Positions 1 through 64,000 of a stretch of 64,000 bases of DNA are shown here, one piece after another. This DNA is from Rhodospirillales bacterium (GTDB lineage: Bacteria > Pseudomonadota > Alphaproteobacteria > Reyranellales > Reyranellaceae). The DNA lies in contig WHTW01000015.1 of the NCBI GenBank assembly GCA_009377525.1, positions 1 through 64,000 of the forward strand, read 5' to 3'. Made by a program: the position numbers and the translations under genes. The notes below the pieces were generated by a model. The model did not search any database and was not told where the DNA came from. It was given only the letters and a program-made list of their open reading frames with translations. The number at the start of each line of letters is the position of its first letter. The stretch's first letter is position 1.

Positions 1-1229
1 GTGCTGTTCTGCAGGCTGTAGGCGCCGATGCAGCAGAACAGCAGGATCGCCGGGGCGAGGAAGCGGTAGGGCACCGTCAGCAGCTTCACCCACATGCCGA
101 TCATCGGCAGGTTGATGACGACCAGCATGGCGTTGCCGATCCACATCGAGGCGATCATGCCCCAGAACAGGTCGGGCTTCTTGGTCATGACCTCGGGGCC
201 GGGCTGGATGCCCTGGATGATCATGGCGCCGACCATCAGAGCCATCACCGCGTTGGACGGGATGCCGAGCGTCAGCATGGGGATGAACGAGGTCTGCGCC
301 GCGGCGTTGTTGGCCGATTCCGGCGCCGCCACACCCTCGACCGCACCCTTGCCGAAGCGTTCCGGCGTCTTGGAGATCTTCTTCTCGAGCGTATAGGACG
401 AGAAGGCACCGAGCGTCGGGCCACCGCCCGGCAGCACGCCGAGCGCGGCGCCGAGTGCCGTGCCGCGCAACACTGCCGGCCAGGCGCGCCGTACCTCGTC
501 GCGCGTCGGCCACAGCGAGCCGACCTTGATGGTGCCGCCGGAGCGCGACAATCGTCGCTCGAGGTTGACCACGATCTCGGCGATGCCGAACAGGCCCATG
601 GCGATGGGCGCGAAGTCGATGCCGTCCGAAAGCTCGGGGATGTCGAAGGTGAAGCGCTGGGCGCCGGTGTTGACGTCGGTGCCGATCAGGCCGAACAGCA
701 GGCCGAGGAACACCATGGAGATCGCCTTGATGACCGAGCCACTGGCCAGCACGACGGCGGCCACGAGGCCCAGCGCCATCAGCGAGCAGTAGTCGGCTGG
801 CCCGAACTTCTGTGCCATGCGCGTCAGCGGCTCGGCGAACATCACGATGATCAGCGTGCCGACCGTACCCGCGAAGAAAGAGCCGACCGCCGAGATCGAT
901 AGCGCCGCTCCCGCGCGCCCGTTGCGCGCCATCTGGTAGCCGTCGAGACAGGTCACGACCGATGCCGACTCGCCCGGCAGGTTGACCAGGATGGACGTCG
1001 TCGAGCCGCCGTAGGAGGCGCCGTAGTAGATGCCGGCCAGCATGATCAACGAGGCGGTCGGCGGCAGATGGAAGGTGATCGGCAGCAGCATGGCGATCGT
1101 CGCCACCGGCCCGATGCCGGGCAGAACGCCGATCAGCGTGCCGAGCATGCAGCCCAGCAACGCGTAGGTCAGGTTCTGGAAAGAGACGGCGACGCTCAGG
1201 CCAAGCGCGAGATTGCTCAGGAGGTCCAT
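1..1229 (-). CDS. tctA: Tripartite tricarboxylate transporter large permease (TctA family), 3' end outside window
   Basis: Large polytopic membrane subunit of a TTT (TctABC) transporter, which imports tricarboxylates or other organic acids delivered by a periplasmic Bug-type protein. Translating the reverse strand from the ATG at 1229 gives MDLLSNLALGLSVAVSF, then the family glycine-rich motif (GTLIGVLPGIGPVATIAM), then the GASYGGSTTSILVNLPGE loop typical of TctA. A second GVLPGGGPTLGAFSSY repeat follows. About 409 residues are visible of the roughly 500 usual, so the C-terminus lies left of the window. The start falls one base after the stop of tctB, implying translational coupling. No binding-protein gene is adjacent here, so the substrate is unknown. 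Confidence 0.93.
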   Translation of the reverse strand, partial: MDLLSNLALGLSVAVSFQNLTYALLGCMLGTLIGVLPGIGPVATIAMLLPITFHLPPTASLIMLAGIYYGASYGGSTTSILVNLPGESASVVTCLDGYQMARNGRAGAALSISAVGSFFAGTVGTLIIVMFAEPLTRMAQKFGPADYCSLMALGLVAAVVLASGSVIKAISMVFLGLLFGLIGTDVNTGAQRFTFDIPELSDGIDFAPIAMGLFGIAEIVVNLERRLSRSGGTIKVGSLWPTRDEVRRAWPAVLRGTALGAALGVLPGGGPTLGAFSSYTLEKKISKTPERFGKGAVEGVAAPESANNAAAQTSFIPMLTLGIPSNAVMALMVGAMIIQGIQPGPEVMTKKPDLFWGMIASMWIGNAMLVVINLPMIGMWVKLLTVPYRFLAPAILLFCCIGAYSLQNS

Positions 1230-1230
1230 G

Positions 1231-1920
1231 TCACCAAATCCCGCGCACGATGGAGATGTTCATGCCGAGTCCGACCTTGAAGACCAGGGTGCACAGAATC
1301 GCCAGCACGACCATGTTGCCGATGACTTCGGTAAGCTTGAATTCCTCGCCGCCCAGCGAGGCAATGAACACGATCACAACCAGTGCAGGCAAAAGGCCGG
1401 CCCGCTCGAACAGCAGGGCAAAGCAGATGATGCAGATCGTCACCAAGGTGATCGGCCGCCACTTCGGCGCTTCCACCAGATCGTCGACCTGCACCGTGGG
1501 CCGTCCGAAGAACGAGACCAGGACCATCAAGGCGATGACGTCGATCACCAGAAGGGCCGAGACCATGAAGGGGACCGTCATGGTCTTGAAGGCCTGCTGG
1601 TTGCCCGGTCCCAGGATGTTGTTGGCGATGAAGTTCGTGCCCCAGGGGATCATCGAGAAGGCGAAGACGGCGACCGTGAGCCCGGCCACCGGGATCCAGT
1701 AGCGCTCCTTCTCCAGCCGGTCGGCGCTGCGGTACAGCGTCGTCAGCACGATGAAGCTGCCCAGACTCAGCAGGATGAAGGCGAGCATGCGCGGCACGTA
1801 GCCCGGTCCCATCCGGACCGGCGTCCCCGGCGCCAGCTTCTGGCCGAAGTATAGCGCCGTCATTCCGAAGACAATGAACATCAGCCCGGACAGTAGGTCC
1901 CTGCTCAGGAATCGGATCAA
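1231..1920 (-). CDS. tctB: Tripartite tricarboxylate transporter small permease (TctB family)
   Basis: Small membrane subunit that pairs with TctA. The 229-residue product has four hydrophobic segments separated by a charged middle loop, as in the TctB family. An N-terminal segment (LLSGLMFIVFGMTALYFG) is followed by the conserved GTPVRMGPGYVPRML stretch around residues 32-46. Translation starts at a TTG at 1920, with GGGGAGG on the reverse strand a few bases upstream supporting that choice. It is first in transcription order before tctA. The 113 bases between it and the TauE/SafE gene must hold its promoter, but I see no clear -35/-10 pair. Confidence 0.88.
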   Translation of the reverse strand: MIRFLSRDLLSGLMFIVFGMTALYFGQKLAPGTPVRMGPGYVPRMLAFILLSLGSFIVLTTLYRSADRLEKERYWIPVAGLTVAVFAFSMIPWGTNFIANNILGPGNQQAFKTMTVPFMVSALLVIDVIALMVLVSFFGRPTVQVDDLVEAPKWRPITLVTICIICFALLFERAGLLPALVVIVFIASLGGEEFKLTEVIGNMVVLAILCTLVFKVGLGMNISIVRGIW

Positions 1921-2033
1921 CGACGCCTCCCCAGTACTCTATGCCTCAAAAAGCGAAGTGTTGTTGGGCCCAAACCCCTGGCCGGTACAAGCGCTAAATA
2001 AACACAATTCCGCCATGTTGCCCAAGCGCCATT

Positions 2034-2852
2034 TCAACCACGCAGCAACAGACGGATGGCCACGGCCGCAAGGCACAAGGCAAACAGGCGACGCAACAGT
2101 GCGACCGGCACGCGCCCCGACCAGCGCGCCGACACGGGCGCGACAAAGAGCGCAGGCAGCGACAGCGCGGCCAGGCATGACAGGGCGACGTCTCCCGCCG
2201 CATCCGCCGTGCGGCCTGGCGCACCAAGGTCGTGCGCCAGGAAGAACATCGTGGCGGGCGCGGCGATCACCAGATTGAACAACGCGCCGGCGCCGATCGC
2301 CCGCCTGATGGGAAAAGCGAACAGCGACAGCACGGGCGTGCTCAACGTCCCGCCGCCCACGCCGATGGCGGATGCGAGCGCGCCGACGACAGCCGGCGGC
2401 ACTTGGCCAAGCGCGCCGGTCGGCAGCGACCGGGCGATTACGAGCCGGTCACCAGTGCCCAACTTCAAGGCAAGAGCCAGGGCGGCAGCCGCGAACAGAC
2501 CTGTGAGCAGACTCGGCGATGCCACGGCGCCCATCCACAAGCCGAGCCCGGTTCCTGCCAGCAAAGCAGGCAGCCAGGCACGGACCAACGGGGCGTCGAT
2601 CGTCCCGGCGCGCCAATGCGCCGACGCCGCCGTAAGGGAAGCGATCACGATGTTGGCCTGTGCCGTGCCGACAGCCAGCGCGACAGCCGGGGCCTCGGCG
2701 AGCCCGATGAGGTCGAAAACCTCAATCAACACGGGCACGGCGACAACGCCGCCGCCGACGCCCAAAAGGCCGGCGAGCAGGCCGATCAGTACCCCCGCAG
2801 CCAGCAGGACAAACCAGATGCCCGGCGGATAGGTCGACAGCAGATCAGCCAA
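2034..2852 (-). CDS. Sulfite exporter TauE/SafE family membrane protein
   Basis: Predicted anion exporter or permease of the TauE/SafE (DUF81) family, whose members move sulfite, sulfoacetate or other organosulfur and carboxylate anions. The 272-residue product has repeated glycine-rich hydrophobic helices. The family signature GLLAGLLGVGGGVVAVPVL lies near the N-terminus and its second-half counterpart SAIGVGGGTLSTPVL near residue 170. I chose the TTG at 2852 because GGAGGT sits six bases before it; a longer frame from a TTG at 2912 lacks such a site and would add an unlikely tail. The substrate cannot be read from the sequence. It is divergent from the phosphotransferase gene. Confidence 0.85.
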   Translation of the reverse strand: MADLLSTYPPGIWFVLLAAGVLIGLLAGLLGVGGGVVAVPVLIEVFDLIGLAEAPAVALAVGTAQANIVIASLTAASAHWRAGTIDAPLVRAWLPALLAGTGLGLWMGAVASPSLLTGLFAAAALALALKLGTGDRLVIARSLPTGALGQVPPAVVGALASAIGVGGGTLSTPVLSLFAFPIRRAIGAGALFNLVIAAPATMFFLAHDLGAPGRTADAAGDVALSCLAALSLPALFVAPVSARWSGRVPVALLRRLFALCLAAVAIRLLLRG

Positions 2853-2971
2853 ACAAGACCTCCAATGGTCGAGGTTGCATGCGCTGGGACGGACGAGCAA
2901 ACTCCCGGCCAATGTGAATGACCGTTCAGGGGCTTCGGGTGGCGCGCAGAGGAGCTGAGTATATCGGCACG

Positions 2972-4018
2972 ATGGAGGTGCGGGAGAAGCACCGTTTCGA
3001 CGAGCGATCGCTCGCGCGGTTCATGGCGGCCCATGTCGAGGGTTTCGTGCCACCGGTGAAGGCTGAGCAGTTCAAGGGCGGCCAGTCCAACCCGACCTAC
3101 CGGCTGACCGACGGCGCCGGCCGGTGCTATGTGCTGCGGCGCAAGCCGCCTGGCAAGCTCTTGCCGTCGGCCCATGCCGTGGACCGCGAATTCCGGGTCA
3201 TCTCCGCGCTCAACAAGACCGACGTGCCGACGCCGCGCGCGCATGCACTGTGCGAGGACGACAGCGTGGTCGGCACCGCCTTCTACGTCATGGAGTACTG
3301 CGACGGCCGGGTGCTGTGGGATCCGCTGCTGCCGGAACTGCCCAAGGAAGCGCGGCTCGCCATCCATCGCGCCAAGTTCGAGACCCTGGCCCGCCTGCAC
3401 GCGGTCGACTACGTCGCCCTGGGCTTGGCCGACTTCGGTCGGCCCGGCAGCTACGTGGCGCGGCAGATCTCGCGCTGGGGCAAGCAGTACAAGGCGTCGG
3501 AGACCGAAAAGATCGACTCGATGGACCGGCTGCTCGACTGGCTGCCGGCACATTTGCCGGCCAACGACGAGACCGTGCTGGTGCACGGCGACTATCGCCT
3601 GGACAACATGATCTTCCATCCGACCGAGCCGCGCGTCCTCGGCATCATCGACTGGGAGATTTCCACGCTCGGCGACCCGCTGGCCGAACTCTCCTACCTC
3701 TGCATGCTGTGGCGCACGCCCAAGGACTGGGGCGGGCTCAAGGGGCATGACCTTGCCGCCCTGGGCTTGCCGACCGAGCAGGAGATGGTTGCCTACTACT
3801 GCGAGCTTGCGAAACGTCCGCTGCCCGATCCGGCGCTCTGGGAATTCTACATGGCCTACAATCTCTTCCGCGTGTCGTGCATCCGCCAGGGCGTCTATGC
3901 GCGCGCGCTCGACGGCACCGCCTCCAACATGCGCGCCGCGGAGTCGGGCAAGCTGGTGCGGCCGGCGGCCGACCTCGCCTGGCAGATCGTCGACGGCATG
4001 GCCGGAGAGGCGCGATGA
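2972..4018 (+). CDS. Phosphotransferase family protein (APH/ACAD10-N-like)
   Basis: Protein-kinase-fold small-molecule phosphotransferase, related to aminoglycoside phosphotransferases and to the N-terminal domain of ACAD10/11, which phosphorylates 4-hydroxyacyl-CoAs. Residues seen are an N-lobe GGQSNPTYRL loop, the catalytic HGDYRLDNMIF motif (His-Gly-Asp...Asn) and the metal-binding GIIDWEISTLGDPLAELSY motif, which replaces the DFG of kinases. The start used is the ATG at 2972 (MEVREKHRFDE); an in-frame ATG at 2918 would add 18 residues. Its TGA overlaps the ATG of the following TetR gene (ATGA), so the two are co-translated. A role in acyl-CoA or hydroxy-acid catabolism is inference. Confidence 0.85.
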   Translation: MEVREKHRFDERSLARFMAAHVEGFVPPVKAEQFKGGQSNPTYRLTDGAGRCYVLRRKPPGKLLPSAHAVDREFRVISALNKTDVPTPRAHALCEDDSVVGTAFYVMEYCDGRVLWDPLLPELPKEARLAIHRAKFETLARLHAVDYVALGLADFGRPGSYVARQISRWGKQYKASETEKIDSMDRLLDWLPAHLPANDETVLVHGDYRLDNMIFHPTEPRVLGIIDWEISTLGDPLAELSYLCMLWRTPKDWGGLKGHDLAALGLPTEQEMVAYYCELAKRPLPDPALWEFYMAYNLFRVSCIRQGVYARALDGTASNMRAAESGKLVRPAADLAWQIVDGMAGEAR

Positions 4019-4668
4019 GCAAGCGCAAGCCCGTGCGCGTCGTCGAGGCGCCGGTCGCCGCCGAGCGCGATCCGCGACCGCCGGTCGAGGCGATCCGCGC
4101 CGCCGCCTTCACCCAGTTCGCCGAGCGCGGCTATCCGGTGGTGACAGTGCGCGACATCATGAAGGCCTGCGGCCTGACCCAGGGCGCGCTTTACAATCAT
4201 TTCAAGTCCAAGGACGAGCTGCTGCACGACATCATCGCCTCGACCCAGGGCGAGCTCGAGCGCATCTGCCAGCAGGCCGTGGCGGGGGCGGGCGACGATT
4301 CGCGCGCCAAGCTTGCCGCCTTCGTGCGCGTCTATGTCGTGCGCCATTGCCGGCTCAGGGTCGAGGCGCTGGTCGCCAACCGCGAGATAAGCTGGCTGGG
4401 CGCGGAGCGCGTCGCCGACATCCGGCGCAGCCGGCGCGCTATCCGCGATATCGTCGTGACCATTCTGACCGAGGGCGTCCAGCGCGGTGTGTTCGATCCG
4501 CCGCAGGTCGACGGCCGGCGCGACCTCAAGGCGATCGCCATGGCCTTGCTCGACCAGTGCACCCATGTCTCGATGTGGTACGGTCCCGGCGGCCAGCTCG
4601 GCGAGGAGCAGATGGCGAAGCTCTACGCCGACATGGCGCTCCGCGCGGTGGGCGCCAAGCCCCAGTGA
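4015..4668 (+). CDS. TetR/AcrR family transcriptional regulator
   Basis: DNA-binding repressor of 217 residues. The N-terminal helix-turn-helix is clear at about residues 25-70: AFTQFAERGYPVVTVRDIM, then the recognition segment GLTQGALYNHFKSKDELL. The C-terminal ligand domain is variable, as usual. Translation starts at 4015, overlapping the stop of the phosphotransferase gene by four bases, so the regulator is the second gene of that unit and probably controls it. A longer open frame upstream exists but overlaps the phosphotransferase and gives an arginine-rich low-complexity tail, so it was rejected. The ligand is unknown; neighbouring function suggests an acyl-CoA-type molecule (inference). 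Confidence 0.9.
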   Translation: MSKRKPVRVVEAPVAAERDPRPPVEAIRAAAFTQFAERGYPVVTVRDIMKACGLTQGALYNHFKSKDELLHDIIASTQGELERICQQAVAGAGDDSRAKLAAFVRVYVVRHCRLRVEALVANREISWLGAERVADIRRSRRAIRDIVVTILTEGVQRGVFDPPQVDGRRDLKAIAMALLDQCTHVSMWYGPGGQLGEEQMAKLYADMALRAVGAKPQ

Positions 4669-4718
4669 TATCGCGACAGTGACGTTACGACGGCTCCAAC
4701 GGGGGCAACGGGTGGCAG

Positions 4719-5489
4719 ATGCCGGCACGGTTCAAAGCGTTTCTTGTCGTCTCTCTTCTTATTGCGGCCTGCACGCCTGAACAGGCGGCCGCGCCGCCCA
4801 CGGCGCGCGCCTCGCAGCAGATGGCGATGCTGTCGGACGGCATGGTGCCGGCCAACCGCTGGCGCGTGGTGCTGATCGCCGGCGACAACAACAGTCCGGC
4901 CTTCGACAACGGCGTCGAGGCGATGCGCGCCAAGCTCATTGCGCGCGGCGTGCGCGATATCCGCGCTCTGACCTCCGATCCCGGCGCCAATCCGTCGTTG
5001 CCTGTCGCCACCGCGGCAAACGTGTCGAGCGCGTTGCGCACCGCCGGCGGCGAGGCCTGCCTTGCCTTCATCACCAGCCACGGCGACGCGACCGGGTTCG
5101 TGCTGAAACAGGCGCGCGGCACGGTGGGCCCGGGCACGCTCGACAGCGCGCTCGATGCCGGCTGTGGCGCGCGGCCGACCGTCGTCGTGGTGTCGGCCTG
5201 CCACAGCGGCGTCTTTCTCACGTCCGGCATGCGCCAGCCCAACCGCATCGTGCTGACGGCGGCGTCGTCGGATCGCGCCAGCTTCGGCTGCGGCGCCGGC
5301 GACCAGTACACTTATTATGATCAGTGCCTGCTGCAGCAGTTCGACGGCGCGGCGACCTGGCAGCAGCTTGCGCAGGCGACACGCGCCTGCGTCGAGAACC
5401 TCGAGCGCAAGATGGGCATCCGCCGCCCGTCACTGCCACAGACGTTCATCGGGTCGGGCGTGGCGGACTTGAGGATCCCGGGCCGTTAA
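4719..5489 (+). CDS. Putative lipoprotein cysteine peptidase, C13/caspase-like fold
   Basis: Secreted lipoprotein of 256 residues. It opens with a short signal sequence ending in a lipobox (SLLIAAC, Cys at about residue 18), so it is predicted to be anchored in the envelope. The mature domain shows the clan CD pattern: a hydrophobic strand (WRVVLIAGD), then ITSHGDATGF with the candidate catalytic His, then VVVVSACHSGVF with the candidate catalytic Cys. This matches the C13 (legumain/GPI8-like) bacterial peptidases and related caspase-like proteins. The substrate is unknown. The stop codon is the first three bases of a 152-bp inverted repeat shared with the convergent RidA gene. It could be a non-peptidase clan CD relative. 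Confidence 0.7.
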   Translation: MPARFKAFLVVSLLIAACTPEQAAAPPTARASQQMAMLSDGMVPANRWRVVLIAGDNNSPAFDNGVEAMRAKLIARGVRDIRALTSDPGANPSLPVATAANVSSALRTAGGEACLAFITSHGDATGFVLKQARGTVGPGTLDSALDAGCGARPTVVVVSACHSGVFLTSGMRQPNRIVLTAASSDRASFGCGAGDQYTYYDQCLLQQFDGAATWQQLAQATRACVENLERKMGIRRPSLPQTFIGSGVADLRIPGR

Positions 5490-5638
5490 CTGGAGCGCGG
5501 ACCTTCAGGTCCGCTCATGCTCTTCCGGACCGCGCGCCTCCGGCGCGCTCATGAGCGCGCGAGAAGGTCGCGGTAAACCGCGACCCAGCGCGCGGTCCAG
5601 AAGAGAAGATGCGGACCTGGAGGTCCGCGCTCCAGTTA
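5487..5638. repeat. Modular palindromic element, stop-to-stop inverted repeat
   Basis: Outer arms of 28 bases (5487-5514 and 5611-5638) match with one difference. Inside them a second 17-base stem pairs 5521-5537 (TCTTCCGGACCGCGCGC) with 5588-5604, again with one difference. Each outer arm is itself a hairpin (GCGGACCTtcAGGTCCGC type). The core carries further hairpins, including GTCGCGGTaaACCGCGAC. The whole would fold as a branched cruciform. The element begins with the TAA of the C13 gene and ends with the TAA of the convergent ridA-like gene, so it may also act as a bidirectional terminator. Related copies are at about 8.1, 8.76, 26.1 and 55.4 kb. Confidence 0.9.
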
Positions 5639-6025
5639 GTCCCCGATCACTGCCGTGAAATCACACGTCACATGATTGGCGGCATTCGCCGGCAGCGCGA
5701 GCGTGTGGCGCGCGGGACGCGACTCCGGATCCGGGAACATCGCCGACCATTCGCCGTTCAGCGCCTTGCGGCCGGTCGCCGGGTCCTTCATCCAGAAGTT
5801 CACCTTGATGATGTCGTCGACTGTGCCGCCGGCGGCTTCGACGCAGAGCCTGATCTGCTTGAAAATGTTGGTGACCTGGCCGTCGAGATCCGGCGGCATC
5901 TGGCTGGTCTGCGGATCGCGGCCGCTGATGATGCTCGACATCAGGATGTTGCCGATGCGGCTGGCGTTGGGAATCGGGTTCTCATGCTTGAACCCGGGAT
6001 AGTTGATGCTCTTGCGCTTGGCCAT
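5636..6025 (-). CDS. RidA family (YjgF/YER057c/UK114) protein
   Basis: Small 129-residue protein of the RidA superfamily, which in well-studied members hydrolyses reactive enamine/imine intermediates; other subfamilies serve specific catabolic pathways. The sequence shows NPIPNASRIGNILMSS near the N-terminus, then GQVTNIFKQIRLCVEAAG and the VDDIIKVNFWMKD segment. The C-terminal RPARHTLALP retains the conserved arginine region. The start at 6025 (MAKRKSINYPGF) is chosen because AGGAG lies upstream and homologues begin there; an in-frame extension to 6115 is not protein-like. It is divergent from the enoyl-CoA hydratase gene. Its final codon abuts the palindromic element. Confidence 0.88.
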   Translation of the reverse strand: MAKRKSINYPGFKHENPIPNASRIGNILMSSIISGRDPQTSQMPPDLDGQVTNIFKQIRLCVEAAGGTVDDIIKVNFWMKDPATGRKALNGEWSAMFPDPESRPARHTLALPANAANHVTCDFTAVIGD

Positions 6026-6113
6026 GTGCCGCAACTCCTCTCGCGGTTTCCTCCAAATTTGTCCGCGAGCATGGCACCATGGCGCCCAACAAGCGACTGC
6101 AAAGGGTGGAAAC

Positions 6114-6896
6114 ATGGCACTGGTAAACTACGAGCGGGACGGTCGGATCGTGACACTGACGCTGAACCGCCCCGAGAAGCTCAATGCCTTCAGCGACGAA
6201 CTGGTCGGTGTTCTGGGCGACGCCCTGCATCGCTTCGACACCGACGATGAAGCGCACATCGCAATCCTGTGCGGCAACGGCCGCGCGTTCTCGAGCGGCG
6301 CTGATGTCCAGCAGCGCCAGCTCCGCAGCCGCGAGGAGTTTTTGAAGCTCGGCGGGCCGCAGGGCCGCGGCACGCATTCGGCCGACCTTTTGACCAAGGC
6401 AGTCAACTGGAAGCCGGTGATCGCGGCGCCCCACGGCTATGTGCTGGGCCTCTCGGTCGGCATCGTGCTGGAGTGCGACCTGATCGTCGCCGAGGAGGGC
6501 ACGCAGTTCCAGATCACCGAGACCTCGCGCGGCCTGGGGGCGGGCAAGTACTGGGCGCTGATGCACTATCGCGGCGGCGGCGCCCTCACCATGGAGGCGG
6601 CCCTGACCGGCCGCTTCTTCACCGCGGAGGAGGCCTTCAAGGCCAACCTGATCAACCGCGTCGCGCCCAAGGGCAAATATCTCGAGGTGGCGCGCGAGCT
6701 TGCCGAGCAGGTGCTGAAAAATCCGCCGCTCAGCGTGCGCTCGACGGTGCGTATGCGGCGTTACTATATGGATCGCCTCAGCCGGGAGGTGATGTTCATG
6801 GGTGCGCCCGAGAGGCTTTATCTCAGCGAGGATTTCCAGGAAGCTGCGCGCGCCTTCACCGAGAAGCGCAAGCCGGCCAAGTTCAAGGGACGCTGA
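6114..6896 (+). CDS. Enoyl-CoA hydratase/isomerase family protein
   Basis: Crotonase-fold enzyme of 260 residues acting on acyl-CoA thioesters in the cytoplasm. It begins VNYERDGRIVTLTLNRPEKLNAF, the typical crotonase N-terminus. The oxyanion-hole segments follow: AFSSGADV around residue 63, and KPVIAAPHGYVLGLSVGIVLECD around residues 103-125. The C-terminal FTAEEAFKANLINRVAP region is also conserved. The usual catalytic glutamate positions are not both obvious, so hydratase versus isomerase or hydrolase activity cannot be assigned. It starts at 6114, 88 bases from the divergent RidA gene, and is followed two bases later by the MetE-like gene, suggesting an operon. Confidence 0.9.
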   Translation: MALVNYERDGRIVTLTLNRPEKLNAFSDELVGVLGDALHRFDTDDEAHIAILCGNGRAFSSGADVQQRQLRSREEFLKLGGPQGRGTHSADLLTKAVNWKPVIAAPHGYVLGLSVGIVLECDLIVAEEGTQFQITETSRGLGAGKYWALMHYRGGGALTMEAALTGRFFTAEEAFKANLINRVAPKGKYLEVARELAEQVLKNPPLSVRSTVRMRRYYMDRLSREVMFMGAPERLYLSEDFQEAARAFTEKRKPAKFKGR

Positions 6897-6898
6897 CC

Positions 6899-8107
6899 AT
6901 GAAGAACAGCAGTGATCGCATCCAGACCAGCCACGCCGGCAGCCTGCCGCGGCCCGACGATCTCATCGCGGCCAATGCCGAGCATGAAACGGGCAAGGCC
7001 GACGAGGCGACCTTCCAGGCCAAGTTGCGCCAGGGCGTGGCCGACGTCGTGCGCCGCCAGGTCGAGGCCGGCATCTCGGTGCCGGGCGACGGCGAGTACG
7101 GCAAGTCGATGGGCCACAAGGTCAACTACCGCGCCTGGTGGAGCTACTCGTTCTCGCGGCTGGCCAACCTCGAGGTGAAAGGGCTCGGGCTCTACGACCT
7201 GCCGGCCAAGCGTTCGGTGCCGGGCAATACCGTGCTGTCGAGCTTCGCCGACCGGCGCGACCGCCAGCGCTTCGCCGCCGCCTACAGCGATCCGGAGTCC
7301 GGCGTGTCGACCGGGCCACGCGCCCACGACTGGCCGTTCTGCGTCGGGCCGATCAGCTACACCGGCCACAAGGCCATCGCCGCCGACATCGCCAACTTCA
7401 AGGCCGCCCTCGCCGCCAGCGGCGTCAGCGAAGGGTTCATGACCTCGATCGGACCGGCGAGCTGCGCGCGCATCGGCAACGAGCACTACAAGAGCGACGA
7501 CGAGTTCGTCTTCGCCTGCGCCGACGCCATGCGCGAGGAATGCAAGGCGATTATCGAGGCCGGCCTGGTGCTGCAGATCGACGACCCCGCCATCGCCGAG
7601 AACTTCGACCAGATCAATCCCGAGCCGACGGCCGAGGACTACCGCAAGTTCACGGTCCCGAAGATCGAGGCGCTGAACCATGCGCTGCGCGGCCTGCCGC
7701 AGGATCGCATCCGCTTCCATCTCTGCTGGGGCAGCTGGCATGGCCCGCACACGACCGACATTCCCATGCGCGAGATCGTGGCGCCCATGCTCAAGATCAA
7801 CGCCGGCGCCTATTCCTTCGAGGCGGGCAACGTGCGTCACGAGCACGAATGGGCGGTGTGGCAGGACACCAAGCTGCCCGACGACAAGCTGATCCTGCCC
7901 GGCGTGGTGAGCCACGCCACCAACGTGGTCGAACATCCCGAGCTGGTCGCCGAGCGCATCGGCCGCTTCGCCAAGCTGGTCGGCCGCGAGCGCGTCATCG
8001 CCTCGACCGACTGCGGCCTGGGCGGCCGCGTCCATCGCGACATCGCCTGGGCCAAGCTCGAGACGCTGGCGCGGGGCGCGGCGCTCGCGAGCAGGCAGTT
8101 GTGGTAG
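6899..8107 (+). CDS. Cobalamin-independent methionine synthase (MetE C-terminal)-like protein
   Basis: 402-residue protein of the MetE C-terminal/UROD-like TIM-barrel family. It starts with the diagnostic RIQTSHAGSLPRP segment and continues with RQVEAGISVPGDGEYGK. The barrel elements LVLQIDDPAIAENF and IRFHLCWGSWHGPH hold candidate zinc-ligand and acid residues, and the C-terminus carries STDCGLGGRVHRDIAWAKL. It lacks the N-terminal half of true MetE, so methionine synthesis is unlikely. Such stand-alone proteins are thought to act as corrinoid- or xenobiotic-type methyltransferases or as epoxyalkane-CoM-like enzymes. It follows the crotonase with a two-base gap; a shared catabolic task is inferred. 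Confidence 0.82.
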   Translation: MKNSSDRIQTSHAGSLPRPDDLIAANAEHETGKADEATFQAKLRQGVADVVRRQVEAGISVPGDGEYGKSMGHKVNYRAWWSYSFSRLANLEVKGLGLYDLPAKRSVPGNTVLSSFADRRDRQRFAAAYSDPESGVSTGPRAHDWPFCVGPISYTGHKAIAADIANFKAALAASGVSEGFMTSIGPASCARIGNEHYKSDDEFVFACADAMREECKAIIEAGLVLQIDDPAIAENFDQINPEPTAEDYRKFTVPKIEALNHALRGLPQDRIRFHLCWGSWHGPHTTDIPMREIVAPMLKINAGAYSFEAGNVRHEHEWAVWQDTKLPDDKLILPGVVSHATNVVEHPELVAERIGRFAKLVGRERVIASTDCGLGGRVHRDIAWAKLETLARGAALASRQLW

Positions 8108-8108
8108 T

Positions 8109-8181
8109 GCTCATGCTCTTCCGGACCGCGAGCCTCCGGCTCGCTCATGGGTGGTCTGGAAGATCTGGACAAAGCATGAGC
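8109..8181. repeat. Palindromic element, short copy
   Basis: An outer nine-base stem GCTCATGCT (8109-8117) pairs with AGCATGAGC (8173-8181). Inside, TCTTCCGGACC (8117-8127) pairs with GGTCTGGAAGA (8153-8163), one mismatch. A perfect GCGAGC/GCTCGC hairpin sits at 8128-8144. The copy starts two bases after the stop of the MetE-like gene. It belongs to the family seen in fuller form at 5487 and 55343. Confidence 0.8.
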
Positions 8182-8754
8182 CACAAGGGCTGGCATTCGC
8201 GCGGATAAGTCCGCAGACGCGGGTATCATCATGACGTGCGTACGGCCCGAGCAGGTGGGAACGAAATCAAATCACCTAGTACGAAGCAGTAACGGCATTC
8301 GCGCCAGCTGCGAGTGTATGCAAGGACGGCGCGGTGGTAGCCATTTGCAATTCAGTCCGAGCTTTTTGACAGCACTGCTGGCATCCGCGCATGCCCTATA
8401 CGGTGCGAAAGAATTATGTGATCCACGTTGGCGACGCCGGTCCACCGACACCAAGAATAGTGTCGTCACTGGCGAAGCCCCCAAGGCGTACCCCTCTACG
8501 GAGCGCAAAAACTCTCGAAAACGAAACTGCCGCCCTTCATCGGAATGTCCGCCAGGAGAACTATAGTTATTTACAAGAACGACAGTCCATGATATGGTTC
8601 GCCCAAGTTATTGCTCTATTCATCGTTGATCCGATCACACAATACGAGCGGGCCGCCGCTCGTCGTCGTCGAAATCCGGTTGCGAAACTTGCGAAACTGT
8701 CCGAAGTCGACGGTGGCCAACCGCGCGAGGGGGTAGCGGAAAACTGCGGGAACT
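8182..8754. other. Gene-free, lower-G+C segment between two palindromic copies
   Basis: About 570 bases without a credible gene. The open frames here have no recognisable motif, no good ribosome-binding site and unnatural codon use. Base composition is visibly more A+T-rich than the flanks, for example around 8560-8640. The only structured item found is a 34-base stretch at 8496-8529, matched with three differences by the reverse strand at 49338-49371. The segment is bounded by inversely oriented copies of the TCTTCCGGACCGCG palindromic module, which suggests an insertion or a decayed mobile segment. Confidence 0.6.
8496..8529 (+). repeat. Dispersed 34-nt repeat, copy 1
   Basis: Begins CTACGGAGCGCAAAAA and ends AAAACGAAACTG. 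It matches the reverse complement of 49338-49371 at 31 of 34 positions, the three differences all lying in the six central bases. Both copies lie in regions without genes. No known family is recognised. Confidence 0.75.
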
Positions 8755-8786
8755 TCGCGAGGCTCGCGGTCCGGAAGATCATGAAC
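8755..8786. repeat. Palindromic element, half copy in inverted orientation
   Basis: Read on the reverse strand this is TCATGATCTTCCGGACCG followed by CGAGCCTCGCG. It repeats the left part of the 8109 copy (TCATGCTCTTCCGGACCGCG) almost exactly, but in the opposite orientation. It overlaps the stop codon of the minus-strand acyl-CoA ligase, just as other copies abut stop codons. Confidence 0.75.
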
Positions 8787-10380
8787 GCAGCAACGCCTCC
8801 GCCATCTCGCGCAGCCTGGTGCGCTGGATCTTGAAGCCGTTGGGCGAGGGCGTCTTGGGGAAGTCGTCGATCGGGAAGACGCGCATCGGCACCTTGTAGT
8901 TGGCGAGCCCGTGCTTGCAGTGGGCGATGGTCGCGGCCTCGTCGAGCACAGCACCGGGATCGAGCATGACGAAGGCGACGGCGCGCACGCCCTCCGGCCG
9001 CGGCACGGCCACGGTCTGGCAGCCCGAGATGCCCGGCACCTTCTGGATGTGCATCTCGATCTCCAGCGGATTGACCAGGAAGCCGGACAATCTCAGCACG
9101 TCGCCCATGCGGCTCAAGAACGTGAAGCCGCCGCGGCCGTCGAGCTGGCCAAGGTCGCCGGTGCGCACATAGCCGTCCGACGTCATCGCCGCCGCGGTCG
9201 CCTGCTCGTTGCCGTAGTAGCCCACCATCAGCGAGGGCCCGGCCATCTCCAGCGCGCCGGGCAGGCCGGGGCCCAGAAGCTCGCCGGTCTCCGGATCGCG
9301 CACGCGCACATGGGCGAGCGGTGAGACCGGCACGCCGCCGCCGAGCTTGCGGCGAGGTACGGGAAGCTTGAGCGGCTGGCGGGCGTAGAGCGCCTGCACC
9401 TCGCTCATGCCGTAGAGGCCGACCAGGCGCAGGCCGCGCGGCCGCGCGCGCTCAGGCAGGTCTTCGAGCGAGGCGTTGAAGGCGGCGTAGCCCGCCCACT
9501 TGATCGACCTGAACGGCCAACGGCCCGGCATCAGCTCGAGCAGGCGCTGGTACATGTCGTCGCTGCCGAACATGGTCGTTGGCTTGTGCTGCGTGATCAG
9601 CCGCGCGATCTCCTCGATCTCGTAGGACTCGACCAGCACGCTCGGCTTGCCGGCGGCGAGCGTCGCCAGCGTCTGGTTGAAGCCGAACACGCCGCACATC
9701 GGCAGGATGGCGAGCGACAGCGTCTCGGGCGCGGTGAAGCCGAAGGTGCGCGCCACCTGCTGGGCATGGCCGGCGATCGCGCCCTGGCGATGCAGCACGA
9801 ACTTGGGCGAGCTGGTCGTGCCCGAGGTCGTGAAGATGTTGCAGGGCGCGCGGGCCGAGGCGTGGTTATGGGCGATGGCCGGCCGCGACAGCAGGCGGTC
9901 GAAGGGCACGCGCCGGCGATGCTCGATGGCGGGCGGTACCGGCTCGGGCGTCTCGCCGACGATGACGATGGCGGACAGCCGGTCGAGCGCCTCGGGCTCG
10001 ATGCCGGCCAGGATCGACAGGAAGTCGATGCGGCGGAAGGCCGGCGCGCAGGCCAGCACCTTGGCGCCGGAGCGGCCGACGATGTCGGCGACCTCGACGG
10101 CGCGATAGCGCGTGTTGACTGCGACCGCGATGGCGCCGAGCCGCGCGCAGGCGAAGTAAAGAATCAGATAGGCCGGGGCGTTGGGCAGCCACAGCGCAAC
10201 GCGGTCGCCCGGCCCGACGCCGAGATCGCCGAGGCCCTGCGCTGCTCGCGCCGAGCAATCGAGCAACTCGGCGAAGCTCAGCCGCCGCTCGCCGTGGATG
10301 AAGGCGGGCGCGTCGGGTCTTGCATCGGCGACGTCGGCGAGCAGCGTCCAGACATCGGCGGCGGGATGAGCAAGCGGCAT
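8779..10380 (-). CDS. Class I adenylate-forming acyl-CoA synthetase
   Basis: 533-residue ANL-superfamily enzyme that activates a carboxylic acid to its acyl-adenylate and then its CoA thioester. The phosphate-binding loop (IFTTSGTTSSPKFVLH) is near residue 190. A LVGLYGMSEVQALY motif, the GYVRTGDLGQLD motif with the hinge aspartate, and the downstream FLSRMGDVLRLSGFLVNPLEIE core follow. The C-terminal catalytic lysine appears within SPNGFKIQRTRLRE. It lies 46 bases downstream of dctM on the same strand, so it is probably the last gene of the TRAP operon and activates the imported acid. The exact acid is not predictable. Confidence 0.9.
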   Translation of the reverse strand: MPLAHPAADVWTLLADVADARPDAPAFIHGERRLSFAELLDCSARAAQGLGDLGVGPGDRVALWLPNAPAYLILYFACARLGAIAVAVNTRYRAVEVADIVGRSGAKVLACAPAFRRIDFLSILAGIEPEALDRLSAIVIVGETPEPVPPAIEHRRRVPFDRLLSRPAIAHNHASARAPCNIFTTSGTTSSPKFVLHRQGAIAGHAQQVARTFGFTAPETLSLAILPMCGVFGFNQTLATLAAGKPSVLVESYEIEEIARLITQHKPTTMFGSDDMYQRLLELMPGRWPFRSIKWAGYAAFNASLEDLPERARPRGLRLVGLYGMSEVQALYARQPLKLPVPRRKLGGGVPVSPLAHVRVRDPETGELLGPGLPGALEMAGPSLMVGYYGNEQATAAAMTSDGYVRTGDLGQLDGRGGFTFLSRMGDVLRLSGFLVNPLEIEMHIQKVPGISGCQTVAVPRPEGVRAVAFVMLDPGAVLDEAATIAHCKHGLANYKVPMRVFPIDDFPKTPSPNGFKIQRTRLREMAEALLRS

Positions 10381-10426
10381 GCGGCGCGGAGACTAGCGCA
10401 AGACGCCGCGCGCTCAAGTCGGTGGT

Positions 10427-11713
10427 CTACTGCGCGAAACCGAGAAGGCGCGGCAGGAACAGCACGAGGTCGGGAATGAAGGCGATCAGCAGCAGCGTCA
10501 CGACGATCGCCGTGAGGAACGGCAGCAGTGGCTTGACCAGCTTTTCCATCGGCAGTCCGCTGATCGCCATGCCGACGAACAGGCAGAGCCCGACCGGCGG
10601 CGTGATGTGCCCGACCGCCGAGGCGATGACGCAGACCATGCCGAAATGGATCGGATGGACTCCGACGGCGGTGGCCACCGGCAGCAGCACCGGGACGGTG
10701 ACCAGGATGATCTCCGACGGCGTCAGGAAGGTGCCGAGCATCAGGTAGAGCAAGATCACCAGGATGATGAACACCCACCAGGCGGGCGTCATCGCCGCGA
10801 TGGCGCTTGCCACCATGAAGGGGAACTTGGAGTAGGTCAGCACCCAGCCGAAGGCGCCGACCATGCCGATGATCAGGCCGATCACGCCCGACAGGCGCGC
10901 GCTGTCGGCGAAGATCTTCGGCAGCTCCCGGAGCGCCGGCTCGCGATAGAAGATCGGCGGCACCAGCAGCGCGTAGACCACGGCGACGGCGGCGGCTTCC
11001 GTCGGCGTGAACAGCCCGACCAGGATGCCGCCCATGATGATGGCAGGGATCGCGATCGCCGGCAGGGCGTTGCGCAACGCGATCCAGAACTGCGGCAGCG
11101 TCGGCGGCGGCTCCTTGGGATAGTTGCGCTTGCGGGCGATGATGAAGACGGGCACCGCCATGCCGATGCCGATCAGGATGCCGGGGATGACGCCCGCGGC
11201 GAACATGGCGGCCACCGATTCGTCGGCCATCCAGGCGTAGATCACGGCGATGATGGAGGGCGGGATGATCGGCGCCACGACCGCGGTCGAGACGGTGAGC
11301 GCGGTGGCGAAGTCCTTGTCATAGCCCTTGCGCACCATCTGCGGCACCAGGAAGGTGCCGAGCGCCGACACGTCGGCCACCGCCGAGCCCGAGATGCCGC
11401 CGAAGAACATGCTGTCCAGCACGTTGACGTAGGCCAGGCCGCCGCGGAAGCGGCCGACCAGCGCCGTGGCGAGGTCGATCAGGACGCGCGCCACGCCGCC
11501 GCGCGCGGCGATGTTGCCGGCCAGGATGAACAAGGGCGCCGACAGCAGCAGGTAGGAGTCCGACAAGAGCCCGACGAAGCGCGTCGGAATGATGATCGGG
11601 TTGAGCGCGGGATAGAACATCGCCGCGCCGAGCGCGCCGACGCCCATGGCGATGCTGACCGGCATGCCGAGGACGAGGCAGATGACGAAGACGATCAGGA
11701 GGACTTCCGCCAT
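10427..11713 (-). CDS. dctM: TRAP transporter large permease (DctM type)
   Basis: 428-residue polytopic membrane protein driving sodium-coupled uptake of the substrate handed over by DctP. It shows the DctM hallmarks: GMPVSIAMGVGALGAAMF near the N-terminus, the GGISGSAVADVSALGTFLV elevator motif around residue 90, and a second half with GILVGLFTPTEAAAVAVVY, typical of the inverted repeat. A third signature (FLTPSEIILVTVPVLLP) lies near residue 330. The start overlaps the end of dctQ by 19 bases, consistent with tight coupling. The substrate is unknown, but the ligase downstream points to an organic or aromatic acid (inference). Confidence 0.94.
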   Translation of the reverse strand: MAEVLLIVFVICLVLGMPVSIAMGVGALGAAMFYPALNPIIIPTRFVGLLSDSYLLLSAPLFILAGNIAARGGVARVLIDLATALVGRFRGGLAYVNVLDSMFFGGISGSAVADVSALGTFLVPQMVRKGYDKDFATALTVSTAVVAPIIPPSIIAVIYAWMADESVAAMFAAGVIPGILIGIGMAVPVFIIARKRNYPKEPPPTLPQFWIALRNALPAIAIPAIIMGGILVGLFTPTEAAAVAVVYALLVPPIFYREPALRELPKIFADSARLSGVIGLIIGMVGAFGWVLTYSKFPFMVASAIAAMTPAWWVFIILVILLYLMLGTFLTPSEIILVTVPVLLPVATAVGVHPIHFGMVCVIASAVGHITPPVGLCLFVGMAISGLPMEKLVKPLLPFLTAIVVTLLLIAFIPDLVLFLPRLLGFAQ

Positions 11714-12216
11714 GACCCCCTCAGCGCATGGTAGATGTTGCGCAGCATCGGCACGATGATCAGCGCCGAGCCGACCGGCATGGCCATGAAGACATAGTCC
11801 AACGTGAGGCCAAGACCGGCGCTGGTCTGCAAGGCCGCGTTCGGCACCAGCGTGAAGCTCAGCCAGATCATGTAGGCGAAGAAGGCGATGCCAAGCGCAT
11901 TGGTCAGCACGAAGATGGCGGCGCGAACCTCGGGACGAAAGAGATTGACGAAGTAGTCGAGCGCGGTGTGCTCATGGCGCCACATCGCTGCAGCCGCCCC
12001 CAGCATGACCAGCCAGACGAACAGATAGCGCGGCACCTCCTCGAGGCCGTCGATGCCGACGAGGCCGAGATAGCGCAGCACGACCTGCACGAACACCGCG
12101 AGCGTCATGATCGCGAGGACGCCGCCGCCGAGATGCGCCAGCGCGTTATAGAGATGAGTGCCTAGCGAGGGCGCGGATGGTGCGCCCTCGGATTCTTGCT
12201 CCGGCGGAGAGGCCAC
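11695..12216 (-). CDS. dctQ: TRAP transporter small permease (DctQ type)
   Basis: 173-residue four-helix membrane subunit of the TRAP transporter. A charged N-terminal tail precedes the first helix (GGGVLAIMTLAVFVQVVLRY). The conserved EVPRYLFVWLVMLGAAAAMWR segment, with its glutamate and arginine, marks the DctQ family, followed by the amphipathic EHTALDYFV. Translation starts at a GTG at 12216, only 16 bases from the stop of dctP. It overlaps dctM at its 3' end. Confidence 0.9.
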   Translation of the reverse strand: MASPPEQESEGAPSAPSLGTHLYNALAHLGGGVLAIMTLAVFVQVVLRYLGLVGIDGLEEVPRYLFVWLVMLGAAAAMWRHEHTALDYFVNLFRPEVRAAIFVLTNALGIAFFAYMIWLSFTLVPNAALQTSAGLGLTLDYVFMAMPVGSALIIVPMLRNIYHALRGSWRKSS

Positions 12217-12232
12217 GCTGCCGGCGCCCGGG

Positions 12233-13240
12233 TTACTTGATGCTCTGGATGTAGTCGACCATCTTCTTGGCGTCCTTGCCGGCCGGCGTGGCGTAGAACT
12301 CCTGGTAGACGCCTTGCGTGGCCTGCAAGAACGGTGCGGGGTCGGGCTTGGTGATGGTGACGCCCTTGGCCTTCACCTGGCCCTGGATGTCCTTGTCCTC
12401 GTCGAGGATGAACTTGCGGTTGAAGGTGCGGGCATGCGCCCAGGCGTCCATCACCGCCTTCTGCCCCGCCGGATCGAGCTTGGACCACGACGACTTCGAC
12501 ATGATCAGCGCCACCGCCTGGTGGGTGTGGCGCACGTCGGCCACGTACTTCACGATGTCGTAGAACTTGTTGTGGTAGAAGGTGTTCACGCCGCCCTCGG
12601 CGAAGTCGATCACCTTGGTCTGCAGCGCCGTCGCCACCTCGGGGAAGGCGATCGGCGTCGAGATCATGCCCAGCGCCTTGAAGGTCGCGACCAGGATCTT
12701 GTCCTCCTGCACGCGCACCTTCTTGCCCTTGATGTCGGCGAGCCCGTTGATGGCGCTGTGGCCGTAGATGCCGCGGTAGCCCGCGGCGATGAAGCCGATC
12801 AGCTTCAGGCCCTTCCTGTCGAGCACGCCGTCATAGTACTTGGTGAGCGTGTCGCTGCCGTCGAGCGCCTTGAAGACGTGGTCGTAATCGCGAAAGATGT
12901 AGGGCAGCTGGAACACCGACATCTCCGGCACGGCCGTCGACAGCGGCGCCGTCGTGATCGGGCCGAGATCGATGGCGCCGAGCTGGATCTGCTGGACGAC
13001 CTCGCGCTCGCCGCCCAGCGCGCCCGAGTGGTGATGCACGACCTTGATCTTGCCGCCCGACAGTTCGGCGAGCTTGTCGACGAACTGTTGTGCCGCCTGC
13101 GAGGTGCCGTGCTTGGGCGGATTGACGTTGCCCATCGTCAGGTCCTTGCCCTGGGCTTGGGCAACACGGTCCGGTCCGACCGCCGCGGCGAGCACGAGCA
13201 GGGCGGCAGGCAGCAGGCGACGCAGCTTGGTGATTGGCAT
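12233..13240 (-). CDS. dctP: TRAP transporter substrate-binding protein (DctP type)
   Basis: Periplasmic solute-binding protein, 335 residues. It opens with a signal peptide (basic KLRRLLPAALLVLAAAV, cleavage after AQA). The mature protein has PPKHGTSQAAQQFVDKLAELSGGKIKV and the VVHHHSGALGGEREVVQQIQLGAID segment conserved in the DctP family. The arginine-containing GKKVRVQEDKILVATFKALG region usually forms the salt bridge with the substrate carboxylate. I start at 13240, where GGAAGGAG precedes the ATG; longer frames upstream have no signal peptide. It is first in transcription order of dctPQM plus the acyl-CoA ligase. Confidence 0.93.
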   Translation of the reverse strand: MPITKLRRLLPAALLVLAAAVGPDRVAQAQGKDLTMGNVNPPKHGTSQAAQQFVDKLAELSGGKIKVVHHHSGALGGEREVVQQIQLGAIDLGPITTAPLSTAVPEMSVFQLPYIFRDYDHVFKALDGSDTLTKYYDGVLDRKGLKLIGFIAAGYRGIYGHSAINGLADIKGKKVRVQEDKILVATFKALGMISTPIAFPEVATALQTKVIDFAEGGVNTFYHNKFYDIVKYVADVRHTHQAVALIMSKSSWSKLDPAGQKAVMDAWAHARTFNRKFILDEDKDIQGQVKAKGVTITKPDPAPFLQATQGVYQEFYATPAGKDAKKMVDYIQSIK

Positions 13241-13450
13241 TTCGCTCCTTCCGGGGATTTCACCCCAAAGCACCCGGTCATTGCCGAGCGTCGTTTCCCG
13301 CGATCCTGTGGATGCGCAGGCGTGTCCGTCAAGCGTTGCCGTGCGAACGGGCATTCCGAATTTTCGGCGCTACAGTGGGTGAGGGAGGCGTTTGCGGCAC
13401 AGGGCTTGCTCGATCGGCGGGCGCCGCGATCGCTGGGAAGGGGATGTTTC

Positions 13451-13692
13451 ATGCTGCGTCGAAATCTGCTCGTCGCTCCGTTGCCGCTCGCTGCCGCGCC
13501 TGCCTTTGCGAACTCTTCATCAACGGCAAGAAGACCGATCCCAAGAAGCAGTACGTCGTGCACAAAGGCGACACGATCTCGCTCGGCACGCCGGGTGGCG
13601 GCGGTCATGGCGATGCCCGTCAGCGCGATCCCGCGGCGCTCGCCGCCGACATCGACAGGGGCTATGTGATGGACAGCAGCGCCTACGGTTAG
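13451..13692 (+). pseudogene. Scar joining a signal-peptide start to the 3' end of a hydantoinase-B gene
   Basis: Two unrelated gene pieces abut here. The ATG at 13451 follows a good ribosome-binding site (GGAAGGGG) and encodes a secretion signal, MLRRNLLVAPLPLAAAPAFA, as in solute-binding proteins; it runs out of sense after about 20 residues. From about 13510 a different frame reads ELFINGKKTDPKKQYVVHKG, then the glycine-rich TPGGGGHGD motif and RDPAALAADIDRGYV, ending in YG at 13692. That is the conserved C-terminus of hydantoinase/oxoprolinase B subunits. The simplest explanation is a deletion that removed most of a binding-protein gene and most of a hyuB gene. Confidence 0.75.
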
Positions 13693-13701
13693 GGAAAGCC
13701 G

Positions 13702-14487
13702 ATGACGCACGCTCCTACGCCGCCACCGTTCGACCCGGAGCGCTACCGCTCCGCTGCGGAGCACTACGAGCGAGGCCGGGTGCCGTACGCATTGGCGCTG
13801 ATCCGCCGCGTCGCCGAGGTCACCGGCCTTGGCTCCCAGCACCGCGTGCTCGATCTTGGTTGTGGCCCGGGCCCGCTTGCCCGCAGCTTCGCTCCGCTCG
13901 CCCGCGAAGTGATAGCGATTGATCCCTCTCCCGAGATGTTGACCGAGGCCCGCGTGCTGGCCCGGCAGGCGGCAAACATCCGCTTTACCGCCGGCAGCTC
14001 TTATGACCTCGACCCGGCACTCGGCCATTTCCATCTGATTGTCATGGGCCGCTCTTTTCATTGGATGGATCGTGTGAACACGCTCAAGCGGCTCGACAAA
14101 ATGATCGAACCCGCAGGGGCGGTGGCGTTGTTCTACGATTCTGCGCCTGCGATCCCGGCAAACGCCTGGCGGAAGGTCTGGCACGACATCCGCGAGCACT
14201 ACGAGCCCAACACCGGGCCTCACGACCACGATCCCAATTGGATACGCAACGAGCCGATCCTGCTCGATTCACCCTTCGCTCGGTTGGAACGCTTTGGAGT
14301 GATCGAGCACCGCGCGATCGACGTCGAAACGCTGGTGCAGCGGGCACTTTCAATGGGCTCCACTTCGCCGGCGCACCTTGGCGAGAACATGCCGGCGATG
14401 GTGGCGGAGATCCGTGCCGCGCTTGCGGACGTCCGCGAGGAAGTGGTGGAAACCTCCGCCCTGGTGGCGTGGCGATCGAATTCTTGA
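13702..14487 (+). CDS. Class I SAM-dependent methyltransferase
   Basis: 261-residue cytoplasmic enzyme with a Rossmann-fold methyltransferase domain. Motif I, RVLDLGCGPGPLARSFA, is at about residues 48-64 and is followed by the acidic end of strand two (EVIAIDPSPEML). Motif II equivalents (FHLIVMGRSFHWMDR) come next, after which the protein has a variable C-terminal region. It resembles general UbiE/methyltransf_11 proteins, and the acceptor cannot be predicted. The start at 13702 lies ten bases after the hydantoinase-B remnant. The following 256 bases hold no gene. Confidence 0.87.
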   Translation: MTHAPTPPPFDPERYRSAAEHYERGRVPYALALIRRVAEVTGLGSQHRVLDLGCGPGPLARSFAPLAREVIAIDPSPEMLTEARVLARQAANIRFTAGSSYDLDPALGHFHLIVMGRSFHWMDRVNTLKRLDKMIEPAGAVALFYDSAPAIPANAWRKVWHDIREHYEPNTGPHDHDPNWIRNEPILLDSPFARLERFGVIEHRAIDVETLVQRALSMGSTSPAHLGENMPAMVAEIRAALADVREEVVETSALVAWRSNS

Positions 14488-14743
14488 AGGGTGAGTCGCA
14501 ACTGTCACCCCGAGCGCGGCGAGGGGCATGGGCAAAGTGCAGTCTTGCCGCACAACTGAAAAAGTTGCGCAAAACGGCTAGCGTCGGGGCCGTGTAGCCG
14601 GGTGCGGTCCAACCATGCCCCGCGCGCCACGCGGCCTGGAAACGTCTCGGACGGCGGCACGGAATGTGGCAGGCTGTGGGTGACAGCGTAGGAAGCGGAG
14701 GCCCCTGGCCAATGTCGTTCAGCAATGTTCGGGTTGCCGGCTA

Positions 14744-15697
14744 GTGCACATCTATCGCCGAACTGCGACCGACAGCGGCGACGAACTGGGACGCGCCATT
14801 CCCGGCGCCAATTTCCATTGCGTGGCCGATTCCGGCCGTTCGTTCGGTGGGCGCTACTGGCACCTCCATCTCGACTGGGTGGTGCTCAGCCGCCTGGAAG
14901 TCGACCAGGCCAGTGTCGTCACCACCGACGAACGGGTGCCTGATTTCAGCGTCTGGCACGTCATGAGCACACGTTGCGCGGCGAATGGCCGGGATGTCGG
15001 CGGCAACGAGTTCGTCGAGGTGCGCCCCGGCGAGGGCGGCACCATGCGCAGCGCTGACGTCGCGCAGGTCACGACCTTCGGCTTGCAGTCGTCGCTGTTC
15101 TCCGAGGCGCCGGAACTCGACCTGCCGTTCGGCCCGTCCTCTTCGCAGCGAAGCGGCCGTTGGCGTATGGCGTCGGAAGCGCCGCGGCAGCGCTTCGAAG
15201 CCGTTACCCAGGCGATGTGGCGGCAACTCGAGGAGCAGCCGCGGCTGCTCGATTCGCCCGCCAACCGCATCGCCCTGCGCGATGCCCTGTTCGAGGCCAT
15301 CGCGCCGCTGGGCGAGGCGGGCACGTTCCGGCCGGACCGGGCCGCCGTGGGGCGTCACAACAGGATCGTGACGCGGCTCGAACGTGCCATCGAGGACGCC
15401 GGGGACCAGCCGCTCGACATGGTGGATCTCTGCCGGCAGGTCGGCGCTTCCCGGCGCTCGCTCGAAGCGGTCGTGCGCCAGCGCACCGGCAAGTCGCCGT
15501 GGGAGTATCTGCGCTGGCGCCGCCTGTGGCGGGCAAGGGCCATGCTGCGCGGGCCGACCGACGGCACGACCGTGACCGACGTCGCCTTCACGCTCGGCTT
15601 CTGGCACCTCAGCCGCTTCGCCGCCGCCTACGCGTCGATCTTCGGCGAGCGGCCGAGCGCCACGCTCGCACGCGCCCACGGCTCGAGCACGCACTGA
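14744..15697 (+). CDS. AraC family transcriptional regulator
   Basis: 317-residue DNA-binding regulator. The N-terminal two-thirds is a sensor domain without recognisable motif. The C-terminus carries two helix-turn-helix units of the AraC type: MVDLCRQVGASRRSLEAVVRQRTGKSP around residues 225-251, then TVTDVAFTLGFWHLSRFAAAY followed by FGERPS. Translation starts at a GTG at 14744; no other start keeps the sensor intact. The organisation resembles EutR-like regulators. It stands just upstream of, and co-oriented with, the outer-membrane protein/amidohydrolase/CobW/MFS set, which it may control (inference). Confidence 0.88.
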   Translation: MHIYRRTATDSGDELGRAIPGANFHCVADSGRSFGGRYWHLHLDWVVLSRLEVDQASVVTTDERVPDFSVWHVMSTRCAANGRDVGGNEFVEVRPGEGGTMRSADVAQVTTFGLQSSLFSEAPELDLPFGPSSSQRSGRWRMASEAPRQRFEAVTQAMWRQLEEQPRLLDSPANRIALRDALFEAIAPLGEAGTFRPDRAAVGRHNRIVTRLERAIEDAGDQPLDMVDLCRQVGASRRSLEAVVRQRTGKSPWEYLRWRRLWRARAMLRGPTDGTTVTDVAFTLGFWHLSRFAAAYASIFGERPSATLARAHGSSTH

Positions 15698-15775
15698 CGG
15701 CGTGATTTCTGCGCAAACCGGATAGCGAACGCAGGCGCGCACGATCTAACCATGCCCCGGCGGGAGCATGGCGGG

Positions 15776-16711
15776 ATGGGTGCGATGCAGTTGGGTTCGC
15801 CGGCGTTGCGCGTGGGTCTGGCGGCAGCAGTGTTTGGCTGCGTGGACACTCTGGCGGGTGCGCATCCGGCGCTGGGGCAACGTGCGGAGACCACGCAGGC
15901 GAGTAGTCCGGCCCCAAGCGGCGATCCCGAGGCCTGGCGTTTCCAGTCGGCTGCCTACGGCTGGCTGATCGGCGTCTCGGGCAACATGACGGCGCGCGGC
16001 CAGACCGTCGACGTCAACGCCAACTTCTTCCAGGTCGTCGACAAGAGCGATTCGCTCGCCGCCTTCATGGGCTACTTCGAGGCCGACAAGGGCAAGGTCG
16101 GCTTCTACACCGACATCGTCTGGACCAAGCTCGGCTTCGACAAGTCGCTGGTGTCGTACCGCAACCCTTTGCCGGGTGTGCAGGTCGGCGCCACGACAAA
16201 CGTGGCCCTGACCACGACCATGACCATCATCGAGGCGGGCGGCCTCTATGAAGTCGCGCGCTGGCAGAACGCGCCGGGCTCTTTCACCGCGATCGATGCC
16301 CTGCTGGGCTTCCGCTACTGGAACAACACCGCCGACCTCAACCTCAACGTCATCGGATCGGTGGACGTGGCGAGCCTCGGCATCGAGCGCGGCCGCACCT
16401 TCTCGATCGCCCGCAACGGCGGACTCGACTGGGTCGATCCGGTGCTGGGCCTCAGGCTGCGCCACCAGTTCACGCCCAGCCAGCAGCTGATGGTGCGCGG
16501 CGACGTCGGAGGCTTCGGCCTGGCCAGCCAGTTCGCATGGCAGGCCGCCGCCGCCTACAGCTACGCGTGGCAGTTCAGCGGCTACGCCCTGGGCGGCCTG
16601 GTCGGCTATCGCGCGCTCGGCGTCAGCTACGTCAGCGGAACGGGCATCAACACCAACGGCGTCGACGCGGTGCTGCACGGCCCGCTGATCGGCTTCAACA
16701 TCAAGTTCTGA
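15776..16711 (+). CDS. Putative outer-membrane beta-barrel protein
   Basis: About 311 residues beginning with a signal-like hydrophobic segment (LRVGLAAAVFGCVDTLAGA). The mature part has alternating aromatic/glycine strands such as WRFQSAAYGWLIGVSGN and GLVGYRALGVSYVSGTG. It ends in the terminal phenylalanine of an outer-membrane barrel (GFNIKF), so insertion by the Bam machinery is expected. The start is uncertain: ATGs at 15752, 15776 and 15785 are in frame, and 15776 is used because GGCGGG lies just before it. It is 11 bases from the amidohydrolase gene. The function is unknown; a porin-like or sensor role is possible. Confidence 0.7.
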   Translation: MGAMQLGSPALRVGLAAAVFGCVDTLAGAHPALGQRAETTQASSPAPSGDPEAWRFQSAAYGWLIGVSGNMTARGQTVDVNANFFQVVDKSDSLAAFMGYFEADKGKVGFYTDIVWTKLGFDKSLVSYRNPLPGVQVGATTNVALTTTMTIIEAGGLYEVARWQNAPGSFTAIDALLGFRYWNNTADLNLNVIGSVDVASLGIERGRTFSIARNGGLDWVDPVLGLRLRHQFTPSQQLMVRGDVGGFGLASQFAWQAAAAYSYAWQFSGYALGGLVGYRALGVSYVSGTGINTNGVDAVLHGPLIGFNIKF

Positions 16712-16722
16712 AGGAAGACGAC

Positions 16723-18375
16723 ATGGCGGGACCGATCACAGTCTTCAGCGCGCGCAAGATCATCACCATGGATGCCGCCATCGAGGAGGCGACCCACGTC
16801 GCCGTGCGCGACGGCATCGTCATCGAGCTGGGCGACCTCGACGACTGCGCCGCCTGGGGACCCTACACGCTCGACGACCGCTTCGGCAGCGGCGTGCTGA
16901 TGCCCGGCCTGATCGAAAGCCATGCCCATCTTCTCGACGGGCTGCTGTGGGCCAAGGCCGAGTATGTCGGACCGGTGGATCGGCACGATCCGTCGGGCAA
17001 GCTGCGCAGCGGCATCAACACCGTGCCGGGCTTGGTGCAGCGCCTCAAGGAGCTCGAGGCGGGCCTGAAGGATCCCTCGCAGCCGCTGGTCGGCTGGGGC
17101 GTCGATCCCTCGCTCAACGATCCGATCGCGCCGATCACGCGTCACGATCTCGACCAGGTCTCATCGACGCGGCCGATCTTCCTGCTGCACGCGAGCTGCC
17201 ACATCGCCTACGTGAACTCGGCCACGCTGACGCTCGCCAACTATGCCGCCGTCAAGGCGCCGGGCGTGACGCGCGATTCGTCGGGCGAACCGACCGGCGA
17301 ATTGCTGGAGCTGGCGGCGATGATGGCCGCCATCAAGGCGACCGCGGCGGACATGATCGGCGGCTCGACCGACGCGGCGCAGTTCTACAACTTCGCCAAG
17401 GTCGCGCAGGCGCGCGGCGCCACCACCATCGTCGACGGCGGCGGCAGCACGTACTTCGATCCCGCCTTCCTGAAGGCCGCGCTGGTGGCCACGGGCGCGC
17501 CCGACTTCCCCGCCCGCATCGTCGCCCATCACAACGGCATCACCGTGCCCACCGCCGAGGAGATGATCCGCTTCGCCGCCTCGCTGGAAGGAAAGGGCAA
17601 CGACAAGCTCATCTTCCAGGGCATCAAGATCCTGCTCGACGGATCGAACCAGGGGTTCACCGGCCGACTGCGGCCGCCGGGCTATCTCGCCAGCGGCGCC
17701 AACGGCCTGTGGAACCGCGGGCCCGAGGAGCTGAAGACGCTGGTTCCAGCGCTGCACAACGCCGGCCTGCAGGTCGTCGCCCATTGCAACGCCGACCAGG
17801 CGGCCGAGCTCTTCATCGAGGCCGTGGCGACGGCGCAGGCGAAGAACCCGCGCTTCGATCACCGCCACTTCATCGTGCACGGCCAGCTCCTCGACGAGTC
17901 GCTGATGCGCCGCATGGCCGCGCTCGGCATCCACGTCACCCTGTTCTCCAACCATCTCTACTACTGGGGCGAATTCCATCGCGCCCATACGTTCGGCGCC
18001 TTCCGCGCCGGGGCCATGAACCCCGCGTCGACGGCGCTGCGGCTGGGGCTGGTCGCAGCCGCGCACAGCGACACTCCGGTGTCGCCGGTCGATCCGCTGC
18101 TCACCCTGTGGTGCGCCGCCAACCGCGTGACCGCCGCGGGCCGCGTGCTGGGCCCGCGCGAGCGGGTCAGCGCCCACGACGCGCTCAGGATGATGACGTT
18201 CAATGCGGCGTACCTGCTGCACCGCGACCACGAGATCGGCAGCATCCGGGTCGGCAAGCGTGCCGACTTCGCCGTGCTGGCCGAGGATCCGCTGGCGATC
18301 GATCCGATGGGCCTGCGCGACATCGAGGTGCAGGGCACGATCGTCGGCGGCCGGGTGTTCGGCGCGGGAGCCTGA
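16723..18375 (+). CDS. YtcJ-type metal-dependent amidohydrolase
   Basis: 550-residue cytoplasmic amidohydrolase of the family containing YtcJ and N-substituted formamide deformylase. The first metal-binding motif appears as LMPGLIESHAHLLDGLLWAK around residues 61-80 (H-x-H). HASCHIAYVNS, VVAHCNADQAAE and the final metal aspartate in AAHSDTPVSPVDPL complete the usual set. The C-terminal GSIRVGKRADFAVLAEDPL closes the beta-sandwich. GGAAG upstream supports the start at 16723. The CobW-like gene begins five bases downstream, suggesting that metal loading of this enzyme may be assisted by that chaperone (inference). The substrate is unknown. Confidence 0.9.
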   Translation: MAGPITVFSARKIITMDAAIEEATHVAVRDGIVIELGDLDDCAAWGPYTLDDRFGSGVLMPGLIESHAHLLDGLLWAKAEYVGPVDRHDPSGKLRSGINTVPGLVQRLKELEAGLKDPSQPLVGWGVDPSLNDPIAPITRHDLDQVSSTRPIFLLHASCHIAYVNSATLTLANYAAVKAPGVTRDSSGEPTGELLELAAMMAAIKATAADMIGGSTDAAQFYNFAKVAQARGATTIVDGGGSTYFDPAFLKAALVATGAPDFPARIVAHHNGITVPTAEEMIRFAASLEGKGNDKLIFQGIKILLDGSNQGFTGRLRPPGYLASGANGLWNRGPEELKTLVPALHNAGLQVVAHCNADQAAELFIEAVATAQAKNPRFDHRHFIVHGQLLDESLMRRMAALGIHVTLFSNHLYYWGEFHRAHTFGAFRAGAMNPASTALRLGLVAAAHSDTPVSPVDPLLTLWCAANRVTAAGRVLGPRERVSAHDALRMMTFNAAYLLHRDHEIGSIRVGKRADFAVLAEDPLAIDPMGLRDIEVQGTIVGGRVFGAGA

Positions 18376-18380
18376 CGCCG

Positions 18381-19388
18381 ATGGACTGCCTGCCTGTCAC
18401 GGTGCCCGTCACCATACTCGGCGGCTATCTTGGCGCCGGCAAGACGACGCTGCTCAATCGCCTGCTGGCCGATGTGCAGGGCGTCAGGCTGACCGTGCTG
18501 GTGAACGACTTCGGCGAGGTGAACATCGATGCCAGCCTGATCGCCAACCGCGACGGCGAGACCATCAGCCTCGCCAATGGCTGCGTATGCTGCTCGATCG
18601 GCGACAATCTCGGCTTGACCCTCTACGACCTGGCCGAGCGCCCGGACGGCCCGGAGCACATCCTTATCGAAGCGAGCGGCGTGGCCGATCCGGCACGCAT
18701 CGCGGGCTATGCCGGCTGCCATCCGCGTCTTTGCCTCGACGGCATCGTCGTCCTGGCGGATGCCGAAACGGTGCAGGCGAGGGCAGGTGACAGGTATGTC
18801 GGCGACGTCGTGCGCCAGCAGCTTGCCGCTGCCGACCTCATCGTGTTGAGCCGCACCGACCTGCTCGATGCCTCGGCGACGCGCAGCGTGCGTGACTGGA
18901 TCGAGGCCGAGATGCCGGGCGCGCGCGTGCAAGAGGCCTCGGCGATGAGCCGGCTCGCGCAGCTCCTGCTGGCCGGAGGAGGCGGGACGATGGACATGCC
19001 GTCGTCGTCGTCGTCGTCGTCGTCGTCGGGTAAGCACGATTCTCTATTTGCGGCCTGGCGGCTCGCGAGCGCACTGCCGCTCGACGGCGCTGCGCTGCGC
19101 CGCGCCCTTGCGGCGCTGCCGCCTGCCGTGTTGCGCGCCAAGGGGATCGTCAGCCTGGCCGAGGCGCCCGGCCGGCGCTTCGTGCTGCAACTGGTCGGCC
19201 GTCGCTGGTCGCTCGAACCCGAGGTCAGGAGCGACGGGTCGGCGCTCGCCGGGCCCAGCGAGGTTGTCGCCATCGGACTTGCCGGCCAGCTCGACATGGA
19301 CCAACTGGAGGCGCTGTTCGCACCCACCCTGCCGGCCGGCCTGCCGCGTGCCGTCGCGGTCCTGCTGAGGCAGGAGGACAGAGCATGA
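18381..19388 (+). CDS. CobW/COG0523 family metal-chaperone GTPase
   Basis: 335-residue G3E-family GTPase thought to insert metals into client proteins. Walker A is GGYLGAGKTTLLNRLL near residue 12. The switch region contains DFGEVNIDASLI. The metal-binding CxCC motif is intact (NGCVCCSIGDN), followed by IEASGVADPARI; the guanine motif is SRTD rather than NKxD. The C-terminal CobW_C domain follows a linker. In many relatives that linker is histidine-rich; here it is nine consecutive serines encoded by a pure TCG run, with only one nearby histidine. The stop overlaps the ATG of the MFS gene. The metal is unknown, zinc being plausible from the amidohydrolase neighbour. Confidence 0.92.
   Translation: MDCLPVTVPVTILGGYLGAGKTTLLNRLLADVQGVRLTVLVNDFGEVNIDASLIANRDGETISLANGCVCCSIGDNLGLTLYDLAERPDGPEHILIEASGVADPARIAGYAGCHPRLCLDGIVVLADAETVQARAGDRYVGDVVRQQLAAADLIVLSRTDLLDASATRSVRDWIEAEMPGARVQEASAMSRLAQLLLAGGGGTMDMPSSSSSSSSSGKHDSLFAAWRLASALPLDGAALRRALAALPPAVLRAKGIVSLAEAPGRRFVLQLVGRRWSLEPEVRSDGSALAGPSEVVAIGLAGQLDMDQLEALFAPTLPAGLPRAVAVLLRQEDRA
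19001..19028. repeat. Trinucleotide (GTC/TCG) microsatellite inside the CobW-like gene
   Basis: 28 bases of uninterrupted trinucleotide repeat encoding nine serines in the linker between the GTPase and C-terminal domains. Slippage by whole units would lengthen or shorten the linker without breaking the frame. On the reverse strand it reads as poly-aspartate. Confidence 0.95.
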
Positions 19389-20923
19389 CCTCGACCGCGC
19401 ACCAGACGACCGCCACGGGCGCGCCGAGCGCATCGTCGCTGCTGGCGCTGGTCGGCGCGTCGCTGCCCATGAACCTCGATCCGGCGATCCACAACATCGC
19501 CGTCGTTGCCGCCGGCAATGCCCTGCACATGACCGCCGCGGAGCGTTCGCTGGCCGCCAGCATCGGCACGCTCTGCATCGCCGCCACCATTCTCGCGACA
19601 GGCAGCCTGGGCGACCGGCTGGGTCGCAAGAAGATCATGCTGGCCGGCCTCCTCGTCACGTTGGCGGGCGGCGTGGTCACGGCGCTGGCGCAGAACGCCG
19701 TCATGTTCTCGGTCGGGCGCTCGCTCTCGGGTGTCGGCTTCGCCGCGTCGTTCGGCCTTTCCTTCGCGCTGCTGCGCGCGATCGCGCCGCAGCCCGACGC
19801 GCTGGCGAAGACCGTGGCAAGGTGGCTTGCCCTGCAGACCCTGGGGATCGTCGTGCTCTGCATCGTCGGCGGCTACCTCGCGGGCGTAAGCTGGCGCGCC
19901 GCCTACCTGGTCGGTCCCGCGGTCGGCGCAGTGGCGCTGGCCTGGTGCCTGAAAGCGGTGCCCGAGGCGCGCGATCCCGCCGTGGGCCGGTTCGACGGCG
20001 TGGGCCTGATCCTGGTGGCGCTCGGCCTGGTGGGCAGCCTCTACGCGGTCAGCAACGCCGCGTCCGCTGGCTGGGTCAGTGTCCGTGTGCTGGCCCCGCT
20101 GGTGGGTGGCCTTATCCTCCTCGCAGGCTTCGCCCTGTGGGAATGGCGCCTGGAGCAGCCGGCCTTTCCCATCCGCTCCTTCACCGACCCGGAACTGCTG
20201 GTCGGCGCCCTGTCCGGCATCGCTTTCAACATCGGCAACGCCGTGGTGGCGATCCAGCTCTCGCTGCTGTGGCAGTACGTCTATCGCTTCACGCCGTTCG
20301 AGGTCAGCCTGGGACAATTGCCCTTCATCGTCGCCTGCATCGCGGCCGCGACCTGGGCCGGCAGCCTGGTCGCGCGCGGCGTGTCGATGCGGCTTATGGT
20401 GCCGGGTGGCCTGCTTGCCATGGCGGGATCGCTCGCGGCCATGGCGTTCGCGCAGCCTGGCACGCCCTACGTCCTGTTCGTCGTGCCGTTGCTGGCGGCC
20501 GGCGCCGGCCTGATGCTGACGCAGGCGCCGACGGCCAATGTGTTCGTCGCCAAGCCGCCGCCGGCGCTGGTCGGGGCCATCGGCTCGTCGCGCACCGCCT
20601 TCGGGCAGCTCGGCTTTGCGCTCGGGCTGGCGATCAGCTCGTCGATGATCTACGGCATGTTCTCGCCGCTGCTGCGGCAGCGCCTGCACGAGGCCGGCGC
20701 CACGCCCGGCGAGCAGGCCCAGGCGATCGGCATCCTGCAGTCCTATGTGCAGGCGGGCGACACCGACAAGTTCGATGCCAGGCTCGTCCATGAGGTGATC
20801 GCGAGCGGCACGTCGGCCTACCTTGCGAGCTATCGCGCTACCATGCTGGTGATGGCCGCGCTGATCGCTCTGATCGCCCTGCTGTGCCTGTGGCTGTTGC
20901 CGAGGCGCACGATCGCGCGCTGA
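19385..20923 (+). CDS. DHA2-type MFS transporter (14-helix drug/solute efflux)
   Basis: 512-residue inner-membrane proton antiporter. The family motif A loop is GSLGDRLGRKKIMLAG near residues 76-91 and motif C is SLSGVGFAASFGLSFALLR. About fourteen hydrophobic helices are predicted, and the long C-terminal part ends in a basic tail. The ATG at 19385 overlaps the stop of the CobW-like gene by four bases, so it is co-translated with it. With the upstream outer-membrane protein and amidohydrolase, the set could hydrolyse a compound and export a product or the toxic parent; this is inference from context. Confidence 0.9.
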   Translation: MTSTAHQTTATGAPSASSLLALVGASLPMNLDPAIHNIAVVAAGNALHMTAAERSLAASIGTLCIAATILATGSLGDRLGRKKIMLAGLLVTLAGGVVTALAQNAVMFSVGRSLSGVGFAASFGLSFALLRAIAPQPDALAKTVARWLALQTLGIVVLCIVGGYLAGVSWRAAYLVGPAVGAVALAWCLKAVPEARDPAVGRFDGVGLILVALGLVGSLYAVSNAASAGWVSVRVLAPLVGGLILLAGFALWEWRLEQPAFPIRSFTDPELLVGALSGIAFNIGNAVVAIQLSLLWQYVYRFTPFEVSLGQLPFIVACIAAATWAGSLVARGVSMRLMVPGGLLAMAGSLAAMAFAQPGTPYVLFVVPLLAAGAGLMLTQAPTANVFVAKPPPALVGAIGSSRTAFGQLGFALGLAISSSMIYGMFSPLLRQRLHEAGATPGEQAQAIGILQSYVQAGDTDKFDARLVHEVIASGTSAYLASYRATMLVMAALIALIALLCLWLLPRRTIAR

Positions 20924-21055
20924 CAGTCGCGTCACGCAGCTCTCCTGAGCGACAGCCACCCGCATTCCGCATGACAGGGGATCGACGCCTCACGCGATGC
21001 TGAATTGGCGCGACACGGTCGGTACGCTCGGCGCCGGTTGCATGGGAGGAAAAAG

Positions 21056-21345
21056 ATGAAGATGTTTGCCGCCGCCGGTCTGGCGTTGAGCGCGATTGCG
21101 TGGGGCGCCTGATCGCCCGCGAACGCGCAGGCTCAAGCTGCTGCTGCCAAGCTCTGCGACAATCCCCGCAAGATGGACGGCTTCAATGACCTGCGCCAAC
21201 GTCGAGAAGGCCAAGGCCGAAGGCGCCTTCACGCTCTACTCGACAGATCCCGAGCAGGGCCAAGTCAAGTTTCTGGCCACCTTCAACAAGATTTTCCCCG
21301 AGATCAAGACCAGCTACGTGCGCCTGCAGGCGGGCGCGCTCAGAC
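21056..21345 (+). pseudogene. Truncated iron-type ABC substrate-binding protein
   Basis: A strong GGAGGAAAAAG site precedes the ATG at 21056. A signal peptide (MKMFAAAGLALSAIAWGA) then meets a TGA at 21110. In the same frame the sequence resumes as SPANAQAQ and KLCDNPRKMDGF. A frameshift near 21188 follows, and the second frame reads NVEKAKAEGAFTLYSTDPEQ, then FNKIFPEIKTSYVRLQAGAL, as in the N-terminal lobe of Fbp/AfuA-type solute-binding proteins. Similarity stops at about 21345 and no permease or ATPase follows. An internal stop, a frameshift and loss of some two-thirds of the gene make it clearly dead. Confidence 0.82.
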
Positions 21346-21361
21346 GCCCGCGGTCCGAAGA

Positions 21362-22198
21362 TTAGACCGGCTCTGTCCCCGCGACGATCACGCGATGCAT
21401 CAGCCGGCGTTCGCCCTCGGGATAGTCGGCGTTGGCCTTGTGCATGGTGCAGCGATTGTCCCAGATCACGATGTCGCCCTGCCGCCAGACGTGCCGGTAC
21501 TGGTATTTCATCTGCGTGGCGTGGGTGATCAGTTCGTCGAGCAGGCGGTCGCTCCCGGCCTGCTCCAGCCCGACGATCCGCTCCATGCGGCTGGGGTTGA
21601 GATAGAGCGTCTTGCGCCTCGTCTCCGGATGCGTGCGCACCAGCGGATGCGGGGCCTCGGGCATCGCCGCCATCTCCTCCGCCGGCCGCGTCGAGACATA
21701 GGTCAGCCAGCGCCGGGAATGATGCTATGGACCACCTTCAGGGAATCGACGCGCGCCGCGTCTCGGCCGGCAGATCCTCATAGACCGCATACATGTTGGT
21801 GAACTGCGTGTCGCCGCTGCGTGATGGCACGACCACTCCGTAGAGCATGGTGAGCGAGCAGGGCTCGCGCATGAAGCTGTCGTCAGTGTGCCAGTTGGCG
21901 CCGTTCACGATCTTGCGGCCGTCGCCCAGCGTGTCACGGTCCTCACTCGAGATGATGTTGACCTCGGCGCACTCCGGCGTGTGCTCGAGCTGCTTGCGCA
22001 GCATGGGCGTGCCGAACTGCGCCATCGCGTCGCGAAATGCGACCGGTGCCAGCGCCTGGCCGCGGATGCACAGCACCAGATTGTCGTGCAGGCCGCCCTG
22101 AAGTACAGCCTGCGTCGCCGCATCGGGCAGGTGGTTGAGGTCGAGGCCGCTGACGGCCGCAGCCATGTGGCCGCCGAGCTTCTCGGTCCGAAAATGCA
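21362..22198 (-). pseudogene. TauD/TfdA-family Fe(II)/2-oxoglutarate dioxygenase, frameshifted
   Basis: Remains of a TauD/TfdA dioxygenase. From a GTG at 22198 the frame reads HFRTEKLGGHMAAAVSGLDL, continues through the iron-binding HTDD motif (ANWHTDDSFMREPCS) and FTNMYAVYEDLPAETRR, and stops near 21738. A second frame supplies DSLKVVHSIIPG and a third RRWLTYVSTRPAEEM, followed by the intact C-terminal half with RHVWRQGDIVIWDNRCTMH (distal His and Arg region). Two frame changes, plus a probable small deletion between VVHSI and the RRWLTY segment, argue against a single sequencing error. Before decay it would have oxidised a sulfonate or aryloxy-type substrate. Confidence 0.82.
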
Positions 22199-22328
22199 CG
22201 GGATTGCTTATCCTTTCAGCAATCGGTTGTATTCGATAGAGTCGTTGGGATGTAACCGGTCGCGCAATGTTGATGGTTGTGTCTATAGCAAAGCTTTGCC
22301 TCACCAAGATTCTGGTTGGACTTCACGT

Positions 22329-23544
22329 ATGAATATCGACCTGAGCACCCTGGGATGGAAAGCGTTTCAAGATTTGTGTGCGGCTGTTGCCAGCGAGGTT
22401 CTAGGTCGCCCTGTTCAAGCCTTCTTGTCGTCGAAAGATGGCGGGCGAGATGGAGCATTCGTAGGAACATGGGATGGCGCTCCAGACGAACCAGCCTCAA
22501 AGTCGACAATCCAATGCAAGTTTACGGGCAAGCTCAATGCTTCTCTTGGTCTCGGGAACCTAAAGTCAGAACTTTCAAAAGTAGAAGATCTTGCAGCGCG
22601 TGGCCTGGCTCACGACTACGTAGTTATGACCAACGCAGGCGTCTCGGGTGACGCAGATGCGGAGATCAGCACTGCGTTTGAAGCTTGCGGAGCGAAACGT
22701 TGTCGTGTGCTGGGGCGCGACTGGATAGTTGGCCAGATTCAACAGAGTTCGCGGCTACGAATGATGGTTCCAAGAGTTTATGGGATCGGTGATCTATCTC
22801 AAATTCTTGATGATCGTGCCTATACCCAGGCTCGCTATATCCTCAGTGCAATGGGCGACGACCTCCAGTGCTTTGTAACTACAACAGCCCACCGACAGAG
22901 CGTTGCCGCCCTCACGAAGCATGGTTTTGTTTTGTTGCTAGGCGATCCGGCATCTGGAAAGTCAACAATAGCGGCGACTTTGGCGCTTGGCGCACTTGAC
23001 TCCGGTAGCGCGGGCGCAGTGCGGATTACATCACCCGATCAGCTTTCCTTATGGAATCCCAATGAGAAGCAATTCCTTTGGGTTGATGATGCTTTCGGCC
23101 CAAATCAGTACGACGCAGCCAAAACCGATGCCTGGAACCCACAGCTTCCCCTCCTAAAGTCGGCTCTCAAGCAAGGAGCAAAGGTAGTATTTACGTCTCG
23201 AAACTACATTTGGGAGGCAGCCCGCCGCGCTCTCAAGACAAGCCAGTTTCCGTTGTTCGCGGAGAGTAGTCGCTGAGTCTCCAGAGCTTGTCGAGCTATA
23301 TATTGGAGGCGCAAGAATCGACCGCCTGATGACGGAAGTTGTGTGCGGCTCAATTCAGATTCAGGGAGCAAAAGTTCGCGTACCTCATTCAATGTACGCT
23401 GACCTTGTGGAGCGCTTGAAGTGGCACTCACTTGATCGTCAGTTGCAACGATTTTTGACCAGCCGATGTGACGACGTGTTCCTTAAGCTTTACATGGCTA
23501 CTGAGCCCGAACTGGATGAGCTTGTAGGTGGGATAACCAAGTAA
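22329..23544 (+). pseudogene. Internally deleted nuclease-STAND NTPase (nSTAND3-like) defence gene
   Basis: The first 315 residues (22329-23276) form two domains. Residues 1-135 look like a restriction-endonuclease fold: FQDLCAAVASEVLG, then GGRDG with a candidate catalytic Asp at 41 and IQCKF with the Q-x-K pair at 62/64. The second is a STAND-type P-loop domain with Walker A GDPASGKST (205-213), Walker B FLWVDDAFG and the sensor VVFTSRNYIW. The frame stops there, just after the NTPase core. A new frame from about 23278 to 23544 reads ELVELYIGGARIDRLMTEVV and ends FLTSRCDDVFLKLYM, resembling the natural C-terminus. The helical and sensor middle is missing. Base composition, about half G+C in a sampled line, is well below the neighbours. 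Confidence 0.7.
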
Positions 23545-23554
23545 TGAGGTCGCA

Positions 23555-24151
23555 ATGAAGCTCGCTTATTCACCCGCCAGCCCGTATGTCCGCAAGGTCA
23601 ATGCCTGCGCCATCGCCCGCGGCATCGACAAGCAGATCGAGCGCTGGAAGGTGAGCACCACTGATCCCACGCTGCTCGAGTTCAATCCGCTGTCGAAGGT
23701 GCCGACCCTGGTCACCGACGACGGCATGAAGCTCTACGACAGCCCGGTGATCTGCGAGTATCTCGACAGCGTCGGCAGCGCGCCCAAGCTCTTCCCCGCG
23801 GCGGGCCCGGCGCGCTGGAAGGCGATCACCCAGCAGGCGCTGGGCGACGGCATCCTCGACGCCACCCAACCGCGCCGCCGCGAGATCGCGCTGCCGCAGG
23901 ACGACGGCCGCAAGGCCTACATCGAATTGCAGCAGGGCAAGGTGAAGAGGGCGCTTGCCGAGCTGGAGAAGGACGCAGGCAGCCTGGGCGATCTCAAGAC
24001 GATCGGCGAGATCACCATCGGCTGCGCGCTGGGCTATCTCGACTTCCGCTACGCCAACGAGCCGTGGCGGCCCGGCCATCCCAAGCTGGAAGCCTGGTAT
24101 GCCAAGGTGGCGAAGCTGCCGCCGCTTGCGGAGACCATGCCGGCGGGGTGA
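23555..24151 (+). CDS. Glutathione S-transferase family protein
   Basis: 198-residue cytosolic GST. The thioredoxin-like N-terminal domain begins KLAYSPASPYVRKVNACA, with the serine-containing active-site region of bacterial beta/zeta-like GSTs. NPLSKVPTLVTDDGMKLYDSPVICEYLD follows, with the cis-proline (VPTL) and the glutathione-contacting DSPVI. The helical C-terminal domain contains TIGEITIGCALGYLDFRYAN. It starts ten bases after the end of the decayed STAND gene and is co-oriented with the HpaB-like gene 27 bases downstream, suggesting joint handling of an aromatic compound (inference). Confidence 0.88.
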   Translation: MKLAYSPASPYVRKVNACAIARGIDKQIERWKVSTTDPTLLEFNPLSKVPTLVTDDGMKLYDSPVICEYLDSVGSAPKLFPAAGPARWKAITQQALGDGILDATQPRRREIALPQDDGRKAYIELQQGKVKRALAELEKDAGSLGDLKTIGEITIGCALGYLDFRYANEPWRPGHPKLEAWYAKVAKLPPLAETMPAG

Positions 24152-24178
24152 CAGTCTCCTCCTGACAAGGGAGAGACG

Positions 24179-25618
24179 ATGCCGGCACGGACGGGCGAGC
24201 AATTCCTGAAGGGCCTGCGCGGGGCCCGTGAAGTCTGGGTCGACGGCGAGCGCATCTCGGACGTCGTCGACCATCCCAAGCTCAGCGGCGCCGCCCACGC
24301 GCTGGCCGAGGTCTTCGATCTCCATCATCAGCATCCGGACATATTGCTGATGCCGGATGACGAGACCGGCGAGCCCATCCCGGTCAGCCACATGATCCCG
24401 CGCTCGCGCGCGGACCTTTTGCGCCGCGGCAAGGCGCTGCGCCGCGTCGCCGAGTATTCGGTCGGGCTGATGGGCCGCACGCCCGACTACATGAACGTCA
24501 CCTATGCGGGCTTCGCCGGCAATCGCGGCGAGTGGGCCAACCACGGCAACGAGGCCGGCGCCGAGCGCCTGGTCGCCTACCAGAAGTTCCTGCGCCGCGG
24601 CGACATCTCGCTCACCCACACGATCGTGCAGCCGACCGTCGACAAGACGACGGGCGACGCGCCGACGGCGGGCAACCCCTATGCCCTGCGCAAGGTCGCC
24701 GACACCGAGCACGGCATCGTCGTGCGCGGCGCGCGCATCCTGGCGACCCTGGCGCCGTTCGCCGACGAGATCGCGGTCTATCCCGCCCTGCCGCTGCCGG
24801 CCGGCGCCGACGACTATGCTCTGTCGTTCTGCATCCCCATGAGCGCGCCCGGGCTGAAGTTCCTGTGCCGCGACAGCGCCTCGGCGTCGTCCAACCGCTT
24901 CGACCATCCGCTGTCCAGCCGCTTCGACGAGCAGGACGCCTTCGTGATCTTCGACGACGTCGAGATCCCGCGCGACCGCCTGTTCATCGACTGCAACCTC
25001 GCTGCCTACAACTCGGTGATGACGACGAGCTGGCCGCCCAACATCCAGCAGCAGACGATGATCCGTGCCTCGGTGAAGCTCGACTTCGCCTGGGGCCTGG
25101 CGCTGCGCGTGGCGGCCGCCATCAATGCGTCCGATCCCGAGACCAGCCGCATGATCGGCGAGATCTGGAGCTACGCGGAGTTCACGCGCGCCGCCGTCGT
25201 CGCCGCCGAGACCGAGGCGCGCGAATGGCCGGGCGGCCTGTGGACGCCGGCCACCGGTCCGCTGCATGCGCTGCGCGCCACGCTGCCGCTGTGGTTCCCG
25301 CGGGTGAACGAGATCCTGCGCCTGATCGGCTCGCACAACGTCTTCGCCACGCCGACCGCCGCGCAGATGGTCGACAGGGACCTGCGGCCGCTGATCGACA
25401 GGTACCTGCCCGGCGCCAAGGGCATGCCTGCCGAAGAGCGCATCCGCATCTTCCGGCTGGCCTGGGACTTCGCCGGCAGCGCGCTCGCCAGCCGCAACGA
25501 GCAGTACGAGCGCTTCTACCTCGCCTCCTCGCCGCGCAATCTCGCGCGCCATCTCGCCTTCACCGACCGCAGCCGCGCCGACCGCCTGGTCGAGCGGTTC
25601 CTGAAGGAACCGTACTGA
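24179..25618 (+). CDS. 4-hydroxyphenylacetate 3-monooxygenase family (HpaB-type) oxygenase
   Basis: 479-residue flavin-dependent oxygenase of the HpaB/PvcC/TftD group, which uses FADH2 from a separate reductase to hydroxylate phenolic substrates. The N-terminus GEQFLKGLRGAREVWVDGERISDV is characteristic, followed by ELMGRTPDYMN-like RTPDYMNVTYAGFAG. A central QPTVDKTTG segment (flavin and substrate region) and FVIFDDVEIPRDRLF typical of the acyl-CoA-dehydrogenase-like fold are present. An ATG with GGGAGA upstream begins at 24179. No partner flavin reductase lies nearby, so it must use one encoded elsewhere. The exact phenol is unknown. Confidence 0.88.
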   Translation: MPARTGEQFLKGLRGAREVWVDGERISDVVDHPKLSGAAHALAEVFDLHHQHPDILLMPDDETGEPIPVSHMIPRSRADLLRRGKALRRVAEYSVGLMGRTPDYMNVTYAGFAGNRGEWANHGNEAGAERLVAYQKFLRRGDISLTHTIVQPTVDKTTGDAPTAGNPYALRKVADTEHGIVVRGARILATLAPFADEIAVYPALPLPAGADDYALSFCIPMSAPGLKFLCRDSASASSNRFDHPLSSRFDEQDAFVIFDDVEIPRDRLFIDCNLAAYNSVMTTSWPPNIQQQTMIRASVKLDFAWGLALRVAAAINASDPETSRMIGEIWSYAEFTRAAVVAAETEAREWPGGLWTPATGPLHALRATLPLWFPRVNEILRLIGSHNVFATPTAAQMVDRDLRPLIDRYLPGAKGMPAEERIRIFRLAWDFAGSALASRNEQYERFYLASSPRNLARHLAFTDRSRADRLVERFLKEPY

Positions 25619-25751
25619 TCGGCGGTCGCGCGAGTTCGCCGGCGACCTGAGCCGGGCGGTGGAACAGGCTGCGGCCTGATCACGAGACCGTTGCAATGCA
25701 CCGCGGACCGGCCAAATCTAGGGATGGTGAGAGGAACCCAGGAGACGGCCG

Positions 25752-26057
25752 ATGAGCGATATCGACGTCAAACCCGATACCATCGCCAAGCCGAAGATCG
25801 AGCAGCCGCGGCTCTACAAGGTGATCCTGATCAACGACGACTACACGCCGCGCGAGTTCGTGGTCGGCGTGCTGATGATGGTGTTCCACATGAGCGAGGA
25901 CCAGGCTTATCGCGTCATGATGACGGCCCACCAGCGCGGCGCCTGCGTGGTCGCCGCGTTCACGCGCGACATCGCCGAGAGCAAGGCGACCGAAGGCACC
26001 AATGCCGGCCGCCAGAACGGCCATCCGCTGGAGTTCACGACGGAACCGGAGGAGTAG
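25752..26057 (+). CDS. clpS: ATP-dependent Clp protease adaptor ClpS
   Basis: 101-residue adaptor that binds N-terminal hydrophobic residues of N-degron substrates and hands them to ClpA/ClpP. The ClpS core is clear: LYKVILINDDYTPREFVVGVL with the conserved NDDYT and binding pocket, then VFHMSEDQAYRVMMTAHQRG around residues 44-63, and GACVVAAFTRDIAESKA. It lies without clpA alongside; alphaproteobacteria often carry two ClpS proteins, one away from clpA. The start at 25752 follows GGAGACGGCCG. A palindromic element follows its stop. Confidence 0.93.
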   Translation: MSDIDVKPDTIAKPKIEQPRLYKVILINDDYTPREFVVGVLMMVFHMSEDQAYRVMMTAHQRGACVVAAFTRDIAESKATEGTNAGRQNGHPLEFTTEPEE

Positions 26058-26059
26058 TA

Positions 26060-26207
26060 TTGGACCGCGGGCCTCCAGGCCCGCCCATATTCTTTATCTT
26101 CCGGACCGCGCGCATCCTGCGCGCTCATAAATCATGAGCGAGCCGGAGGCTCGCGGTCCGGAAGAGCATGAGCGCAGAGAGCGGAATCGGCCTTCGGTCG
26201 ATTCCGC
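26060..26207. repeat. Modular palindromic element between convergent genes
   Basis: Core stem TCTTCCGGACCGCG (26097-26110) pairs perfectly with 26152-26165. Inside it are GCGCGC hairpins and a centre CTCAT/ATGAG (26124-26138). On the left is a GCGGGCCTccAGGCCCGC hairpin (26067-26084); on the right GCGGAATCG pairs with CGATTCCGC (26181-26207). The element starts just after the clpS stop, with the GlcG-like gene convergent beyond it. It is the same family as at 5487, 8109 and 55343. Confidence 0.87.
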
Positions 26208-26235
26208 GTTGGAGCGCCGCAGTCCGGCAAGAAAA

Positions 26236-26661
26236 CTACCCGCTGACCAAGCCCGCCGCCTCGACACCGGCGATGCACACCGCCTCGTCCTCCTCGCCCG
26301 TGCCGCCGCTGGCACCGGCGGCGCCCAGCACGTTGCCGTCCTTGTCCTTGATCACGACGGCGCCGGTCTGCGGCAGGAACTTGCCCTGCGCCGTGGCGGA
26401 AAGCGCCCCGAAGAACTGCGGGTTCTCCTTGGCGCGCGCCAGCAGGGTGCGGCTCGCGACGCCCATGCCGACCGAGGCCCATGCCTTGCCGACGGCCACG
26501 TCGCAGCGGAACATGCTGGCGCCGTCCTCGCGCTGCAGCGACTTCACATGACCCGACTGGTCGAGCACGGCGACGGCGAGCGGCTTGACCTTCATCTCGC
26601 GCGCCTTGGCGAGAGCGACTTCGACGATCTTGTTGGCCTGGGCGAGGGTGAGGGGCGACAT
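26236..26661 (-). CDS. GlcG/HbpS family heme-binding-like protein
   Basis: 141-residue protein of the GlcG/HbpS (DUF336) family. The start LTLAQANKIVEVALAKAREM and the KPLAVAVLDQSGHVKSLQREDG strand are typical. FRCDVAVGKAWASVGMGV, AVVIKDKDGNVLGAAGASGGTGEEDE and the closing CIAGVEAAGL complete the fold. Homologues bind heme, assist cobalamin metabolism, or sit in glycolate and other oxidation operons without an assigned reaction. The start at 26661 gives the usual family N-terminus; an upstream in-frame start at 26709 is less likely. It has no signal peptide, so it is cytoplasmic. Function is not established. Confidence 0.87.
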   Translation of the reverse strand: MSPLTLAQANKIVEVALAKAREMKVKPLAVAVLDQSGHVKSLQREDGASMFRCDVAVGKAWASVGMGVASRTLLARAKENPQFFGALSATAQGKFLPQTGAVVIKDKDGNVLGAAGASGGTGEEDEAVCIAGVEAAGLVSG

Positions 26662-26764
26662 GGTGTGTTCCGTTCCGATGAGCGTCGTTGAGTGTGGCAA
26701 GTTGAGCACAGATTTGCGTGGACCCGTTAACGCAATGCAGCTGGACGATATGCACGAAGAGGGG

Positions 26765-27274
26765 TTACGACGGTCGCTCCGACCGCGCTTTCACGTCATC
26801 GCTCAGCAGCCGCACGTTCTCGGTGGTCCTGCGGATATCCGCTTCGCTGAGAGCGCCGCCCATGGTCGAGGCGATCACCAGGAACCGGGCATTCAGCTCG
26901 CTGTAGCGCGCGTCACCTTTGCGCGTGAGCTGCACAAGCTTCGAGCGCCGGTGCTTCGGATTGTCGGTGAATTTGACGAGCCCCTCGGCCGCAAGCTCAT
27001 CCGCCAGCCGTTGCATCCGCTGGCGGCTGGTGGGTCGCATCTGGGCGATCTGCGGTACGGTCAGTGGACCAAGCAGCGCGAGGCTTCGCATGAAGCCGAA
27101 CGCACCGCCGCCCCAGCTGGTGATTAGCCCCGTCTTCTGGCCGACGGCCCGTATCCTGAAGAAGCACTGGGCCACTTCGAGCATCAGCTCGGCGATCGCC
27201 TCGGCCTTGCCGTCAACGGTTGGGCCAGCCCCTGTCCGTGGGGCCGCCCCGGTCCTGTGTCGCTCCGACGCCAT
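26765..27274 (-). CDS. MarR family transcriptional regulator
   Basis: 169-residue winged-helix repressor. The DNA-binding core runs through LALLGPLTVPQIAQMRPTSRQRMQRLADELAAEGLV, with the wing at DNPKHRRSKLVQLTRKGDARY. The N-terminal 30 residues are probably disordered. Its promoter region toward the divergent membrane methyltransferase gene contains two 19-base palindromes with TGACA/TGTCA arms, the expected operator architecture for a MarR dimer. It therefore very likely controls both itself and the 27.4-30.3 kb set. The ligand is unknown; many relatives respond to phenolic compounds. Confidence 0.9.
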   Translation of the reverse strand: MASERHRTGAAPRTGAGPTVDGKAEAIAELMLEVAQCFFRIRAVGQKTGLITSWGGGAFGFMRSLALLGPLTVPQIAQMRPTSRQRMQRLADELAAEGLVKFTDNPKHRRSKLVQLTRKGDARYSELNARFLVIASTMGGALSEADIRRTTENVRLLSDDVKARSERPS

Positions 27275-27310
27275 CGCTTCCGTTTCCTCCAGCGGCGCCA
27301 GCTTCTCCAG

Positions 27311-27356
27311 TTGACACCATGATTGTCAACTTGCAGAATGACACCCTGGTTGTCAT
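27311..27356. promoter_or_regulatory. Tandem palindromic operators of the MarR regulator
   Basis: Two 19-base inverted repeats at 27311-27329 and 27338-27356 share the pattern TGACA-N7-TGTCA. Their centres are 27 bases apart, about two and a half helical turns. They lie between the divergent marR-type gene and the first membrane methyltransferase gene, exactly where an autoregulatory operator is expected. Binding by that protein is inferred. Confidence 0.75.
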
Positions 27357-27402
27357 TATTGAGTTTCTACTGCGTAGCCCTCCAGCATCTGCGGGAGCAT
27401 GC

Positions 27403-27903
27403 ATGCGTAAGGACCCGGCTGGGCAACAAGTGAACGACGTTGGAACGGCAGGCGTCATTGCGCGGCCGCCACTCCTCTTTCTTGGCGCTCTGCTGCTGGG
27501 GCTCGGCGCGGACCGCCTGCTGCCTTCGGTGTTCGCCGTTCCGGGGCGTGATCTGGTCTTCTGGACGGTCGGCGGCTGCCTGATCCTCATCGGCGTCGCG
27601 CTCATGGCCGCGGGCATTCGCAACTTCTTCCGAGCGGCGACGCCGGTGCCCACGAATCAGCCAACCCGCGCGCTCGTGACGACCGGCATTCACGGATGGA
27701 CGCGTAATCCGATCTACCTCGGCATGTTTCTGATCTATGGCGGCATCGGCGTGGCCGCACACAGCACGTGGGTCCTCGTGCTCGCGCTGCCTCTTGCAAT
27801 CTTGATCCGCTACGGCGTCGTCGCCCGCGAGGAGGTTTATCTCGAGCGGCGCTTCGGCGATGCCTACCTCGACTACAAGCGACGGGTGCGGCGGTGGCTC
27901 TAG
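27403..27903 (+). CDS. Isoprenylcysteine carboxyl methyltransferase (ICMT)-like membrane protein
   Basis: 166-residue membrane protein of the ICMT/phospholipid methyltransferase family. Three or four hydrophobic helices are present: LLFLGALLLGLGADRLLP, VFWTVGGCLILIGVALMAAGIR, and two between residues 120 and 145. The family core LVTTGIHGWTRNPIYLGMFLIYGG, with its His-x-x-Arg-Asn-Pro methyl-donor site, is intact, and EEVYLERRFGDAYLDYKRRVRRWL closes it. The start at 27403 is chosen for the GGGAG just upstream; an open frame continuing further 5' overlaps the operator region. The substrate is unknown and bacterial homologues seldom act on isoprenylcysteine. It is the first gene of a probable MarR-controlled operon. 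Confidence 0.83.
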   Translation: MRKDPAGQQVNDVGTAGVIARPPLLFLGALLLGLGADRLLPSVFAVPGRDLVFWTVGGCLILIGVALMAAGIRNFFRAATPVPTNQPTRALVTTGIHGWTRNPIYLGMFLIYGGIGVAAHSTWVLVLALPLAILIRYGVVAREEVYLERRFGDAYLDYKRRVRRWL

Positions 27904-27955
27904 CCGTTGAATGACTGCTGGCAGGACCGGCCGATCGTCAACGGCGGAGGTGCAA

Positions 27956-28579
27956 ATGAGATCAAGCCTCACGACTATCGGCGTTCTCGCAATCCTGCTC
28001 GCCTCCTGTGCGAGAATCCCGACAGATCAGGACGCCAACGATGCTGTTTCCATGCTCCGAGAATACGGCAGCTGGGCATGGGCGGTGGGGATTGCTCTCA
28101 TCTGGGCGGATCTGGTGCTGCCAGTCCCGCAGACTGCCGTCATAGCCGCCCTCGGCATCATCTACGGCACGGTGTTCGGTGGACTGCTGGGCAGCGTCGC
28201 CCTGATCAGCAGCGGCATCCTCGGCTACGCTCTGATGCGCACCTCGGCGCGGCGGTTTGTCGATCGCCTGGTGGGTCGCCGATTCCGGACCAAGACGGAA
28301 AGCTTGTTCGATAGGTCCGGTGCCTGGGCGATCGTCCTGTCGCGCAGTCTTCCCTACAGCGTACCGGAAGCCATCGTGTTCTTGGCCGGCCTTGCCGGCA
28401 TGCCGATGGGAAAATTCACCATGGCGCTGACGGTCGGCAGCGTACCAACCGCCTTTGCGTTTGCGGCCATCGGTGCCGGCTGGGCCGATCAACCGATCCT
28501 GGTGCTCATCGTGAGCTATTTCCTTCCCATCCTGCTGCTCCCCATCGTGCTGTATCTCATGCGCCCGCGCGCATCCTGA
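27956..28579 (+). CDS. VTT/DedA-family membrane protein
   Basis: 207-residue inner-membrane protein of the VTT (SNARE-associated/TVP38/DedA-like) family. The N-terminus is lipoprotein-like (IGVLAILLASC). The family core follows: ADLVLPVPQTAVIAALGIIYG, GGLLGSVALISSGILGYALM, a re-entrant loop with SRSLPYSVPEAIVFLAGLAGMP, and a final hydrophobic segment. The conserved arginine-proline region (LSRSLPYSVPE) corresponds to the proton or lipid-handling site of DedA proteins, which are implicated in undecaprenyl-phosphate or phospholipid flipping. GGAGG before the ATG at 27956 fixes the start. It lies between two ICMT-like genes with short gaps. Confidence 0.8.
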   Translation: MRSSLTTIGVLAILLASCARIPTDQDANDAVSMLREYGSWAWAVGIALIWADLVLPVPQTAVIAALGIIYGTVFGGLLGSVALISSGILGYALMRTSARRFVDRLVGRRFRTKTESLFDRSGAWAIVLSRSLPYSVPEAIVFLAGLAGMPMGKFTMALTVGSVPTAFAFAAIGAGWADQPILVLIVSYFLPILLLPIVLYLMRPRAS

Positions 28580-28582
28580 ACA

Positions 28583-30322
28583 ATGTCGACGTTCGTCATC
28601 GTCCTCCGCGCGGTCTCGCTGCTCGACTTCGCAGCGCCCCTCCTGCTGACTATAGGTGGGCGTGGCCGCAAACGCAGCAGAGGAGGTGAGCGGCGTCGCG
28701 GCGACCGAACCCCGGTCCTCGCAAACTTCGCAGCCTTCGGCCTGTTCTTCGCGTTCCTGGCTGCCTTTGCCGACGACGCCGAGGGTCTCGCGGCGCTATT
28801 GCTGGCGCTGTGCGGATGCCTTCTCGCCCTGGCGGGCGCTGCGCTCGTCCTCTGGTCCCGGGCCGAGCTCGGCTCGGCATGGAGTTTCGTGCCGATGGCA
28901 GATCAAGGCACAGGCCTCGTCACAACAGGTCCCTATCGCGTCGTGCGCCACCCCATCTACCTCGGCTTGTCGATGCTGGCGACGGGCGAGGCCCTCGCTT
29001 TCGGCAGCTGGCCGGCCGTCGCCGTTGTATTTTCCGCGATTGTGCCGACCTTTGCGTGGCGCGCGTGGGCGGAGGAAAGGCTGCTCGTTGACACGGTTGG
29101 CGAGCGTTACGCCGTCTACCGAAAGCAAACCAAGATGATCATCCCGCACCTTCTTCGCGGGACCATTGGGATTTCGGCCTGGATATCCGAAGCCGCGATG
29201 CCAGATCGTAAAGCGCTCGTCCGAGTGGGGATTTCTCTGTTGCTCTTGGCGGCTGCTCTGCTCCCGCTTACGTGCACCGTTCCCATTCGAAATTGGCGGA
29301 CTGGCGAATCCGAGGTTCGGCCCTTGCCGCTGGTGCGCGGTGGACCGCACGTGGACCGGCCGTCGCGTGTGTGGATCGATACGGATGCTGCGTGCACCGG
29401 CGTCAACGGCGATCCGGACGATTGCTTTGCGATGCTCGTCCTCATGTCCTCGCCGGACGTCGAGATCGTCGGGATCTCGACCGTTTTCGGCAATGCGCCG
29501 CTGTCCGTCGTCGACCGAACGACGCGTGACCTGGTCGGGCGCGTTGCTGGAAGCCCGGACATCCCTGTCCGCAGCGGCTCGGCAACGGCGTTGGAGGCCG
29601 AACGGACGACTTCTATCGAACCCGCGCATGCGGCCCTCGAACGCGCGCTTGAGCGCGGCCTCCTCACCATCGTCAGTCTCGGGCCACTGACGAACGTCGC
29701 GGCGACGCTGCGGAGGAGACCGGATCTTGCAGACAACATCGGCCTGCTGGTTTTGGTCATGGGCCGGCGTCCCGGCCACGTCTTCCATCCGGCAGAGGGC
29801 AGGAATTCGAGTGGCATTCTCTTCGGCCACGGACCGATCTTCCGCGACTTCAACTTCTCCAAAGACCGCACCTCGGCTGCCATTGTCCTGGGGCTTGCCG
29901 AACGCATCAGCCTGACGCCATACGCGGCGGCGCGCGAGGTCATGGTGACTCGTCAGGATCTCGCTCGAATGAGGGGCGGCCCTCGCGCGGCGGCATGGCT
30001 CGCGGAAAGGGCTGGGCCTTGGCTCGACTATTGGGAGGAAGACATCGGCCTGCCGGGATTCTACCCGTTCGATGCCCTCGCAGCACTCTACGTTCTCCAT
30101 CCGCAGCAATTCAATTGTGTGAAGACCTTCGCCTGGATTGCCGAGGACGATCGGCTGCCCGTGCCATGGCGCGTTGCGCTGGGCTCGACCGGCTTGCTCG
30201 TCGGTCTGGAAGCCGATCGACCGCAGATCACGCGCGCATCCGGTTCTGTCACCTATTGTGGCGGGGTGGACGAGGGCCTCAAGGATCTGCTGGTGGACTT
30301 GTTGACCAGGCACAGCCCCTGA
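28583..30322 (+). CDS. Fusion: ICMT-like membrane methyltransferase plus nucleoside hydrolase
   Basis: 579 residues in one uninterrupted frame. Residues 1-195 form an ICMT-like module: hydrophobic helices, then GLVTTGPYRVVRHPIYLGLSM (methyl-donor site) and EERLLVDTVGERYAVYRKQTK, the usual C-terminal end of such proteins. A further helix (VGISLLLLAAALLPLTC) leads to a nucleoside-hydrolase domain from about residue 262, with the calcium-binding start VWIDTDAACTGVNGDPDDCF, then VGISTVFGNAPLSVVDRTT, VSLGPLTNVAATLRRRPD and a late FYPFDALAALYVL. The second helix resembles a lipobox signal (LPLTC), so a separate protein starting at the ATG near 29200 is the main alternative. No strong ribosome site is seen there. 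Confidence 0.75.
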   Translation: MSTFVIVLRAVSLLDFAAPLLLTIGGRGRKRSRGGERRRGDRTPVLANFAAFGLFFAFLAAFADDAEGLAALLLALCGCLLALAGAALVLWSRAELGSAWSFVPMADQGTGLVTTGPYRVVRHPIYLGLSMLATGEALAFGSWPAVAVVFSAIVPTFAWRAWAEERLLVDTVGERYAVYRKQTKMIIPHLLRGTIGISAWISEAAMPDRKALVRVGISLLLLAAALLPLTCTVPIRNWRTGESEVRPLPLVRGGPHVDRPSRVWIDTDAACTGVNGDPDDCFAMLVLMSSPDVEIVGISTVFGNAPLSVVDRTTRDLVGRVAGSPDIPVRSGSATALEAERTTSIEPAHAALERALERGLLTIVSLGPLTNVAATLRRRPDLADNIGLLVLVMGRRPGHVFHPAEGRNSSGILFGHGPIFRDFNFSKDRTSAAIVLGLAERISLTPYAAAREVMVTRQDLARMRGGPRAAAWLAERAGPWLDYWEEDIGLPGFYPFDALAALYVLHPQQFNCVKTFAWIAEDDRLPVPWRVALGSTGLLVGLEADRPQITRASGSVTYCGGVDEGLKDLLVDLLTRHSP

Positions 30323-30348
30323 CTGCCGGTCCTGCAGGGAGCGCCGCG

Positions 30349-32436
30349 CTAGAGCCTGATGACGATGTTGCCGGCGTCGTCGCGGTCGGCGCGAGCGCCG
30401 GGCGGCACGATGCAGGTCGAATCGTATTCCTCGACGATCAGCGGTCCGGCGCGGCCGGTCGCAAGGTCGGCCCGGTTCAGCACCGGCGTCTCCAGCCAGC
30501 CATGGTCGCCGCCGAAATAGGCCTGGCGTGACGCTTGCCGGGCGCCGTCGCGGCGGCTCGGCGCGATGCTCCGCGGCACACCGCTGCCTTCGCGCAAGCC
30601 CGAGCCGACGAGCTGGATCGACACCAGCTCGACCGGCTCATCGGGTCCGGCGCGATGGCCGTAGGTCCGCTGATGCTCTTCGGCGAAGGCCTGCTCGAGA
30701 TGCGTGGCCATGCGGGCATCGATCGGGCCATCGGGCACCGGCACGGTGAGCTCGTAGCTTTGCCCCTTGTAGTGCAGGGCGGCCGATCGCCGGAGGCGGG
30801 CGCGCTCGCCGCTGAAGCCCTCGACAGTGAGCTGCTGGATCGCCTGCCTGGCCAGCGCGTCCCAAGCCGTCGTGATCTCGCTGAGATCGGCCTGGCGCAG
30901 CAGGCGGCGGAAAGTGCGGGCATAGTGATGCTCGACATCGGCGTAGAGCAGGCCGAACGACGAGAACAGCCCGGCCGACGGCGGCACGACCACGCGGCTG
31001 ATGCCGAGCGACGCCGCCATGCCGGCGGCGAACAATGGCCCGTTGCCGCCGAAGGCGAACAGCGCGAAGTCGCGCGGATCGCGGCCGCGCTCGGTCGACA
31101 CCGCCTTGATGGCGCGGATCATGTTGGACGCCACGATCAGGTGCGCCCCGTAGGCCGCGCGCTCGATCGGCATGCCGAGCGGTTTGGCGATCTTCTCCGC
31201 GAACACCGACCGTGCCTTGTCGGCATTGAGCTTGAGTGCGCCGCCCACGAGATGCGTCGGGTTGATGTAGCCCAGCAGCACGTTGGCGTCGGTGATGGTG
31301 GGTTCCGTGCCGCCCTGGTCGTAGCAGACCGGGCCGGGCGAGGCGCCGGCACTCTCAGGGCCGGCTTGCAGGGCACCGCCGCCGTCGATCCAGACGTGCG
31401 AGCCGCCACCGGCGCCGACCTCGGCGAGATCGATCGCCGGCACCTTGAGCGTATAGCCCGCGCCTGTGAGCAGCCGCGAGCCGATCATGATGCCCGCGCC
31501 CACGGCGTATTCCTGGGCGCGCGCGACCTCGCCGTGCTCGACCATCGAGGCCTTGGCGGTGGTGCCGCCCATGTCGAAGGTGATGATCCTGTCGAGATCT
31601 TTTACGCGTGCCAACGCCTGGGCGCCGACCACGCCGCCGGCCGGCCCGGATTCGATGATGTTCATCGGCCGCTCGGCCGCGGCGCCATCGGTGGTCAGGC
31701 CGCCGTTCGACTGCATCAGCAGCAGGCGGGCCGGGATGCCGCCGGCGTCGAGCCCCTTGCGCAGCGCCCGCAGGTAGGTGGCGACGATCGGCATGACATA
31801 GGCGTTGATCACCGTCGTCGAGGTGCGCTCGTACTCCTTGATCTCCGGCAGCACCTCGAACGACAGGCTTTTAGGCAGGCGACGGGCCTTGCGCTCGATG
31901 ATCTCCTTCAGCATCGCCTCGTGGACAGGATTGGCGAAGGAGTTCAGCAGGCAGACGGCGATCGCCTCGACCTTCTCGGCCAGCAGGGCATCGACGGCGC
32001 GCTCGGCGTCGGCCTGATCGAGCGCGCGCTCGACGTGACCGCGATGGTCGATGCGCTCGTCGACGACCTTGCGCAGGTAGCGCTCGACCAGCGGTTCGGG
32101 CTTCGTCCAGCCGATATCGTAGAGCTTGGGCATGCGGAGCGTGCGGATCTCCAGCACGTCGCGGAAGCCCTTGGTGGTGATGAGACCGACGCGCGCGCCC
32201 TTGTGCTCGAGGATGGCGTTGGAGGCGACGGTGGTGCCGTGGCGGATCTCGTCGATGGCCGCGCCGTCCAACCCGGTCTCGCTGAAAACCTCGCTCAGCC
32301 CGTCGACGATCGCCTGGGCGTAGTTGCCGACGCTGGACGAGATCTTCTTGGTGTGGACCGTGCCGTCGGAGCCCAGCAGCACGATATCCGTGAAGGTGCC
32401 GCCGATGTCGACACCGGCGCGATAGGTGACGGCCAT
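30349..32436 (-). CDS. hyuA: Hydantoinase/oxoprolinase family protein, subunit A
   Basis: 695-residue ATP-dependent hydantoinase/oxoprolinase/acetone-carboxylase-type large subunit. The actin-like ATPase phosphate-1 motif GVDIGGTFTDIVLLG is at the N-terminus. RHGTTVASNAILEHKGARVGLITTKGFRD follows, then NGGLTTDGAAAERPMNIIESGPAGGVVGA and FDMGGTTAKASM, and a late FGGNGPLFAAGMAASLG. The C-terminal region matches the oxoprolinase A domain. It sits three bases after subunit B (gene order B-A) and behind a Bug-type binding protein, so the operon likely imports and opens a cyclic amide or carboxylates a ketone-type substrate. The exact substrate is unpredictable. Confidence 0.92.
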   Translation of the reverse strand: MAVTYRAGVDIGGTFTDIVLLGSDGTVHTKKISSSVGNYAQAIVDGLSEVFSETGLDGAAIDEIRHGTTVASNAILEHKGARVGLITTKGFRDVLEIRTLRMPKLYDIGWTKPEPLVERYLRKVVDERIDHRGHVERALDQADAERAVDALLAEKVEAIAVCLLNSFANPVHEAMLKEIIERKARRLPKSLSFEVLPEIKEYERTSTTVINAYVMPIVATYLRALRKGLDAGGIPARLLLMQSNGGLTTDGAAAERPMNIIESGPAGGVVGAQALARVKDLDRIITFDMGGTTAKASMVEHGEVARAQEYAVGAGIMIGSRLLTGAGYTLKVPAIDLAEVGAGGGSHVWIDGGGALQAGPESAGASPGPVCYDQGGTEPTITDANVLLGYINPTHLVGGALKLNADKARSVFAEKIAKPLGMPIERAAYGAHLIVASNMIRAIKAVSTERGRDPRDFALFAFGGNGPLFAAGMAASLGISRVVVPPSAGLFSSFGLLYADVEHHYARTFRRLLRQADLSEITTAWDALARQAIQQLTVEGFSGERARLRRSAALHYKGQSYELTVPVPDGPIDARMATHLEQAFAEEHQRTYGHRAGPDEPVELVSIQLVGSGLREGSGVPRSIAPSRRDGARQASRQAYFGGDHGWLETPVLNRADLATGRAGPLIVEEYDSTCIVPPGARADRDDAGNIVIRL

Positions 32437-32439
32437 GGG

Positions 32440-34236
32440 TTACTCTGCCGCGCGGCGCAGCAGTGGAGGCTCTTGCCATTGCACCTTGGGCGTTTCCGTC
32501 CAGCCCCGTGCCCGGCGGATATCCTCGCGCCGGCGCGCCGTCGCCGCGGCGTCGACGGTCCAGGCTGCGGTATCGACGACGACGCCATAGTCGGCGAGCG
32601 CCTTCTGCGGTGACAGCAGTTCGTTCCTCACGTCGCGCAGCACCGCCGCGGGATCGCGCTCCAGGGGATCGCCCCAGCCGCCGGCGCCGGCCAGCACATG
32701 GCGGAACACCTCGCCCTTCCTGATGGTCATGGTGAGCTTGGACGGCAGCAGGCGGTTCTCGCTGTCGGGGTTCATGTAGTTCTCCGACGGTGCGCCCGGG
32801 TTGCCGCCATAGAGGCCGAACGGCCGATGGTCGCGCCGGTCCGAGCGGACCTGCAGCATGCCTTCGTCCTCGAGGAACTTATAGTCGCGCCGGAACGGCA
32901 CGCCGCCGCGGAACTTGCCCGCGCCGGCGCGGTCGGCGACGAACTCGTAGGCCAGAAGCTGCATGGGCTGCTCGGCCTCGGTGACCTCGATCGAGTGCGA
33001 GGCCATGTTGGCGAACATGTGCGAGTTGCCGTCGAGTCCGTCGGCCCATGGACGCGCACCCCAGGCGCCGCAGGTGAAATCGACATAGACGAACGGCTTG
33101 CGGTCCGCATCGTAGCCGCCGATCGAGATGCCGGTGTTGCCGCCGTCACCCGCCGCCTTGACCTTGTCGGGCAGCATCATGGCCAGCGCACCGAACATGC
33201 AGTCGACCATGCGGAACCCGGTGAGGCCGCGCGCGGCGCAGGCCGCCGGCAGCACGCCGTTGCCGACCGTGCCCGGCGGGCAGATCACTTCTATGGCGCG
33301 GAACACGCCTTCGTTGTTGGGGATGCCCGGCGGCAGCACAGAGCGCACGCCGGTGTAGGAGGCGGCCTTGGTGAAGCTCAGCGTGTTGTTGATGGCGCCC
33401 TTGACCTGCGGATTGGTGCCGGTCCAGTCGACCACCATGTGGCCGCCCGTCTTGCGGATGGTGACGAACAGCCGGATCGGCTTGCCGTAGTCGACGCCAT
33501 CATCGTCGATCCAGTCCTCGAAGCTCCATTCGCCGTCGGGCAGCTTCTCCAGCGCCGCCCGCGTCAGCCGCTCGGCATAGTCGATGACCTCGTTGAGGTA
33601 GAACCTGGTCTTCTCCGGCCCGTAGCGCGACACGATCTCGGCGAATTGCGTCTCGCCGATGTGGCAGGCGGCGAGCTGGGCGCGCAGGTCGCCGAACAGC
33701 TGGACCGGCAGACGGACGTTCTTCTCGATGAACGTCATGATGGTCTTGTTGAGCTTGCCCGCCTCGTAGAGCTTCATCGGCGCGATGCGCAGGCCCTCGG
33801 CGTAGATCTCCGTCGAATCCGACGCATTGGAGCCGGCGACGCGACCGCCGACATCGATGTGATGGCAGACGGTGCAGGCGAAGGCCAGCCGCTCGCCCTC
33901 GTGATACAGCGGCTTGAAGACGAAGATGTCGGGCAGGTGCATGCCGCCATCGAACGGGTCGTTCATGATGAAGACGTCGCCGGGCGCCATGTCGTCCTTG
34001 AAGTGGCGCATGATGGCGTCCATGGCCGTCGGCACGGAGCCGAGATGGCCAGGGAGGGTGAGGCCCTGCGCCGCGAGCTTGCCGTTGGCGTCGGCGAAGC
34101 CCGTCGAATAATCCATGTTGTCCTTGAGCACGCCCGAGTAGGTGGTGCGGAACACCGTCAGCGCCATCTCGTCGGCGATCGAGAAGATCGCGTTCTTGAA
34201 CAGCTCCAGCTCGATCGGATCGGAACTCTCGGCCAC
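32440..34236 (-). CDS. hyuB: Hydantoinase B/oxoprolinase family protein, subunit B
   Basis: 598-residue small-subunit partner of the hydantoinase. The conserved N-terminal core reads DPIELELFKNAIFSIADEMA, then FRTTYSGVLKDNMDYSTGFADANG. VFIMNDPFDGGMHLPDIFVF (metal-site region), CHHIDVGGRVAGSNASDSTEIYAEGLRI and the glycine-rich C-terminal GAGGWGDPLERDP follow. GTG at 34236 is preferred over an in-frame TTG at 34269 because GGGGAG lies eight bases before it. Its C-terminus differs from that of the hyuB remnant at 13.5 kb, so the remnant came from another paralogue. The next gene upstream encodes a Bug protein on the same strand. Confidence 0.91.
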   Translation of the reverse strand: MAESSDPIELELFKNAIFSIADEMALTVFRTTYSGVLKDNMDYSTGFADANGKLAAQGLTLPGHLGSVPTAMDAIMRHFKDDMAPGDVFIMNDPFDGGMHLPDIFVFKPLYHEGERLAFACTVCHHIDVGGRVAGSNASDSTEIYAEGLRIAPMKLYEAGKLNKTIMTFIEKNVRLPVQLFGDLRAQLAACHIGETQFAEIVSRYGPEKTRFYLNEVIDYAERLTRAALEKLPDGEWSFEDWIDDDGVDYGKPIRLFVTIRKTGGHMVVDWTGTNPQVKGAINNTLSFTKAASYTGVRSVLPPGIPNNEGVFRAIEVICPPGTVGNGVLPAACAARGLTGFRMVDCMFGALAMMLPDKVKAAGDGGNTGISIGGYDADRKPFVYVDFTCGAWGARPWADGLDGNSHMFANMASHSIEVTEAEQPMQLLAYEFVADRAGAGKFRGGVPFRRDYKFLEDEGMLQVRSDRRDHRPFGLYGGNPGAPSENYMNPDSENRLLPSKLTMTIRKGEVFRHVLAGAGGWGDPLERDPAAVLRDVRNELLSPQKALADYGVVVDTAAWTVDAAATARRREDIRRARGWTETPKVQWQEPPLLRRAAE

Positions 34237-34282
34237 CTGACCTACTCCCCTTTGCTCGAAGCGACGCAATAGTCGTGCCGTG

Positions 34283-35278
34283 TCATTCCGGCGCGCGGAT
34301 ATTGGCGCGGCGGATGACCTCGCCCCAGCGTACCGCCTCCGACTTGATCAGAGCGTCGAGTTCCTCGGGCGAGCTCGGGCTCACCGAGAGGCTGAGCTCG
34401 GCGAAGCGCTGCTGCAGGTCGGGCGCGGCGAGGGCTTTCCGCACTTCGGCATTCAGACGCTGCACGATCTCGCGCGGGGTCGCGGCGGGGGCGGTGAGAC
34501 CGAACCAGGTCTCGACGTCGGACCCCTTGATGCCCGCCTCGGCGAGCGTCGGCACGTCGGGCAGGCTCGGCGCGCGCTTGGGCGACGTCACGGCCAACGC
34601 GCGCAGCGTGCCCGCCTTCACCTGGCCGGTCACCACCGAGACGTTGGCGAACAGCAGCGGGAGCTGGCCAGCGACTACGTCGGCGATCGCGGGCGCCTCG
34701 CCGCGATAGGCGACGTGGGTCATGCGGACGCCGGCGTTGAACAGGAACAGTTCGGCGGCCGTGTGCGGCGTGGTGCCGACGCCGCCCGAGCCGAAGTTGA
34801 TGGCGCCGGGTTTTGCCTTGGCCATCTCGATCAGCTCGCCGACCGACTTGGCCGCAAAAGATGGATTGACCACCAGCACCAACGGCGAGGCGCCGAGCAG
34901 GGAGATGCCGGCGACATCGCGAGGCGCATCGAAGGCCGGAGACTTGTAGAGTTGCGGCGCCACCGAATAGCTCGTCTGAGTGGCCACCATCAACGTCGTG
35001 CCGTCGGGCGTCGCCTTGGCCAGGATGTCGGCTGCTATGAGGCCGCTGGCGCCGGTCTTGTTTTCGACAATGACCTGGCCGAGCGGGCCGCCGCTCATCT
35101 GCTGCGCCAACAGGCGGGCGATCACATCGTTGCCGCCGCCGGCGGCGAAGCCCACCAGGACTCGGATGGGGCGGGACGGGAAGGCCGTCGTCTGCGCCGA
35201 TACGCGCGGACCAAGGCCGATGCCGGCCAAGAGGGTCGCCGCCTGGGCGAGCAGACGCCGGCGGGATATGCCGACCAT
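34283..35278 (-). CDS. Bug-family tripartite tricarboxylate transporter substrate-binding protein
   Basis: 331-residue periplasmic binding protein. A Tat-like signal (SRRRLLAQAATLLAGIGLG, cleavage after SAQ) is followed by the Bug signature PSRPIRVLVGFAAGGGNDVIARLLA, with the substrate-carboxylate loop. GTTLMVATQTSYSVAPQLYKSPAFD, GSGGVGTTPHTAAELF and LFANVSVVTGQVKAGTLRALAVTSPKRAP are also typical. No TctAB pair adjoins it; the tctBA at the left edge is 32 kb away. It probably feeds the HyuAB enzymes immediately downstream. It is divergent from the ArsR gene. Confidence 0.9.
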   Translation of the reverse strand: MVGISRRRLLAQAATLLAGIGLGPRVSAQTTAFPSRPIRVLVGFAAGGGNDVIARLLAQQMSGGPLGQVIVENKTGASGLIAADILAKATPDGTTLMVATQTSYSVAPQLYKSPAFDAPRDVAGISLLGASPLVLVVNPSFAAKSVGELIEMAKAKPGAINFGSGGVGTTPHTAAELFLFNAGVRMTHVAYRGEAPAIADVVAGQLPLLFANVSVVTGQVKAGTLRALAVTSPKRAPSLPDVPTLAEAGIKGSDVETWFGLTAPAATPREIVQRLNAEVRKALAAPDLQQRFAELSLSVSPSSPEELDALIKSEAVRWGEVIRRANIRAPE

Positions 35279-35341
35279 GAGGTTCCTCCCGATTGTTCGT
35301 TGCGGGCAGTCTAACCCCTATTGGGTCGGGCGATCCCGGCC

Positions 35342-35400
35342 TTGACGGCTTGTGAATTCGCCATATATAGCTATCTACGAATATATACGAAGGGAAATAT
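35342..35400 (+). promoter_or_regulatory. Promoter and AT-rich operator region of the ArsR/SRPBCC unit
   Basis: TTGACG at 35342-35347 and TATATA at 35364-35369 are separated by 16 bases. Overlapping the -10 is an A/T-rich near-palindrome with ATATAT at each end (35363-35385), the likely site for the ArsR protein encoded just downstream. An AAGGGA ribosome site precedes the ATG at 35401. Confidence 0.6.
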
Positions 35401-35763
35401 ATGATCCCCGCCGCCACCCCGCCGCTCGATCTCGTCTTCGCCGCACTGGCCGATCCGACCCGCCGCGCGATCCTTGCCCGGCTCGCGGCCGGAGAGGCCA
35501 CCGTCAACGAGCTCGTGGCGCCGACGGATCTCAGCCAGCCCACCATATCCAAGCATCTCAAGGTGCTCGAGCGGGCAGGGCTCGTCTCGCGCGGGCGCGA
35601 GGCGCAGTTCCGCCCGGCGCGCCTCAACGCGGCGCCGCTCGCCGAGGCCGACCGATGGCTCGGCGACTATCGCCGCTTTTTCACGGAAAGCCTCGACCGG
35701 CTCGACACCTATGTGAAGGAACTCAAGCGCAAGGAGGGACGTCATGCCAGCAAACGCAAATAA
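35401..35763 (+). CDS. ArsR-family winged-helix regulator
   Basis: 120-residue transcription factor. The winged-helix core is PPLDLVFAALADPTRRAILARL, then ATVNELVAPTDLSQPTISKHLKVLERAGLVSRGREA. It has no cysteine pair of the metal-sensing type, matching the subgroup that pairs with SRPBCC proteins. The 3' end overlaps the SRPBCC gene by 20 bases, the usual arrangement in this family. It probably represses its own operon. Confidence 0.92.
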   Translation: MIPAATPPLDLVFAALADPTRRAILARLAAGEATVNELVAPTDLSQPTISKHLKVLERAGLVSRGREAQFRPARLNAAPLAEADRWLGDYRRFFTESLDRLDTYVKELKRKEGRHASKRK

Positions 35764-36226
35764 GGCGAGCGCCGATCGCGAGCTCGTCATCACCCGCATC
35801 TATGATGCTCCTGCGCGTCTTCTGTTCCAGGCGTGGAGCCAGCCCGAGCACCTCATGAAGTGGTTCGGCCCGGTAGGGTGGCCGCTGACCTTGTGCGAGG
35901 TCGACTTCCGCAAGGGCGGTCGCTGGCGCTTCGCCATGACGGGGTCGAGCGGCCAGCAGAACACGCCGTTCGGCGGCGAATATCTCGAGATCGTGCCCGA
36001 CCGGAAGATCGTCTTCGACAATGCGTTCGAAGACGATCCGGCCAAGAAGATGATCATGACCATCACCTTCGAGGAGAGGGACGGCAGGACGACGCTCACC
36101 TGGCACACGCTGTTCATGTCGCCGGCGATGAAGGACGAGTATGTCGGCATGGGCATCGAGGCAGGTGCCAACTCCGGGCTCGATCAGCTCGAGGATGTCG
36201 TGGCCCGACTGAAGGCTGCGGCATAG
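35744..36226 (+). CDS. SRPBCC (AHSA1-type) ligand-binding protein
   Basis: 160-residue START/Bet-v1-fold protein of the AHSA1 group. The sequence begins NKASADRELVITRIYDAPARLLFQAWSQPEHLMKWFGP, the family hallmark with the W-x-x-P-E-H-L segment. KGGRWRFAMTGSSGQ, GEYLEIVPDRKIVFDNAF and a C-terminal amphipathic helix (GLDQLEDVVARLK) follow. It is translationally coupled to the ArsR gene. The cargo is unknown and such pairs are seldom characterised. Confidence 0.9.
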   Translation: MPANANKASADRELVITRIYDAPARLLFQAWSQPEHLMKWFGPVGWPLTLCEVDFRKGGRWRFAMTGSSGQQNTPFGGEYLEIVPDRKIVFDNAFEDDPAKKMIMTITFEERDGRTTLTWHTLFMSPAMKDEYVGMGIEAGANSGLDQLEDVVARLKAAA

Positions 36227-36249
36227 CGTCATTCCTCTTTATGATCTGA

Positions 36250-36268
36250 TATCTTTGTTGTAAAGATA
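36250..36268. promoter_or_regulatory. AT-rich palindrome upstream of the small membrane protein
   Basis: TATCTTT (36250-36256) and AAAGATA (36262-36268) are perfect arms around a five-base centre. It lies in the 63-base gap between the SRPBCC gene and the next gene. It could be an operator or a weak terminator; no T-run follows. Confidence 0.45.
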
Positions 36269-36289
36269 AATGATCATCGAGAGGGAACC

Positions 36290-36736
36290 ATGCTGATCAT
36301 CGTGGCGGTCGCCGCCGCGCTGGCCTGTGCCAGCGTCGGCGGCGGCCTTTATGAATTCTCCGTCGTCGATCCGTTCTGGCCCGGGCGCCCCGACCTGGTG
36401 CAGCCGGCGCGCGGCGGCATCTCGCGCAAGCGCTTCTGGATCGCCATCCACGTCGCCTTCGAGGCCGTGCTGATAGCGGCTTTGGTCTGGACATGGTCGC
36501 AGCCCGCCGTGCGAACGAGCCTGCTGGTGGCGCTGGCGAGCCATGCCGTCATGCGCCTGTGGTCGGCCTTCGACTTCATCCCCAAGGCACTTGCCTTCGA
36601 GAAGGCTGCGCCCGGCACGGTGAGCGAGGTGGCGGCGCGGCGTTGGACGGCGCGGAGCCGGCTGCGCCTCCCGCTGGACCTCGTGACCTGCGGCAGCCTG
36701 TTGTGGGCGTTGGTCCTGGCGGCGCGAACGGCCTAA
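36290..36736 (+). CDS. Small four-helix membrane protein, function unknown
   Basis: 148 residues with hydrophobic segments at about 1-20 (LIIVAVAAALACASVGGGLYE), 50-68, 74-92 and 126-145. It has the conserved-looking GGGLYEFSVVDPFWPGRP and RGGISRKRFWIAIHVAFEAV segments, a pattern seen in small uncharacterised bacterial inner-membrane proteins. GAGAGGGAACC precedes the ATG. It follows the ArsR/SRPBCC pair co-oriented and may be its third gene. No function is assigned. Confidence 0.72.
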   Translation: MLIIVAVAAALACASVGGGLYEFSVVDPFWPGRPDLVQPARGGISRKRFWIAIHVAFEAVLIAALVWTWSQPAVRTSLLVALASHAVMRLWSAFDFIPKALAFEKAAPGTVSEVAARRWTARSRLRLPLDLVTCGSLLWALVLAARTA

Positions 36737-36864
36737 GGTGGCGTCCTCGGCCGCCATGTTGGCCGAGGTTTTCTCATCAGCCGATAGATAAAGTTCATCG
36801 TCAACGAACGAGGAGTGTGAGCGGGAACGCTTTATGCTGTTGCCGGATCAATCGGAGGGACGTC

Positions 36865-38145
36865 ATGAGCCTTCTCAAAGTCGCCGAGAGCAATGTTGCG
36901 GCCGACACCAAGAGCGTTTCGTCGGCTTACGTGCCGTCGCTGCAGCGCACGGAAGGGCAGCCGCCGCCCATCGCGGCGAACGGCGGGCTGTCCTACATGT
37001 CGTTCGATCGGGACGGCGATGCGGGAACCGCCAAGGCGCTCGAGGACGCGCTCGCTGAGATCGCCGAGGGCGAGAGCCAGCGCGTCGTCGACATGATCGA
37101 CAAGGCGCCGCCCGGTCCGATCAAGACCCGGTGGGGTCTCGCCTTCCGCGACTACGACGAGTGTGTGGAGTACATCCGCGAGTCGAACAGCATCAAAGCC
37201 CCGGAGGGCGGCGTGGCGCTGCCGCTGGCCTATACCGTCTACGAGCGGCCGTCGTATTCCATCGTTCCGTCCAACGCCATCTGGCGGGACCCGGCGCACA
37301 CCGAGGTCGCGGCGATCCTGCGCAAGAACGAGGAGGACAACCGGCGGCGCAACCTCTATTTCCCGCACGTGTTGCGCGACGCGCGGCGCATCGGCGAGTA
37401 TCACCCGGGCCTTTCGCCCAGCAGCCCCGAATGCATGGACCGGCTCGGCGTCTCGCTGGCGCACCTCGAGTCCAGGTGCTCCAACTTCTACGATGCGGCG
37501 GAGGTGGAGCGCGTGTTCTACCCCGAGATCGAGAAGCTGCTGCTCGAGTTTTTCCCCGACGCCACCGACGCGCTGGTCTACAACCATGACGTCTTCGACA
37601 AGGACTACACAGGCGACCGCACGGAAGACCAGGACAACAAGAACCCAGGCGTGAATGCCCGCTACGTCAACCTCGTGCACAACGACCTGAACGACAACTC
37701 GGGTCGCGTGCGCTGCCGCGAGCTGCTCACGAAGAACCTGCGCAACTTCGGGCGCACGCAGCATTATACGGAGGCGGAGGTCGACGCGAAGATGTCGCGG
37801 CGGTTCATGTCGATCAACCTCGCCAAGCCGATGGAGACGGTCGAACAGTTTCCCTTCGTGCTCTGCGCCTGGCCCTCCTTCGCCGACCAGCCCTATGTCA
37901 ACAACTACCGGATCTACGACGACCGCGTCGGCGAGACCACCCGCTTCACCTACCGGCCCAGCCATGAGTGGTACTGGTTCCCCCGGCAGACCTCGACGGA
38001 GGTCTCGATGCTCAAGTGCTACGACTCCGTAACCGACGGATCCGTCTCGCGCTGGTCCTTCCACACCGCCTGCATCGACCCGACCGCGCCCGCCGATGCG
38101 CGCTGCCGCAAGAATGTCGTGGTTCGGTCTTTCGTCTTCTTCTAG
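36865..38145 (+). CDS. CmcJ/NvfI-family oxidoreductase
   Basis: 426-residue protein of the CmcJ/NvfI group, which includes GA4-desaturase-like proteins and is related to 2-oxoglutarate oxygenases. The first 90 residues are non-conserved. The family core then shows DALVYNHDVFDKD, ARYVNLVHNDLNDNSG with the conserved H-x-D, FPFVLCAWPSFADQ, and YRPSHEWYWFPRQTSTEVSMLKCYDS with a second histidine. The C-terminal WSFHTACIDPTAPADA and R-x-N-V-V-V-R-S-F tail complete the fold. The start at 36865 follows GGAGGGACG. The substrate is unknown; fungal and streptomycete relatives act on secondary metabolites. It stands alone, 195 bases before rpmJ. Confidence 0.82.
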   Translation: MSLLKVAESNVAADTKSVSSAYVPSLQRTEGQPPPIAANGGLSYMSFDRDGDAGTAKALEDALAEIAEGESQRVVDMIDKAPPGPIKTRWGLAFRDYDECVEYIRESNSIKAPEGGVALPLAYTVYERPSYSIVPSNAIWRDPAHTEVAAILRKNEEDNRRRNLYFPHVLRDARRIGEYHPGLSPSSPECMDRLGVSLAHLESRCSNFYDAAEVERVFYPEIEKLLLEFFPDATDALVYNHDVFDKDYTGDRTEDQDNKNPGVNARYVNLVHNDLNDNSGRVRCRELLTKNLRNFGRTQHYTEAEVDAKMSRRFMSINLAKPMETVEQFPFVLCAWPSFADQPYVNNYRIYDDRVGETTRFTYRPSHEWYWFPRQTSTEVSMLKCYDSVTDGSVSRWSFHTACIDPTAPADARCRKNVVVRSFVFF

Positions 38146-38340
38146 GAGGACAGAAGAGGCGGCCGGCCCGATTTCGAATTAAGCGCGGGACCGGGGTTCT
38201 TGTCTCGGTCCGTGCCAAGCCATTCTGATCATTGATGAATTTTAGGCTGGCCATGGGTTGACGCGGCGCTCCCAGGTCACTATTTTCCGCCCTCTTTCGG
38301 AATTCCCCCGGCGCCACCGGGGCTTTTGTTGAGAAGTACC

Positions 38341-38466
38341 ATGAAGATCCGCCATTCGCTCAAGTCCGTGAAGGCTCGTCACAAGGACAGCCGCATCGTG
38401 CGCCGCAAGGGCCGCGTCTACGTCATCAACAAGACCAACCCGCGCTTCAAGGCTCGCCAGGGCTAA
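38341..38466 (+). CDS. rpmJ: 50S ribosomal protein L36
   Basis: 41-residue ribosomal protein of the large subunit, binding 23S rRNA. The sequence starts [18 protein letters not shown] and ends [19 protein letters not shown]. It has no cysteine, so it is the non-zinc form usual in alphaproteobacteria. It is monocistronic: 195 bases precede it and a rho-independent terminator follows 24 bases after its stop. The length is normal for the family. Confidence 0.97.
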
Positions 38467-38489
38467 GAGCCGGTCGCGTCTGGAGATCC

Positions 38490-38524
38490 AAAGCGGCGGG
38501 AGCCTCGGCTTCCGCCGCTTTTTC
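38490..38524 (+). terminator. Rho-independent terminator of rpmJ
   Basis: AAGCGGCGG (38491-38499) pairs perfectly with CCGCCGCTT (38512-38520) around a 12-base loop. The T-run continues to 38523, giving five consecutive Ts. Confidence 0.9.
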
Positions 38525-38545
38525 ATTTGGCGTAAGGATCGAGGC

Positions 38546-40033
38546 ATGCAGATGCCGCCGCTCGATCCCGCCATTCTCGCCCGCCGGTCCGAGATCGTGG
38601 CCGCGTTGCGCGCCATCGTGCCGGGCGAGGGGGTCATCGACGACCTCGACGGCATGCGGCCCTACGAGTGCGACGCGCTCTCGGCCTACCGCCAGATGCC
38701 GCTGGTCGTGGTGCTGCCCGAGACGGTGGCCCAGGTCTCGGCCATCCTGCGCTACTGCCAGGACAACAAGGTCAAGGTCGTGCCGCGGGGCGCCGGCACC
38801 TCGCTCTCGGGCGGCTCCATGCCGGTGGGCGACGCCATCCTGCTGGGCCTGGGCAAGTTCAACCGTGTGCTGGAAATCGACTACCCCAACCGCAGCGCCC
38901 GCGTGCAGCCCGGCGTCACCAACCTCGGCATCTCCAAGGCGGTCGAGCACGAAGGCTTTTATTACGCGCCAGATCCCAGCTCGCAGATCGCCTGCTCGAT
39001 CGGCGGCAACGTGGCGGAGAATTCCGGCGGCGTGCACTGCCTGAAATACGGCCTCACCACCAACAACCTTTTAGGCATCGAGATGGTCCTGATGACCGGC
39101 GAGGTCGTGCGGCTCGGCGGCAAGCATCTCGATTCCGAAGGCTACGACCTGATGGGCCTGATGACCGGCTCCGAGGGCCTTTTAGGTGTCGTCACCGAAG
39201 TGACCGTGCGGCTGCTGCGCAAGCCCTCGACGGCGCGCGCCGTGCTTTTGGGCTTCCCCACTGAATCGGGTGCCGCCGACTGCGTTGCCGCCGTCATCGC
39301 CTCCGGCATCATTCCCGGCGGCATGGAGATGATGGACAAGGATGCCGTGAAGTGCGCCGAGGCCTATGTCGGTGCGGGCTATCCCATGGACGCCGAGGGC
39401 CTGCTGATCGTCGAGCTCGACGGCCCCTCGATCGAGGTCGACTACCTGGTCGACCGCGTGGCCGAGATCGCCCGCGAGCGCGGCGCCACCACGGTGCGCG
39501 TGAGCCGCGACGAGCAGGAGCGGGTGCTGTTCTGGGCCGGGCGCAAGGCTGCGTTCCCCGCCGTCGGCCAGATCACGCCCGATTACATGTGCCTCGACGG
39601 CTCGGTGCCGCGCGGCCGGCTGGTCGAGGTGCTGGCCGAGATGCGCCAGATGTCCAAGAAGCATGGGCTGCGCGTGGTCAACGTCTTCCACGCCGGCGAC
39701 GGCAACCTGCATCCGCTGATCCTGTTCGACGCCAACGATCCCGACGAGCTCCGGCGCGCCGAGGAGTTCGGCGCCGACATCCTGAGGCTCTGCGTGCGCG
39801 TCGGCGGCGTGCTGACCGGCGAGCACGGGGTCGGCATCGAGAAGCGCGACCTGATGGGCGAGCAATTCACCGAGATCGACCTCGACCAGCAGATGCGCGT
39901 GAAGTGTGCTTTCGATCCCGACCATCTGCTCAATCCCGGCAAGGTGTTCCCCAAGCTGCGCCGCTGCGCCGAGCTCGGCCGCCTGGTGGTGCATCAGAAC
40001 AAGATCCCGTTCCCCGACATCCCGCGGTTTTAG
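38546..40033 (+). CDS. glcD: Glycolate oxidase FAD subunit GlcD
   Basis: 495-residue FAD-linked oxidase oxidising glycolate (or D-lactate-type 2-hydroxy acids) to glyoxylate. The PCMH-type FAD-binding motif VKVVPRGAGTSLSGGSMPVGD is at about residues 73-93, followed by SIGGNVAENSGGVHCLKYGLT and MTGSEGLLGVVTEVTVRLL. The C-terminal domain ends with HAGDGNLHPLILFD and GEHGVGIEKRDLM, the catalytic-histidine region of the GlcD/VAO family. It is the first of glcD-glcE-[higBA]-glcF, and glcE starts three bases after its stop. The rpmJ terminator upstream separates the two transcripts. Confidence 0.93.
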   Translation: MQMPPLDPAILARRSEIVAALRAIVPGEGVIDDLDGMRPYECDALSAYRQMPLVVVLPETVAQVSAILRYCQDNKVKVVPRGAGTSLSGGSMPVGDAILLGLGKFNRVLEIDYPNRSARVQPGVTNLGISKAVEHEGFYYAPDPSSQIACSIGGNVAENSGGVHCLKYGLTTNNLLGIEMVLMTGEVVRLGGKHLDSEGYDLMGLMTGSEGLLGVVTEVTVRLLRKPSTARAVLLGFPTESGAADCVAAVIASGIIPGGMEMMDKDAVKCAEAYVGAGYPMDAEGLLIVELDGPSIEVDYLVDRVAEIARERGATTVRVSRDEQERVLFWAGRKAAFPAVGQITPDYMCLDGSVPRGRLVEVLAEMRQMSKKHGLRVVNVFHAGDGNLHPLILFDANDPDELRRAEEFGADILRLCVRVGGVLTGEHGVGIEKRDLMGEQFTEIDLDQQMRVKCAFDPDHLLNPGKVFPKLRRCAELGRLVVHQNKIPFPDIPRF

Positions 40034-40036
40034 GCG

Positions 40037-41206
40037 ATGGCGGGCACGATCAAGCCGCGCGACGCGAAGGAGCTGCGGCAGGCGGTCGAATGGGCGCTGA
40101 ACGAGTCCCAGACGCTCGACGTGCGCGGCCAGGGCAGCAAGCTGGCGCTGGGCAAGCCCATGATGTGCGACCAGGTACTCGACCTCTCCAGTATATCGGG
40201 CATCGTCGACTACGCACCGGAAGAACTGGTCGTCACCCTGCGCGCCGGCACGCCGATGCGCGAGGTCGAGGCGCTGCTGGCCCAGCGCAACCAGATGCTG
40301 GCCTTCGAGCCGCCCGACCTCGGCCCCTTGCTCGACCAGGAAGCGGGGCAGGGCACCCTGGTCGGCGCGGTCATGGGCAACCTCGCCGGCCCGCGCCGCG
40401 TCTCGGCCGGCGCGGCGCGCGACCATCTGCTGGGCTTCAGCGGCGTCAACGGCCGCGGCGAGGCCTTCAAGTCCGGCGGCAAGGTGATGAAGAACGTCAC
40501 CGGCTACGACCTCTCCAAGCTTTTGGCCGGCTCGTGGGGCACGCTTGCCGTGCTCGACGAGGTGTCGGTCAAGGTGCTGCCCGCACCCGATCAGACCCGC
40601 ACGCTGCTACTGCTCGGACTCCCCGACGAAGCCGCCGTCAAGGCGATGTGTGCTGCGATGGGCAGCCCGCACGACGTCTCCGGCGCCGCGCATGTCGACG
40701 GCAGGACGGCCCTGCGCCTCGAAGGCGTGGCACCTTCGGTCGAGGCGCGTCTGAAAGGTCTGCGCCATCTTCTGGCGGATGCAGGCGCCACGATGGAGGA
40801 GCTCGGGACGCTCGAAAGCCGGACCTTCTGGCGTGACGTGAGGGACGTGGCGCCGTTGGCTGGCACGCAAGACGCGATCATCTGGAAGATCTCATGTCCG
40901 CCCACTAAGGGCCCCGGCATCGTCGCAGGCATCAAGGCACAGCGGCCGTCAGCCAAGGCCTTCTACGATTGGTCAGGTGGCCTGATCTGGCTCGCCCTGC
41001 CCGCGAGCGCTGACGCCGATCATTCTATCGTGCGCGGTGCGCTTGGCTCGATGGGCGGTCATGCGACCTTGATCCGTGCCGCTGCGAACGTCCGGGCGGG
41101 TGTGTCCGTGTTCCACCCCCAGCCGACTGCGCTTGCCGCGCTGGCATCGCGCGTGAAGGAAAGCTTCGATCCCAAAGGACTCTTCAATCCGGGGCGCATG
41201 GGGTAA
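40037..41206 (+). CDS. glcE: Glycolate oxidase subunit GlcE
   Basis: 389-residue second FAD-binding subunit of glycolate oxidase. It has the shortened VAO domain: LDVRGQGSKLALGKPMMCDQVLDLSSISGIVDYAPEELVVTLRAGTPM, then QEAGQGTLVGAVMGNLAGPRRVSAGAARDHLLGF and GGKVMKNVTGYDLSKLLAGSWGTLAVLDEVSVKVLP. The C-terminal catalytic domain is truncated relative to GlcD, ending SFDPKGLFNPGRMG as in GlcE proteins. It is followed not by glcF but by a HigB/HigA pair and that pair's own promoter. Confidence 0.93.
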   Translation: MAGTIKPRDAKELRQAVEWALNESQTLDVRGQGSKLALGKPMMCDQVLDLSSISGIVDYAPEELVVTLRAGTPMREVEALLAQRNQMLAFEPPDLGPLLDQEAGQGTLVGAVMGNLAGPRRVSAGAARDHLLGFSGVNGRGEAFKSGGKVMKNVTGYDLSKLLAGSWGTLAVLDEVSVKVLPAPDQTRTLLLLGLPDEAAVKAMCAAMGSPHDVSGAAHVDGRTALRLEGVAPSVEARLKGLRHLLADAGATMEELGTLESRTFWRDVRDVAPLAGTQDAIIWKISCPPTKGPGIVAGIKAQRPSAKAFYDWSGGLIWLALPASADADHSIVRGALGSMGGHATLIRAAANVRAGVSVFHPQPTALAALASRVKESFDPKGLFNPGRMG

Positions 41207-41209
41207 GCG

Positions 41210-41238
41210 TTGCTTTTGCTAATCACATTGATTAGTAT
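41210..41238 (+). promoter_or_regulatory. higBA promoter with embedded palindromic operator
   Basis: TTGCTT (41210-41215) and TAGTAT (41233-41238) are spaced 17 bases apart. The spacer and -10 contain CTAATC-N5-GATTAG (41219-41235), a perfect 17-base inverted repeat suited to HigA autorepression. The expected transcription start lies only one or two bases before the higB ATG at 41247, so the message could be nearly leaderless. Operator use is inferred. Confidence 0.72.
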
Positions 41239-41246
41239 CATGGCTG

Positions 41247-41534
41247 ATGATCGATGAGAGGCGGTTCAGTGACGAAAGGACCTTGCGCCTCTTCTACGGC
41301 GAGAGGGTTCGCCGCTATCCTCCTGATTTGGTCCAAAGGACCCAAAACAAACTGAAGATCGTCTATGCGGCCAGCAGATTGGAGGATCTGGCAGTGCCGC
41401 CGGGCAACAGGCTGGAGGCGCTGAAAGGTGATCGGCGCGGCCAATGGAGTATCCGAGTCAATGACCAGTGGCGCATCTGCTTTGCCTGGGACGGTACGAG
41501 AACCGTGGCGATCGAAGTCGTGGATTATCACTGA
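41247..41534 (+). CDS. higB: Type II toxin HigB/RelE family
   Basis: 95-residue RelE/ParE-superfamily toxin, expected to be a ribosome-dependent mRNA interferase. The family line RFSDERTLRLFYGERVRRYPPDL opens the protein. PPGNRLEALKGDRRGQWSIRVNDQWRICFAWDG carries the conserved basic and aromatic residues, and the end VAIEVVDYH is typical of HigB. The antitoxin gene follows with no gap (toxin-first order, as in hig loci). The pair is inserted between glcE and glcF. Confidence 0.92.
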   Translation: MIDERRFSDERTLRLFYGERVRRYPPDLVQRTQNKLKIVYAASRLEDLAVPPGNRLEALKGDRRGQWSIRVNDQWRICFAWDGTRTVAIEVVDYH

Positions 41535-41855
41535 GTGGGTATGACGATGAAACGCAAGATCAAGCCAGTACATCCGGGCCGCATCCTGCATGATGAATTC
41601 ATGGAGCCGGCTGGCATTTCCCAGTATCGGCTCGCACAGGCGACCGGTTTGTCCCAGGTTCAGGTCGGCAACATCGTGCGCGGCCGGCGGGGAATTACGG
41701 CCGAAACGGCATTACGGCTTGAACGCGCCTTGGGCATGAGTGCCCAGACGTGGATGAACTTGCAGACGCTCTATGACCTCGAAAAGGCTTCCGTAGAGGC
41801 CGGCAAGCGAATCAGGCAGACGACTGGACGAATAAATATGCGTCACGCGGCATAG
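41535..41855 (+). CDS. higA: Antitoxin HigA family
   Basis: 106-residue Xre-type antitoxin. The core KPVHPGRILHDEFMEPAGISQYRLAQATGLSQVQVGNIVRGRRGITAETALRLERALG is a helix-turn-helix of the HigA group, followed by SAQTWMNLQTLYDLEKA. It neutralises HigB and represses the shared promoter, where the CTAATC/GATTAG palindrome lies. A GTG at 41535 or ATGs at 41541/41547 could start it. Its stop is 13 bases from glcF. Confidence 0.92.
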   Translation: MGMTMKRKIKPVHPGRILHDEFMEPAGISQYRLAQATGLSQVQVGNIVRGRRGITAETALRLERALGMSAQTWMNLQTLYDLEKASVEAGKRIRQTTGRINMRHAA

Positions 41856-41868
41856 TCTCTCGGGTCGC

Positions 41869-43188
41869 ATGCAGACCAACTTCACCCTGGCCCAGCTCGG
41901 CGATCCCGAGACCGCGCGCAGCGAGCATATCCTGCGCAAGTGCGTGCATTGCGGCTTCTGCACCGCGACCTGCCCGACCTACGTGCTGCTGGGCGATGAG
42001 CGCGACAGCCCGCGCGGGCGCATCTACTTCATCAAGGCGATGCTGGAGGGCGATCGCGCGCCGACGGCATCGGAGGTCAGGCACGTCGACCGCTGCCTGT
42101 CGTGCCTGTCGTGCATGACGACCTGTCCATCGGGCGTCCACTACATGCACCTGGTCGATCACGGCCGGCATCACATCGAGGAGCGCTACAGGCGTCCCTT
42201 GTCGGATCGGCTGCTGCGCGGGCTGCTGGCCTGGCTGATGCCACGACCGGCGGTGTTCCGCTGGGCCATGGTGTGGGGCCGGTTCGCCAAGCCGCTAGCG
42301 GCGCTGCTGCCGGCGCGCAGCATCGATGCCGGCGGCGCGACGTTCCTGCGTCGCCTGAAGGCGATGCTCGAAGCGGTGCCGGATCGGCTGGCCGGCCCGT
42401 CGCCGGTCGACCGGCCGCAGACCTTTGCGGCGTCCGGGCTGCGCCGCAAGCGCGTGGCGCTGATGCCGGGCTGTGGCCAGCAAGTGCTGGCGCCGGAGGT
42501 CAACGAGGCGACGGTGCGGCTGCTGACCCGGCACGACATCGAGGTGGTGAACGTCGCGGGCTCGGGCTGCTGCGGCTCGTCGGTGCTGCATGTCGGCCGC
42601 AACGCGGAGGCCGTGACTCTGGCCAAGCGCAATATCGAGGCCTGGATGCGCGAGATCGACGGCGCCGGCCTCGATGCCATCGTCATCAATGCGTCGGGCT
42701 GCGGCACCACGGTGAAGGACTACGGCGCGATGCTGGCCAACGATCCCGCGTGGAAAGAGCGTGCCGAGCAGGTGGCGCGGCTCGCCAAGGACGTGAGCGA
42801 GGTCATGCTGGACGTCGGTCTCGCGAACGTGACCGCGCGACCGCTCACCGTGGCCTATCATTCGGCCTGTTCCATGCAGCACGGCCAGAAGGTGATCGAG
42901 CAGCCGAAGAAGCTCCTTTTGGACGCCGGGTTCGTCGTCAAGGACGTGCCCGAAGGTCATCTCTGCTGCGGCTGGGCCGGCACCTATCAGGTGCTGCAGC
43001 CCGAGCTGTCGCGCCGCCTGCGCGATCGCAAGGTCGCCAACATCGAGAGCGTTCGGCCCGACATCATCGCCGCCGGCAACTTCGGCTGCATCGGCAACAT
43101 CGCCTCGGGCACCGGCATTCCGATTGCACACACCGTCGAGCTGCTCGACTGGGCGACGGGTGGCCCCAAGCCGACGGCCCTGCATTAG
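41869..43188 (+). CDS. glcF: Glycolate oxidase iron-sulfur subunit GlcF
   Basis: 439-residue subunit carrying two 4Fe-4S clusters. The N-terminus holds CVHCGFCTATCPTYVLLGDERDSPRGR and then CLSCLSCMTTCPSGVHYMHLVD, two complete C-x2-C-x2-C-x3-CP sets. The CCG repeats of the GlcF/HdrB domain follow at GSGCCGSSVLHVGRN and HLCCGWAGTY. It passes electrons from GlcDE to the quinone pool. Transcription from the glcD promoter must read through higBA, or a second promoter must lie near 41.2 kb. The next gene begins eight bases after its stop. Confidence 0.94.
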   Translation: MQTNFTLAQLGDPETARSEHILRKCVHCGFCTATCPTYVLLGDERDSPRGRIYFIKAMLEGDRAPTASEVRHVDRCLSCLSCMTTCPSGVHYMHLVDHGRHHIEERYRRPLSDRLLRGLLAWLMPRPAVFRWAMVWGRFAKPLAALLPARSIDAGGATFLRRLKAMLEAVPDRLAGPSPVDRPQTFAASGLRRKRVALMPGCGQQVLAPEVNEATVRLLTRHDIEVVNVAGSGCCGSSVLHVGRNAEAVTLAKRNIEAWMREIDGAGLDAIVINASGCGTTVKDYGAMLANDPAWKERAEQVARLAKDVSEVMLDVGLANVTARPLTVAYHSACSMQHGQKVIEQPKKLLLDAGFVVKDVPEGHLCCGWAGTYQVLQPELSRRLRDRKVANIESVRPDIIAAGNFGCIGNIASGTGIPIAHTVELLDWATGGPKPTALH

Positions 43189-43195
43189 GACGACC

Positions 43196-43792
43196 ATGGC
43201 CTTTCTTCGCACTTGCCTTGCCGCACTGCTCGGCGTGATGCTGGGGGCGAACGTGCTGGCGCAGAACAGCGGGAGCAGCACCATGCTCGACACCTTATTT
43301 GCCAAGCTACAGACCGCGACCGATCCCATGGCGATCCAGTCGCTGGAGGCGGGGATCTGGGAGCACTGGATCTTGGTGCCGGACGGCCCGCAGCGCGAGC
43401 TGATGATCCGCGGCATCACCGAGATGCAGCAGCGCCAACTCAAGCGGTCGGTCGAAACCTTCAGCAGGCTGATCGAGATCGCGCCCGAGCTACCCGAGGC
43501 CTGGAACAAGCGGGCGACGGCCCATTGGCTGCTCGGCGACTTCCCGGCCTCGCTGTCCGACATCTGCGAGACGGTGAAGCGCGAGCCGCGCCATTTCGGC
43601 GCCTATTCGGGTCTTGGCATGATCCGCGCGGAAATGGGCGAGTATCCGCGCGCCGTTGCCGCCTTCGAACTGGCCAAGAAGTACAATCCGCACATCGTGG
43701 GAATCGATGATGAGATCGCGCGCCTGAAGGCGATGGGCGGCGACACTCCGGCCGATCCGCTGGGTTGCACGCAGCGAACGGCCGGTCGCTAA
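43196..43792 (+). CDS. Periplasmic TPR-repeat protein
   Basis: 198 residues with an N-terminal signal peptide (FLRTCLAALLGVMLGANVLAQ). The mature part carries three tetratricopeptide-like repeats: RQLKRSVETFSRLIEIAPELPEAWNKRATAHWLLGDFPASLSDICETVKREP, then HFGAYSGLGMIRAEMGEYPRAVAAFELAKKYNP. It probably mediates protein-protein contacts in the periplasm. It follows glcF with an eight-base gap, and similar proteins occur near many unrelated operons. The partner is unknown. Confidence 0.83.
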   Translation: MAFLRTCLAALLGVMLGANVLAQNSGSSTMLDTLFAKLQTATDPMAIQSLEAGIWEHWILVPDGPQRELMIRGITEMQQRQLKRSVETFSRLIEIAPELPEAWNKRATAHWLLGDFPASLSDICETVKREPRHFGAYSGLGMIRAEMGEYPRAVAAFELAKKYNPHIVGIDDEIARLKAMGGDTPADPLGCTQRTAGR

Positions 43793-43862
43793 CGCGCGCA
43801 CTTGCCGTGCAGCGGGCGCGCGGGCAGACTCCGGCTCGAATTTCAACTCCAAGGATGGGTCA

Positions 43863-45098
43863 ATGGCCACGTTGTATGTCGGCGGTCGCGTATTCGACGG
43901 CGAGAAGGTTCTGGACGGGCAGGCGGTGCTGGAAGAGGGCGGCAAGGTCAAGCGCATCGCTCCCGCGGCTGAGTTCACGGGCTTCGCGGGCGACAAGGTC
44001 GACACGGCGGGCGGTACGCTGATCCCCGGCATCATCGACTGCCATGTCCATTCGCTGAGCGGCGCCGAAGGCAATCCCGGGGCGGTCCAGGATCGCATGA
44101 CCGCCGCGCAGATCGCGGTGCGCGGCATGGAGCTCATGCGCAACACGCTCGAGGGCGGCATCACGGCGGTGCGCGACTGCGGCGGCAAGGACTACATCGA
44201 GTTCGCGATCCGCGACGCTTACAACAGCGGCCGCTTCCTCGGACCGACCATGCGCTGCGCCGGCCGCATGATCTGCATGACCGGCGGCCACGGCAACCGC
44301 ACCGGCCGCGTCGCCGACGGCATCGACGAGGTGGTCAAGGCGGTGCGCGAGCAGGTCCATGCCGGCTCGGACCTGATCAAGATCATGGCGACCGGCGGTG
44401 TGATGACCCCGGGCGTCAATCCCGAGGATGCGCACTACTCGGCCGAGGAGATGAAGGCCGGCATCAGCGAGGCGCATCGCTTCCACAAGTGCTGCGCCAG
44501 CCACGCCCAGGGCGCACTCGGCATCCTGAACGCCGTGCGCGGCGGCATAGATTCGATCGAGCACGGCATCTTCATGACCGAGGAGTGCATCACCGAGATG
44601 AAGGAGCACGGCGTGTGGCTGGTGCCGACGCTGGCGGCAGTGAAGAACATCCTGAAGGGCTACGACGACGGCGACCGCTCGATCCCCGACTATGTGATCG
44701 AGAAGGCGCGCCGCGTGTTCGACCGCCACATCGCCTCGATCAAGATGTACTACAAGGCGGGAGGCCGCATCGCCATGGGCACCGACGCCGGCACGCCGCA
44801 CAACCGCCACGGCGAGAACGCGCGCGAGCTGGAATACATGTGCGACATCGGCATCTCGACCCGCGATTCGCTGTTCTTCTCGACGGCGAGTGCCGCCGAC
44901 CTGATGCGGCTCGCCGACCAGGGCCGCATCAAGGAGGGCAACAGCGCCGACTTCGTGCTGTGCGACGGCGATGCGCTGGCCGACATCAAGCGCGCCGCGC
45001 GCAAGGAGAACCATCGCCTGGTGGTGAAGCGCGGCATCGTCGCCCGCGACAACCGCGCCGCCTTCGTCCGTCAGGCCGCCCGCGTCGCCGCCGAGTAG
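43863..45098 (+). CDS. Imidazolonepropionase/Xaa-Pro dipeptidase-type amidohydrolase
   Basis: 411-residue metal-dependent amidohydrolase. The metal motif is LIPGIIDCHVHSLSGAEG at about residue 57 (H-x-H). The carboxylated-lysine candidate falls in HAGSDLIKIMATGGVMTPGVNPED. Further metal ligands appear in CCASHAQGALG and IDSIEHGIFMTE, and the final Asp in AMGTDAGTPHNRHGENARELE. The tail GRIKEGNSADFVLCDGDALADI closes the composite domain. Members hydrolyse proline dipeptides, imidazolones or xenobiotic amides. It is cytoplasmic, co-oriented with the DUF2339 gene 23 bases downstream. Confidence 0.9.
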   Translation: MATLYVGGRVFDGEKVLDGQAVLEEGGKVKRIAPAAEFTGFAGDKVDTAGGTLIPGIIDCHVHSLSGAEGNPGAVQDRMTAAQIAVRGMELMRNTLEGGITAVRDCGGKDYIEFAIRDAYNSGRFLGPTMRCAGRMICMTGGHGNRTGRVADGIDEVVKAVREQVHAGSDLIKIMATGGVMTPGVNPEDAHYSAEEMKAGISEAHRFHKCCASHAQGALGILNAVRGGIDSIEHGIFMTEECITEMKEHGVWLVPTLAAVKNILKGYDDGDRSIPDYVIEKARRVFDRHIASIKMYYKAGGRIAMGTDAGTPHNRHGENARELEYMCDIGISTRDSLFFSTASAADLMRLADQGRIKEGNSADFVLCDGDALADIKRAARKENHRLVVKRGIVARDNRAAFVRQAARVAAE

Positions 45099-45121
45099 CT
45101 AGCCAAGAAAACCGACGGCCC

Positions 45122-47659
45122 GTGGAAGACATCTTCCTGATCCTGGTCGGGATCGCCTGGGCCGTCGGCACGCCGATCGTCGCCATCGTCGCACTGGTCC
45201 GCACGTCGCGTCTGCGCGATCAGAATGAGCGACTGACCGCCGACCTCGCGCGACTGAAGCGGCAGTTGGCAGAAGCCGCCCTGCCGCCGCCGCTCGTCAG
45301 CGAGCCTGTGGCGGAAGCCGTCCCTCCGCCACCCGTGCCACCGTTCGAACCCGAACCGGCGGCCGTGGTGGAGGCGGCGCTGCCAGCGGCGCCGGCCGAA
45401 CCATGGGCGCCCGTCGCTGCACAGCCGCAAGTCGGCTGGGAACAGAGACTGGGCGCGCGCGCCTTCATCTGGGTCGGCGCGGTCACGTTGGCGCTGGCCG
45501 CCGTGTTCCTCGTCCGCTACTCGATCGAGGAAGGCTATCTGTCGCCCGAGGTCCGCGTCATTCTGGCGGCGGTGTTCGGCTTCGCCCTGATCGGCGCCGC
45601 CGAGCGCATCCGCGGCCGTGACGATCGCGTCGCCCAGGCGCTTGCTGCGGCGGGCGTCGCCTCGCTCTACGGCGCGCTGTTCGCGGCGGTGGCGCTCTAC
45701 GACATGATCTCCAAGGCGGCGGCTGGCGGCGGGGCGGCGGCGCTCACGGCCTTCGCCATCGGCGTGTCGCTGCGCCACGGCATGTTCGTCGCCGGGCTGG
45801 CTTTCGTCGGCGGTTTCGCCAGTCCCGCCGTCATCGGCAGCGAGACGCCCAACACGCCGGTCCTGTTCGGCTACCTGCTGGCGATCGCCGCCGGCACGCT
45901 GTGGGTCATCCGCCTGCGCGGCTGGTGGCCGCTCGGCTGGGGCGTGCTGGCGGGAGCGGCGATCTGGACCGTGCTCTGGATGATGTCGCTGGCGGCCGGC
46001 CTGCACTGGGTCGGGCTGTTCCTGGTCGCCGTCGCCGGCCTGTTTGCCTGGGCGACCTGGCGGCGGCTCGGCGAAGGCGACAAGGCGGTCGACGTTGCGG
46101 CGCTGGTCTGGGCGGCGCTCGGCGTCACGGGTGTGCTGATCGTGGCGCTGATCGTGCAGGACGACGGCAAGCGGACCGCCGGCTGGCTCGCACTGGCCGC
46201 GCATGGCATCGGGCTCTATGCCCTGGCGCGCTGGACGCCGCGCTTCCAGTACGTCGCGGCGTTGGCGCCGCTGTTGTCGATCGCGGCGCTCGCCGTGTGG
46301 CGGGACACCGGGCAGTTCGGCGGGATGGCCGCGTCGTTCGGCGGCCTCTATGCAGCGGCGGCCTTCGCCTTGCTGTGGAACGCGGCACGGCCGGGCTTCT
46401 GGGCGGCGTTGGCCGTCGCCGCGGCGCTCGCCCATTTCCTGCTCGCCTGGTACGTGCTGCGCGGCGTCGCCGGCGGCACGCCGTGGGGCCTGATCAGCAT
46501 CGCGCTCGCCCTGCCGTTCCTGGTCGCGGCCGAGCGGCTGGCGCGCTGGCGCGACAGCATGCCAGGCGCCACCGAGGCCCTGGGCTACTGTGCCGCGGGC
46601 GTCGCCTTCTTCATCGCCATCGCGATCGCGCTCGAGCTTCGACGCGAATGGGTCACGGTCGCCTATGCCGTCGAGTTCGCCGCCGTCGCGGGCATCGCCG
46701 CACACCTTGGCCTGCATGCCATGCGTCGCCTGTGCTGGCTGCTGCTCGCCGCCGTGGTCGTGCGCTTCGTGCTCAATCCCGAGGTGCTGAAATACCCGCT
46801 GGGCCTGACGCCGGTCTTCAACTGGATCCTGTGGGGCTACGGCCTGTCGATCGCGGCTTTCGTCGTCGGGCTGCGCTTCCTGCGGCCGACCGGCGACGAG
46901 CACCTGGTGCGCGCGACCGAGGCGGCGATCGCCTTGCTGGGCTTCGTGCTGCTCACCCTGGAGGTGCGCAGCGTCTTTCGTGCCGACGCCATGGCCGCGC
47001 CTGACGCGCAGTTCATGGAGCGCGCGTTCTATGTCCTGGTGTGGGGCGCCTTCGCGCTCGCCGCGCTGTGGCTGGCGCGCACGCGCGACGATGTCGTGGC
47101 CTTGTGGGCATGGCGCGTGAGCGGCGGGCTCGCCGTGGCGCTGGTGCTGATCGTCCAGGTCATGCTCGCCAACCCGGTCTTCGACAAGGCCGATGTCGGT
47201 CGTCTGCCGATCGCCAACGGCCTGTTCTTGGCCTATGCGCTGCCGGCTGTGATGGTGGCTCTGGCGCGGCGCTGGATCGACGTCGAGCCGAGCCGCGAGG
47301 TGGCGCTGTTCGTCGAGGTCGCCGCTTCGATCCTCGCCTTTGTCTACGTGTCCTTCGAAGTCCGTCATCTGTTCGATCCCGGCTTCGAACGGCGCGGTCT
47401 CGCGGCGTCCGGCCTGGAGCTTTACGTCTACTCGGCGGTCTGGCTGCTGTTCGGCGTGGCTTTGCTGGCGCTGGGCTTCCTGCGCAACGCGGCGGCGCTG
47501 CGCCATGCCGGCATGGCGCTGGTCTGTGTCGTGGTCGCCAAGGTCTTCCTGATCGACATGGCGGGCCTGCAGGGACTGCTGCGCGTCTTTTCGTTCCTCG
47601 GCCTCGGCGCGGCGCTGGTCGGGCTAGGCTACGCCTATCGCCGATTTGGGTTCAGGTAG
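45122..47659 (+). CDS. DUF2339 polytopic membrane protein
   Basis: 845-residue inner-membrane protein of the DUF2339 family. After an N-terminal helix (IFLILVGIAWAVGTPIVAIVALV), a coiled stretch (LRDQNERLTADLARLKRQL) and a proline-rich linker lead to the conserved QRLGARAFIWVGAVTLALAAVFLVRYSIEEGYLSPEVRV. More than twenty hydrophobic segments follow, ending LLRVFSFLGLGAALVGLGYAYRRFG. The start is a GTG at 45122 with only a weak ribosome site. The family is widespread in proteobacteria without an assigned role; a transporter or envelope function is speculative. The next gene starts three bases after its stop. Confidence 0.88.
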   Translation: MEDIFLILVGIAWAVGTPIVAIVALVRTSRLRDQNERLTADLARLKRQLAEAALPPPLVSEPVAEAVPPPPVPPFEPEPAAVVEAALPAAPAEPWAPVAAQPQVGWEQRLGARAFIWVGAVTLALAAVFLVRYSIEEGYLSPEVRVILAAVFGFALIGAAERIRGRDDRVAQALAAAGVASLYGALFAAVALYDMISKAAAGGGAAALTAFAIGVSLRHGMFVAGLAFVGGFASPAVIGSETPNTPVLFGYLLAIAAGTLWVIRLRGWWPLGWGVLAGAAIWTVLWMMSLAAGLHWVGLFLVAVAGLFAWATWRRLGEGDKAVDVAALVWAALGVTGVLIVALIVQDDGKRTAGWLALAAHGIGLYALARWTPRFQYVAALAPLLSIAALAVWRDTGQFGGMAASFGGLYAAAAFALLWNAARPGFWAALAVAAALAHFLLAWYVLRGVAGGTPWGLISIALALPFLVAAERLARWRDSMPGATEALGYCAAGVAFFIAIAIALELRREWVTVAYAVEFAAVAGIAAHLGLHAMRRLCWLLLAAVVVRFVLNPEVLKYPLGLTPVFNWILWGYGLSIAAFVVGLRFLRPTGDEHLVRATEAAIALLGFVLLTLEVRSVFRADAMAAPDAQFMERAFYVLVWGAFALAALWLARTRDDVVALWAWRVSGGLAVALVLIVQVMLANPVFDKADVGRLPIANGLFLAYALPAVMVALARRWIDVEPSREVALFVEVAASILAFVYVSFEVRHLFDPGFERRGLAASGLELYVYSAVWLLFGVALLALGFLRNAAALRHAGMALVCVVVAKVFLIDMAGLQGLLRVFSFLGLGAALVGLGYAYRRFGFR

Positions 47660-47662
47660 AGC

Positions 47663-48931
47663 ATGTTCCCGGAAACCGCCGTCTCGCTCGATGCCCTGCG
47701 TGCGCTGCAGCTCGAACGGCTGTGCGGCGCGCTCCGCCATGCCTACGACAACCAGGCGCCGTATCGCGCCAAGTGCACGGCGGCGGGCGTGCATCCCGAC
47801 GATCTGCGCCAGCTCGACGACCTCGGGCGCTTCCCCTTCACCTCGAAGGCCGACCTGCGCGAGGCCTATCCCTACGGCATGCTGGCGATCCCGCGGGAAC
47901 AATGCGTGCGCCTCCACGCCTCGAGCGGCACGACCGGGCGACCGACGGTGGTCGGCTATTCGGCGCGCGACATCGACCTTTGGGCCGACCTGATGGCGCG
48001 CTCGCTCCATGCCGGCGGCGCGCGGCCGGGCGACATCGTCCACAACGCCTACGGCTACGGCCTGTTCACCGGCGGGCTGGGCGCGCACTACGGCGCCGAG
48101 CGGCTGGGCTGCACGGTGGTGCCGATGTCGGGCGGCTTCGGCGAGCGGCAGGTCCAGCTCATCCGCGAATTCGGCGCGCGCGTGGTGCTGATGACGCCGT
48201 CCTACATGCTGGCGATCGCCGACGAGTTCGAGCGCCAGGGCGTCGATCCGCGCAGCACGGCGATGCGGATCGGCATCTTCGGCGCCGAGCCGTGGACCGA
48301 AGGCATGCGCGCCGAGATCGAGCGGCGGCTCGGCATCGACGCCGTCGACATCTACGGCTTGAGCGAAGTGATGGGGCCGGGCGTGGCCTGCGAGTTCGTC
48401 GAGAGCAAGGACGGGCCGACCATCTGGGAGGACCACTTCTATCCCGAGATCGTCGATCCCGAGACCGGCGAGCCCGTGGCCGGCGGCCAACCCGGCGAAC
48501 TGGTCTTCACCTCGCTCACCAAGGAGGCAATGCCCGTCATCCGCTATCGCACGCGCGACCTCACGCGCCTGCTGCCGGGCTCGATCACGTCCATGCGCCG
48601 CATGGCCAAGATCACCGGCCGCAGCGACGACATGCTGATCGTGCGTGGCGTGAATCTGTTCCCGAGCCAGGTCGAGGAGCAGATCCTGCGCGACCCGGTG
48701 CTCACCGGGCACTACGTCATCGAGCTCACGCGCAGCGGCGCGCTGGACGATCTTCTGGTCCGGGTCGAGGCGAGAACGGCTTTGGAGGGCGGGGCCGCCG
48801 GCCGCTCTGCGGATGAGCTGGCGCGGCGTCTGAAGGGCATGTGTGGCCTGTCGGCCACAGTGGAGATCGGCGCACCCGGCGCGGTCGAGCGCTCGATGGG
48901 CAAGGCGCGGCGGGTGATCGACCGGCGCTAG
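47663..48931 (+). CDS. paaK: Phenylacetate-CoA ligase-like adenylate-forming enzyme
   Basis: 422-residue PaaK-type ANL enzyme converting an aromatic acid to its CoA thioester. The phosphate loop LHASSGTTGRPTVVGYSARD is near residue 88. GARPGDIVHNAYGYGLFTGG, GAEPWTEGMRAEIE, and DIYGLSEVMGPGVACEFVESKDGP with the A5 motif follow. IRYRTRDLTRLLPGS precedes a C-terminal domain with GRSDDMLIVRGVNLFPSQVEEQIL. True PaaK of this size acts on phenylacetate, but no paaABCDE genes lie nearby, so another aromatic acid is possible. It is the last gene of this co-oriented run. Confidence 0.88.
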   Translation: MFPETAVSLDALRALQLERLCGALRHAYDNQAPYRAKCTAAGVHPDDLRQLDDLGRFPFTSKADLREAYPYGMLAIPREQCVRLHASSGTTGRPTVVGYSARDIDLWADLMARSLHAGGARPGDIVHNAYGYGLFTGGLGAHYGAERLGCTVVPMSGGFGERQVQLIREFGARVVLMTPSYMLAIADEFERQGVDPRSTAMRIGIFGAEPWTEGMRAEIERRLGIDAVDIYGLSEVMGPGVACEFVESKDGPTIWEDHFYPEIVDPETGEPVAGGQPGELVFTSLTKEAMPVIRYRTRDLTRLLPGSITSMRRMAKITGRSDDMLIVRGVNLFPSQVEEQILRDPVLTGHYVIELTRSGALDDLLVRVEARTALEGGAAGRSADELARRLKGMCGLSATVEIGAPGAVERSMGKARRVIDRR

Positions 48932-49440
48932 GTTTTTCGGCACGGTGATTTTGACTGGTTGGCGAGCAGCTGACAGAAGAGAAGGCATGCCGGCGAATGC
49001 CTGCACTGCCGTCAGCGGTTCACGGCGGGGTTTCCGCCCTTTGCGCCCTTTCCGCCGCTCCTGCACTTGTGGTCGAGAGAGGCGGGATCCTCTATCGGTT
49101 GGGTTCGACGGCGAATTAAGATAGTTACGCAAGTTTCGCTACTGGTTTTCGGGTGCAGGGAAGGCTGCCGGCCTCGTCGCTCTGGATCCGGGCGCGCCCC
49201 ATCCGACCGGCAGCCGGATGGGCTCGCGCGCGATGGTATCGGATGAACGATGCATAGAGCGGACGCCTGAAAGCACGGCGGCGAGCTCAACATAACTCAA
49301 GTGCTCTGACGTGTCAATGACTACGGTACGCTCCGGCCAGTTTCGTTTTGGCGACTTTTTGCGCTCCGTAGGGGGTCTGTATGGGGGCTCGAAACGGCGG
49401 CCACGCCTTGGCTTGTGTGGCTGCACACCAGTGCCAGCAA
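48932..49440. other. Gene-free interval after paaK
   Basis: About 510 bases with no convincing coding sequence; the open frames lack motifs and start signals. The content is mixed: a G+C-rich part with a CCATCCG/CGGATGG hairpin around 49197-49220, an A+T-richer part near 49285-49325, and a 34-base repeat at 49338-49371 shared with 8496-8529. No RNA gene or promoter could be assigned. Confidence 0.5.
49338..49371 (-). repeat. Dispersed 34-nt repeat, copy 2
   Basis: Read on the minus strand it starts CTACGGAGCGCAAAAA and ends AAAACGAAACTG, 31 of 34 positions identical to 8496-8529. Flanking sequence is not obviously related between the two sites. Confidence 0.75.
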
Positions 49441-49686
49441 CTAGCTCCAGGGGCCGCCGACGGCCAATCTTATTCTTGCCTTGATCAGGTCGGCATCGCC
49501 GGGAGTGTGCCCAACTTCCGTCGAAAAGGTTGGCGGATCGTTGTAGTCCGACGCCTTGGCATGACTAATGGTGGTGCTGGCGATCGCGATGAACGTGAAA
49601 GCGATGGCACCGATCACGAGGAAGTCGATCCAGGTGAGGGCACCCGGGCGGAAGGGACGGGCGGTGGTCCGCGACTTGCGTTTCAC
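49441..49686 (-). CDS. Small single-helix membrane protein, hypothetical
   Basis: 81 residues from a GTG at 49686 with GAGAGG six bases upstream. A basic N-terminus (KRKSRTTARPFRPGA) precedes one transmembrane helix (WIDFLVIGAIAFTFIAIAS), then a hydrophilic tail with no recognised motif. The layout suits a bitopic inner-membrane protein with the basic end inside. It is isolated between paaK and pyk, so context gives no function. It may be a chance frame. Confidence 0.45.
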   Translation of the reverse strand: MKRKSRTTARPFRPGALTWIDFLVIGAIAFTFIAIASTTISHAKASDYNDPPTFSTEVGHTPGDADLIKARIRLAVGGPWS

Positions 49687-49847
49687 GATCGCCTCTCGAT
49701 GCGTTGCTGCTTCTGAAGATTTCTACGAAAGCAACTTGTGCTCCATCCCCGATCTTTTCAGGGTCGCACTGGGGCGATTCCAAGGACATCCGCCGCTCTT
49801 CGTATCGTGCGTTTCGTGTTGCTCAACTGCAACAGCGCAGAGCGGCT

Positions 49848-51260
49848 CTAGACGTAGGCGATGCGCAGGATGTTGGTGGCGCCGGGCGTGCCGAACGGCA
49901 CGCCCGCGGTGATCACCAGCCGCTCGCCGGGCTTGGCGATGTGCTGCTGGCGGGCGACACGCACGGCGCGTGCCACCATGTCGGCGAAGTTGTGCGCGTC
50001 CTCGGTCTGGATGGGATGCACGCCCCAGGCGAGCGCCATGCGCCGTGCCGTCTCGAGCTTGGGCGTGAGGCAGAGGATGCGCACGTCGGGCCGCTCGCGC
50101 GCCGCACGCAGCGTCGTGGAGCCGGTGGTGGTGTAGGTGACGATGGCGGCGGCCGACAGCGTGTGCGCGCACTGGCGCGCCGCGGCGCTGATCGCGTCGG
50201 CGGTCGTCGCCTCGGGCTCGTGGCGGCTGGCATCCATGAGGCGGCGATAAAGCGGGTCGGCTTCGACGCTCTTCAGGATGCGGTCCATGATGGTGACGGC
50301 CTCGATCGGATAGTCGCCCGACGCCGACTCCGCCGACAGCATCACCGCATCCGTGGCATCGTAGACCGCGGTCGCCACGTCCGACGCCTCGGCACGCGTC
50401 GGCGTCGGCGAATGGACCATCGAATCGAGCATCTGGGTGGCGACGATGGCGGGCTTCCCGGCGACGCGGCAGGCGGCGAGGATGCGCTTCTGCAGCGGCG
50501 GCACGGCCTCGGGCGGCATCTCGACGCCGAGATCGCCGCGGGCGACCATGATGCCGTCGCTCTGCTCGATGATCTCGTCGAGATGGTCGATGGCCAGCGG
50601 CTTCTCGAGCTTGGCCATCACGGCGGCGCGGCCGGCCACCAGCTTTTTCAGCTCGGCGATGTCGTTGGCATGTTGAACGAAGCTCAGCGCCACCCAGTCG
50701 ACGCCGAGCGACAGGCCATAGGTCAGGTCGCGGTGGTCCTTGGTCGTCATCGGCGACAGCGGGATCGCGAGGTTGGGCAGGTTGACGCCCTTGCGATCGC
50801 TGATCGGGCCCGGCACCTCGACCTCGGCGTCGATCGTGGCCTCGCCGTGCGCGGTGATGCGCAGGCGCACCCTGCCGTCGTCGATCAGCAGGATGCCGTC
50901 GGGCTTGGCCGCCCGGAAGATCTCGGGATGAGGCAGGGGCACGCGCTTGGCCGTGCCCGGCGCCTCGTCCATGTCGAACCGGATCTTCTGGCCCTTCTTC
51001 AGCTCGAGCGGTCCCTTGGCGAAGGCACCCAGCCGAAGCTTGGGGCCCTGCAGGTCCATCAGGATGGCGATGGGATGCTTGAACTCCTTCTCCAGCGCGC
51101 GCAGGAGGTCGACGCGCTGGCGATGGTCGTCCTGCGTACCGTGGCTGAAGTTCAGTCGAAAGACGTCGGCACCGGCCTCGAACAGCGCGCGCAGGCGCTC
51201 GCGGCTGGACGAGGCGGGTCCCAGCGTGGCGACGATCTTGGTGAAGCGGTCGCGTTGCAT
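49848..51260 (-). CDS. pyk: Pyruvate kinase
   Basis: 470-residue glycolytic enzyme converting phosphoenolpyruvate and ADP to pyruvate and ATP. The N-terminus KIVATLGPASSSRERL and DVFRLNFSHGTQDDH are typical. The catalytic segment AAVMAKLEKPLAIDHLDEIIEQSDGIMVARGDLGVEMPPEAVPPLQK contains the active-site lysine and metal-binding Glu/Asp. ATQMLDSMVHSPTPTRAEASDVATAVYDATDAVMLSAESA follows, and the C-terminal allosteric domain ends ATNILRIAYV. It is the last gene, in transcription order, of the run with ltnD, otnI, otnC and otnK, giving a route from C4 acids to pyruvate. Confidence 0.96.
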   Translation of the reverse strand: MQRDRFTKIVATLGPASSSRERLRALFEAGADVFRLNFSHGTQDDHRQRVDLLRALEKEFKHPIAILMDLQGPKLRLGAFAKGPLELKKGQKIRFDMDEAPGTAKRVPLPHPEIFRAAKPDGILLIDDGRVRLRITAHGEATIDAEVEVPGPISDRKGVNLPNLAIPLSPMTTKDHRDLTYGLSLGVDWVALSFVQHANDIAELKKLVAGRAAVMAKLEKPLAIDHLDEIIEQSDGIMVARGDLGVEMPPEAVPPLQKRILAACRVAGKPAIVATQMLDSMVHSPTPTRAEASDVATAVYDATDAVMLSAESASGDYPIEAVTIMDRILKSVEADPLYRRLMDASRHEPEATTADAISAAARQCAHTLSAAAIVTYTTTGSTTLRAARERPDVRILCLTPKLETARRMALAWGVHPIQTEDAHNFADMVARAVRVARQQHIAKPGERLVITAGVPFGTPGATNILRIAYV

Positions 51261-51271
51261 GCCCTAAAAGT

Positions 51272-52186
51272 CTACTTCTTGGGTGACGACACTTTGAAGT
51301 CGCCGGCCTGCTCGTAGACCTTCACGACCGCTGCGTCATCGAGCCGCCCCCAGCCCGCACCGGCAGCGGCGAGGAAGAGCTGATGCGCCGCCGCGGCCAT
51401 GGGCAGCGGCAGGCGATGTTCGTGACCGGTGTTCAGCACCAGGCCGAGATCCTTCACGAAGATCTCCACGGCGGACAGCGGCGAGTAGTCGTCGTCGAGC
51501 ATGTGCGGCACGCGATTGCCGAACATCCAGGAATTGCCGGCGCTGGCCGAGATCACGTCGTAGACGGCGCGGGTGTCAGCGCCGGCCTTGGCGGCGAGCG
51601 CCATCGCTTCGGCCGCCGTGGCGATATGCACGCCGGCCAGGAGCTGGTTCACGGTCTTGACCAGGGAGCCGATGCCCGCCGCCTCGCCCAGCCGGAAGAC
51701 CTTGGCGGAGGTTGCCGACAGGATCGACTCGGCCGAGGCGAAGGCCTTGGGCGAGCCCGAGGCCATGAAGGTGAGCTCTCCGGATTCAGCGCGGGCGCGG
51801 CCGCCCGACATCGGCGCGTCCAAAAGCTCGTGGCCCGACTTGGCCAGCCGCTCGCCCAGCGACTTGGCGAAGGTGGCCGGCACGGTGGCACATTGCATGA
51901 CCAGGCCGCCCTTGCGCAGCTTCGCCACGGCACCGCCCTCGCCGAACAGCACTGTCTCGACTTGCTGAGCGTTAACGACCGCGACGATGACGACATCGGC
52001 GTGCGCGGCTGCGAGAGCGGGCTTTGATGCGACGGCGCCACCAGCTACGGCCAACGCCGATAGCACCGACTTATTGGTATCGACGCCGATCACCTGATGG
52101 CCGTGCTTGAGCAGGTTCTTCGCCATGCCGAAGCCCATTGAGCCCAGGCCGATGAAGGCGACGACGGGAGTATTTTTGTCCGCCAT
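51272..52186 (-). CDS. ltnD: L-threonate dehydrogenase-like NAD(P)-dependent oxidoreductase
   Basis: 304-residue beta-hydroxyacid dehydrogenase. The Rossmann motif VAFIGLGSMGFGMAKNLLKHGH is at the N-terminus. The substrate signature ELLDAPMSGGRARAESGELTFMASG and the catalytic-lysine segment GSLVKTVNQLLAGVHIATAAEAMALA follow, the ordinary layout of this family. The start at 52186 is five bases from the otnI stop. Beside otnIKC it most likely oxidises L-threonate (or D-erythronate) at C2 to a 2-oxo-tetronate; assignment rests on genomic context as well as family. A role as a general 3-hydroxyacid dehydrogenase is the alternative. Confidence 0.85.
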   Translation of the reverse strand: MADKNTPVVAFIGLGSMGFGMAKNLLKHGHQVIGVDTNKSVLSALAVAGGAVASKPALAAAHADVVIVAVVNAQQVETVLFGEGGAVAKLRKGGLVMQCATVPATFAKSLGERLAKSGHELLDAPMSGGRARAESGELTFMASGSPKAFASAESILSATSAKVFRLGEAAGIGSLVKTVNQLLAGVHIATAAEAMALAAKAGADTRAVYDVISASAGNSWMFGNRVPHMLDDDYSPLSAVEIFVKDLGLVLNTGHEHRLPLPMAAAAHQLFLAAAGAGWGRLDDAAVVKVYEQAGDFKVSSPKK

Positions 52187-52190
52187 GGTC

Positions 52191-52976
52191 CTATGCTTTG
52201 ATGCTGTACTTCGCCGCCCAGCGCAGGCCGGCGGCCGTCGTGGTCTTGGGCTTGTATTCCAGGCCGACGTAACCCTGGTAGCCCAGGCGATCGAGCACAT
52301 CGAGCAGATAGAGGTGGTTGGCCTCGCCGATGTCGGGCTCGTTGCGGTCGGGGTTGCCCGCGATCTGCACGTGCGCGGTGATCGGGAACAGGCGCTCGAT
52401 GCGCTTGGTCAGGTCTCCCTCGGTGACCTGCATGTGATAGAGGTCGAGCTGCAGCTTGAGATGCGGCGCGCCGACCTCGCTCATGATCTGCTCGACCTGG
52501 CCGGTGGTGTTGGTGAAGTAGCCGGGAATGTCGCGATGGTTGATCGGCTCGAGCACCAGCGTGATGCCGCTCTTGGCGGTGCGGTCGCAGGCCATCTTGA
52601 GGTTGGAGATGAAGGTGCGGTGCATCGCCTTCACGTCGGCACCGGGCGCGATCATGCCCGACATGATGTGCAGCGTGCGGCACTCCAGGACCTTGGCGTA
52701 GTCGAGTGCCTTGTCGAGCGCGGCGGCGAACTCGGCTTCGCGGCCGGGCAGGGCGGCCAGCCCGCGCTCGCCCTTGCTGGCATCGCCCGGCGGCAGGTTG
52801 AACAGGGCCTGCGTCAGCTTGTGCTTCTTGAGCTCGGCCGCGATGTCGGCCGCCGGCGCCTCGTAGGGGAACAGGATCTCGACTGCCTTGAAGCCGTGCT
52901 CGGCGGCGGCGCCGAAGCGCTGCAGGAACGGCACCTCTTGGTAGATCCAGGAGAGATTGGCGGCGAGCTTGGGCAT
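52191..52976 (-). CDS. otnI: 2-oxo-tetronate isomerase (hydroxypyruvate isomerase-like)
   Basis: 261-residue TIM-barrel isomerase. The N-terminus LAANLSWIYQEVPFLQRFGAAAEHGFKAVEIL is the Hyi/OtnI signature. TLVLEPINHRDIPGYFTNTTGQVEQIM with the metal-binding Glu and HLKLQLDLYHMQVTEGDL with the conserved Asp-x-x-His follow. AHVQIAGNPDRNEPDIGE, the second Glu site and a closing GYVGLEYKP complete it. In the C4 acid pathway OtnI converts 2-oxo- to 3-oxo-tetronate. It is 12 bases from otnC and immediately upstream of ltnD. Confidence 0.9.
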   Translation of the reverse strand: MPKLAANLSWIYQEVPFLQRFGAAAEHGFKAVEILFPYEAPAADIAAELKKHKLTQALFNLPPGDASKGERGLAALPGREAEFAAALDKALDYAKVLECRTLHIMSGMIAPGADVKAMHRTFISNLKMACDRTAKSGITLVLEPINHRDIPGYFTNTTGQVEQIMSEVGAPHLKLQLDLYHMQVTEGDLTKRIERLFPITAHVQIAGNPDRNEPDIGEANHLYLLDVLDRLGYQGYVGLEYKPKTTTAAGLRWAAKYSIKA

Positions 52977-52988
52977 TCTTGATTCCGA

Positions 52989-53636
52989 TCAGGAAGGAAA
53001 GGCTTCTTCGACTTCGCGCACCTGCGCGTCCGACAGCAGGCGCACCTTGAATCCCTGCAGCAGCAGATGGAGCTTGGCGGTCTCTTCCAGCTCCTCGATC
53101 GAGGCCGAGGCGGCCGACAGTGACGTGCCGGCGACGACCGGGCCGTGATTGGCCAGAAGCACGGCGCGATGGCCCTTGGCGTAGTCGCGGATGGCGTCGG
53201 CGAGCTTGGGGTCACCGGGCTTGAAGTAGGGGACGAGCGGCAGCTTGCCGACGCGCATCACGAAGTAGGGCGTGATCGGCGGCAGGGTCGTTTCCTGGTT
53301 GTGATGGCACGACGGGTCGAGGCAGGAGATCGCCACGGCGTGCGTGCAATGTAGATGCACGATGGCGCCGTCCTTGGGCCGCACGTCGTAGACCGACCGA
53401 TGCAGCAGCGCCTCCTTGGTCGGCGGATCGCCGCCGACGTGCCTGCCCGACAGGTCGAGCTTGGAGAGCTGGCCGGGCTCGAGTTCGCCCAGCGAGGAGT
53501 TGGTCGGCGTCATCAGCCAGCCGTCGTCGATGCGCGCGCTGATGTTGCCCGAGGTGCCGGGGCAGAGACCGCGCGCGGCGAGCTTGGCGCCCAGCGCGCA
53601 GATCGCGTCGCGCATCCTGGAGTCTTTGCTGCTCAT
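52989..53636 (-). CDS. otnC: 3-oxo-tetronate 4-phosphate decarboxylase (class II aldolase family)
   Basis: 215-residue zinc-dependent class II aldolase/adducin-domain protein. GLCPGTSGNISARIDDGWLMTPTNSSLGELEPGQLSKLDL forms the phosphate-binding part. AIVHLHCTHAVAISCLDPSC provides the H-x-H zinc ligands, and LLANHGPVVAGTSLSAA the third histidine. In the pathway OtnC decarboxylates 3-oxo-tetronate 4-phosphate to dihydroxyacetone phosphate. The start overlaps the end of otnK by four bases, indicating coupling. Confidence 0.9.
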   Translation of the reverse strand: MSSKDSRMRDAICALGAKLAARGLCPGTSGNISARIDDGWLMTPTNSSLGELEPGQLSKLDLSGRHVGGDPPTKEALLHRSVYDVRPKDGAIVHLHCTHAVAISCLDPSCHHNQETTLPPITPYFVMRVGKLPLVPYFKPGDPKLADAIRDYAKGHRAVLLANHGPVVAGTSLSAASASIEELEETAKLHLLLQGFKVRLLSDAQVREVEEAFPS

Positions 53637-54889
53637 AGCCGCTGGAACGCCTTGGTGAAGAAGTCAGGCGCGCCGAAGTTGCCCGACTTCAGGGCGAGCA
53701 GCAGCGGCTTCGCGCCGACCGACGCCGTCCACGGCACGCCGGGATCGATCTCCGGCCCGATGCGCAGCGCCGTCACGTCGAGCGCGCCGACGACGGCGCC
53801 CGATGTCTCGCCGCCCGCCACGACCAGGCGGCCGACGCCGGCCGCGACCAGGCCCTTGGCGAGCCTGGCCATGGTCTTCTCGATCGCCTGGCTCGACTTC
53901 TCGACGCCGTACTTGGCCTGCAGCGCCTTCACCGCCTCGGGCTGGTCGCTGGCCGACAGCAGGATCGGCCCGTTGCCGATCTTGTCCTTGGCCCAGGCGA
54001 GTGCTGCATCGCCGACCGGCTCGCCGCGGCAGATGGCGTCGGTGTCGAGATGGAGGTGCGGGCCCTTGAAGGCCGCGATCTGTCCCAGGGTCGCCGCCGA
54101 GCACGAGCCCGCCAGCACGGCGGAGGCGCCGGCGATCTTGGGCAGCGTGTCGGCATTGGCCTTGTGGGCTAGAAGTCCGCGGCGGCGATAGGCGGCGGGC
54201 AGGCCGAGCGCCACGCCCGAGCCGCCGGTGACCAGCCGGTCGTCGCCGACCGCCTCGCCGATGATGCCGAGATCGGTATCGGCCACCGCGTCGACCACGA
54301 CGTGGCGCACGCCGTCGGCCAGAAGCCTGTCGAGTGCCGCACGAAGCGCGGCCGAGCCGGACTGCACCTGCTTCAGCGGCACCAGCCCGACCTTGTGCTT
54401 GGTCTGGCGCGCCAGCACGCGCACCAGGCTGGCGTCGGTCATCGGCGTCAGCGGATGGTGGCGCATGTGGGAGTCCGACAGCAGGATGTCGCCCACGAAC
54501 AGATGGCCGAAGAAGATAGTGCGGCCGTTCTCTGGGAAGGCCGGACAGTAGATCGCCTGCTTGGCGTCGAGCGCATCGAGCAGCGCATCGCCCACCGGGC
54601 CGATATTGCCGGCGTCGGTCGAATCGAAGGTCGAGCAGTACTTGAAGAAGAAGCGCTTGCAGCCGGCCGCCTGCAGCGCATCGAGGGCGGCCAGCGACTG
54701 GGCGATGGCATCCTTGGCCGCAATCGAGCGCGTCTTCAGCGCCACGACCACGGCGTCGACGTCGTCGGGGATCGCGCCTTTCGGCGGCACGCCGATGGTC
54801 TGGATGGTGCGCATGCCGTTCTTGACCAACATGCCCGCGATATCGGTGGCGCCGGTGAAGTCGTCGGCGATCACTCCGAGAATGGCCAT
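53633..54889 (-). CDS. otnK: Four-carbon acid sugar kinase (3-oxo-tetronate kinase)
   Basis: 418-residue kinase of the YgbK/OtnK family. The N-terminal DUF1537 domain opens AILGVIADDFTGATDIAGMLVKNGMRTIQTIGVP and contains FFFKYCSTFDSTDAGNIGPVGDALLDAL. The C-terminal ATP-binding domain shows RLVVAGGETSGAVVGALDV and ends near PGVPWTASVGAKPLLLALKSGNFG. It phosphorylates 3-oxo-tetronate at O4 before OtnC decarboxylation. I start at 54889 (the family methionine); the open frame continues upstream, out of phase with any homology. It is eight bases after the GFA gene. Confidence 0.92.
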   Translation of the reverse strand: MAILGVIADDFTGATDIAGMLVKNGMRTIQTIGVPPKGAIPDDVDAVVVALKTRSIAAKDAIAQSLAALDALQAAGCKRFFFKYCSTFDSTDAGNIGPVGDALLDALDAKQAIYCPAFPENGRTIFFGHLFVGDILLSDSHMRHHPLTPMTDASLVRVLARQTKHKVGLVPLKQVQSGSAALRAALDRLLADGVRHVVVDAVADTDLGIIGEAVGDDRLVTGGSGVALGLPAAYRRRGLLAHKANADTLPKIAGASAVLAGSCSAATLGQIAAFKGPHLHLDTDAICRGEPVGDAALAWAKDKIGNGPILLSASDQPEAVKALQAKYGVEKSSQAIEKTMARLAKGLVAAGVGRLVVAGGETSGAVVGALDVTALRIGPEIDPGVPWTASVGAKPLLLALKSGNFGAPDFFTKAFQRL

Positions 54890-54897
54890 GGTGAAAC

Positions 54898-55329
54898 CTA
54901 GGCGATCACTGTCGTCTTCATCCAGAACTTTCGCCGCCGGGCGCGCCGGCGCGCCTCGTCCTCGCCGTCGTAGACATGCAGCGGCGGGACGGGATCGAAA
55001 GTGTCGCGGATGTCGAGCGCGTTGACGTTGACGATGCCGAGCTGGCCGCTTTTCTGGCCGCCCTCGTCGGCCATGACGGCGCCGACATAGGTGCCGCACT
55101 TGGCGCACAGCAGATAGTCGGTGATGCCGAGCCCGAATCGATAGCGGCTGAGGCTGCCGGGCTCGGCGCGGAATTCGACCGAGCCTGCCGGATCGCCTGA
55201 GGTGCGCGCGCCGTGGCGGCGGCAGAAGGAGCAGGCACAGCGGCCGACGCGCATCGCCTCGGGCGCCTTGTCCGAGGTGAAGGCGATCTTGATGGCGCCG
55301 CAGTGGCAGGAACCGGGGTAGGTGGTCAT
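54898..55329 (-). CDS. GFA (glutathione-dependent formaldehyde-activating-like) family protein
   Basis: 143-residue zinc-binding protein of the GFA/CENP-V fold. The metal ligands are visible: GSCHCGAIKIAF at the N-terminus, GRCACSFCRRHGAR in the middle and LLCAKCGTYVGAVM later. Members were named for formaldehyde-glutathione addition, but many have other or unknown roles. The start at 55329 (MTTYPGSCHCG) is the family start; an upstream in-frame start at 55380 lies inside the palindromic element. It heads the minus-strand run before otnK, though its link to C4 acid catabolism is not known. Confidence 0.88.
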   Translation of the reverse strand: MTTYPGSCHCGAIKIAFTSDKAPEAMRVGRCACSFCRRHGARTSGDPAGSVEFRAEPGSLSRYRFGLGITDYLLCAKCGTYVGAVMADEGGQKSGQLGIVNVNALDIRDTFDPVPPLHVYDGEDEARRRARRRKFWMKTTVIA

Positions 55330-55342
55330 GGCTGCCTCATGG

Positions 55343-55445
55343 TCTTCCGGACCGCGCGCGTCCCGCGCGCCTGAGCGCATTCACATGCGCGTCTGAGCGC
55401 GCGGGAAGGTCGCGTCAGACGCGACCCAGCGCGCGGTCCGGAAGA
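55343..55445. repeat. Modular palindromic element, most regular copy
   Basis: TCTTCCGGACCGCGCGC (55343-55359) pairs perfectly with 55429-55445. Inside are two arms. Arm A pairs TCCCGCGCGC (55361-55370) with 55397-55406, with a GCGCAT/ATGCGC tip (55375-55390). Arm B is a GGTCGCGTC/GACGCGACC hairpin (55408-55426). The same arm B core (GGTCGCG...CGCGACCCAGCGCGCGG) occurs in the 5487 copy, showing common descent. It lies between two minus-strand genes. Confidence 0.92.
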
Positions 55446-55456
55446 AAATGAATGGG

Positions 55457-56734
55457 TCATGGCGCGATCAATGTTGCCCTGAAATCGTTGACGTTGGTCC
55501 TGGTCGGACCCGTGACAATGCTGTCACCCAGCATTTCGAAGAAGCTGTGCCCGTCATTGTCGTCCAGCAGGGCCTTGGGGTCACGGCCCATGGCGCGGGC
55601 GCGGGAGACCGAATCGGGGCCGAAGATGCCGCCCGCGATGTCCTCGGCGCCGTCGACGCCGTCGGTGTCGGCGGCCAGCCCCCAGATGCCCGGGGCGCCG
55701 TTGGCTTCGATGGCCTTGCCCAAAAGGTATTCGACGTTGCGCCCGCCGCGGCCCTTGCCGCGCACCGTGACCGTCGTCTCGCCGCCGGACAGGATCACCG
55801 TCGGCCTGCCGACGCGCTTGGCGCGCTCGATCGCCTTTTGCGCATGCAGCGCGCCCAGCTCGCGCGCCTCGCCTTCGAGATTGTCGCCCAGCATCACGAC
55901 TTCCAGGCCGCGCTCGCCGGCGACCGCGGCGGCCGCTTCGAGCGAGCGCTGCGGCGTCGCCACGACGATGGTCTCGACCCGCGCCAAGCGCGGATCGCCG
56001 GGCTTGGGCGTCTCCTCGACGCCGCCCGCCGCACCCTTCTCGAGATGGGCGCGCACGGACGCCGGCGGATCAATGCGGTACTTGGCGAGCACTGCGAGCG
56101 CATCGGCGAAGGTCGTGCGGTCGGGCACGGTCGGCCCCGAGCCGATGACGCCGGGATCGTCGTTGGGCACGTCGGAGATCAGCCAGCTCAGCACGCGCGC
56201 CGGCTGGGCGGCAACCGCGAGGCGGCCGCCTTTAATGGCCGAGAGGTGCTTTCGCACCGTGTTCATCTCGACGATGTTGGCGCCCGATTTCAGCAGCGCA
56301 CGGTTGACCTCTTGCTTGTCGGCCAGCGTCAGTCCTGGAGCGGGCAGCGCCAGCAGCGCCGAGGCGCCGCCCGAGATCAGGCAGAGCACGAGATCGTCCG
56401 GCGCGTGGCCCTTGACGCGCTCGAGGATGCGGCCGGCGGCGGCGCGGCCCTTCTCGTCGGGCACGGGGTGCGCCGCCTCGACGATCTTGATCTTGGCGCA
56501 GGGCTCGCCGTAGCCGTAACGCGTCACTACCAGGCCTTCGATTGGATGCGGCCACTGGTCCTCGACCGCCTTGGCCATGGCGGCACTTGCCTTGCCGGCG
56601 CCGATGACGATGGTCCGGCCTTTCGGCGGTTGCAGCGTGTCGATGTAGGGGGCGAGGCAGGTCGCGGGACGCGCCGCGGCAAGCGCTGCGTCGAACAGGT
56701 CGCGCAACAGCGCACGGGCTTCGGCATCTTTCAT
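55457..56734 (-). CDS. ttuD: Glycerate 2-kinase (MOFRL/TtuD family)
   Basis: 425-residue kinase phosphorylating D-glycerate to 2-phosphoglycerate in the tartrate, glyoxylate and serine-related routes. The DUF4147 N-domain shows TIVIGAGKASAAMAKAVEDQW and DDLVLCLISGGASALLALP, with NTVRKHLSAIKGGRLA. The C-terminal MOFRL domain has GRPTVILSGGETTVTVRGKGRGGRNVEYLL and AADTDGVDGAEDIAGG. Its product enters lower glycolysis, fitting the pyruvate kinase gene downstream in the same strand run. The start is at 56734, divergent from the N-formylglutamate amidohydrolase gene. Confidence 0.93.
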   Translation of the reverse strand: MKDAEARALLRDLFDAALAAARPATCLAPYIDTLQPPKGRTIVIGAGKASAAMAKAVEDQWPHPIEGLVVTRYGYGEPCAKIKIVEAAHPVPDEKGRAAAGRILERVKGHAPDDLVLCLISGGASALLALPAPGLTLADKQEVNRALLKSGANIVEMNTVRKHLSAIKGGRLAVAAQPARVLSWLISDVPNDDPGVIGSGPTVPDRTTFADALAVLAKYRIDPPASVRAHLEKGAAGGVEETPKPGDPRLARVETIVVATPQRSLEAAAAVAGERGLEVVMLGDNLEGEARELGALHAQKAIERAKRVGRPTVILSGGETTVTVRGKGRGGRNVEYLLGKAIEANGAPGIWGLAADTDGVDGAEDIAGGIFGPDSVSRARAMGRDPKALLDDNDGHSFFEMLGDSIVTGPTRTNVNDFRATLIAP

Positions 56735-56763
56735 TTGCGCGATCTTCGCACTATAGGGGCGCG

Positions 56764-57531
56764 ATGCAACAACTGCTCGGGCCGGACGATCCGCCCCCTT
56801 TTTCCGTTCACAATGAGAAAGGCAGGGCGCCGTTGCTGCTGCTCTGCGACCACGCCAGCAAGGCAGTCCCCACGGCGCTCGGCAATCTCGGAATCTCGCA
56901 GGCCGAGCTGTCGCGCCATATCGCCTGGGACATCGGCGCCCTCGAAGCCGCGATCGCGCTCGCCGAGGCGCTCGACGCGCCGCTGGTCGCGTCGGGCTAT
57001 TCGCGCCTGGTGATCGACTGCAATCGCTGGCCGGGCGGCGAGGGGTCTACGCCCGAGATCAGCGACGGCACGCCCGTGCCGGCGAACAAAGGGCTGACCA
57101 AGGAGCAAGTCGATGCCCGCGCCGAGGCCTGCTTCTGGCCCTATCACCGCGAGGTCGACCGCCATCTCGACCGCATCACGGCGAATGGCGCCAAGGTCGC
57201 GCTGCTGGTGATGCATTCCTTCACGTCGCAGATGAACGGTTTTAAGCGTCCCTGGCACGTCGGCGTGCTGTGGAACGACGATGCGCGCCTGCCCGAGCCG
57301 TTGCTCGCCGAACTGCGGCGCGATCCCGCGCTGGTGGTCGGCGACAACGAGCCATACTCGGCGCGCGCATCTTACGAATACACGCTCAATGCCCATGCGC
57401 GGATCCGCAAGCTGCCGCATTGCTCCCTCGAAGTGCGCCAGGATCTGATCGACACGCCTGATACCGCGCGCGCCTGGGGCCGCAGGCTGGCGCCCGCCAT
57501 AGGCGCCGCCGTGACCAAGACGTTGTGCTGA
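56764..57531 (+). CDS. N-formylglutamate amidohydrolase family protein
   Basis: 255-residue zinc hydrolase of the HutG-type N-formylglutamate amidohydrolase (FGase) family. The motif LLLLCDHASKAVPTALGNLG at about residues 25-44 supplies the N-terminal Asp/His, DCNRWPGGEG follows, and AKVALLVMHSFTSQMNG carries the central histidine. VVGDNEPYSARASYEYTLNAHARIRKLPHCSLEVRQDLI is a further conserved block. No hut genes adjoin it, so histidine breakdown is not shown; the family also has a broader deacylase range. A rho-independent terminator follows at 57567. Confidence 0.88.
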   Translation: MQQLLGPDDPPPFSVHNEKGRAPLLLLCDHASKAVPTALGNLGISQAELSRHIAWDIGALEAAIALAEALDAPLVASGYSRLVIDCNRWPGGEGSTPEISDGTPVPANKGLTKEQVDARAEACFWPYHREVDRHLDRITANGAKVALLVMHSFTSQMNGFKRPWHVGVLWNDDARLPEPLLAELRRDPALVVGDNEPYSARASYEYTLNAHARIRKLPHCSLEVRQDLIDTPDTARAWGRRLAPAIGAAVTKTLC

Positions 57532-57566
57532 AGTTACCATAGTCATTGGTATTTGACTACAGTAAT

Positions 57567-57595
57567 TTATCTTCATGAAAGATAATTAGTTTTTT
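57567..57595 (+). terminator. Probable rho-independent terminator after the FGase gene
   Basis: TTATCTT (57567-57573) pairs with AAGATAA (57579-57585) around a five-base loop, and TTAGTTTTTT follows. The stem is A+T-rich, so it may be weak. Confidence 0.65.
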
Positions 57596-57635
57596 GCGTG
57601 CCGTAAGGCGCAAGAACTCGCGAGTGACAGCACTG

Positions 57636-57920
57636 CTAGCAGCGGCGCCGCAGCCGGATTGCCGTGATCGCCGCGACCACGGCGCCGACCATCAGCCCCT
57701 CGAAGGTGAGATGACGCTGCAGGTCGAGAGCGAGGTTGCGCACGATGCGATAGAGGTAGGCGACCGGCTCGTCGAGCAGGTTGGCCGCTGCCGCCGTCCG
57801 CAAGCGCAGAAAGGCCTCCTGCACCACGTCCTCGGCCCGGCCGGGATCCCTGACGATCCGGTTGGCATAGGTCAGCAGGGCGCGGCGATGAGCAACGTAG
57901 AGCTCAACGTCCTGCTTCAA
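57636..57920 (-). pseudogene. Truncated FecI-like ECF sigma factor (region 2 only)
   Basis: 94 residues from a TTG at 57920, preceded by AGGAGGGG. The sequence ALLTYANRIVRDPGRAEDVVQEAFLRL and AYLYRIVRNLALDLQR is sigma-70 region 2 of the FecI type. It then runs into unrelated hydrophobic residues (MVGAVVAAITAIRLRRR) and stops, so region 4, needed for -35 recognition, is absent. Normal FecI proteins are near 160-180 residues, and no FecR gene is present. It lies just beyond the 3' end of the TonB-dependent receptor gene. It is most likely an inactive remnant of the receptor's regulator. Confidence 0.72.
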
Positions 57921-58012
57921 GGCACGCCCCTCCTGGTCACGCGGGCGACCACAAGCTAGTTCAAATGATAATCGTTCGCAATCAATTCTGCAACCTTCCT
58001 CGAGTAATAGGG

Positions 58013-60190
58013 TCAGAATCGGATTGTTGATCCCAACCCAAGGATCTGGCCTTGCCCGACGCGCACCGTCGGCGTGGTCGGCCCGAAGCTTTGGCCCCAT
58101 GTCTGATAGCGCTGGTCGAAGAGGTTGTAGGCAAAGCCATAGAGCTCGACTGCCTTGCCTTTCCAGCCGACCCGCAGGTTGACCACGCTGTAAGCGTCGA
58201 GGTTGAAGCTGTTGGCGACGTCGGCGGCGCGGGCGCCGACATACTGCCAGCTGCCGTGGCCGACGAAGTCGCCGTCGAGGCCAACGATGCTGGCCGGCAC
58301 CCGGTATTGGGCGCCCACGGTCGCGGTCACGCCCGGCACATTGGGCACCGTGTTGCCCGACAGCGCGCCGGTTGCGCTGCCGGGCGGCACGTTGACCAGC
58401 AGGGCGCGCGTCAGGCCGAGGCCCGCGAACAGTTCCAGGCCGGGCAGGGGCCGGACCGTGGCCTCGATCTCGGCGCCGTAGCTCTGATAGTCGAGGGCCG
58501 CGATGGTGAAAGCGGCACTCGACGGGTCGAACACCACGAGATGACCCTGCTTCACGTCGTTGAAGAAGAACGCCCCGTTCAGCGCCACGCGCTTGCCGGC
58601 GAACTCCGACTTGAAGCCGGCCTCGTATGTCCAGCTCGTCGAGGCGGGGAAGGCCTGCTCGGTCTTGCCGAGCGGGGCGTTCACCGAGAGGCTCGGAAAT
58701 CCCGCGGTGACATAGCCGCGGGCGATCGAGAGATAGGTCATGACCTGCTCGGTCCAGTCGTAGCTGAGACCGCCGCGGCCGCTGATGAAATTGTCCGACA
58801 GCGAGCTGTTCTGGTTGAAGAAGGGCACGACGCCCACCTGGCCGGCGCCGTTGAAGGCATAGGCCGCCGTCTTGCTCTCCAGCGTGCCGCGCAGGCCGAG
58901 CGTCGCCTTCAGCCTGTCGACGACGGGAATCGTTGCCTCGCCGAAGGCCGACCAGCTGTTGGTGACGAAGTCGTTGTTCATGAAGCCGCGGATGGTGGCG
59001 AAAGCCGGCGTCGTCGCGCGCCCGCTGCGGTCCATCGACAGGGTCGAGCGGAAATAGTTGAGGCCGGCCGTCCAGGCGACGGCGTTGTCCTGTGGCGCCG
59101 ACAGGCGCACCTCCTGGGTGAAGATGGTCTCGCCGATGGCGAGGTTGGCGAGGTCGGCGCCCGGCACGTTGAAGAAGCTGGCGGGCAGGCCGGTCAGATT
59201 GGCGAAGACCAATCCGTCGGCCGGATCGAAGATCTGGCGCGAATAGTTGTTCTGCCAGGTGGTGACCGATTCGAGCGCCGCCCAATCGAAGTCGTGCCTG
59301 ACCTTGAGATTGACGCCCAGCGAATCGCTGTCGACGTCGGTGCGCGGATTGACGGCGCTGGTGGGGAACCAGGCGTAGTTGCGCAGCAGGAAGCGCGGCG
59401 AGGTATCCTTTTGGCGATTGTAGGACAGGCTGAGCGTCGCCGACGTGTCGCCGGTCGGCTCGAGCAGCAGCGTGCCGCGTCCCGCCCAGATCTGCTGCAA
59501 GCCGTCCTTGCCGCCGACGGCGATGTTGGGGACGTCGCCGGCATAGCCCGAGTAGCGCATGGCGACGCGCGCGGCGAGCTGGTCGGCGACCAACGGCGCG
59601 TTCCACACGAACTCGCCCAGGCCGAAGCCCGAGGTGCCGATCTCGCCGCTCGCGGCGAACCCCCAATCGTAGGTCGGCTTCGTGGGCACGATGCTGACGG
59701 CGCCGGCCTGGGTGTTGCGGCCGAACAGGGTGCCTTGCGGTCCGCGCAGCACCTCGACGCGGTCGACGTCGAGCATGCTGGGGGCAGGGCCGTAGAGCGA
59801 CTGCGGCGCCTCGTTGACATAGAGGACGGTCGAGGTGTCGTCGGCGGAGATCGGCGAGAACGAGCCGACGCCGCGGATCGAGAACAGGTTGGACGACTGG
59901 CCGCCGACATCGACGAAGCTGACATTGGGGGCCGAGCGCGCGAGGCCGGCATTGGAGGCGGTGGGCGCGACGTCGAGCCGGCTGCCCTCGAGCACTGTCA
60001 TGCTGATGGGCACGCTCTGCTCGCTCTCGTCGCGCTTGCGCGCGGTTACGGTCACCGCGGGGAGCTCCAGGTCGACCTGCCGGGGGGCGTCGGACGGCGG
60101 CTGCTGCGCCTGGGCAGGACAGGCGACCGGCAACAACGCGACAAGGATCGCGACCGGTGCGCCGCGAGCAACGATTCCTCCAATACGCAT
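58013..60190 (-). CDS. TonB-dependent outer-membrane receptor
   Basis: 725-residue energy-coupled importer for iron chelates, vitamins or other large ligands. A signal peptide (VARGAPVAILVALLPVACPAQAQ) is followed by a TonB-box-like ELPAVTVTARKRDESEQSVPISMTV. The plug domain contains SNLFSIRGVGSFSP and VDRVEVLRGPQGTLFGRNTQAGAVSIVP, and a 22-stranded barrel ends GQILGLGSTIRF with the terminal aromatic. CTCGGGGGAGTTC supports the start at 60190. The ligand is unknown; similar receptors accept plant-derived compounds or siderophores. A TetR gene is divergent and a decayed FecI-like sigma lies downstream. Confidence 0.92.
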   Translation of the reverse strand: MRIGGIVARGAPVAILVALLPVACPAQAQQPPSDAPRQVDLELPAVTVTARKRDESEQSVPISMTVLEGSRLDVAPTASNAGLARSAPNVSFVDVGGQSSNLFSIRGVGSFSPISADDTSTVLYVNEAPQSLYGPAPSMLDVDRVEVLRGPQGTLFGRNTQAGAVSIVPTKPTYDWGFAASGEIGTSGFGLGEFVWNAPLVADQLAARVAMRYSGYAGDVPNIAVGGKDGLQQIWAGRGTLLLEPTGDTSATLSLSYNRQKDTSPRFLLRNYAWFPTSAVNPRTDVDSDSLGVNLKVRHDFDWAALESVTTWQNNYSRQIFDPADGLVFANLTGLPASFFNVPGADLANLAIGETIFTQEVRLSAPQDNAVAWTAGLNYFRSTLSMDRSGRATTPAFATIRGFMNNDFVTNSWSAFGEATIPVVDRLKATLGLRGTLESKTAAYAFNGAGQVGVVPFFNQNSSLSDNFISGRGGLSYDWTEQVMTYLSIARGYVTAGFPSLSVNAPLGKTEQAFPASTSWTYEAGFKSEFAGKRVALNGAFFFNDVKQGHLVVFDPSSAAFTIAALDYQSYGAEIEATVRPLPGLELFAGLGLTRALLVNVPPGSATGALSGNTVPNVPGVTATVGAQYRVPASIVGLDGDFVGHGSWQYVGARAADVANSFNLDAYSVVNLRVGWKGKAVELYGFAYNLFDQRYQTWGQSFGPTTPTVRVGQGQILGLGSTIRF

Positions 60191-60289
60191 GAACTCCCCC
60201 GAGAAAGCCTGGCGGTCGCCTTTCCGGTGGCTGGCGGCGGGATGATCCGACGCGGGCTGGCAGAATTTGCGATTGACTCGCAATAGCGC

Positions 60290-60307
60290 TGACTGTTTGA
60301 TCAGTCA
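60290..60307. promoter_or_regulatory. Palindromic operator between TonB receptor and TetR genes
   Basis: TGACTG-N6-CAGTCA at 60290-60307 is an inverted repeat with a two-base symmetrical core. A related GGCCAGTCAG lies at 60321-60330. It sits in the divergent intergenic region, where TetR binding would repress both genes. The binding is inferred. Confidence 0.6.
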
Positions 60308-60376
60308 ATGCTGATCGATTGGCCAGTCAGTCCCCGCCCGATACAGTCGCCGCCCCCAACGTGGAGCGCGCTGGCG

Positions 60377-61024
60377 ATGCCTGTCCTGCGGCCTGTCTAT
60401 CCTCCGGCGGATGCGCGCAACGCCATCATGGAAGCCGCCATCACGCAGTTCGCCGAGCGCGGCTTCCATGGCACCACCATGCGCGACATCGCCCAGCGCG
60501 CGGGCGTCTCGCAGGGCCTGCTGCACCATCATTTCGGCAACAAGGAGGGGCTGTGGCGCACTGCCGGCCGGCATCTCTCCGACGACTTCATGGCCTACGT
60601 CGCCGGCGTGCTGAAGCCGCATGCGCCGGCCGCCGAAGCCATTCCCGACGCCATGCGGACCTACCTGCGCTACTGGCGCGAACATCCCGAGGCTTTCCGC
60701 TTCAACCTGTGGCGGCTGCTCGAAGGCCCGGCGGGGGAGCGCGAGTTGCGGTCCGAGATGCTGAATACCCGTTCCGTGCCGCTCATGCAGCGCGGGCAGG
60801 CTGAAGGTTTCATCCGGGACGACATTCCGGCGGGACTGACGCTGATCATCGCCGGCGCGCTGGTGCAGTTCTGGCTGCACAGCCGGATCGAGATCCGCGA
60901 TGCGCTGGCGGTCACCGGCGACGAGCTGCCGTCCGACGACGTTTTCCTGAAGGTCGTGCTCGATCTGGTGCGTCCCCGGGCGACGCCCCCGCGGCGCGTG
61001 AAGAAAGCCGGGCGCAAGCGGTGA
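60377..61024 (+). CDS. TetR/AcrR family transcriptional regulator
   Basis: 215-residue repressor. The helix-turn-helix is DARNAIMEAAITQFAERGFHGTTMRDIAQRAGVSQGLLHHHFGNKEGLWRT. The C-terminal ligand domain is helical, with a basic tail (PRATPPRRVKKAGRKR). The methionine at 60377 is chosen as start because an in-frame ATG at 60308 would abut the operator and add a proline-rich leader of 23 residues. It is divergent from the TonB receptor gene, its likely target. Its stop overlaps the next gene. Confidence 0.9.
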   Translation: MPVLRPVYPPADARNAIMEAAITQFAERGFHGTTMRDIAQRAGVSQGLLHHHFGNKEGLWRTAGRHLSDDFMAYVAGVLKPHAPAAEAIPDAMRTYLRYWREHPEAFRFNLWRLLEGPAGERELRSEMLNTRSVPLMQRGQAEGFIRDDIPAGLTLIIAGALVQFWLHSRIEIRDALAVTGDELPSDDVFLKVVLDLVRPRATPPRRVKKAGRKR

Positions 61025-61437
61025 TGGGCATTGCCTTCAAGTTCTATGACGTGTCGCGCTTTCCTGTCGTGGCGATCGAGGGCAGCCGCCTGCCGCCGGG
61101 CTATGCGCCGCAATGGATCGCCGAGATGGATGCGCTGGTCGCGCGCGGAACGCCTTTCGTCTTCGTTCTTCTCGATGGCGTCGAGAATCCGACGCATGCC
61201 GACCAGAAGGCGCAGACCCAATGGTTCAAGCGGAACAAGAAGGCGCTGGCGTCCGTCTGCCGCGGCGCGGTCGCCGTCGAGCCCGACCGGGCCAGGCGCC
61301 TGTTGAAGCGGGCGCAGGCGCTGGCCATCACCGCGGCCTTCGGCCTGCGCTTCTCGATCGCGCCGGATCGCGAGGAGGCCGAGCGGCGCGCCCGCCTGCT
61401 GCTGGCGGGCGGGATGCCGATCGATGATTCAGAGTAG
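61024..61437 (+). CDS. Uncharacterised small cytoplasmic protein
   Basis: 137 residues, no signal peptide and no clear membrane helix. It starts GIAFKFYDVSRFPVVAIEGSRLPPGYAPQWIAEMDALVARG, continues FVFVLLDGVENPTHADQKAQTQWFKRNKKALASVCRGAVAVEPD, and ends with a helical stretch rich in Arg/Leu. The first half suggests an alpha/beta fold (VAIEGS, FVFVLLDG strands) reminiscent of STAS/SpoIIAA-like domains, but I cannot confirm it. The ATG overlaps the TGA of the TetR gene, so they are co-transcribed. The next gene overlaps its 3' end. Confidence 0.68.
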   Translation: MGIAFKFYDVSRFPVVAIEGSRLPPGYAPQWIAEMDALVARGTPFVFVLLDGVENPTHADQKAQTQWFKRNKKALASVCRGAVAVEPDRARRLLKRAQALAITAAFGLRFSIAPDREEAERRARLLLAGGMPIDDSE

Positions 61438-61678
61438 TTCGGCACGCTATCTGACGTTCGGCAAGTTCAGGCTGCGCGTTCCCCGTCGATGCAGCGTGCG
61501 TGTTGCGCTGGGTATTGCGCTTCTTGTCCGCGGCGTGCTGCCGCCTGCCGGGCCGGTGCTGCTGCCCGCCGCACTGACGCTGCTGTCGATGGACGTGGCA
61601 AGGCTGCGGCGATGGCGTCGCCGCCTGCTCGTCAAGCTCGGCCGATCACGCGCTGGATTGCGACGGCGCGGATCCTGA
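61424..61678 (+). CDS. Small hydrophobic membrane protein
   Basis: 84 residues overlapping the preceding gene by 14 bases. A basic stretch (KFRLRVPRRCSVRVALG) is followed by one or two hydrophobic segments (IALLVRGVLPPAGPVLLPAALTLLSMDVARL) and then an arginine-rich tail (RRWRRRLLVKLGRSRAG). The layout, with short helices around a PP-x-G-P turn, is typical of small conserved inner-membrane proteins. The function is unknown. Confidence 0.55.
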   Translation: MIQSSSARYLTFGKFRLRVPRRCSVRVALGIALLVRGVLPPAGPVLLPAALTLLSMDVARLRRWRRRLLVKLGRSRAGLRRRGS

Positions 61679-61690
61679 ATCGGCATCGTG

Positions 61691-63469
61691 TCAAGGCCGG
61701 CCGTAGGCGCCGGCCAGAAGTCGCGCCCTGGCGCGCGAGCGGCTGAGCTTTCCGGAGGAAGTGAGCGGCAAACCGACGCGTCGGGAGATCAGCTCGATGC
61801 GGCAATCGATGCCGGCCGTCTCCTTGACGGTCTGGCGGATGCTGCCGATCAGGGCGTCGCGCTCGTCGGCGTCGCCGGCGGAGGCTTGCACCAGGACGAC
61901 GACCTGCTCGCCGTCGTCGCTGTCGGTCGAGAAGGCGCAGGCATCGCCGCGACGCACCCCCGACAGCGCCTCGACGGCCCATTCGATATCCTGCGGCCAG
62001 ATGTTGCGGCCGTTGACGATGATGAGATCCTTGGCGCGACCGGTGATGGCGAGCTCGCCATCGCACCAGTAGCCGAGATCGCCGGTGTCGAGCCAGCCGT
62101 CGGCGAGCACGCGCGCGCTTTCCGCCTCCTCGCCGAAATAGCCCGGCATGACGCTGCGGCCGCGCACGAACAGCCGACCGATCTCGCGTTCGCCGAGCGG
62201 CCTGCCGCTGGCATCGCGTATTTCCACGCGATGGTCGGCCATGACGCGGCCGCATAGCACGAACTCGCGAGGGCCGCGGCGGTCGGCTCTCAAGCCGGCA
62301 AATCGCCCGCCGAAGCTCAAGCCGACGCAGACTTCGGCCAGGCCGTAGCTCGCCATGAAGGCGCGGTCGTCGAAGCCCCGGCAGGCGAAGGTGTCGGCGA
62401 AGCGGCGGAGCGCCGTGCGCCGGATCATGTCGGCGCCGACGCCCGCCAGTTTCAGGCACGACAGGTCGAGGTCGCCCGGCATCTGCGCCTGCGCCCGGCG
62501 GGCGACCAGCTCGTAGCCGAAGCCCGGGCTGTAGGTGATGGTGGCGCGCCGTCGCGAGATCAGCGACAGCCAGGTCAACGGCCGGCGGGCGAACTCGCGT
62601 GGCGCCATCAGATCGACGCTGCGCTGGGCGCACATCGGCGCCAGCACGAAACCGATCAGGCCCATGTCGTGATAGAGCGGCAGCCAGCTCACGCCGGAAT
62701 CTCCGGCGTCGATCTGCTGGCTGGCCAGCGCGCCGTCGATGTTGGCCATGAGCTGGTCCTGGCGGATATCGACGCCCAGCGGCCGGCGCGTGCTGCCGGA
62801 CGAGAACTGCACGTAGCAGCGCTCACCCGCGCCGAGCGGCCTCGGCTCATCGGGCGATAGCGGCAACGCCTCGAACATCGACATCGCACCGGCCAGGCGC
62901 GCCGATGTGCCGGCCGCGGCGGCCACCGCGAAATCCGCGAGCTCGTCGGGGGCGAGGATGCCGACGGCTCCGGCCGCGACGATCTGGCGGCGAAGCTGGG
63001 CGATGTGGCTTTCCTTGGCGCCGAGGCCGACGGGAACGGCAACCGGAACGGCCAGCACGCCGGCATACTGGGCCGCGAAGAAGGCCACGCAGAAGCCCGG
63101 CCAGCTGTCTGCCACGATGACCAGCCGCTCGCCGCGCCTCACGCCCGCACCCATCAGTCGGCGGGCCAACTGCCGGGCCTGCTCGCGGAGAACGCCATAG
63201 GGCAGGCATGCCGTCAGGCGACCTCGCGCATCGAAGAAATTGAGGCCGGTCTCGCCTTGGGCAGCGTAGTCGAGGGCCACGCAGAGGCTGGTGAAGCCGC
63301 CGCGGCGAAACCGAAGAGCGGCGTTGCGCGTTGGCGTCGGCACCACGCCCGGGCGGGCCGCCGGGGTCTCCGAGAGTGTGCAGGCGTAGCGTTGCAGTCG
63401 GCTGGCATCGCTGTCGGATGCGACAGCATCTGAAAAAGGCGCAGGCAAGGGTCCACGGATCGACGTCAT
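61691..63469 (-). CDS. Fatty acyl-AMP ligase (FAAL-type adenylate-forming enzyme)
   Basis: 592-residue ANL enzyme of the fatty acyl-AMP ligase type, which loads acyl-adenylates onto carrier proteins or polyketide/lipid synthases rather than onto CoA. LNFFDARGRLTACLPYGVLREQARQLARRL is the FAAL N-terminus. The ATP loop is CYVQFSSGSTRRPLGVDI, and SWLPLYHDMGLIGFVLAPM is the highly characteristic FAAL motif. YGLAEVCVGLSFGG, DGWLDTGDLGYWCDGELAITGRAKDLIIVNGRNIWPQDIE and a late SSGKLSRSRARA complete it. The start at 63469 follows GGGAG. Upstream, across an 88-base leader, lies a cobalamin riboswitch, so expression should fall when B12 is plentiful. No polyketide synthase is visible in the window. Confidence 0.88.
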   Translation of the reverse strand: MTSIRGPLPAPFSDAVASDSDASRLQRYACTLSETPAARPGVVPTPTRNAALRFRRGGFTSLCVALDYAAQGETGLNFFDARGRLTACLPYGVLREQARQLARRLMGAGVRRGERLVIVADSWPGFCVAFFAAQYAGVLAVPVAVPVGLGAKESHIAQLRRQIVAAGAVGILAPDELADFAVAAAAGTSARLAGAMSMFEALPLSPDEPRPLGAGERCYVQFSSGSTRRPLGVDIRQDQLMANIDGALASQQIDAGDSGVSWLPLYHDMGLIGFVLAPMCAQRSVDLMAPREFARRPLTWLSLISRRRATITYSPGFGYELVARRAQAQMPGDLDLSCLKLAGVGADMIRRTALRRFADTFACRGFDDRAFMASYGLAEVCVGLSFGGRFAGLRADRRGPREFVLCGRVMADHRVEIRDASGRPLGEREIGRLFVRGRSVMPGYFGEEAESARVLADGWLDTGDLGYWCDGELAITGRAKDLIIVNGRNIWPQDIEWAVEALSGVRRGDACAFSTDSDDGEQVVVLVQASAGDADERDALIGSIRQTVKETAGIDCRIELISRRVGLPLTSSGKLSRSRARARLLAGAYGRP

Positions 63470-63557
63470 CTGACGATCTCCCAAACGGTTCACGCACGAG
63501 GCGCGTCACCGCTCGGTTGACCGTCCCGTTGGAACATCCCGTCCACGGAAGAGCGAC

Positions 63558-63740
63558 GCTATCGCCGGCAGGTCTTCTGGCTCGCGGGTCCCGGCTCCTG
63601 CCCGTCTTCCCAGACTTGCGTCCAGTGACGTGTGGGCATTCGCTCGCCGCTTACAGCTGCGGGTACAGCTGCCGATTGGCTCCCGAGGGAGCGGCACGGC
63701 ATTCCCTGTTCGCCTCCGTTAAGGAGGACCGTCGATGCAT
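63558..63740 (-). promoter_or_regulatory. Cobalamin (AdoCbl) riboswitch
   Basis: On the reverse strand the RNA begins near 63740. It shows a CCTCC/GGAGG hairpin followed by GAACAGGGAA, then TGCCGTGCC, GCAGCTGTACCCGCAGCTGTAAGCGG (the conserved junction CCCGCAGCTGTAAGCGG) and TCACTGG. The B12 box AGCCAGAAGACCTGCC lies at 63582-63567. These are the core elements of the class-I cobalamin riboswitch in the right order and spacing. It lies upstream of the fatty acyl-AMP ligase in the same orientation. Confidence 0.9.
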
Positions 63741-63745
63741 TGTCG

Positions 63746-64000
63746 TTAGTGTGCAGAGCGCCCGCGGTCAAGCTCGTGCCAACATGCGACGATTGCTCCG
63801 CCGCCCGCTGTTGACGCCGCGCCCTTCAGGGAATTCTCGCCAGCGACCACGCGACGACGCACCGTTGCGCACAGCGCCCAAACGGCACGAAATGTCATTG
63901 AAATGACCCTGACTCGGTGTTCGGCAGGCCGGCCCGAAGGACGCGATGCCGCCGGGGCGGCGGTCACGCTGGTTCTAAAGAATGCGGCGGGGAAGTCCGG
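63746..64000. other. Region upstream of the riboswitch, no gene recognised
   Basis: About 255 bases to the window edge without a credible gene on either strand. Open frames here are short and lack motifs. The promoter of the riboswitch transcript must lie close to 63750-63790, but no clear -35/-10 pair is visible. Confidence 0.4.

Follow-up and report, generated by a model that had tools for sequence, protein, structure and literature searches.

Why should a fatty acid-activating ligase stand behind a vitamin B12 sensor? This question is raised by the last part of the window, a 64,000-nt stretch of DNA from a Reyranella genome (G000, a 7.35-Mb draft), in which the original prediction had placed the core motifs of a B12 riboswitch, including the B12 box, on the minus strand in front of a fatty acyl-AMP ligase (FAAL) gene.

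The riboswitch and its expression platform

Scanning the window against Rfam returned a match to RF00174 and to no other family. The match lies at 63549–63748 on the minus strand, covers the covariance model completely (positions 1–189) and scores 118.8 bits (E 3.4e-29), far above the gathering threshold of 31.5 bits. The element is a true cobalamin riboswitch and an ordinary member of RF00174, one of three B12 riboswitches in the source genome; the original prediction was right in its coordinates and core motifs. Corrinoid binding and a resulting change of expression are its predicted function. The features of the locus are as follows:

63549–63748, minus strand: complete cobalamin riboswitch aptamer (RF00174, 118.8 bits)
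63567–63582, minus strand: B12 box AGCCAGAAGACCTGCC, the 3' strand of the aptamer core (sequence and RF00174 match)
63530–63545, minus strand: P13/L13 hairpin UGGA-CGGGAUGU-UCCA, in which CGGG of L13 is complementary to CCCG of L5 (UACCCG)
63472–63525, minus strand: expression-platform hairpin predicted to sequester the Shine-Dalgarno sequence (MFE, ensemble and consensus folds)
63478–63482, minus strand: Shine-Dalgarno sequence GGGAG (sequence and leader alignment)
63455–63469, minus strand: start codon and codons 2–5, ATGACGTCGATCCGT, encoding MTSIR, a conserved part of the cassette common to btuB genes
61691–63469, minus strand: stand-alone acyl-adenylate-forming ligase of 592 aa, FAAL/PRK09192 family, assigned to the AasR lineage (profile, structure and tree)

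The leader alignment and the predicted folds point to control at the level of translation. The B12 box was present in all FAAL leaders, UACCCG of L5 and CGGG of L13 were identical in 24 of 24 FAAL leaders and in most btuB leaders, and the columns of the P13/L13 hairpin were invariant, so that the complementarity required for an L5/L13 kissing loop was found in all 24. The Shine-Dalgarno sequence was paired in both the MFE and the ensemble fold, in the latter with a probability near 1 except for the GA in its internal loop, as expected of a platform that hides the ribosome binding site. Nearly every FAAL leader combined the kissing loop with this hairpin. The fold of the platform had a z-score of −2.1 in the window and −4.1 in one relative; the sequence hardly varies, and covariation in the RNAalifold consensus was too low to test the fold. 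For the kissing-loop-stabilised P13 architecture, the published model is repression of translation (PMC10653944), and because this is the known mechanism, we infer by analogy that high adenosylcobalamin would turn translation off.

The terminator search found no terminator-like site between the aptamer and the start codon; its single weak match (63440–63457) lies inside the coding sequence and is not above chance. A riboswitch transcript ending before the ligase, which would have detached the two, is thus not indicated by any preceding terminator. The search for a sigma-70 promoter recognised none. Since the next genes past the ligase lie on the plus strand, the predicted transcription unit comprises the ligase gene alone. 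Its start is best placed at ATG 63469 and not at GTG 63493, because the Shine-Dalgarno sequence and ATGACGTCGATCCG occur at this position in almost all relatives.

Three further candidate features were considered and set aside. A conserved leader peptide was rejected, the leader being open in some relatives with a frame that shifts by 1–2 nt between lineages, which marks it as non-coding. An antisequestor formed by an alternative GUCA/UGAC stem costs about 6 kcal/mol when forced and does not free the Shine-Dalgarno sequence. Finally, AUCGACG in the 5' strand of P1 (about 63728–63736) is complementary to CGUCGAU of codons 2–4 (within 63455–63469), perfectly so in most FAAL leaders and not in most btuB copies. 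The long-range pairing that RNAalifold proposes here is not claimed, as most btuB copies disrupt it and show no compensatory changes.

Elsewhere in the window, a TonB-dependent receptor at 58013–60283 (minus strand) resembles siderophore receptors (TIGR01783, 142 bits, below cut-off) rather than BtuB, and a frame downstream of it (about 57640–58000) reads like an ECF sigma factor.

Conservation of the pair and kinship with btuB

We next turn to the relatives of this locus. The expression-platform core of the cassette lies directly upstream in 25 of 35 ligase orthologues from 65 Reyranella genomes, a count obtained by joining two coordinate lists by hand, with orthologues defined by at least 63% identity to the window ligase and truncated copies left out. 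Genes were called by a simple in-house script, most of the genomes are drafts or MAGs, and genome counts do not equal independent events. Of the ten orthologues lacking the riboswitch, nine group in a single clade at another, fixed locus (EamA transporter/SDR), and the Rfam scan found no riboswitch in those copies of this locus that it covered; in the tenth, folE is the gene immediately upstream (L104). Because of these ten, B12 control is not essential to the role of the enzyme. Outside the genus, the flanks of 26 ligase homologues contained no B12 riboswitch, and none of the non-Reyranella genomes in a set of 385 from the class had the cassette core.

Riboswitch–ligase units are found in no fewer than five different gene neighbourhoods. 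Some stand head to head with another riboswitch, the one that precedes btuB-btuFCD; others adjoin nitrile hydratase genes, follow metE or separate a beta-lactamase-like hydrolase from a cyclase/CobW pair; still others, the window's among them, stand alone. This variety suggests that the unit keeps its riboswitch through relocation. It also rules out a deletion scar or lost intermediate gene, the pair standing alone in many neighbourhoods with no better candidate between riboswitch and ligase in relatives. The pairing is therefore conserved in the sense that the original prediction had asked about. Cultured members of the genus that have the pair include R. massiliensis 521, R. soli and R. aquatilis.

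The distance from B12 box to start codon ranges from 94 to 98 nt across the pairs. Among 16 relatives, pairwise identity was 85% in the aptamer, 90% in the platform and 96% in codons 1–5, then 51% in codons 6–43 and 74% in the rest of the gene (58% at third positions). Conservation is much higher in the leader than in the coding sequence that adjoins it. The ligase itself has a dN/dS of about 0.09–0.23 in these relatives. Selection on the riboswitch–ligase pair is well supported by such comparisons, as is the predicted regulatory link between the two.

The same cassette precedes btuB of Reyranella, whose first codons read MTPIR, MTPFR or MTSIR. In the riboswitch tree, most FAAL leaders group together and apart from most btuB leaders, with many branches weakly supported, and the branching of the FAAL riboswitches broadly follows the ligase tree. 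We take the ligase riboswitch to be an old btuB cassette copy, which has diverged and has travelled with the ligase ever since. Other targets of the cassette are the btuB-(CN hydrolase)-btuFCD operon, a NiCoT-like transporter, a CbiX-like/2Fe-2S protein, a TonB receptor and a small outer-membrane protein. All of these are linked to B12 import, cobalt or the outer membrane, and the ligase alone departs from the pattern. In several genomes ligase and btuB stand head to head (L047, L048, L049, L083). In the source genome no gene other than the ligase has the exact cassette core, and a search run without a positive control found no btuB of the cassette-bearing type. A B12-binding radical SAM protein of the KedN5 type (L234, C182:11050–11286; 281 bits, below cut-off) is one of only four PF02310 proteins in this genome.

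Several observations concern other members and neighbours of the regulon. An outer-membrane-like protein of roughly 300 aa, with no Pfam or NCBIfam name, carries a FAAL-like cassette and an MTSI- start in two genomes (L142, 2520–3428; L165, 5593–6498). Its cassette branches with the FAAL leaders, and the ligases of these genomes are riboswitch-free (G018) or reduced to a fragment (G030); the cassette may possibly have been transferred from the ligase to this gene. The B12-import operon of Reyranella regularly includes a CN_hydrolase gene (PF00795; L047, 5096–5863; L079; L107, 7749–8603; L159), several copies of which start with a twin-arginine-like leader. In one genome (G078) this gene no longer lies in the btuB operon and instead shares 4 nt with the 3' end of the ligase gene (L107, L185). 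A DUF6925 gene (PF21973) adjoins the btuB riboswitch (L050, 2440–3354; L047, 8100–9053; L197, 5468–6355) and in some genomes also lies beside nitrile hydratase. At another Reyranella locus (L058), a SECIS_3 element at 14884–14942 (RF01989, 78 bits) lies inside an apparent formate dehydrogenase gene, which probably encodes a selenoprotein.

Identity and descent of the ligase

The ligase scored 666 bits against the NCBIfam model PRK09192, "fatty acyl-AMP ligase" (NF006624, cut-off 600), and sequence and predicted fold together identified the E. coli FAAL 3pbk as the closest solved structure (TM 0.78/0.83). The catalytic motifs are intact; Lys574, in the motif LTSSGK of the C-terminal domain, is invariant in all aligned relatives. 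Residues 1–40 are predicted to be disordered (pLDDT below 40), which fits an N-terminus brought along with the riboswitch cassette. The region of the FAAL-specific insertion (FSI) comprises 23 residues in the window ligase and 29 in the other riboswitch clade, shorter than the about 44 of a typical AasR. With the FSI so shortened, the enzyme may use CoA. Deletion of the FSI alone is reported to yield weak acyl-CoA formation only (PMC8460268); we therefore use "FAAL" as a family name and not for a proven acceptor. The likelier acceptor is ACP rather than CoA. A second, diverged ligase copy (68% identical) in the source genome (L044, 7607–10146; C15:12600–15150) is split over two overlapping frames by a frameshift or an assembly error, with a gene for a small acyl carrier protein (PF00550) close by.

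The 3PBK family contains AasR, which in Caulobacter loads fatty acids onto a special ACP for sphingolipid synthesis and rejects both CoA and the housekeeping ACP (PMC9386255). Reyranella keeps a separate AasR paralogue, 53–58% identical to the window ligase (L045, L230), which clusters with serine palmitoyltransferase (SPT; NF047599, 644 bits, cut-off 500), ACP and epimerase genes. The flanks of these AasR genes contained no B12 riboswitch. The nearest relative of the riboswitch-linked ligases outside the genus belongs to an SPT-AcpR-epimerase cluster of a sister-genus genome (G250, L228), the SPT being identified by NCBIfam in L045 and by gene order and sequence likeness only in L228. Because the riboswitch-linked ligases form one clade with this cluster ligase (support 100/99), we conclude, judging from the tree, that their ancestor was an acyl-ACP synthetase of sphingolipid synthesis whose gene moved out of its cluster; no Reyranella locus of the riboswitch-linked clade has an SPT or AcpR neighbour. 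The sister relation of the two riboswitch clades had a tree support of just 49/4. What we claim for the ligase is an AasR lineage, as the tree suggests, and not membership as a working AasR.

These results bear on how the target was first described. Its assignment to the FAAL family stands; the wording "lipid/polyketide starter ligase" does not, since the tree leads to AasR, and no PKS or NRPS genes were seen beside the ligase in the relatives examined. The suggestion of an acyl-derived metabolite responsive to B12 finds no support.

Proposed role, alternatives and comparison with known systems

Taken together, we consider it somewhat better than an even bet that a btuB-derived B12 riboswitch represses an acyl-ACP-forming ligase of the AasR lineage that serves an envelope lipid. 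With adenosylcobalamin bound, the L5/L13 kissing loop would stabilise P13 and favour the hairpin that buries the Shine-Dalgarno sequence, and the ligase would not be made. When B12 is scarce, the hairpin would open and the ligase would be translated along with the B12 importer of the same regulon. The enzyme would then activate free fatty acids with ATP to acyl-AMP, and the acyl chains would be loaded on an acyl carrier protein, either the sphingolipid AcpR or another ACP. B12 shortage would thereby raise acyl-ACP formation and alter the acyl-chain supply for an envelope lipid. The acyl acceptor and the product are putative, and the envelope-lipid use is the weakest step; the CN-hydrolase of the btuB operon, found at the ligase gene in G078, offers one clue to it. 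A stronger version, in which B12 status directly sets envelope lipid composition through a B12-repressed, relocated sphingolipid-type acyl-ACP synthetase that is switched on with a TonB-dependent importer and perhaps remodels the outer membrane, is tentative and in our view rather doubtful.

One alternative, close to the link with propionate/methylmalonyl metabolism raised in the original prediction, is that fatty acids are rerouted when B12-dependent carbon assimilation stops: the acyl-CoA mutase would stall without B12, products of beta-oxidation would go unassimilated, and the ligase would keep fatty acids as acyl-ACP for lipids. A single B12-dependent acyl-CoA mutase is encoded in the source genome (C201; it scores 525 bits with the methylmalonyl-CoA mutase model, whose cut-off is 876), and the isocitrate lyase matches of this genome are short and partial (54 bits or less, about 90–100 of 526 positions), so that acetyl-CoA assimilation is likely B12-dependent. 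However, the ligase never adjoins mutase or carboxylase genes, and a full-length ligase is missing from about half of the Reyranella genomes. We regard this explanation as unlikely.

The gene neighbourhoods suggest another role, as the last step of a nitrile/amide route in which nitrile hydratase and a CN-hydrolase (amidase/nitrilase) precede acid activation, with the B12/cobalt link provided by cobalt or CobW-type proteins. Nitrile hydratase subunits adjoin riboswitch-ligase or btuB units (L050, L056, L058, L197), the hydrolase/cyclase locus has a CobW GTPase at a distance of two genes, and the CN-hydrolase belongs to the regulon and, in one genome, to the ligase operon. Yet nitrile hydratase lies outside riboswitch control, its motif CTLCSCT is no clear mark of the cobalt type, and the neighbourhoods vary, none uniting all parts with the ligase, which makes such a route quite unlikely.

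Regulatory capture without benefit, in which the btuB riboswitch was gained by duplication and B12 control persists as an accident, would explain why ligase and btuB leaders are alike down to the first five codons, and it is also consistent with the head-to-head loci and with the two outer-membrane genes whose cassettes branch among the FAAL leaders (L142, L165). A useless element would decay like the adjoining codons 6–43, whereas aptamer, kissing loop and Shine-Dalgarno hairpin are intact even across orthologues with no more than 62–64% protein identity and in unrelated neighbourhoods; we consider this reading improbable. Highly improbable is an action of the ligase and the exported-looking CN-hydrolase on corrinoid uptake, for example through an acylated corrinoid-binding or corrinoid-modifying compound, since, although co-regulation with the B12 importer, frequent proximity to it and the movement of the CN-hydrolase between btuB and ligase operons speak for it, we know of no such chemistry, no peptide- or amine-acylating partner was seen, and the ligase appears to descend from a sphingolipid enzyme.

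The preferred account, B12 repression of an AasR-lineage ligase, would tie a cofactor sensor to acyl-chain activation, and B12 supply would probably control a lipid-making step not previously linked to B12; the regulon itself predicts such an unrecognised B12–lipid link. The locus would also provide a case of a riboswitch cassette that, first codons included, was copied within a genus from a transporter to unrelated genes and kept by selection.

Compared with AasR (CC_1165 of Caulobacter crescentus; E. coli FAAL 3PBK family), the Reyranella ligase belongs to the same PRK09192 family and keeps the catalytic motifs, and its closest relative from another genus is part of an SPT-AcpR-epimerase-ligase cluster. 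It differs in lying outside that cluster, in which a second AasR stays, in having gained a B12 riboswitch in most lineages, and in its 40-residue disordered N-terminal extension and shortened insertion region. The RNA resembles a btuB-type RF00174 riboswitch in its complete aptamer, B12 box, L5/L13 complementarity and predicted Shine-Dalgarno-sequestering hairpin directly 5' of the start codon. In contrast, the gene that it controls is an acyl ligase, and the conserved cassette, which takes in codons 1–5, is common to several paralogous leaders within a single genus. Known cobalamin regulons comprise four categories of targets, namely B12 synthesis, B12 transport, cobalt transport and isozymes of B12 enzymes (PMC3766115). 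The rest of the Reyranella regulon fits them with B12 import, cobalt transport and cobalamin synthesis, whereas an acyl-ACP/CoA ligase, judged by family and tree, falls in none. A literature search of incomplete coverage did not find a cobalamin riboswitch together with a fatty acyl-AMP ligase, and the acyl ligase appears to be a new class of cobalamin riboswitch target. What seems new here is thus the ligase as a target and the reuse of the cassette within a genus, while the RNA itself is ordinary.
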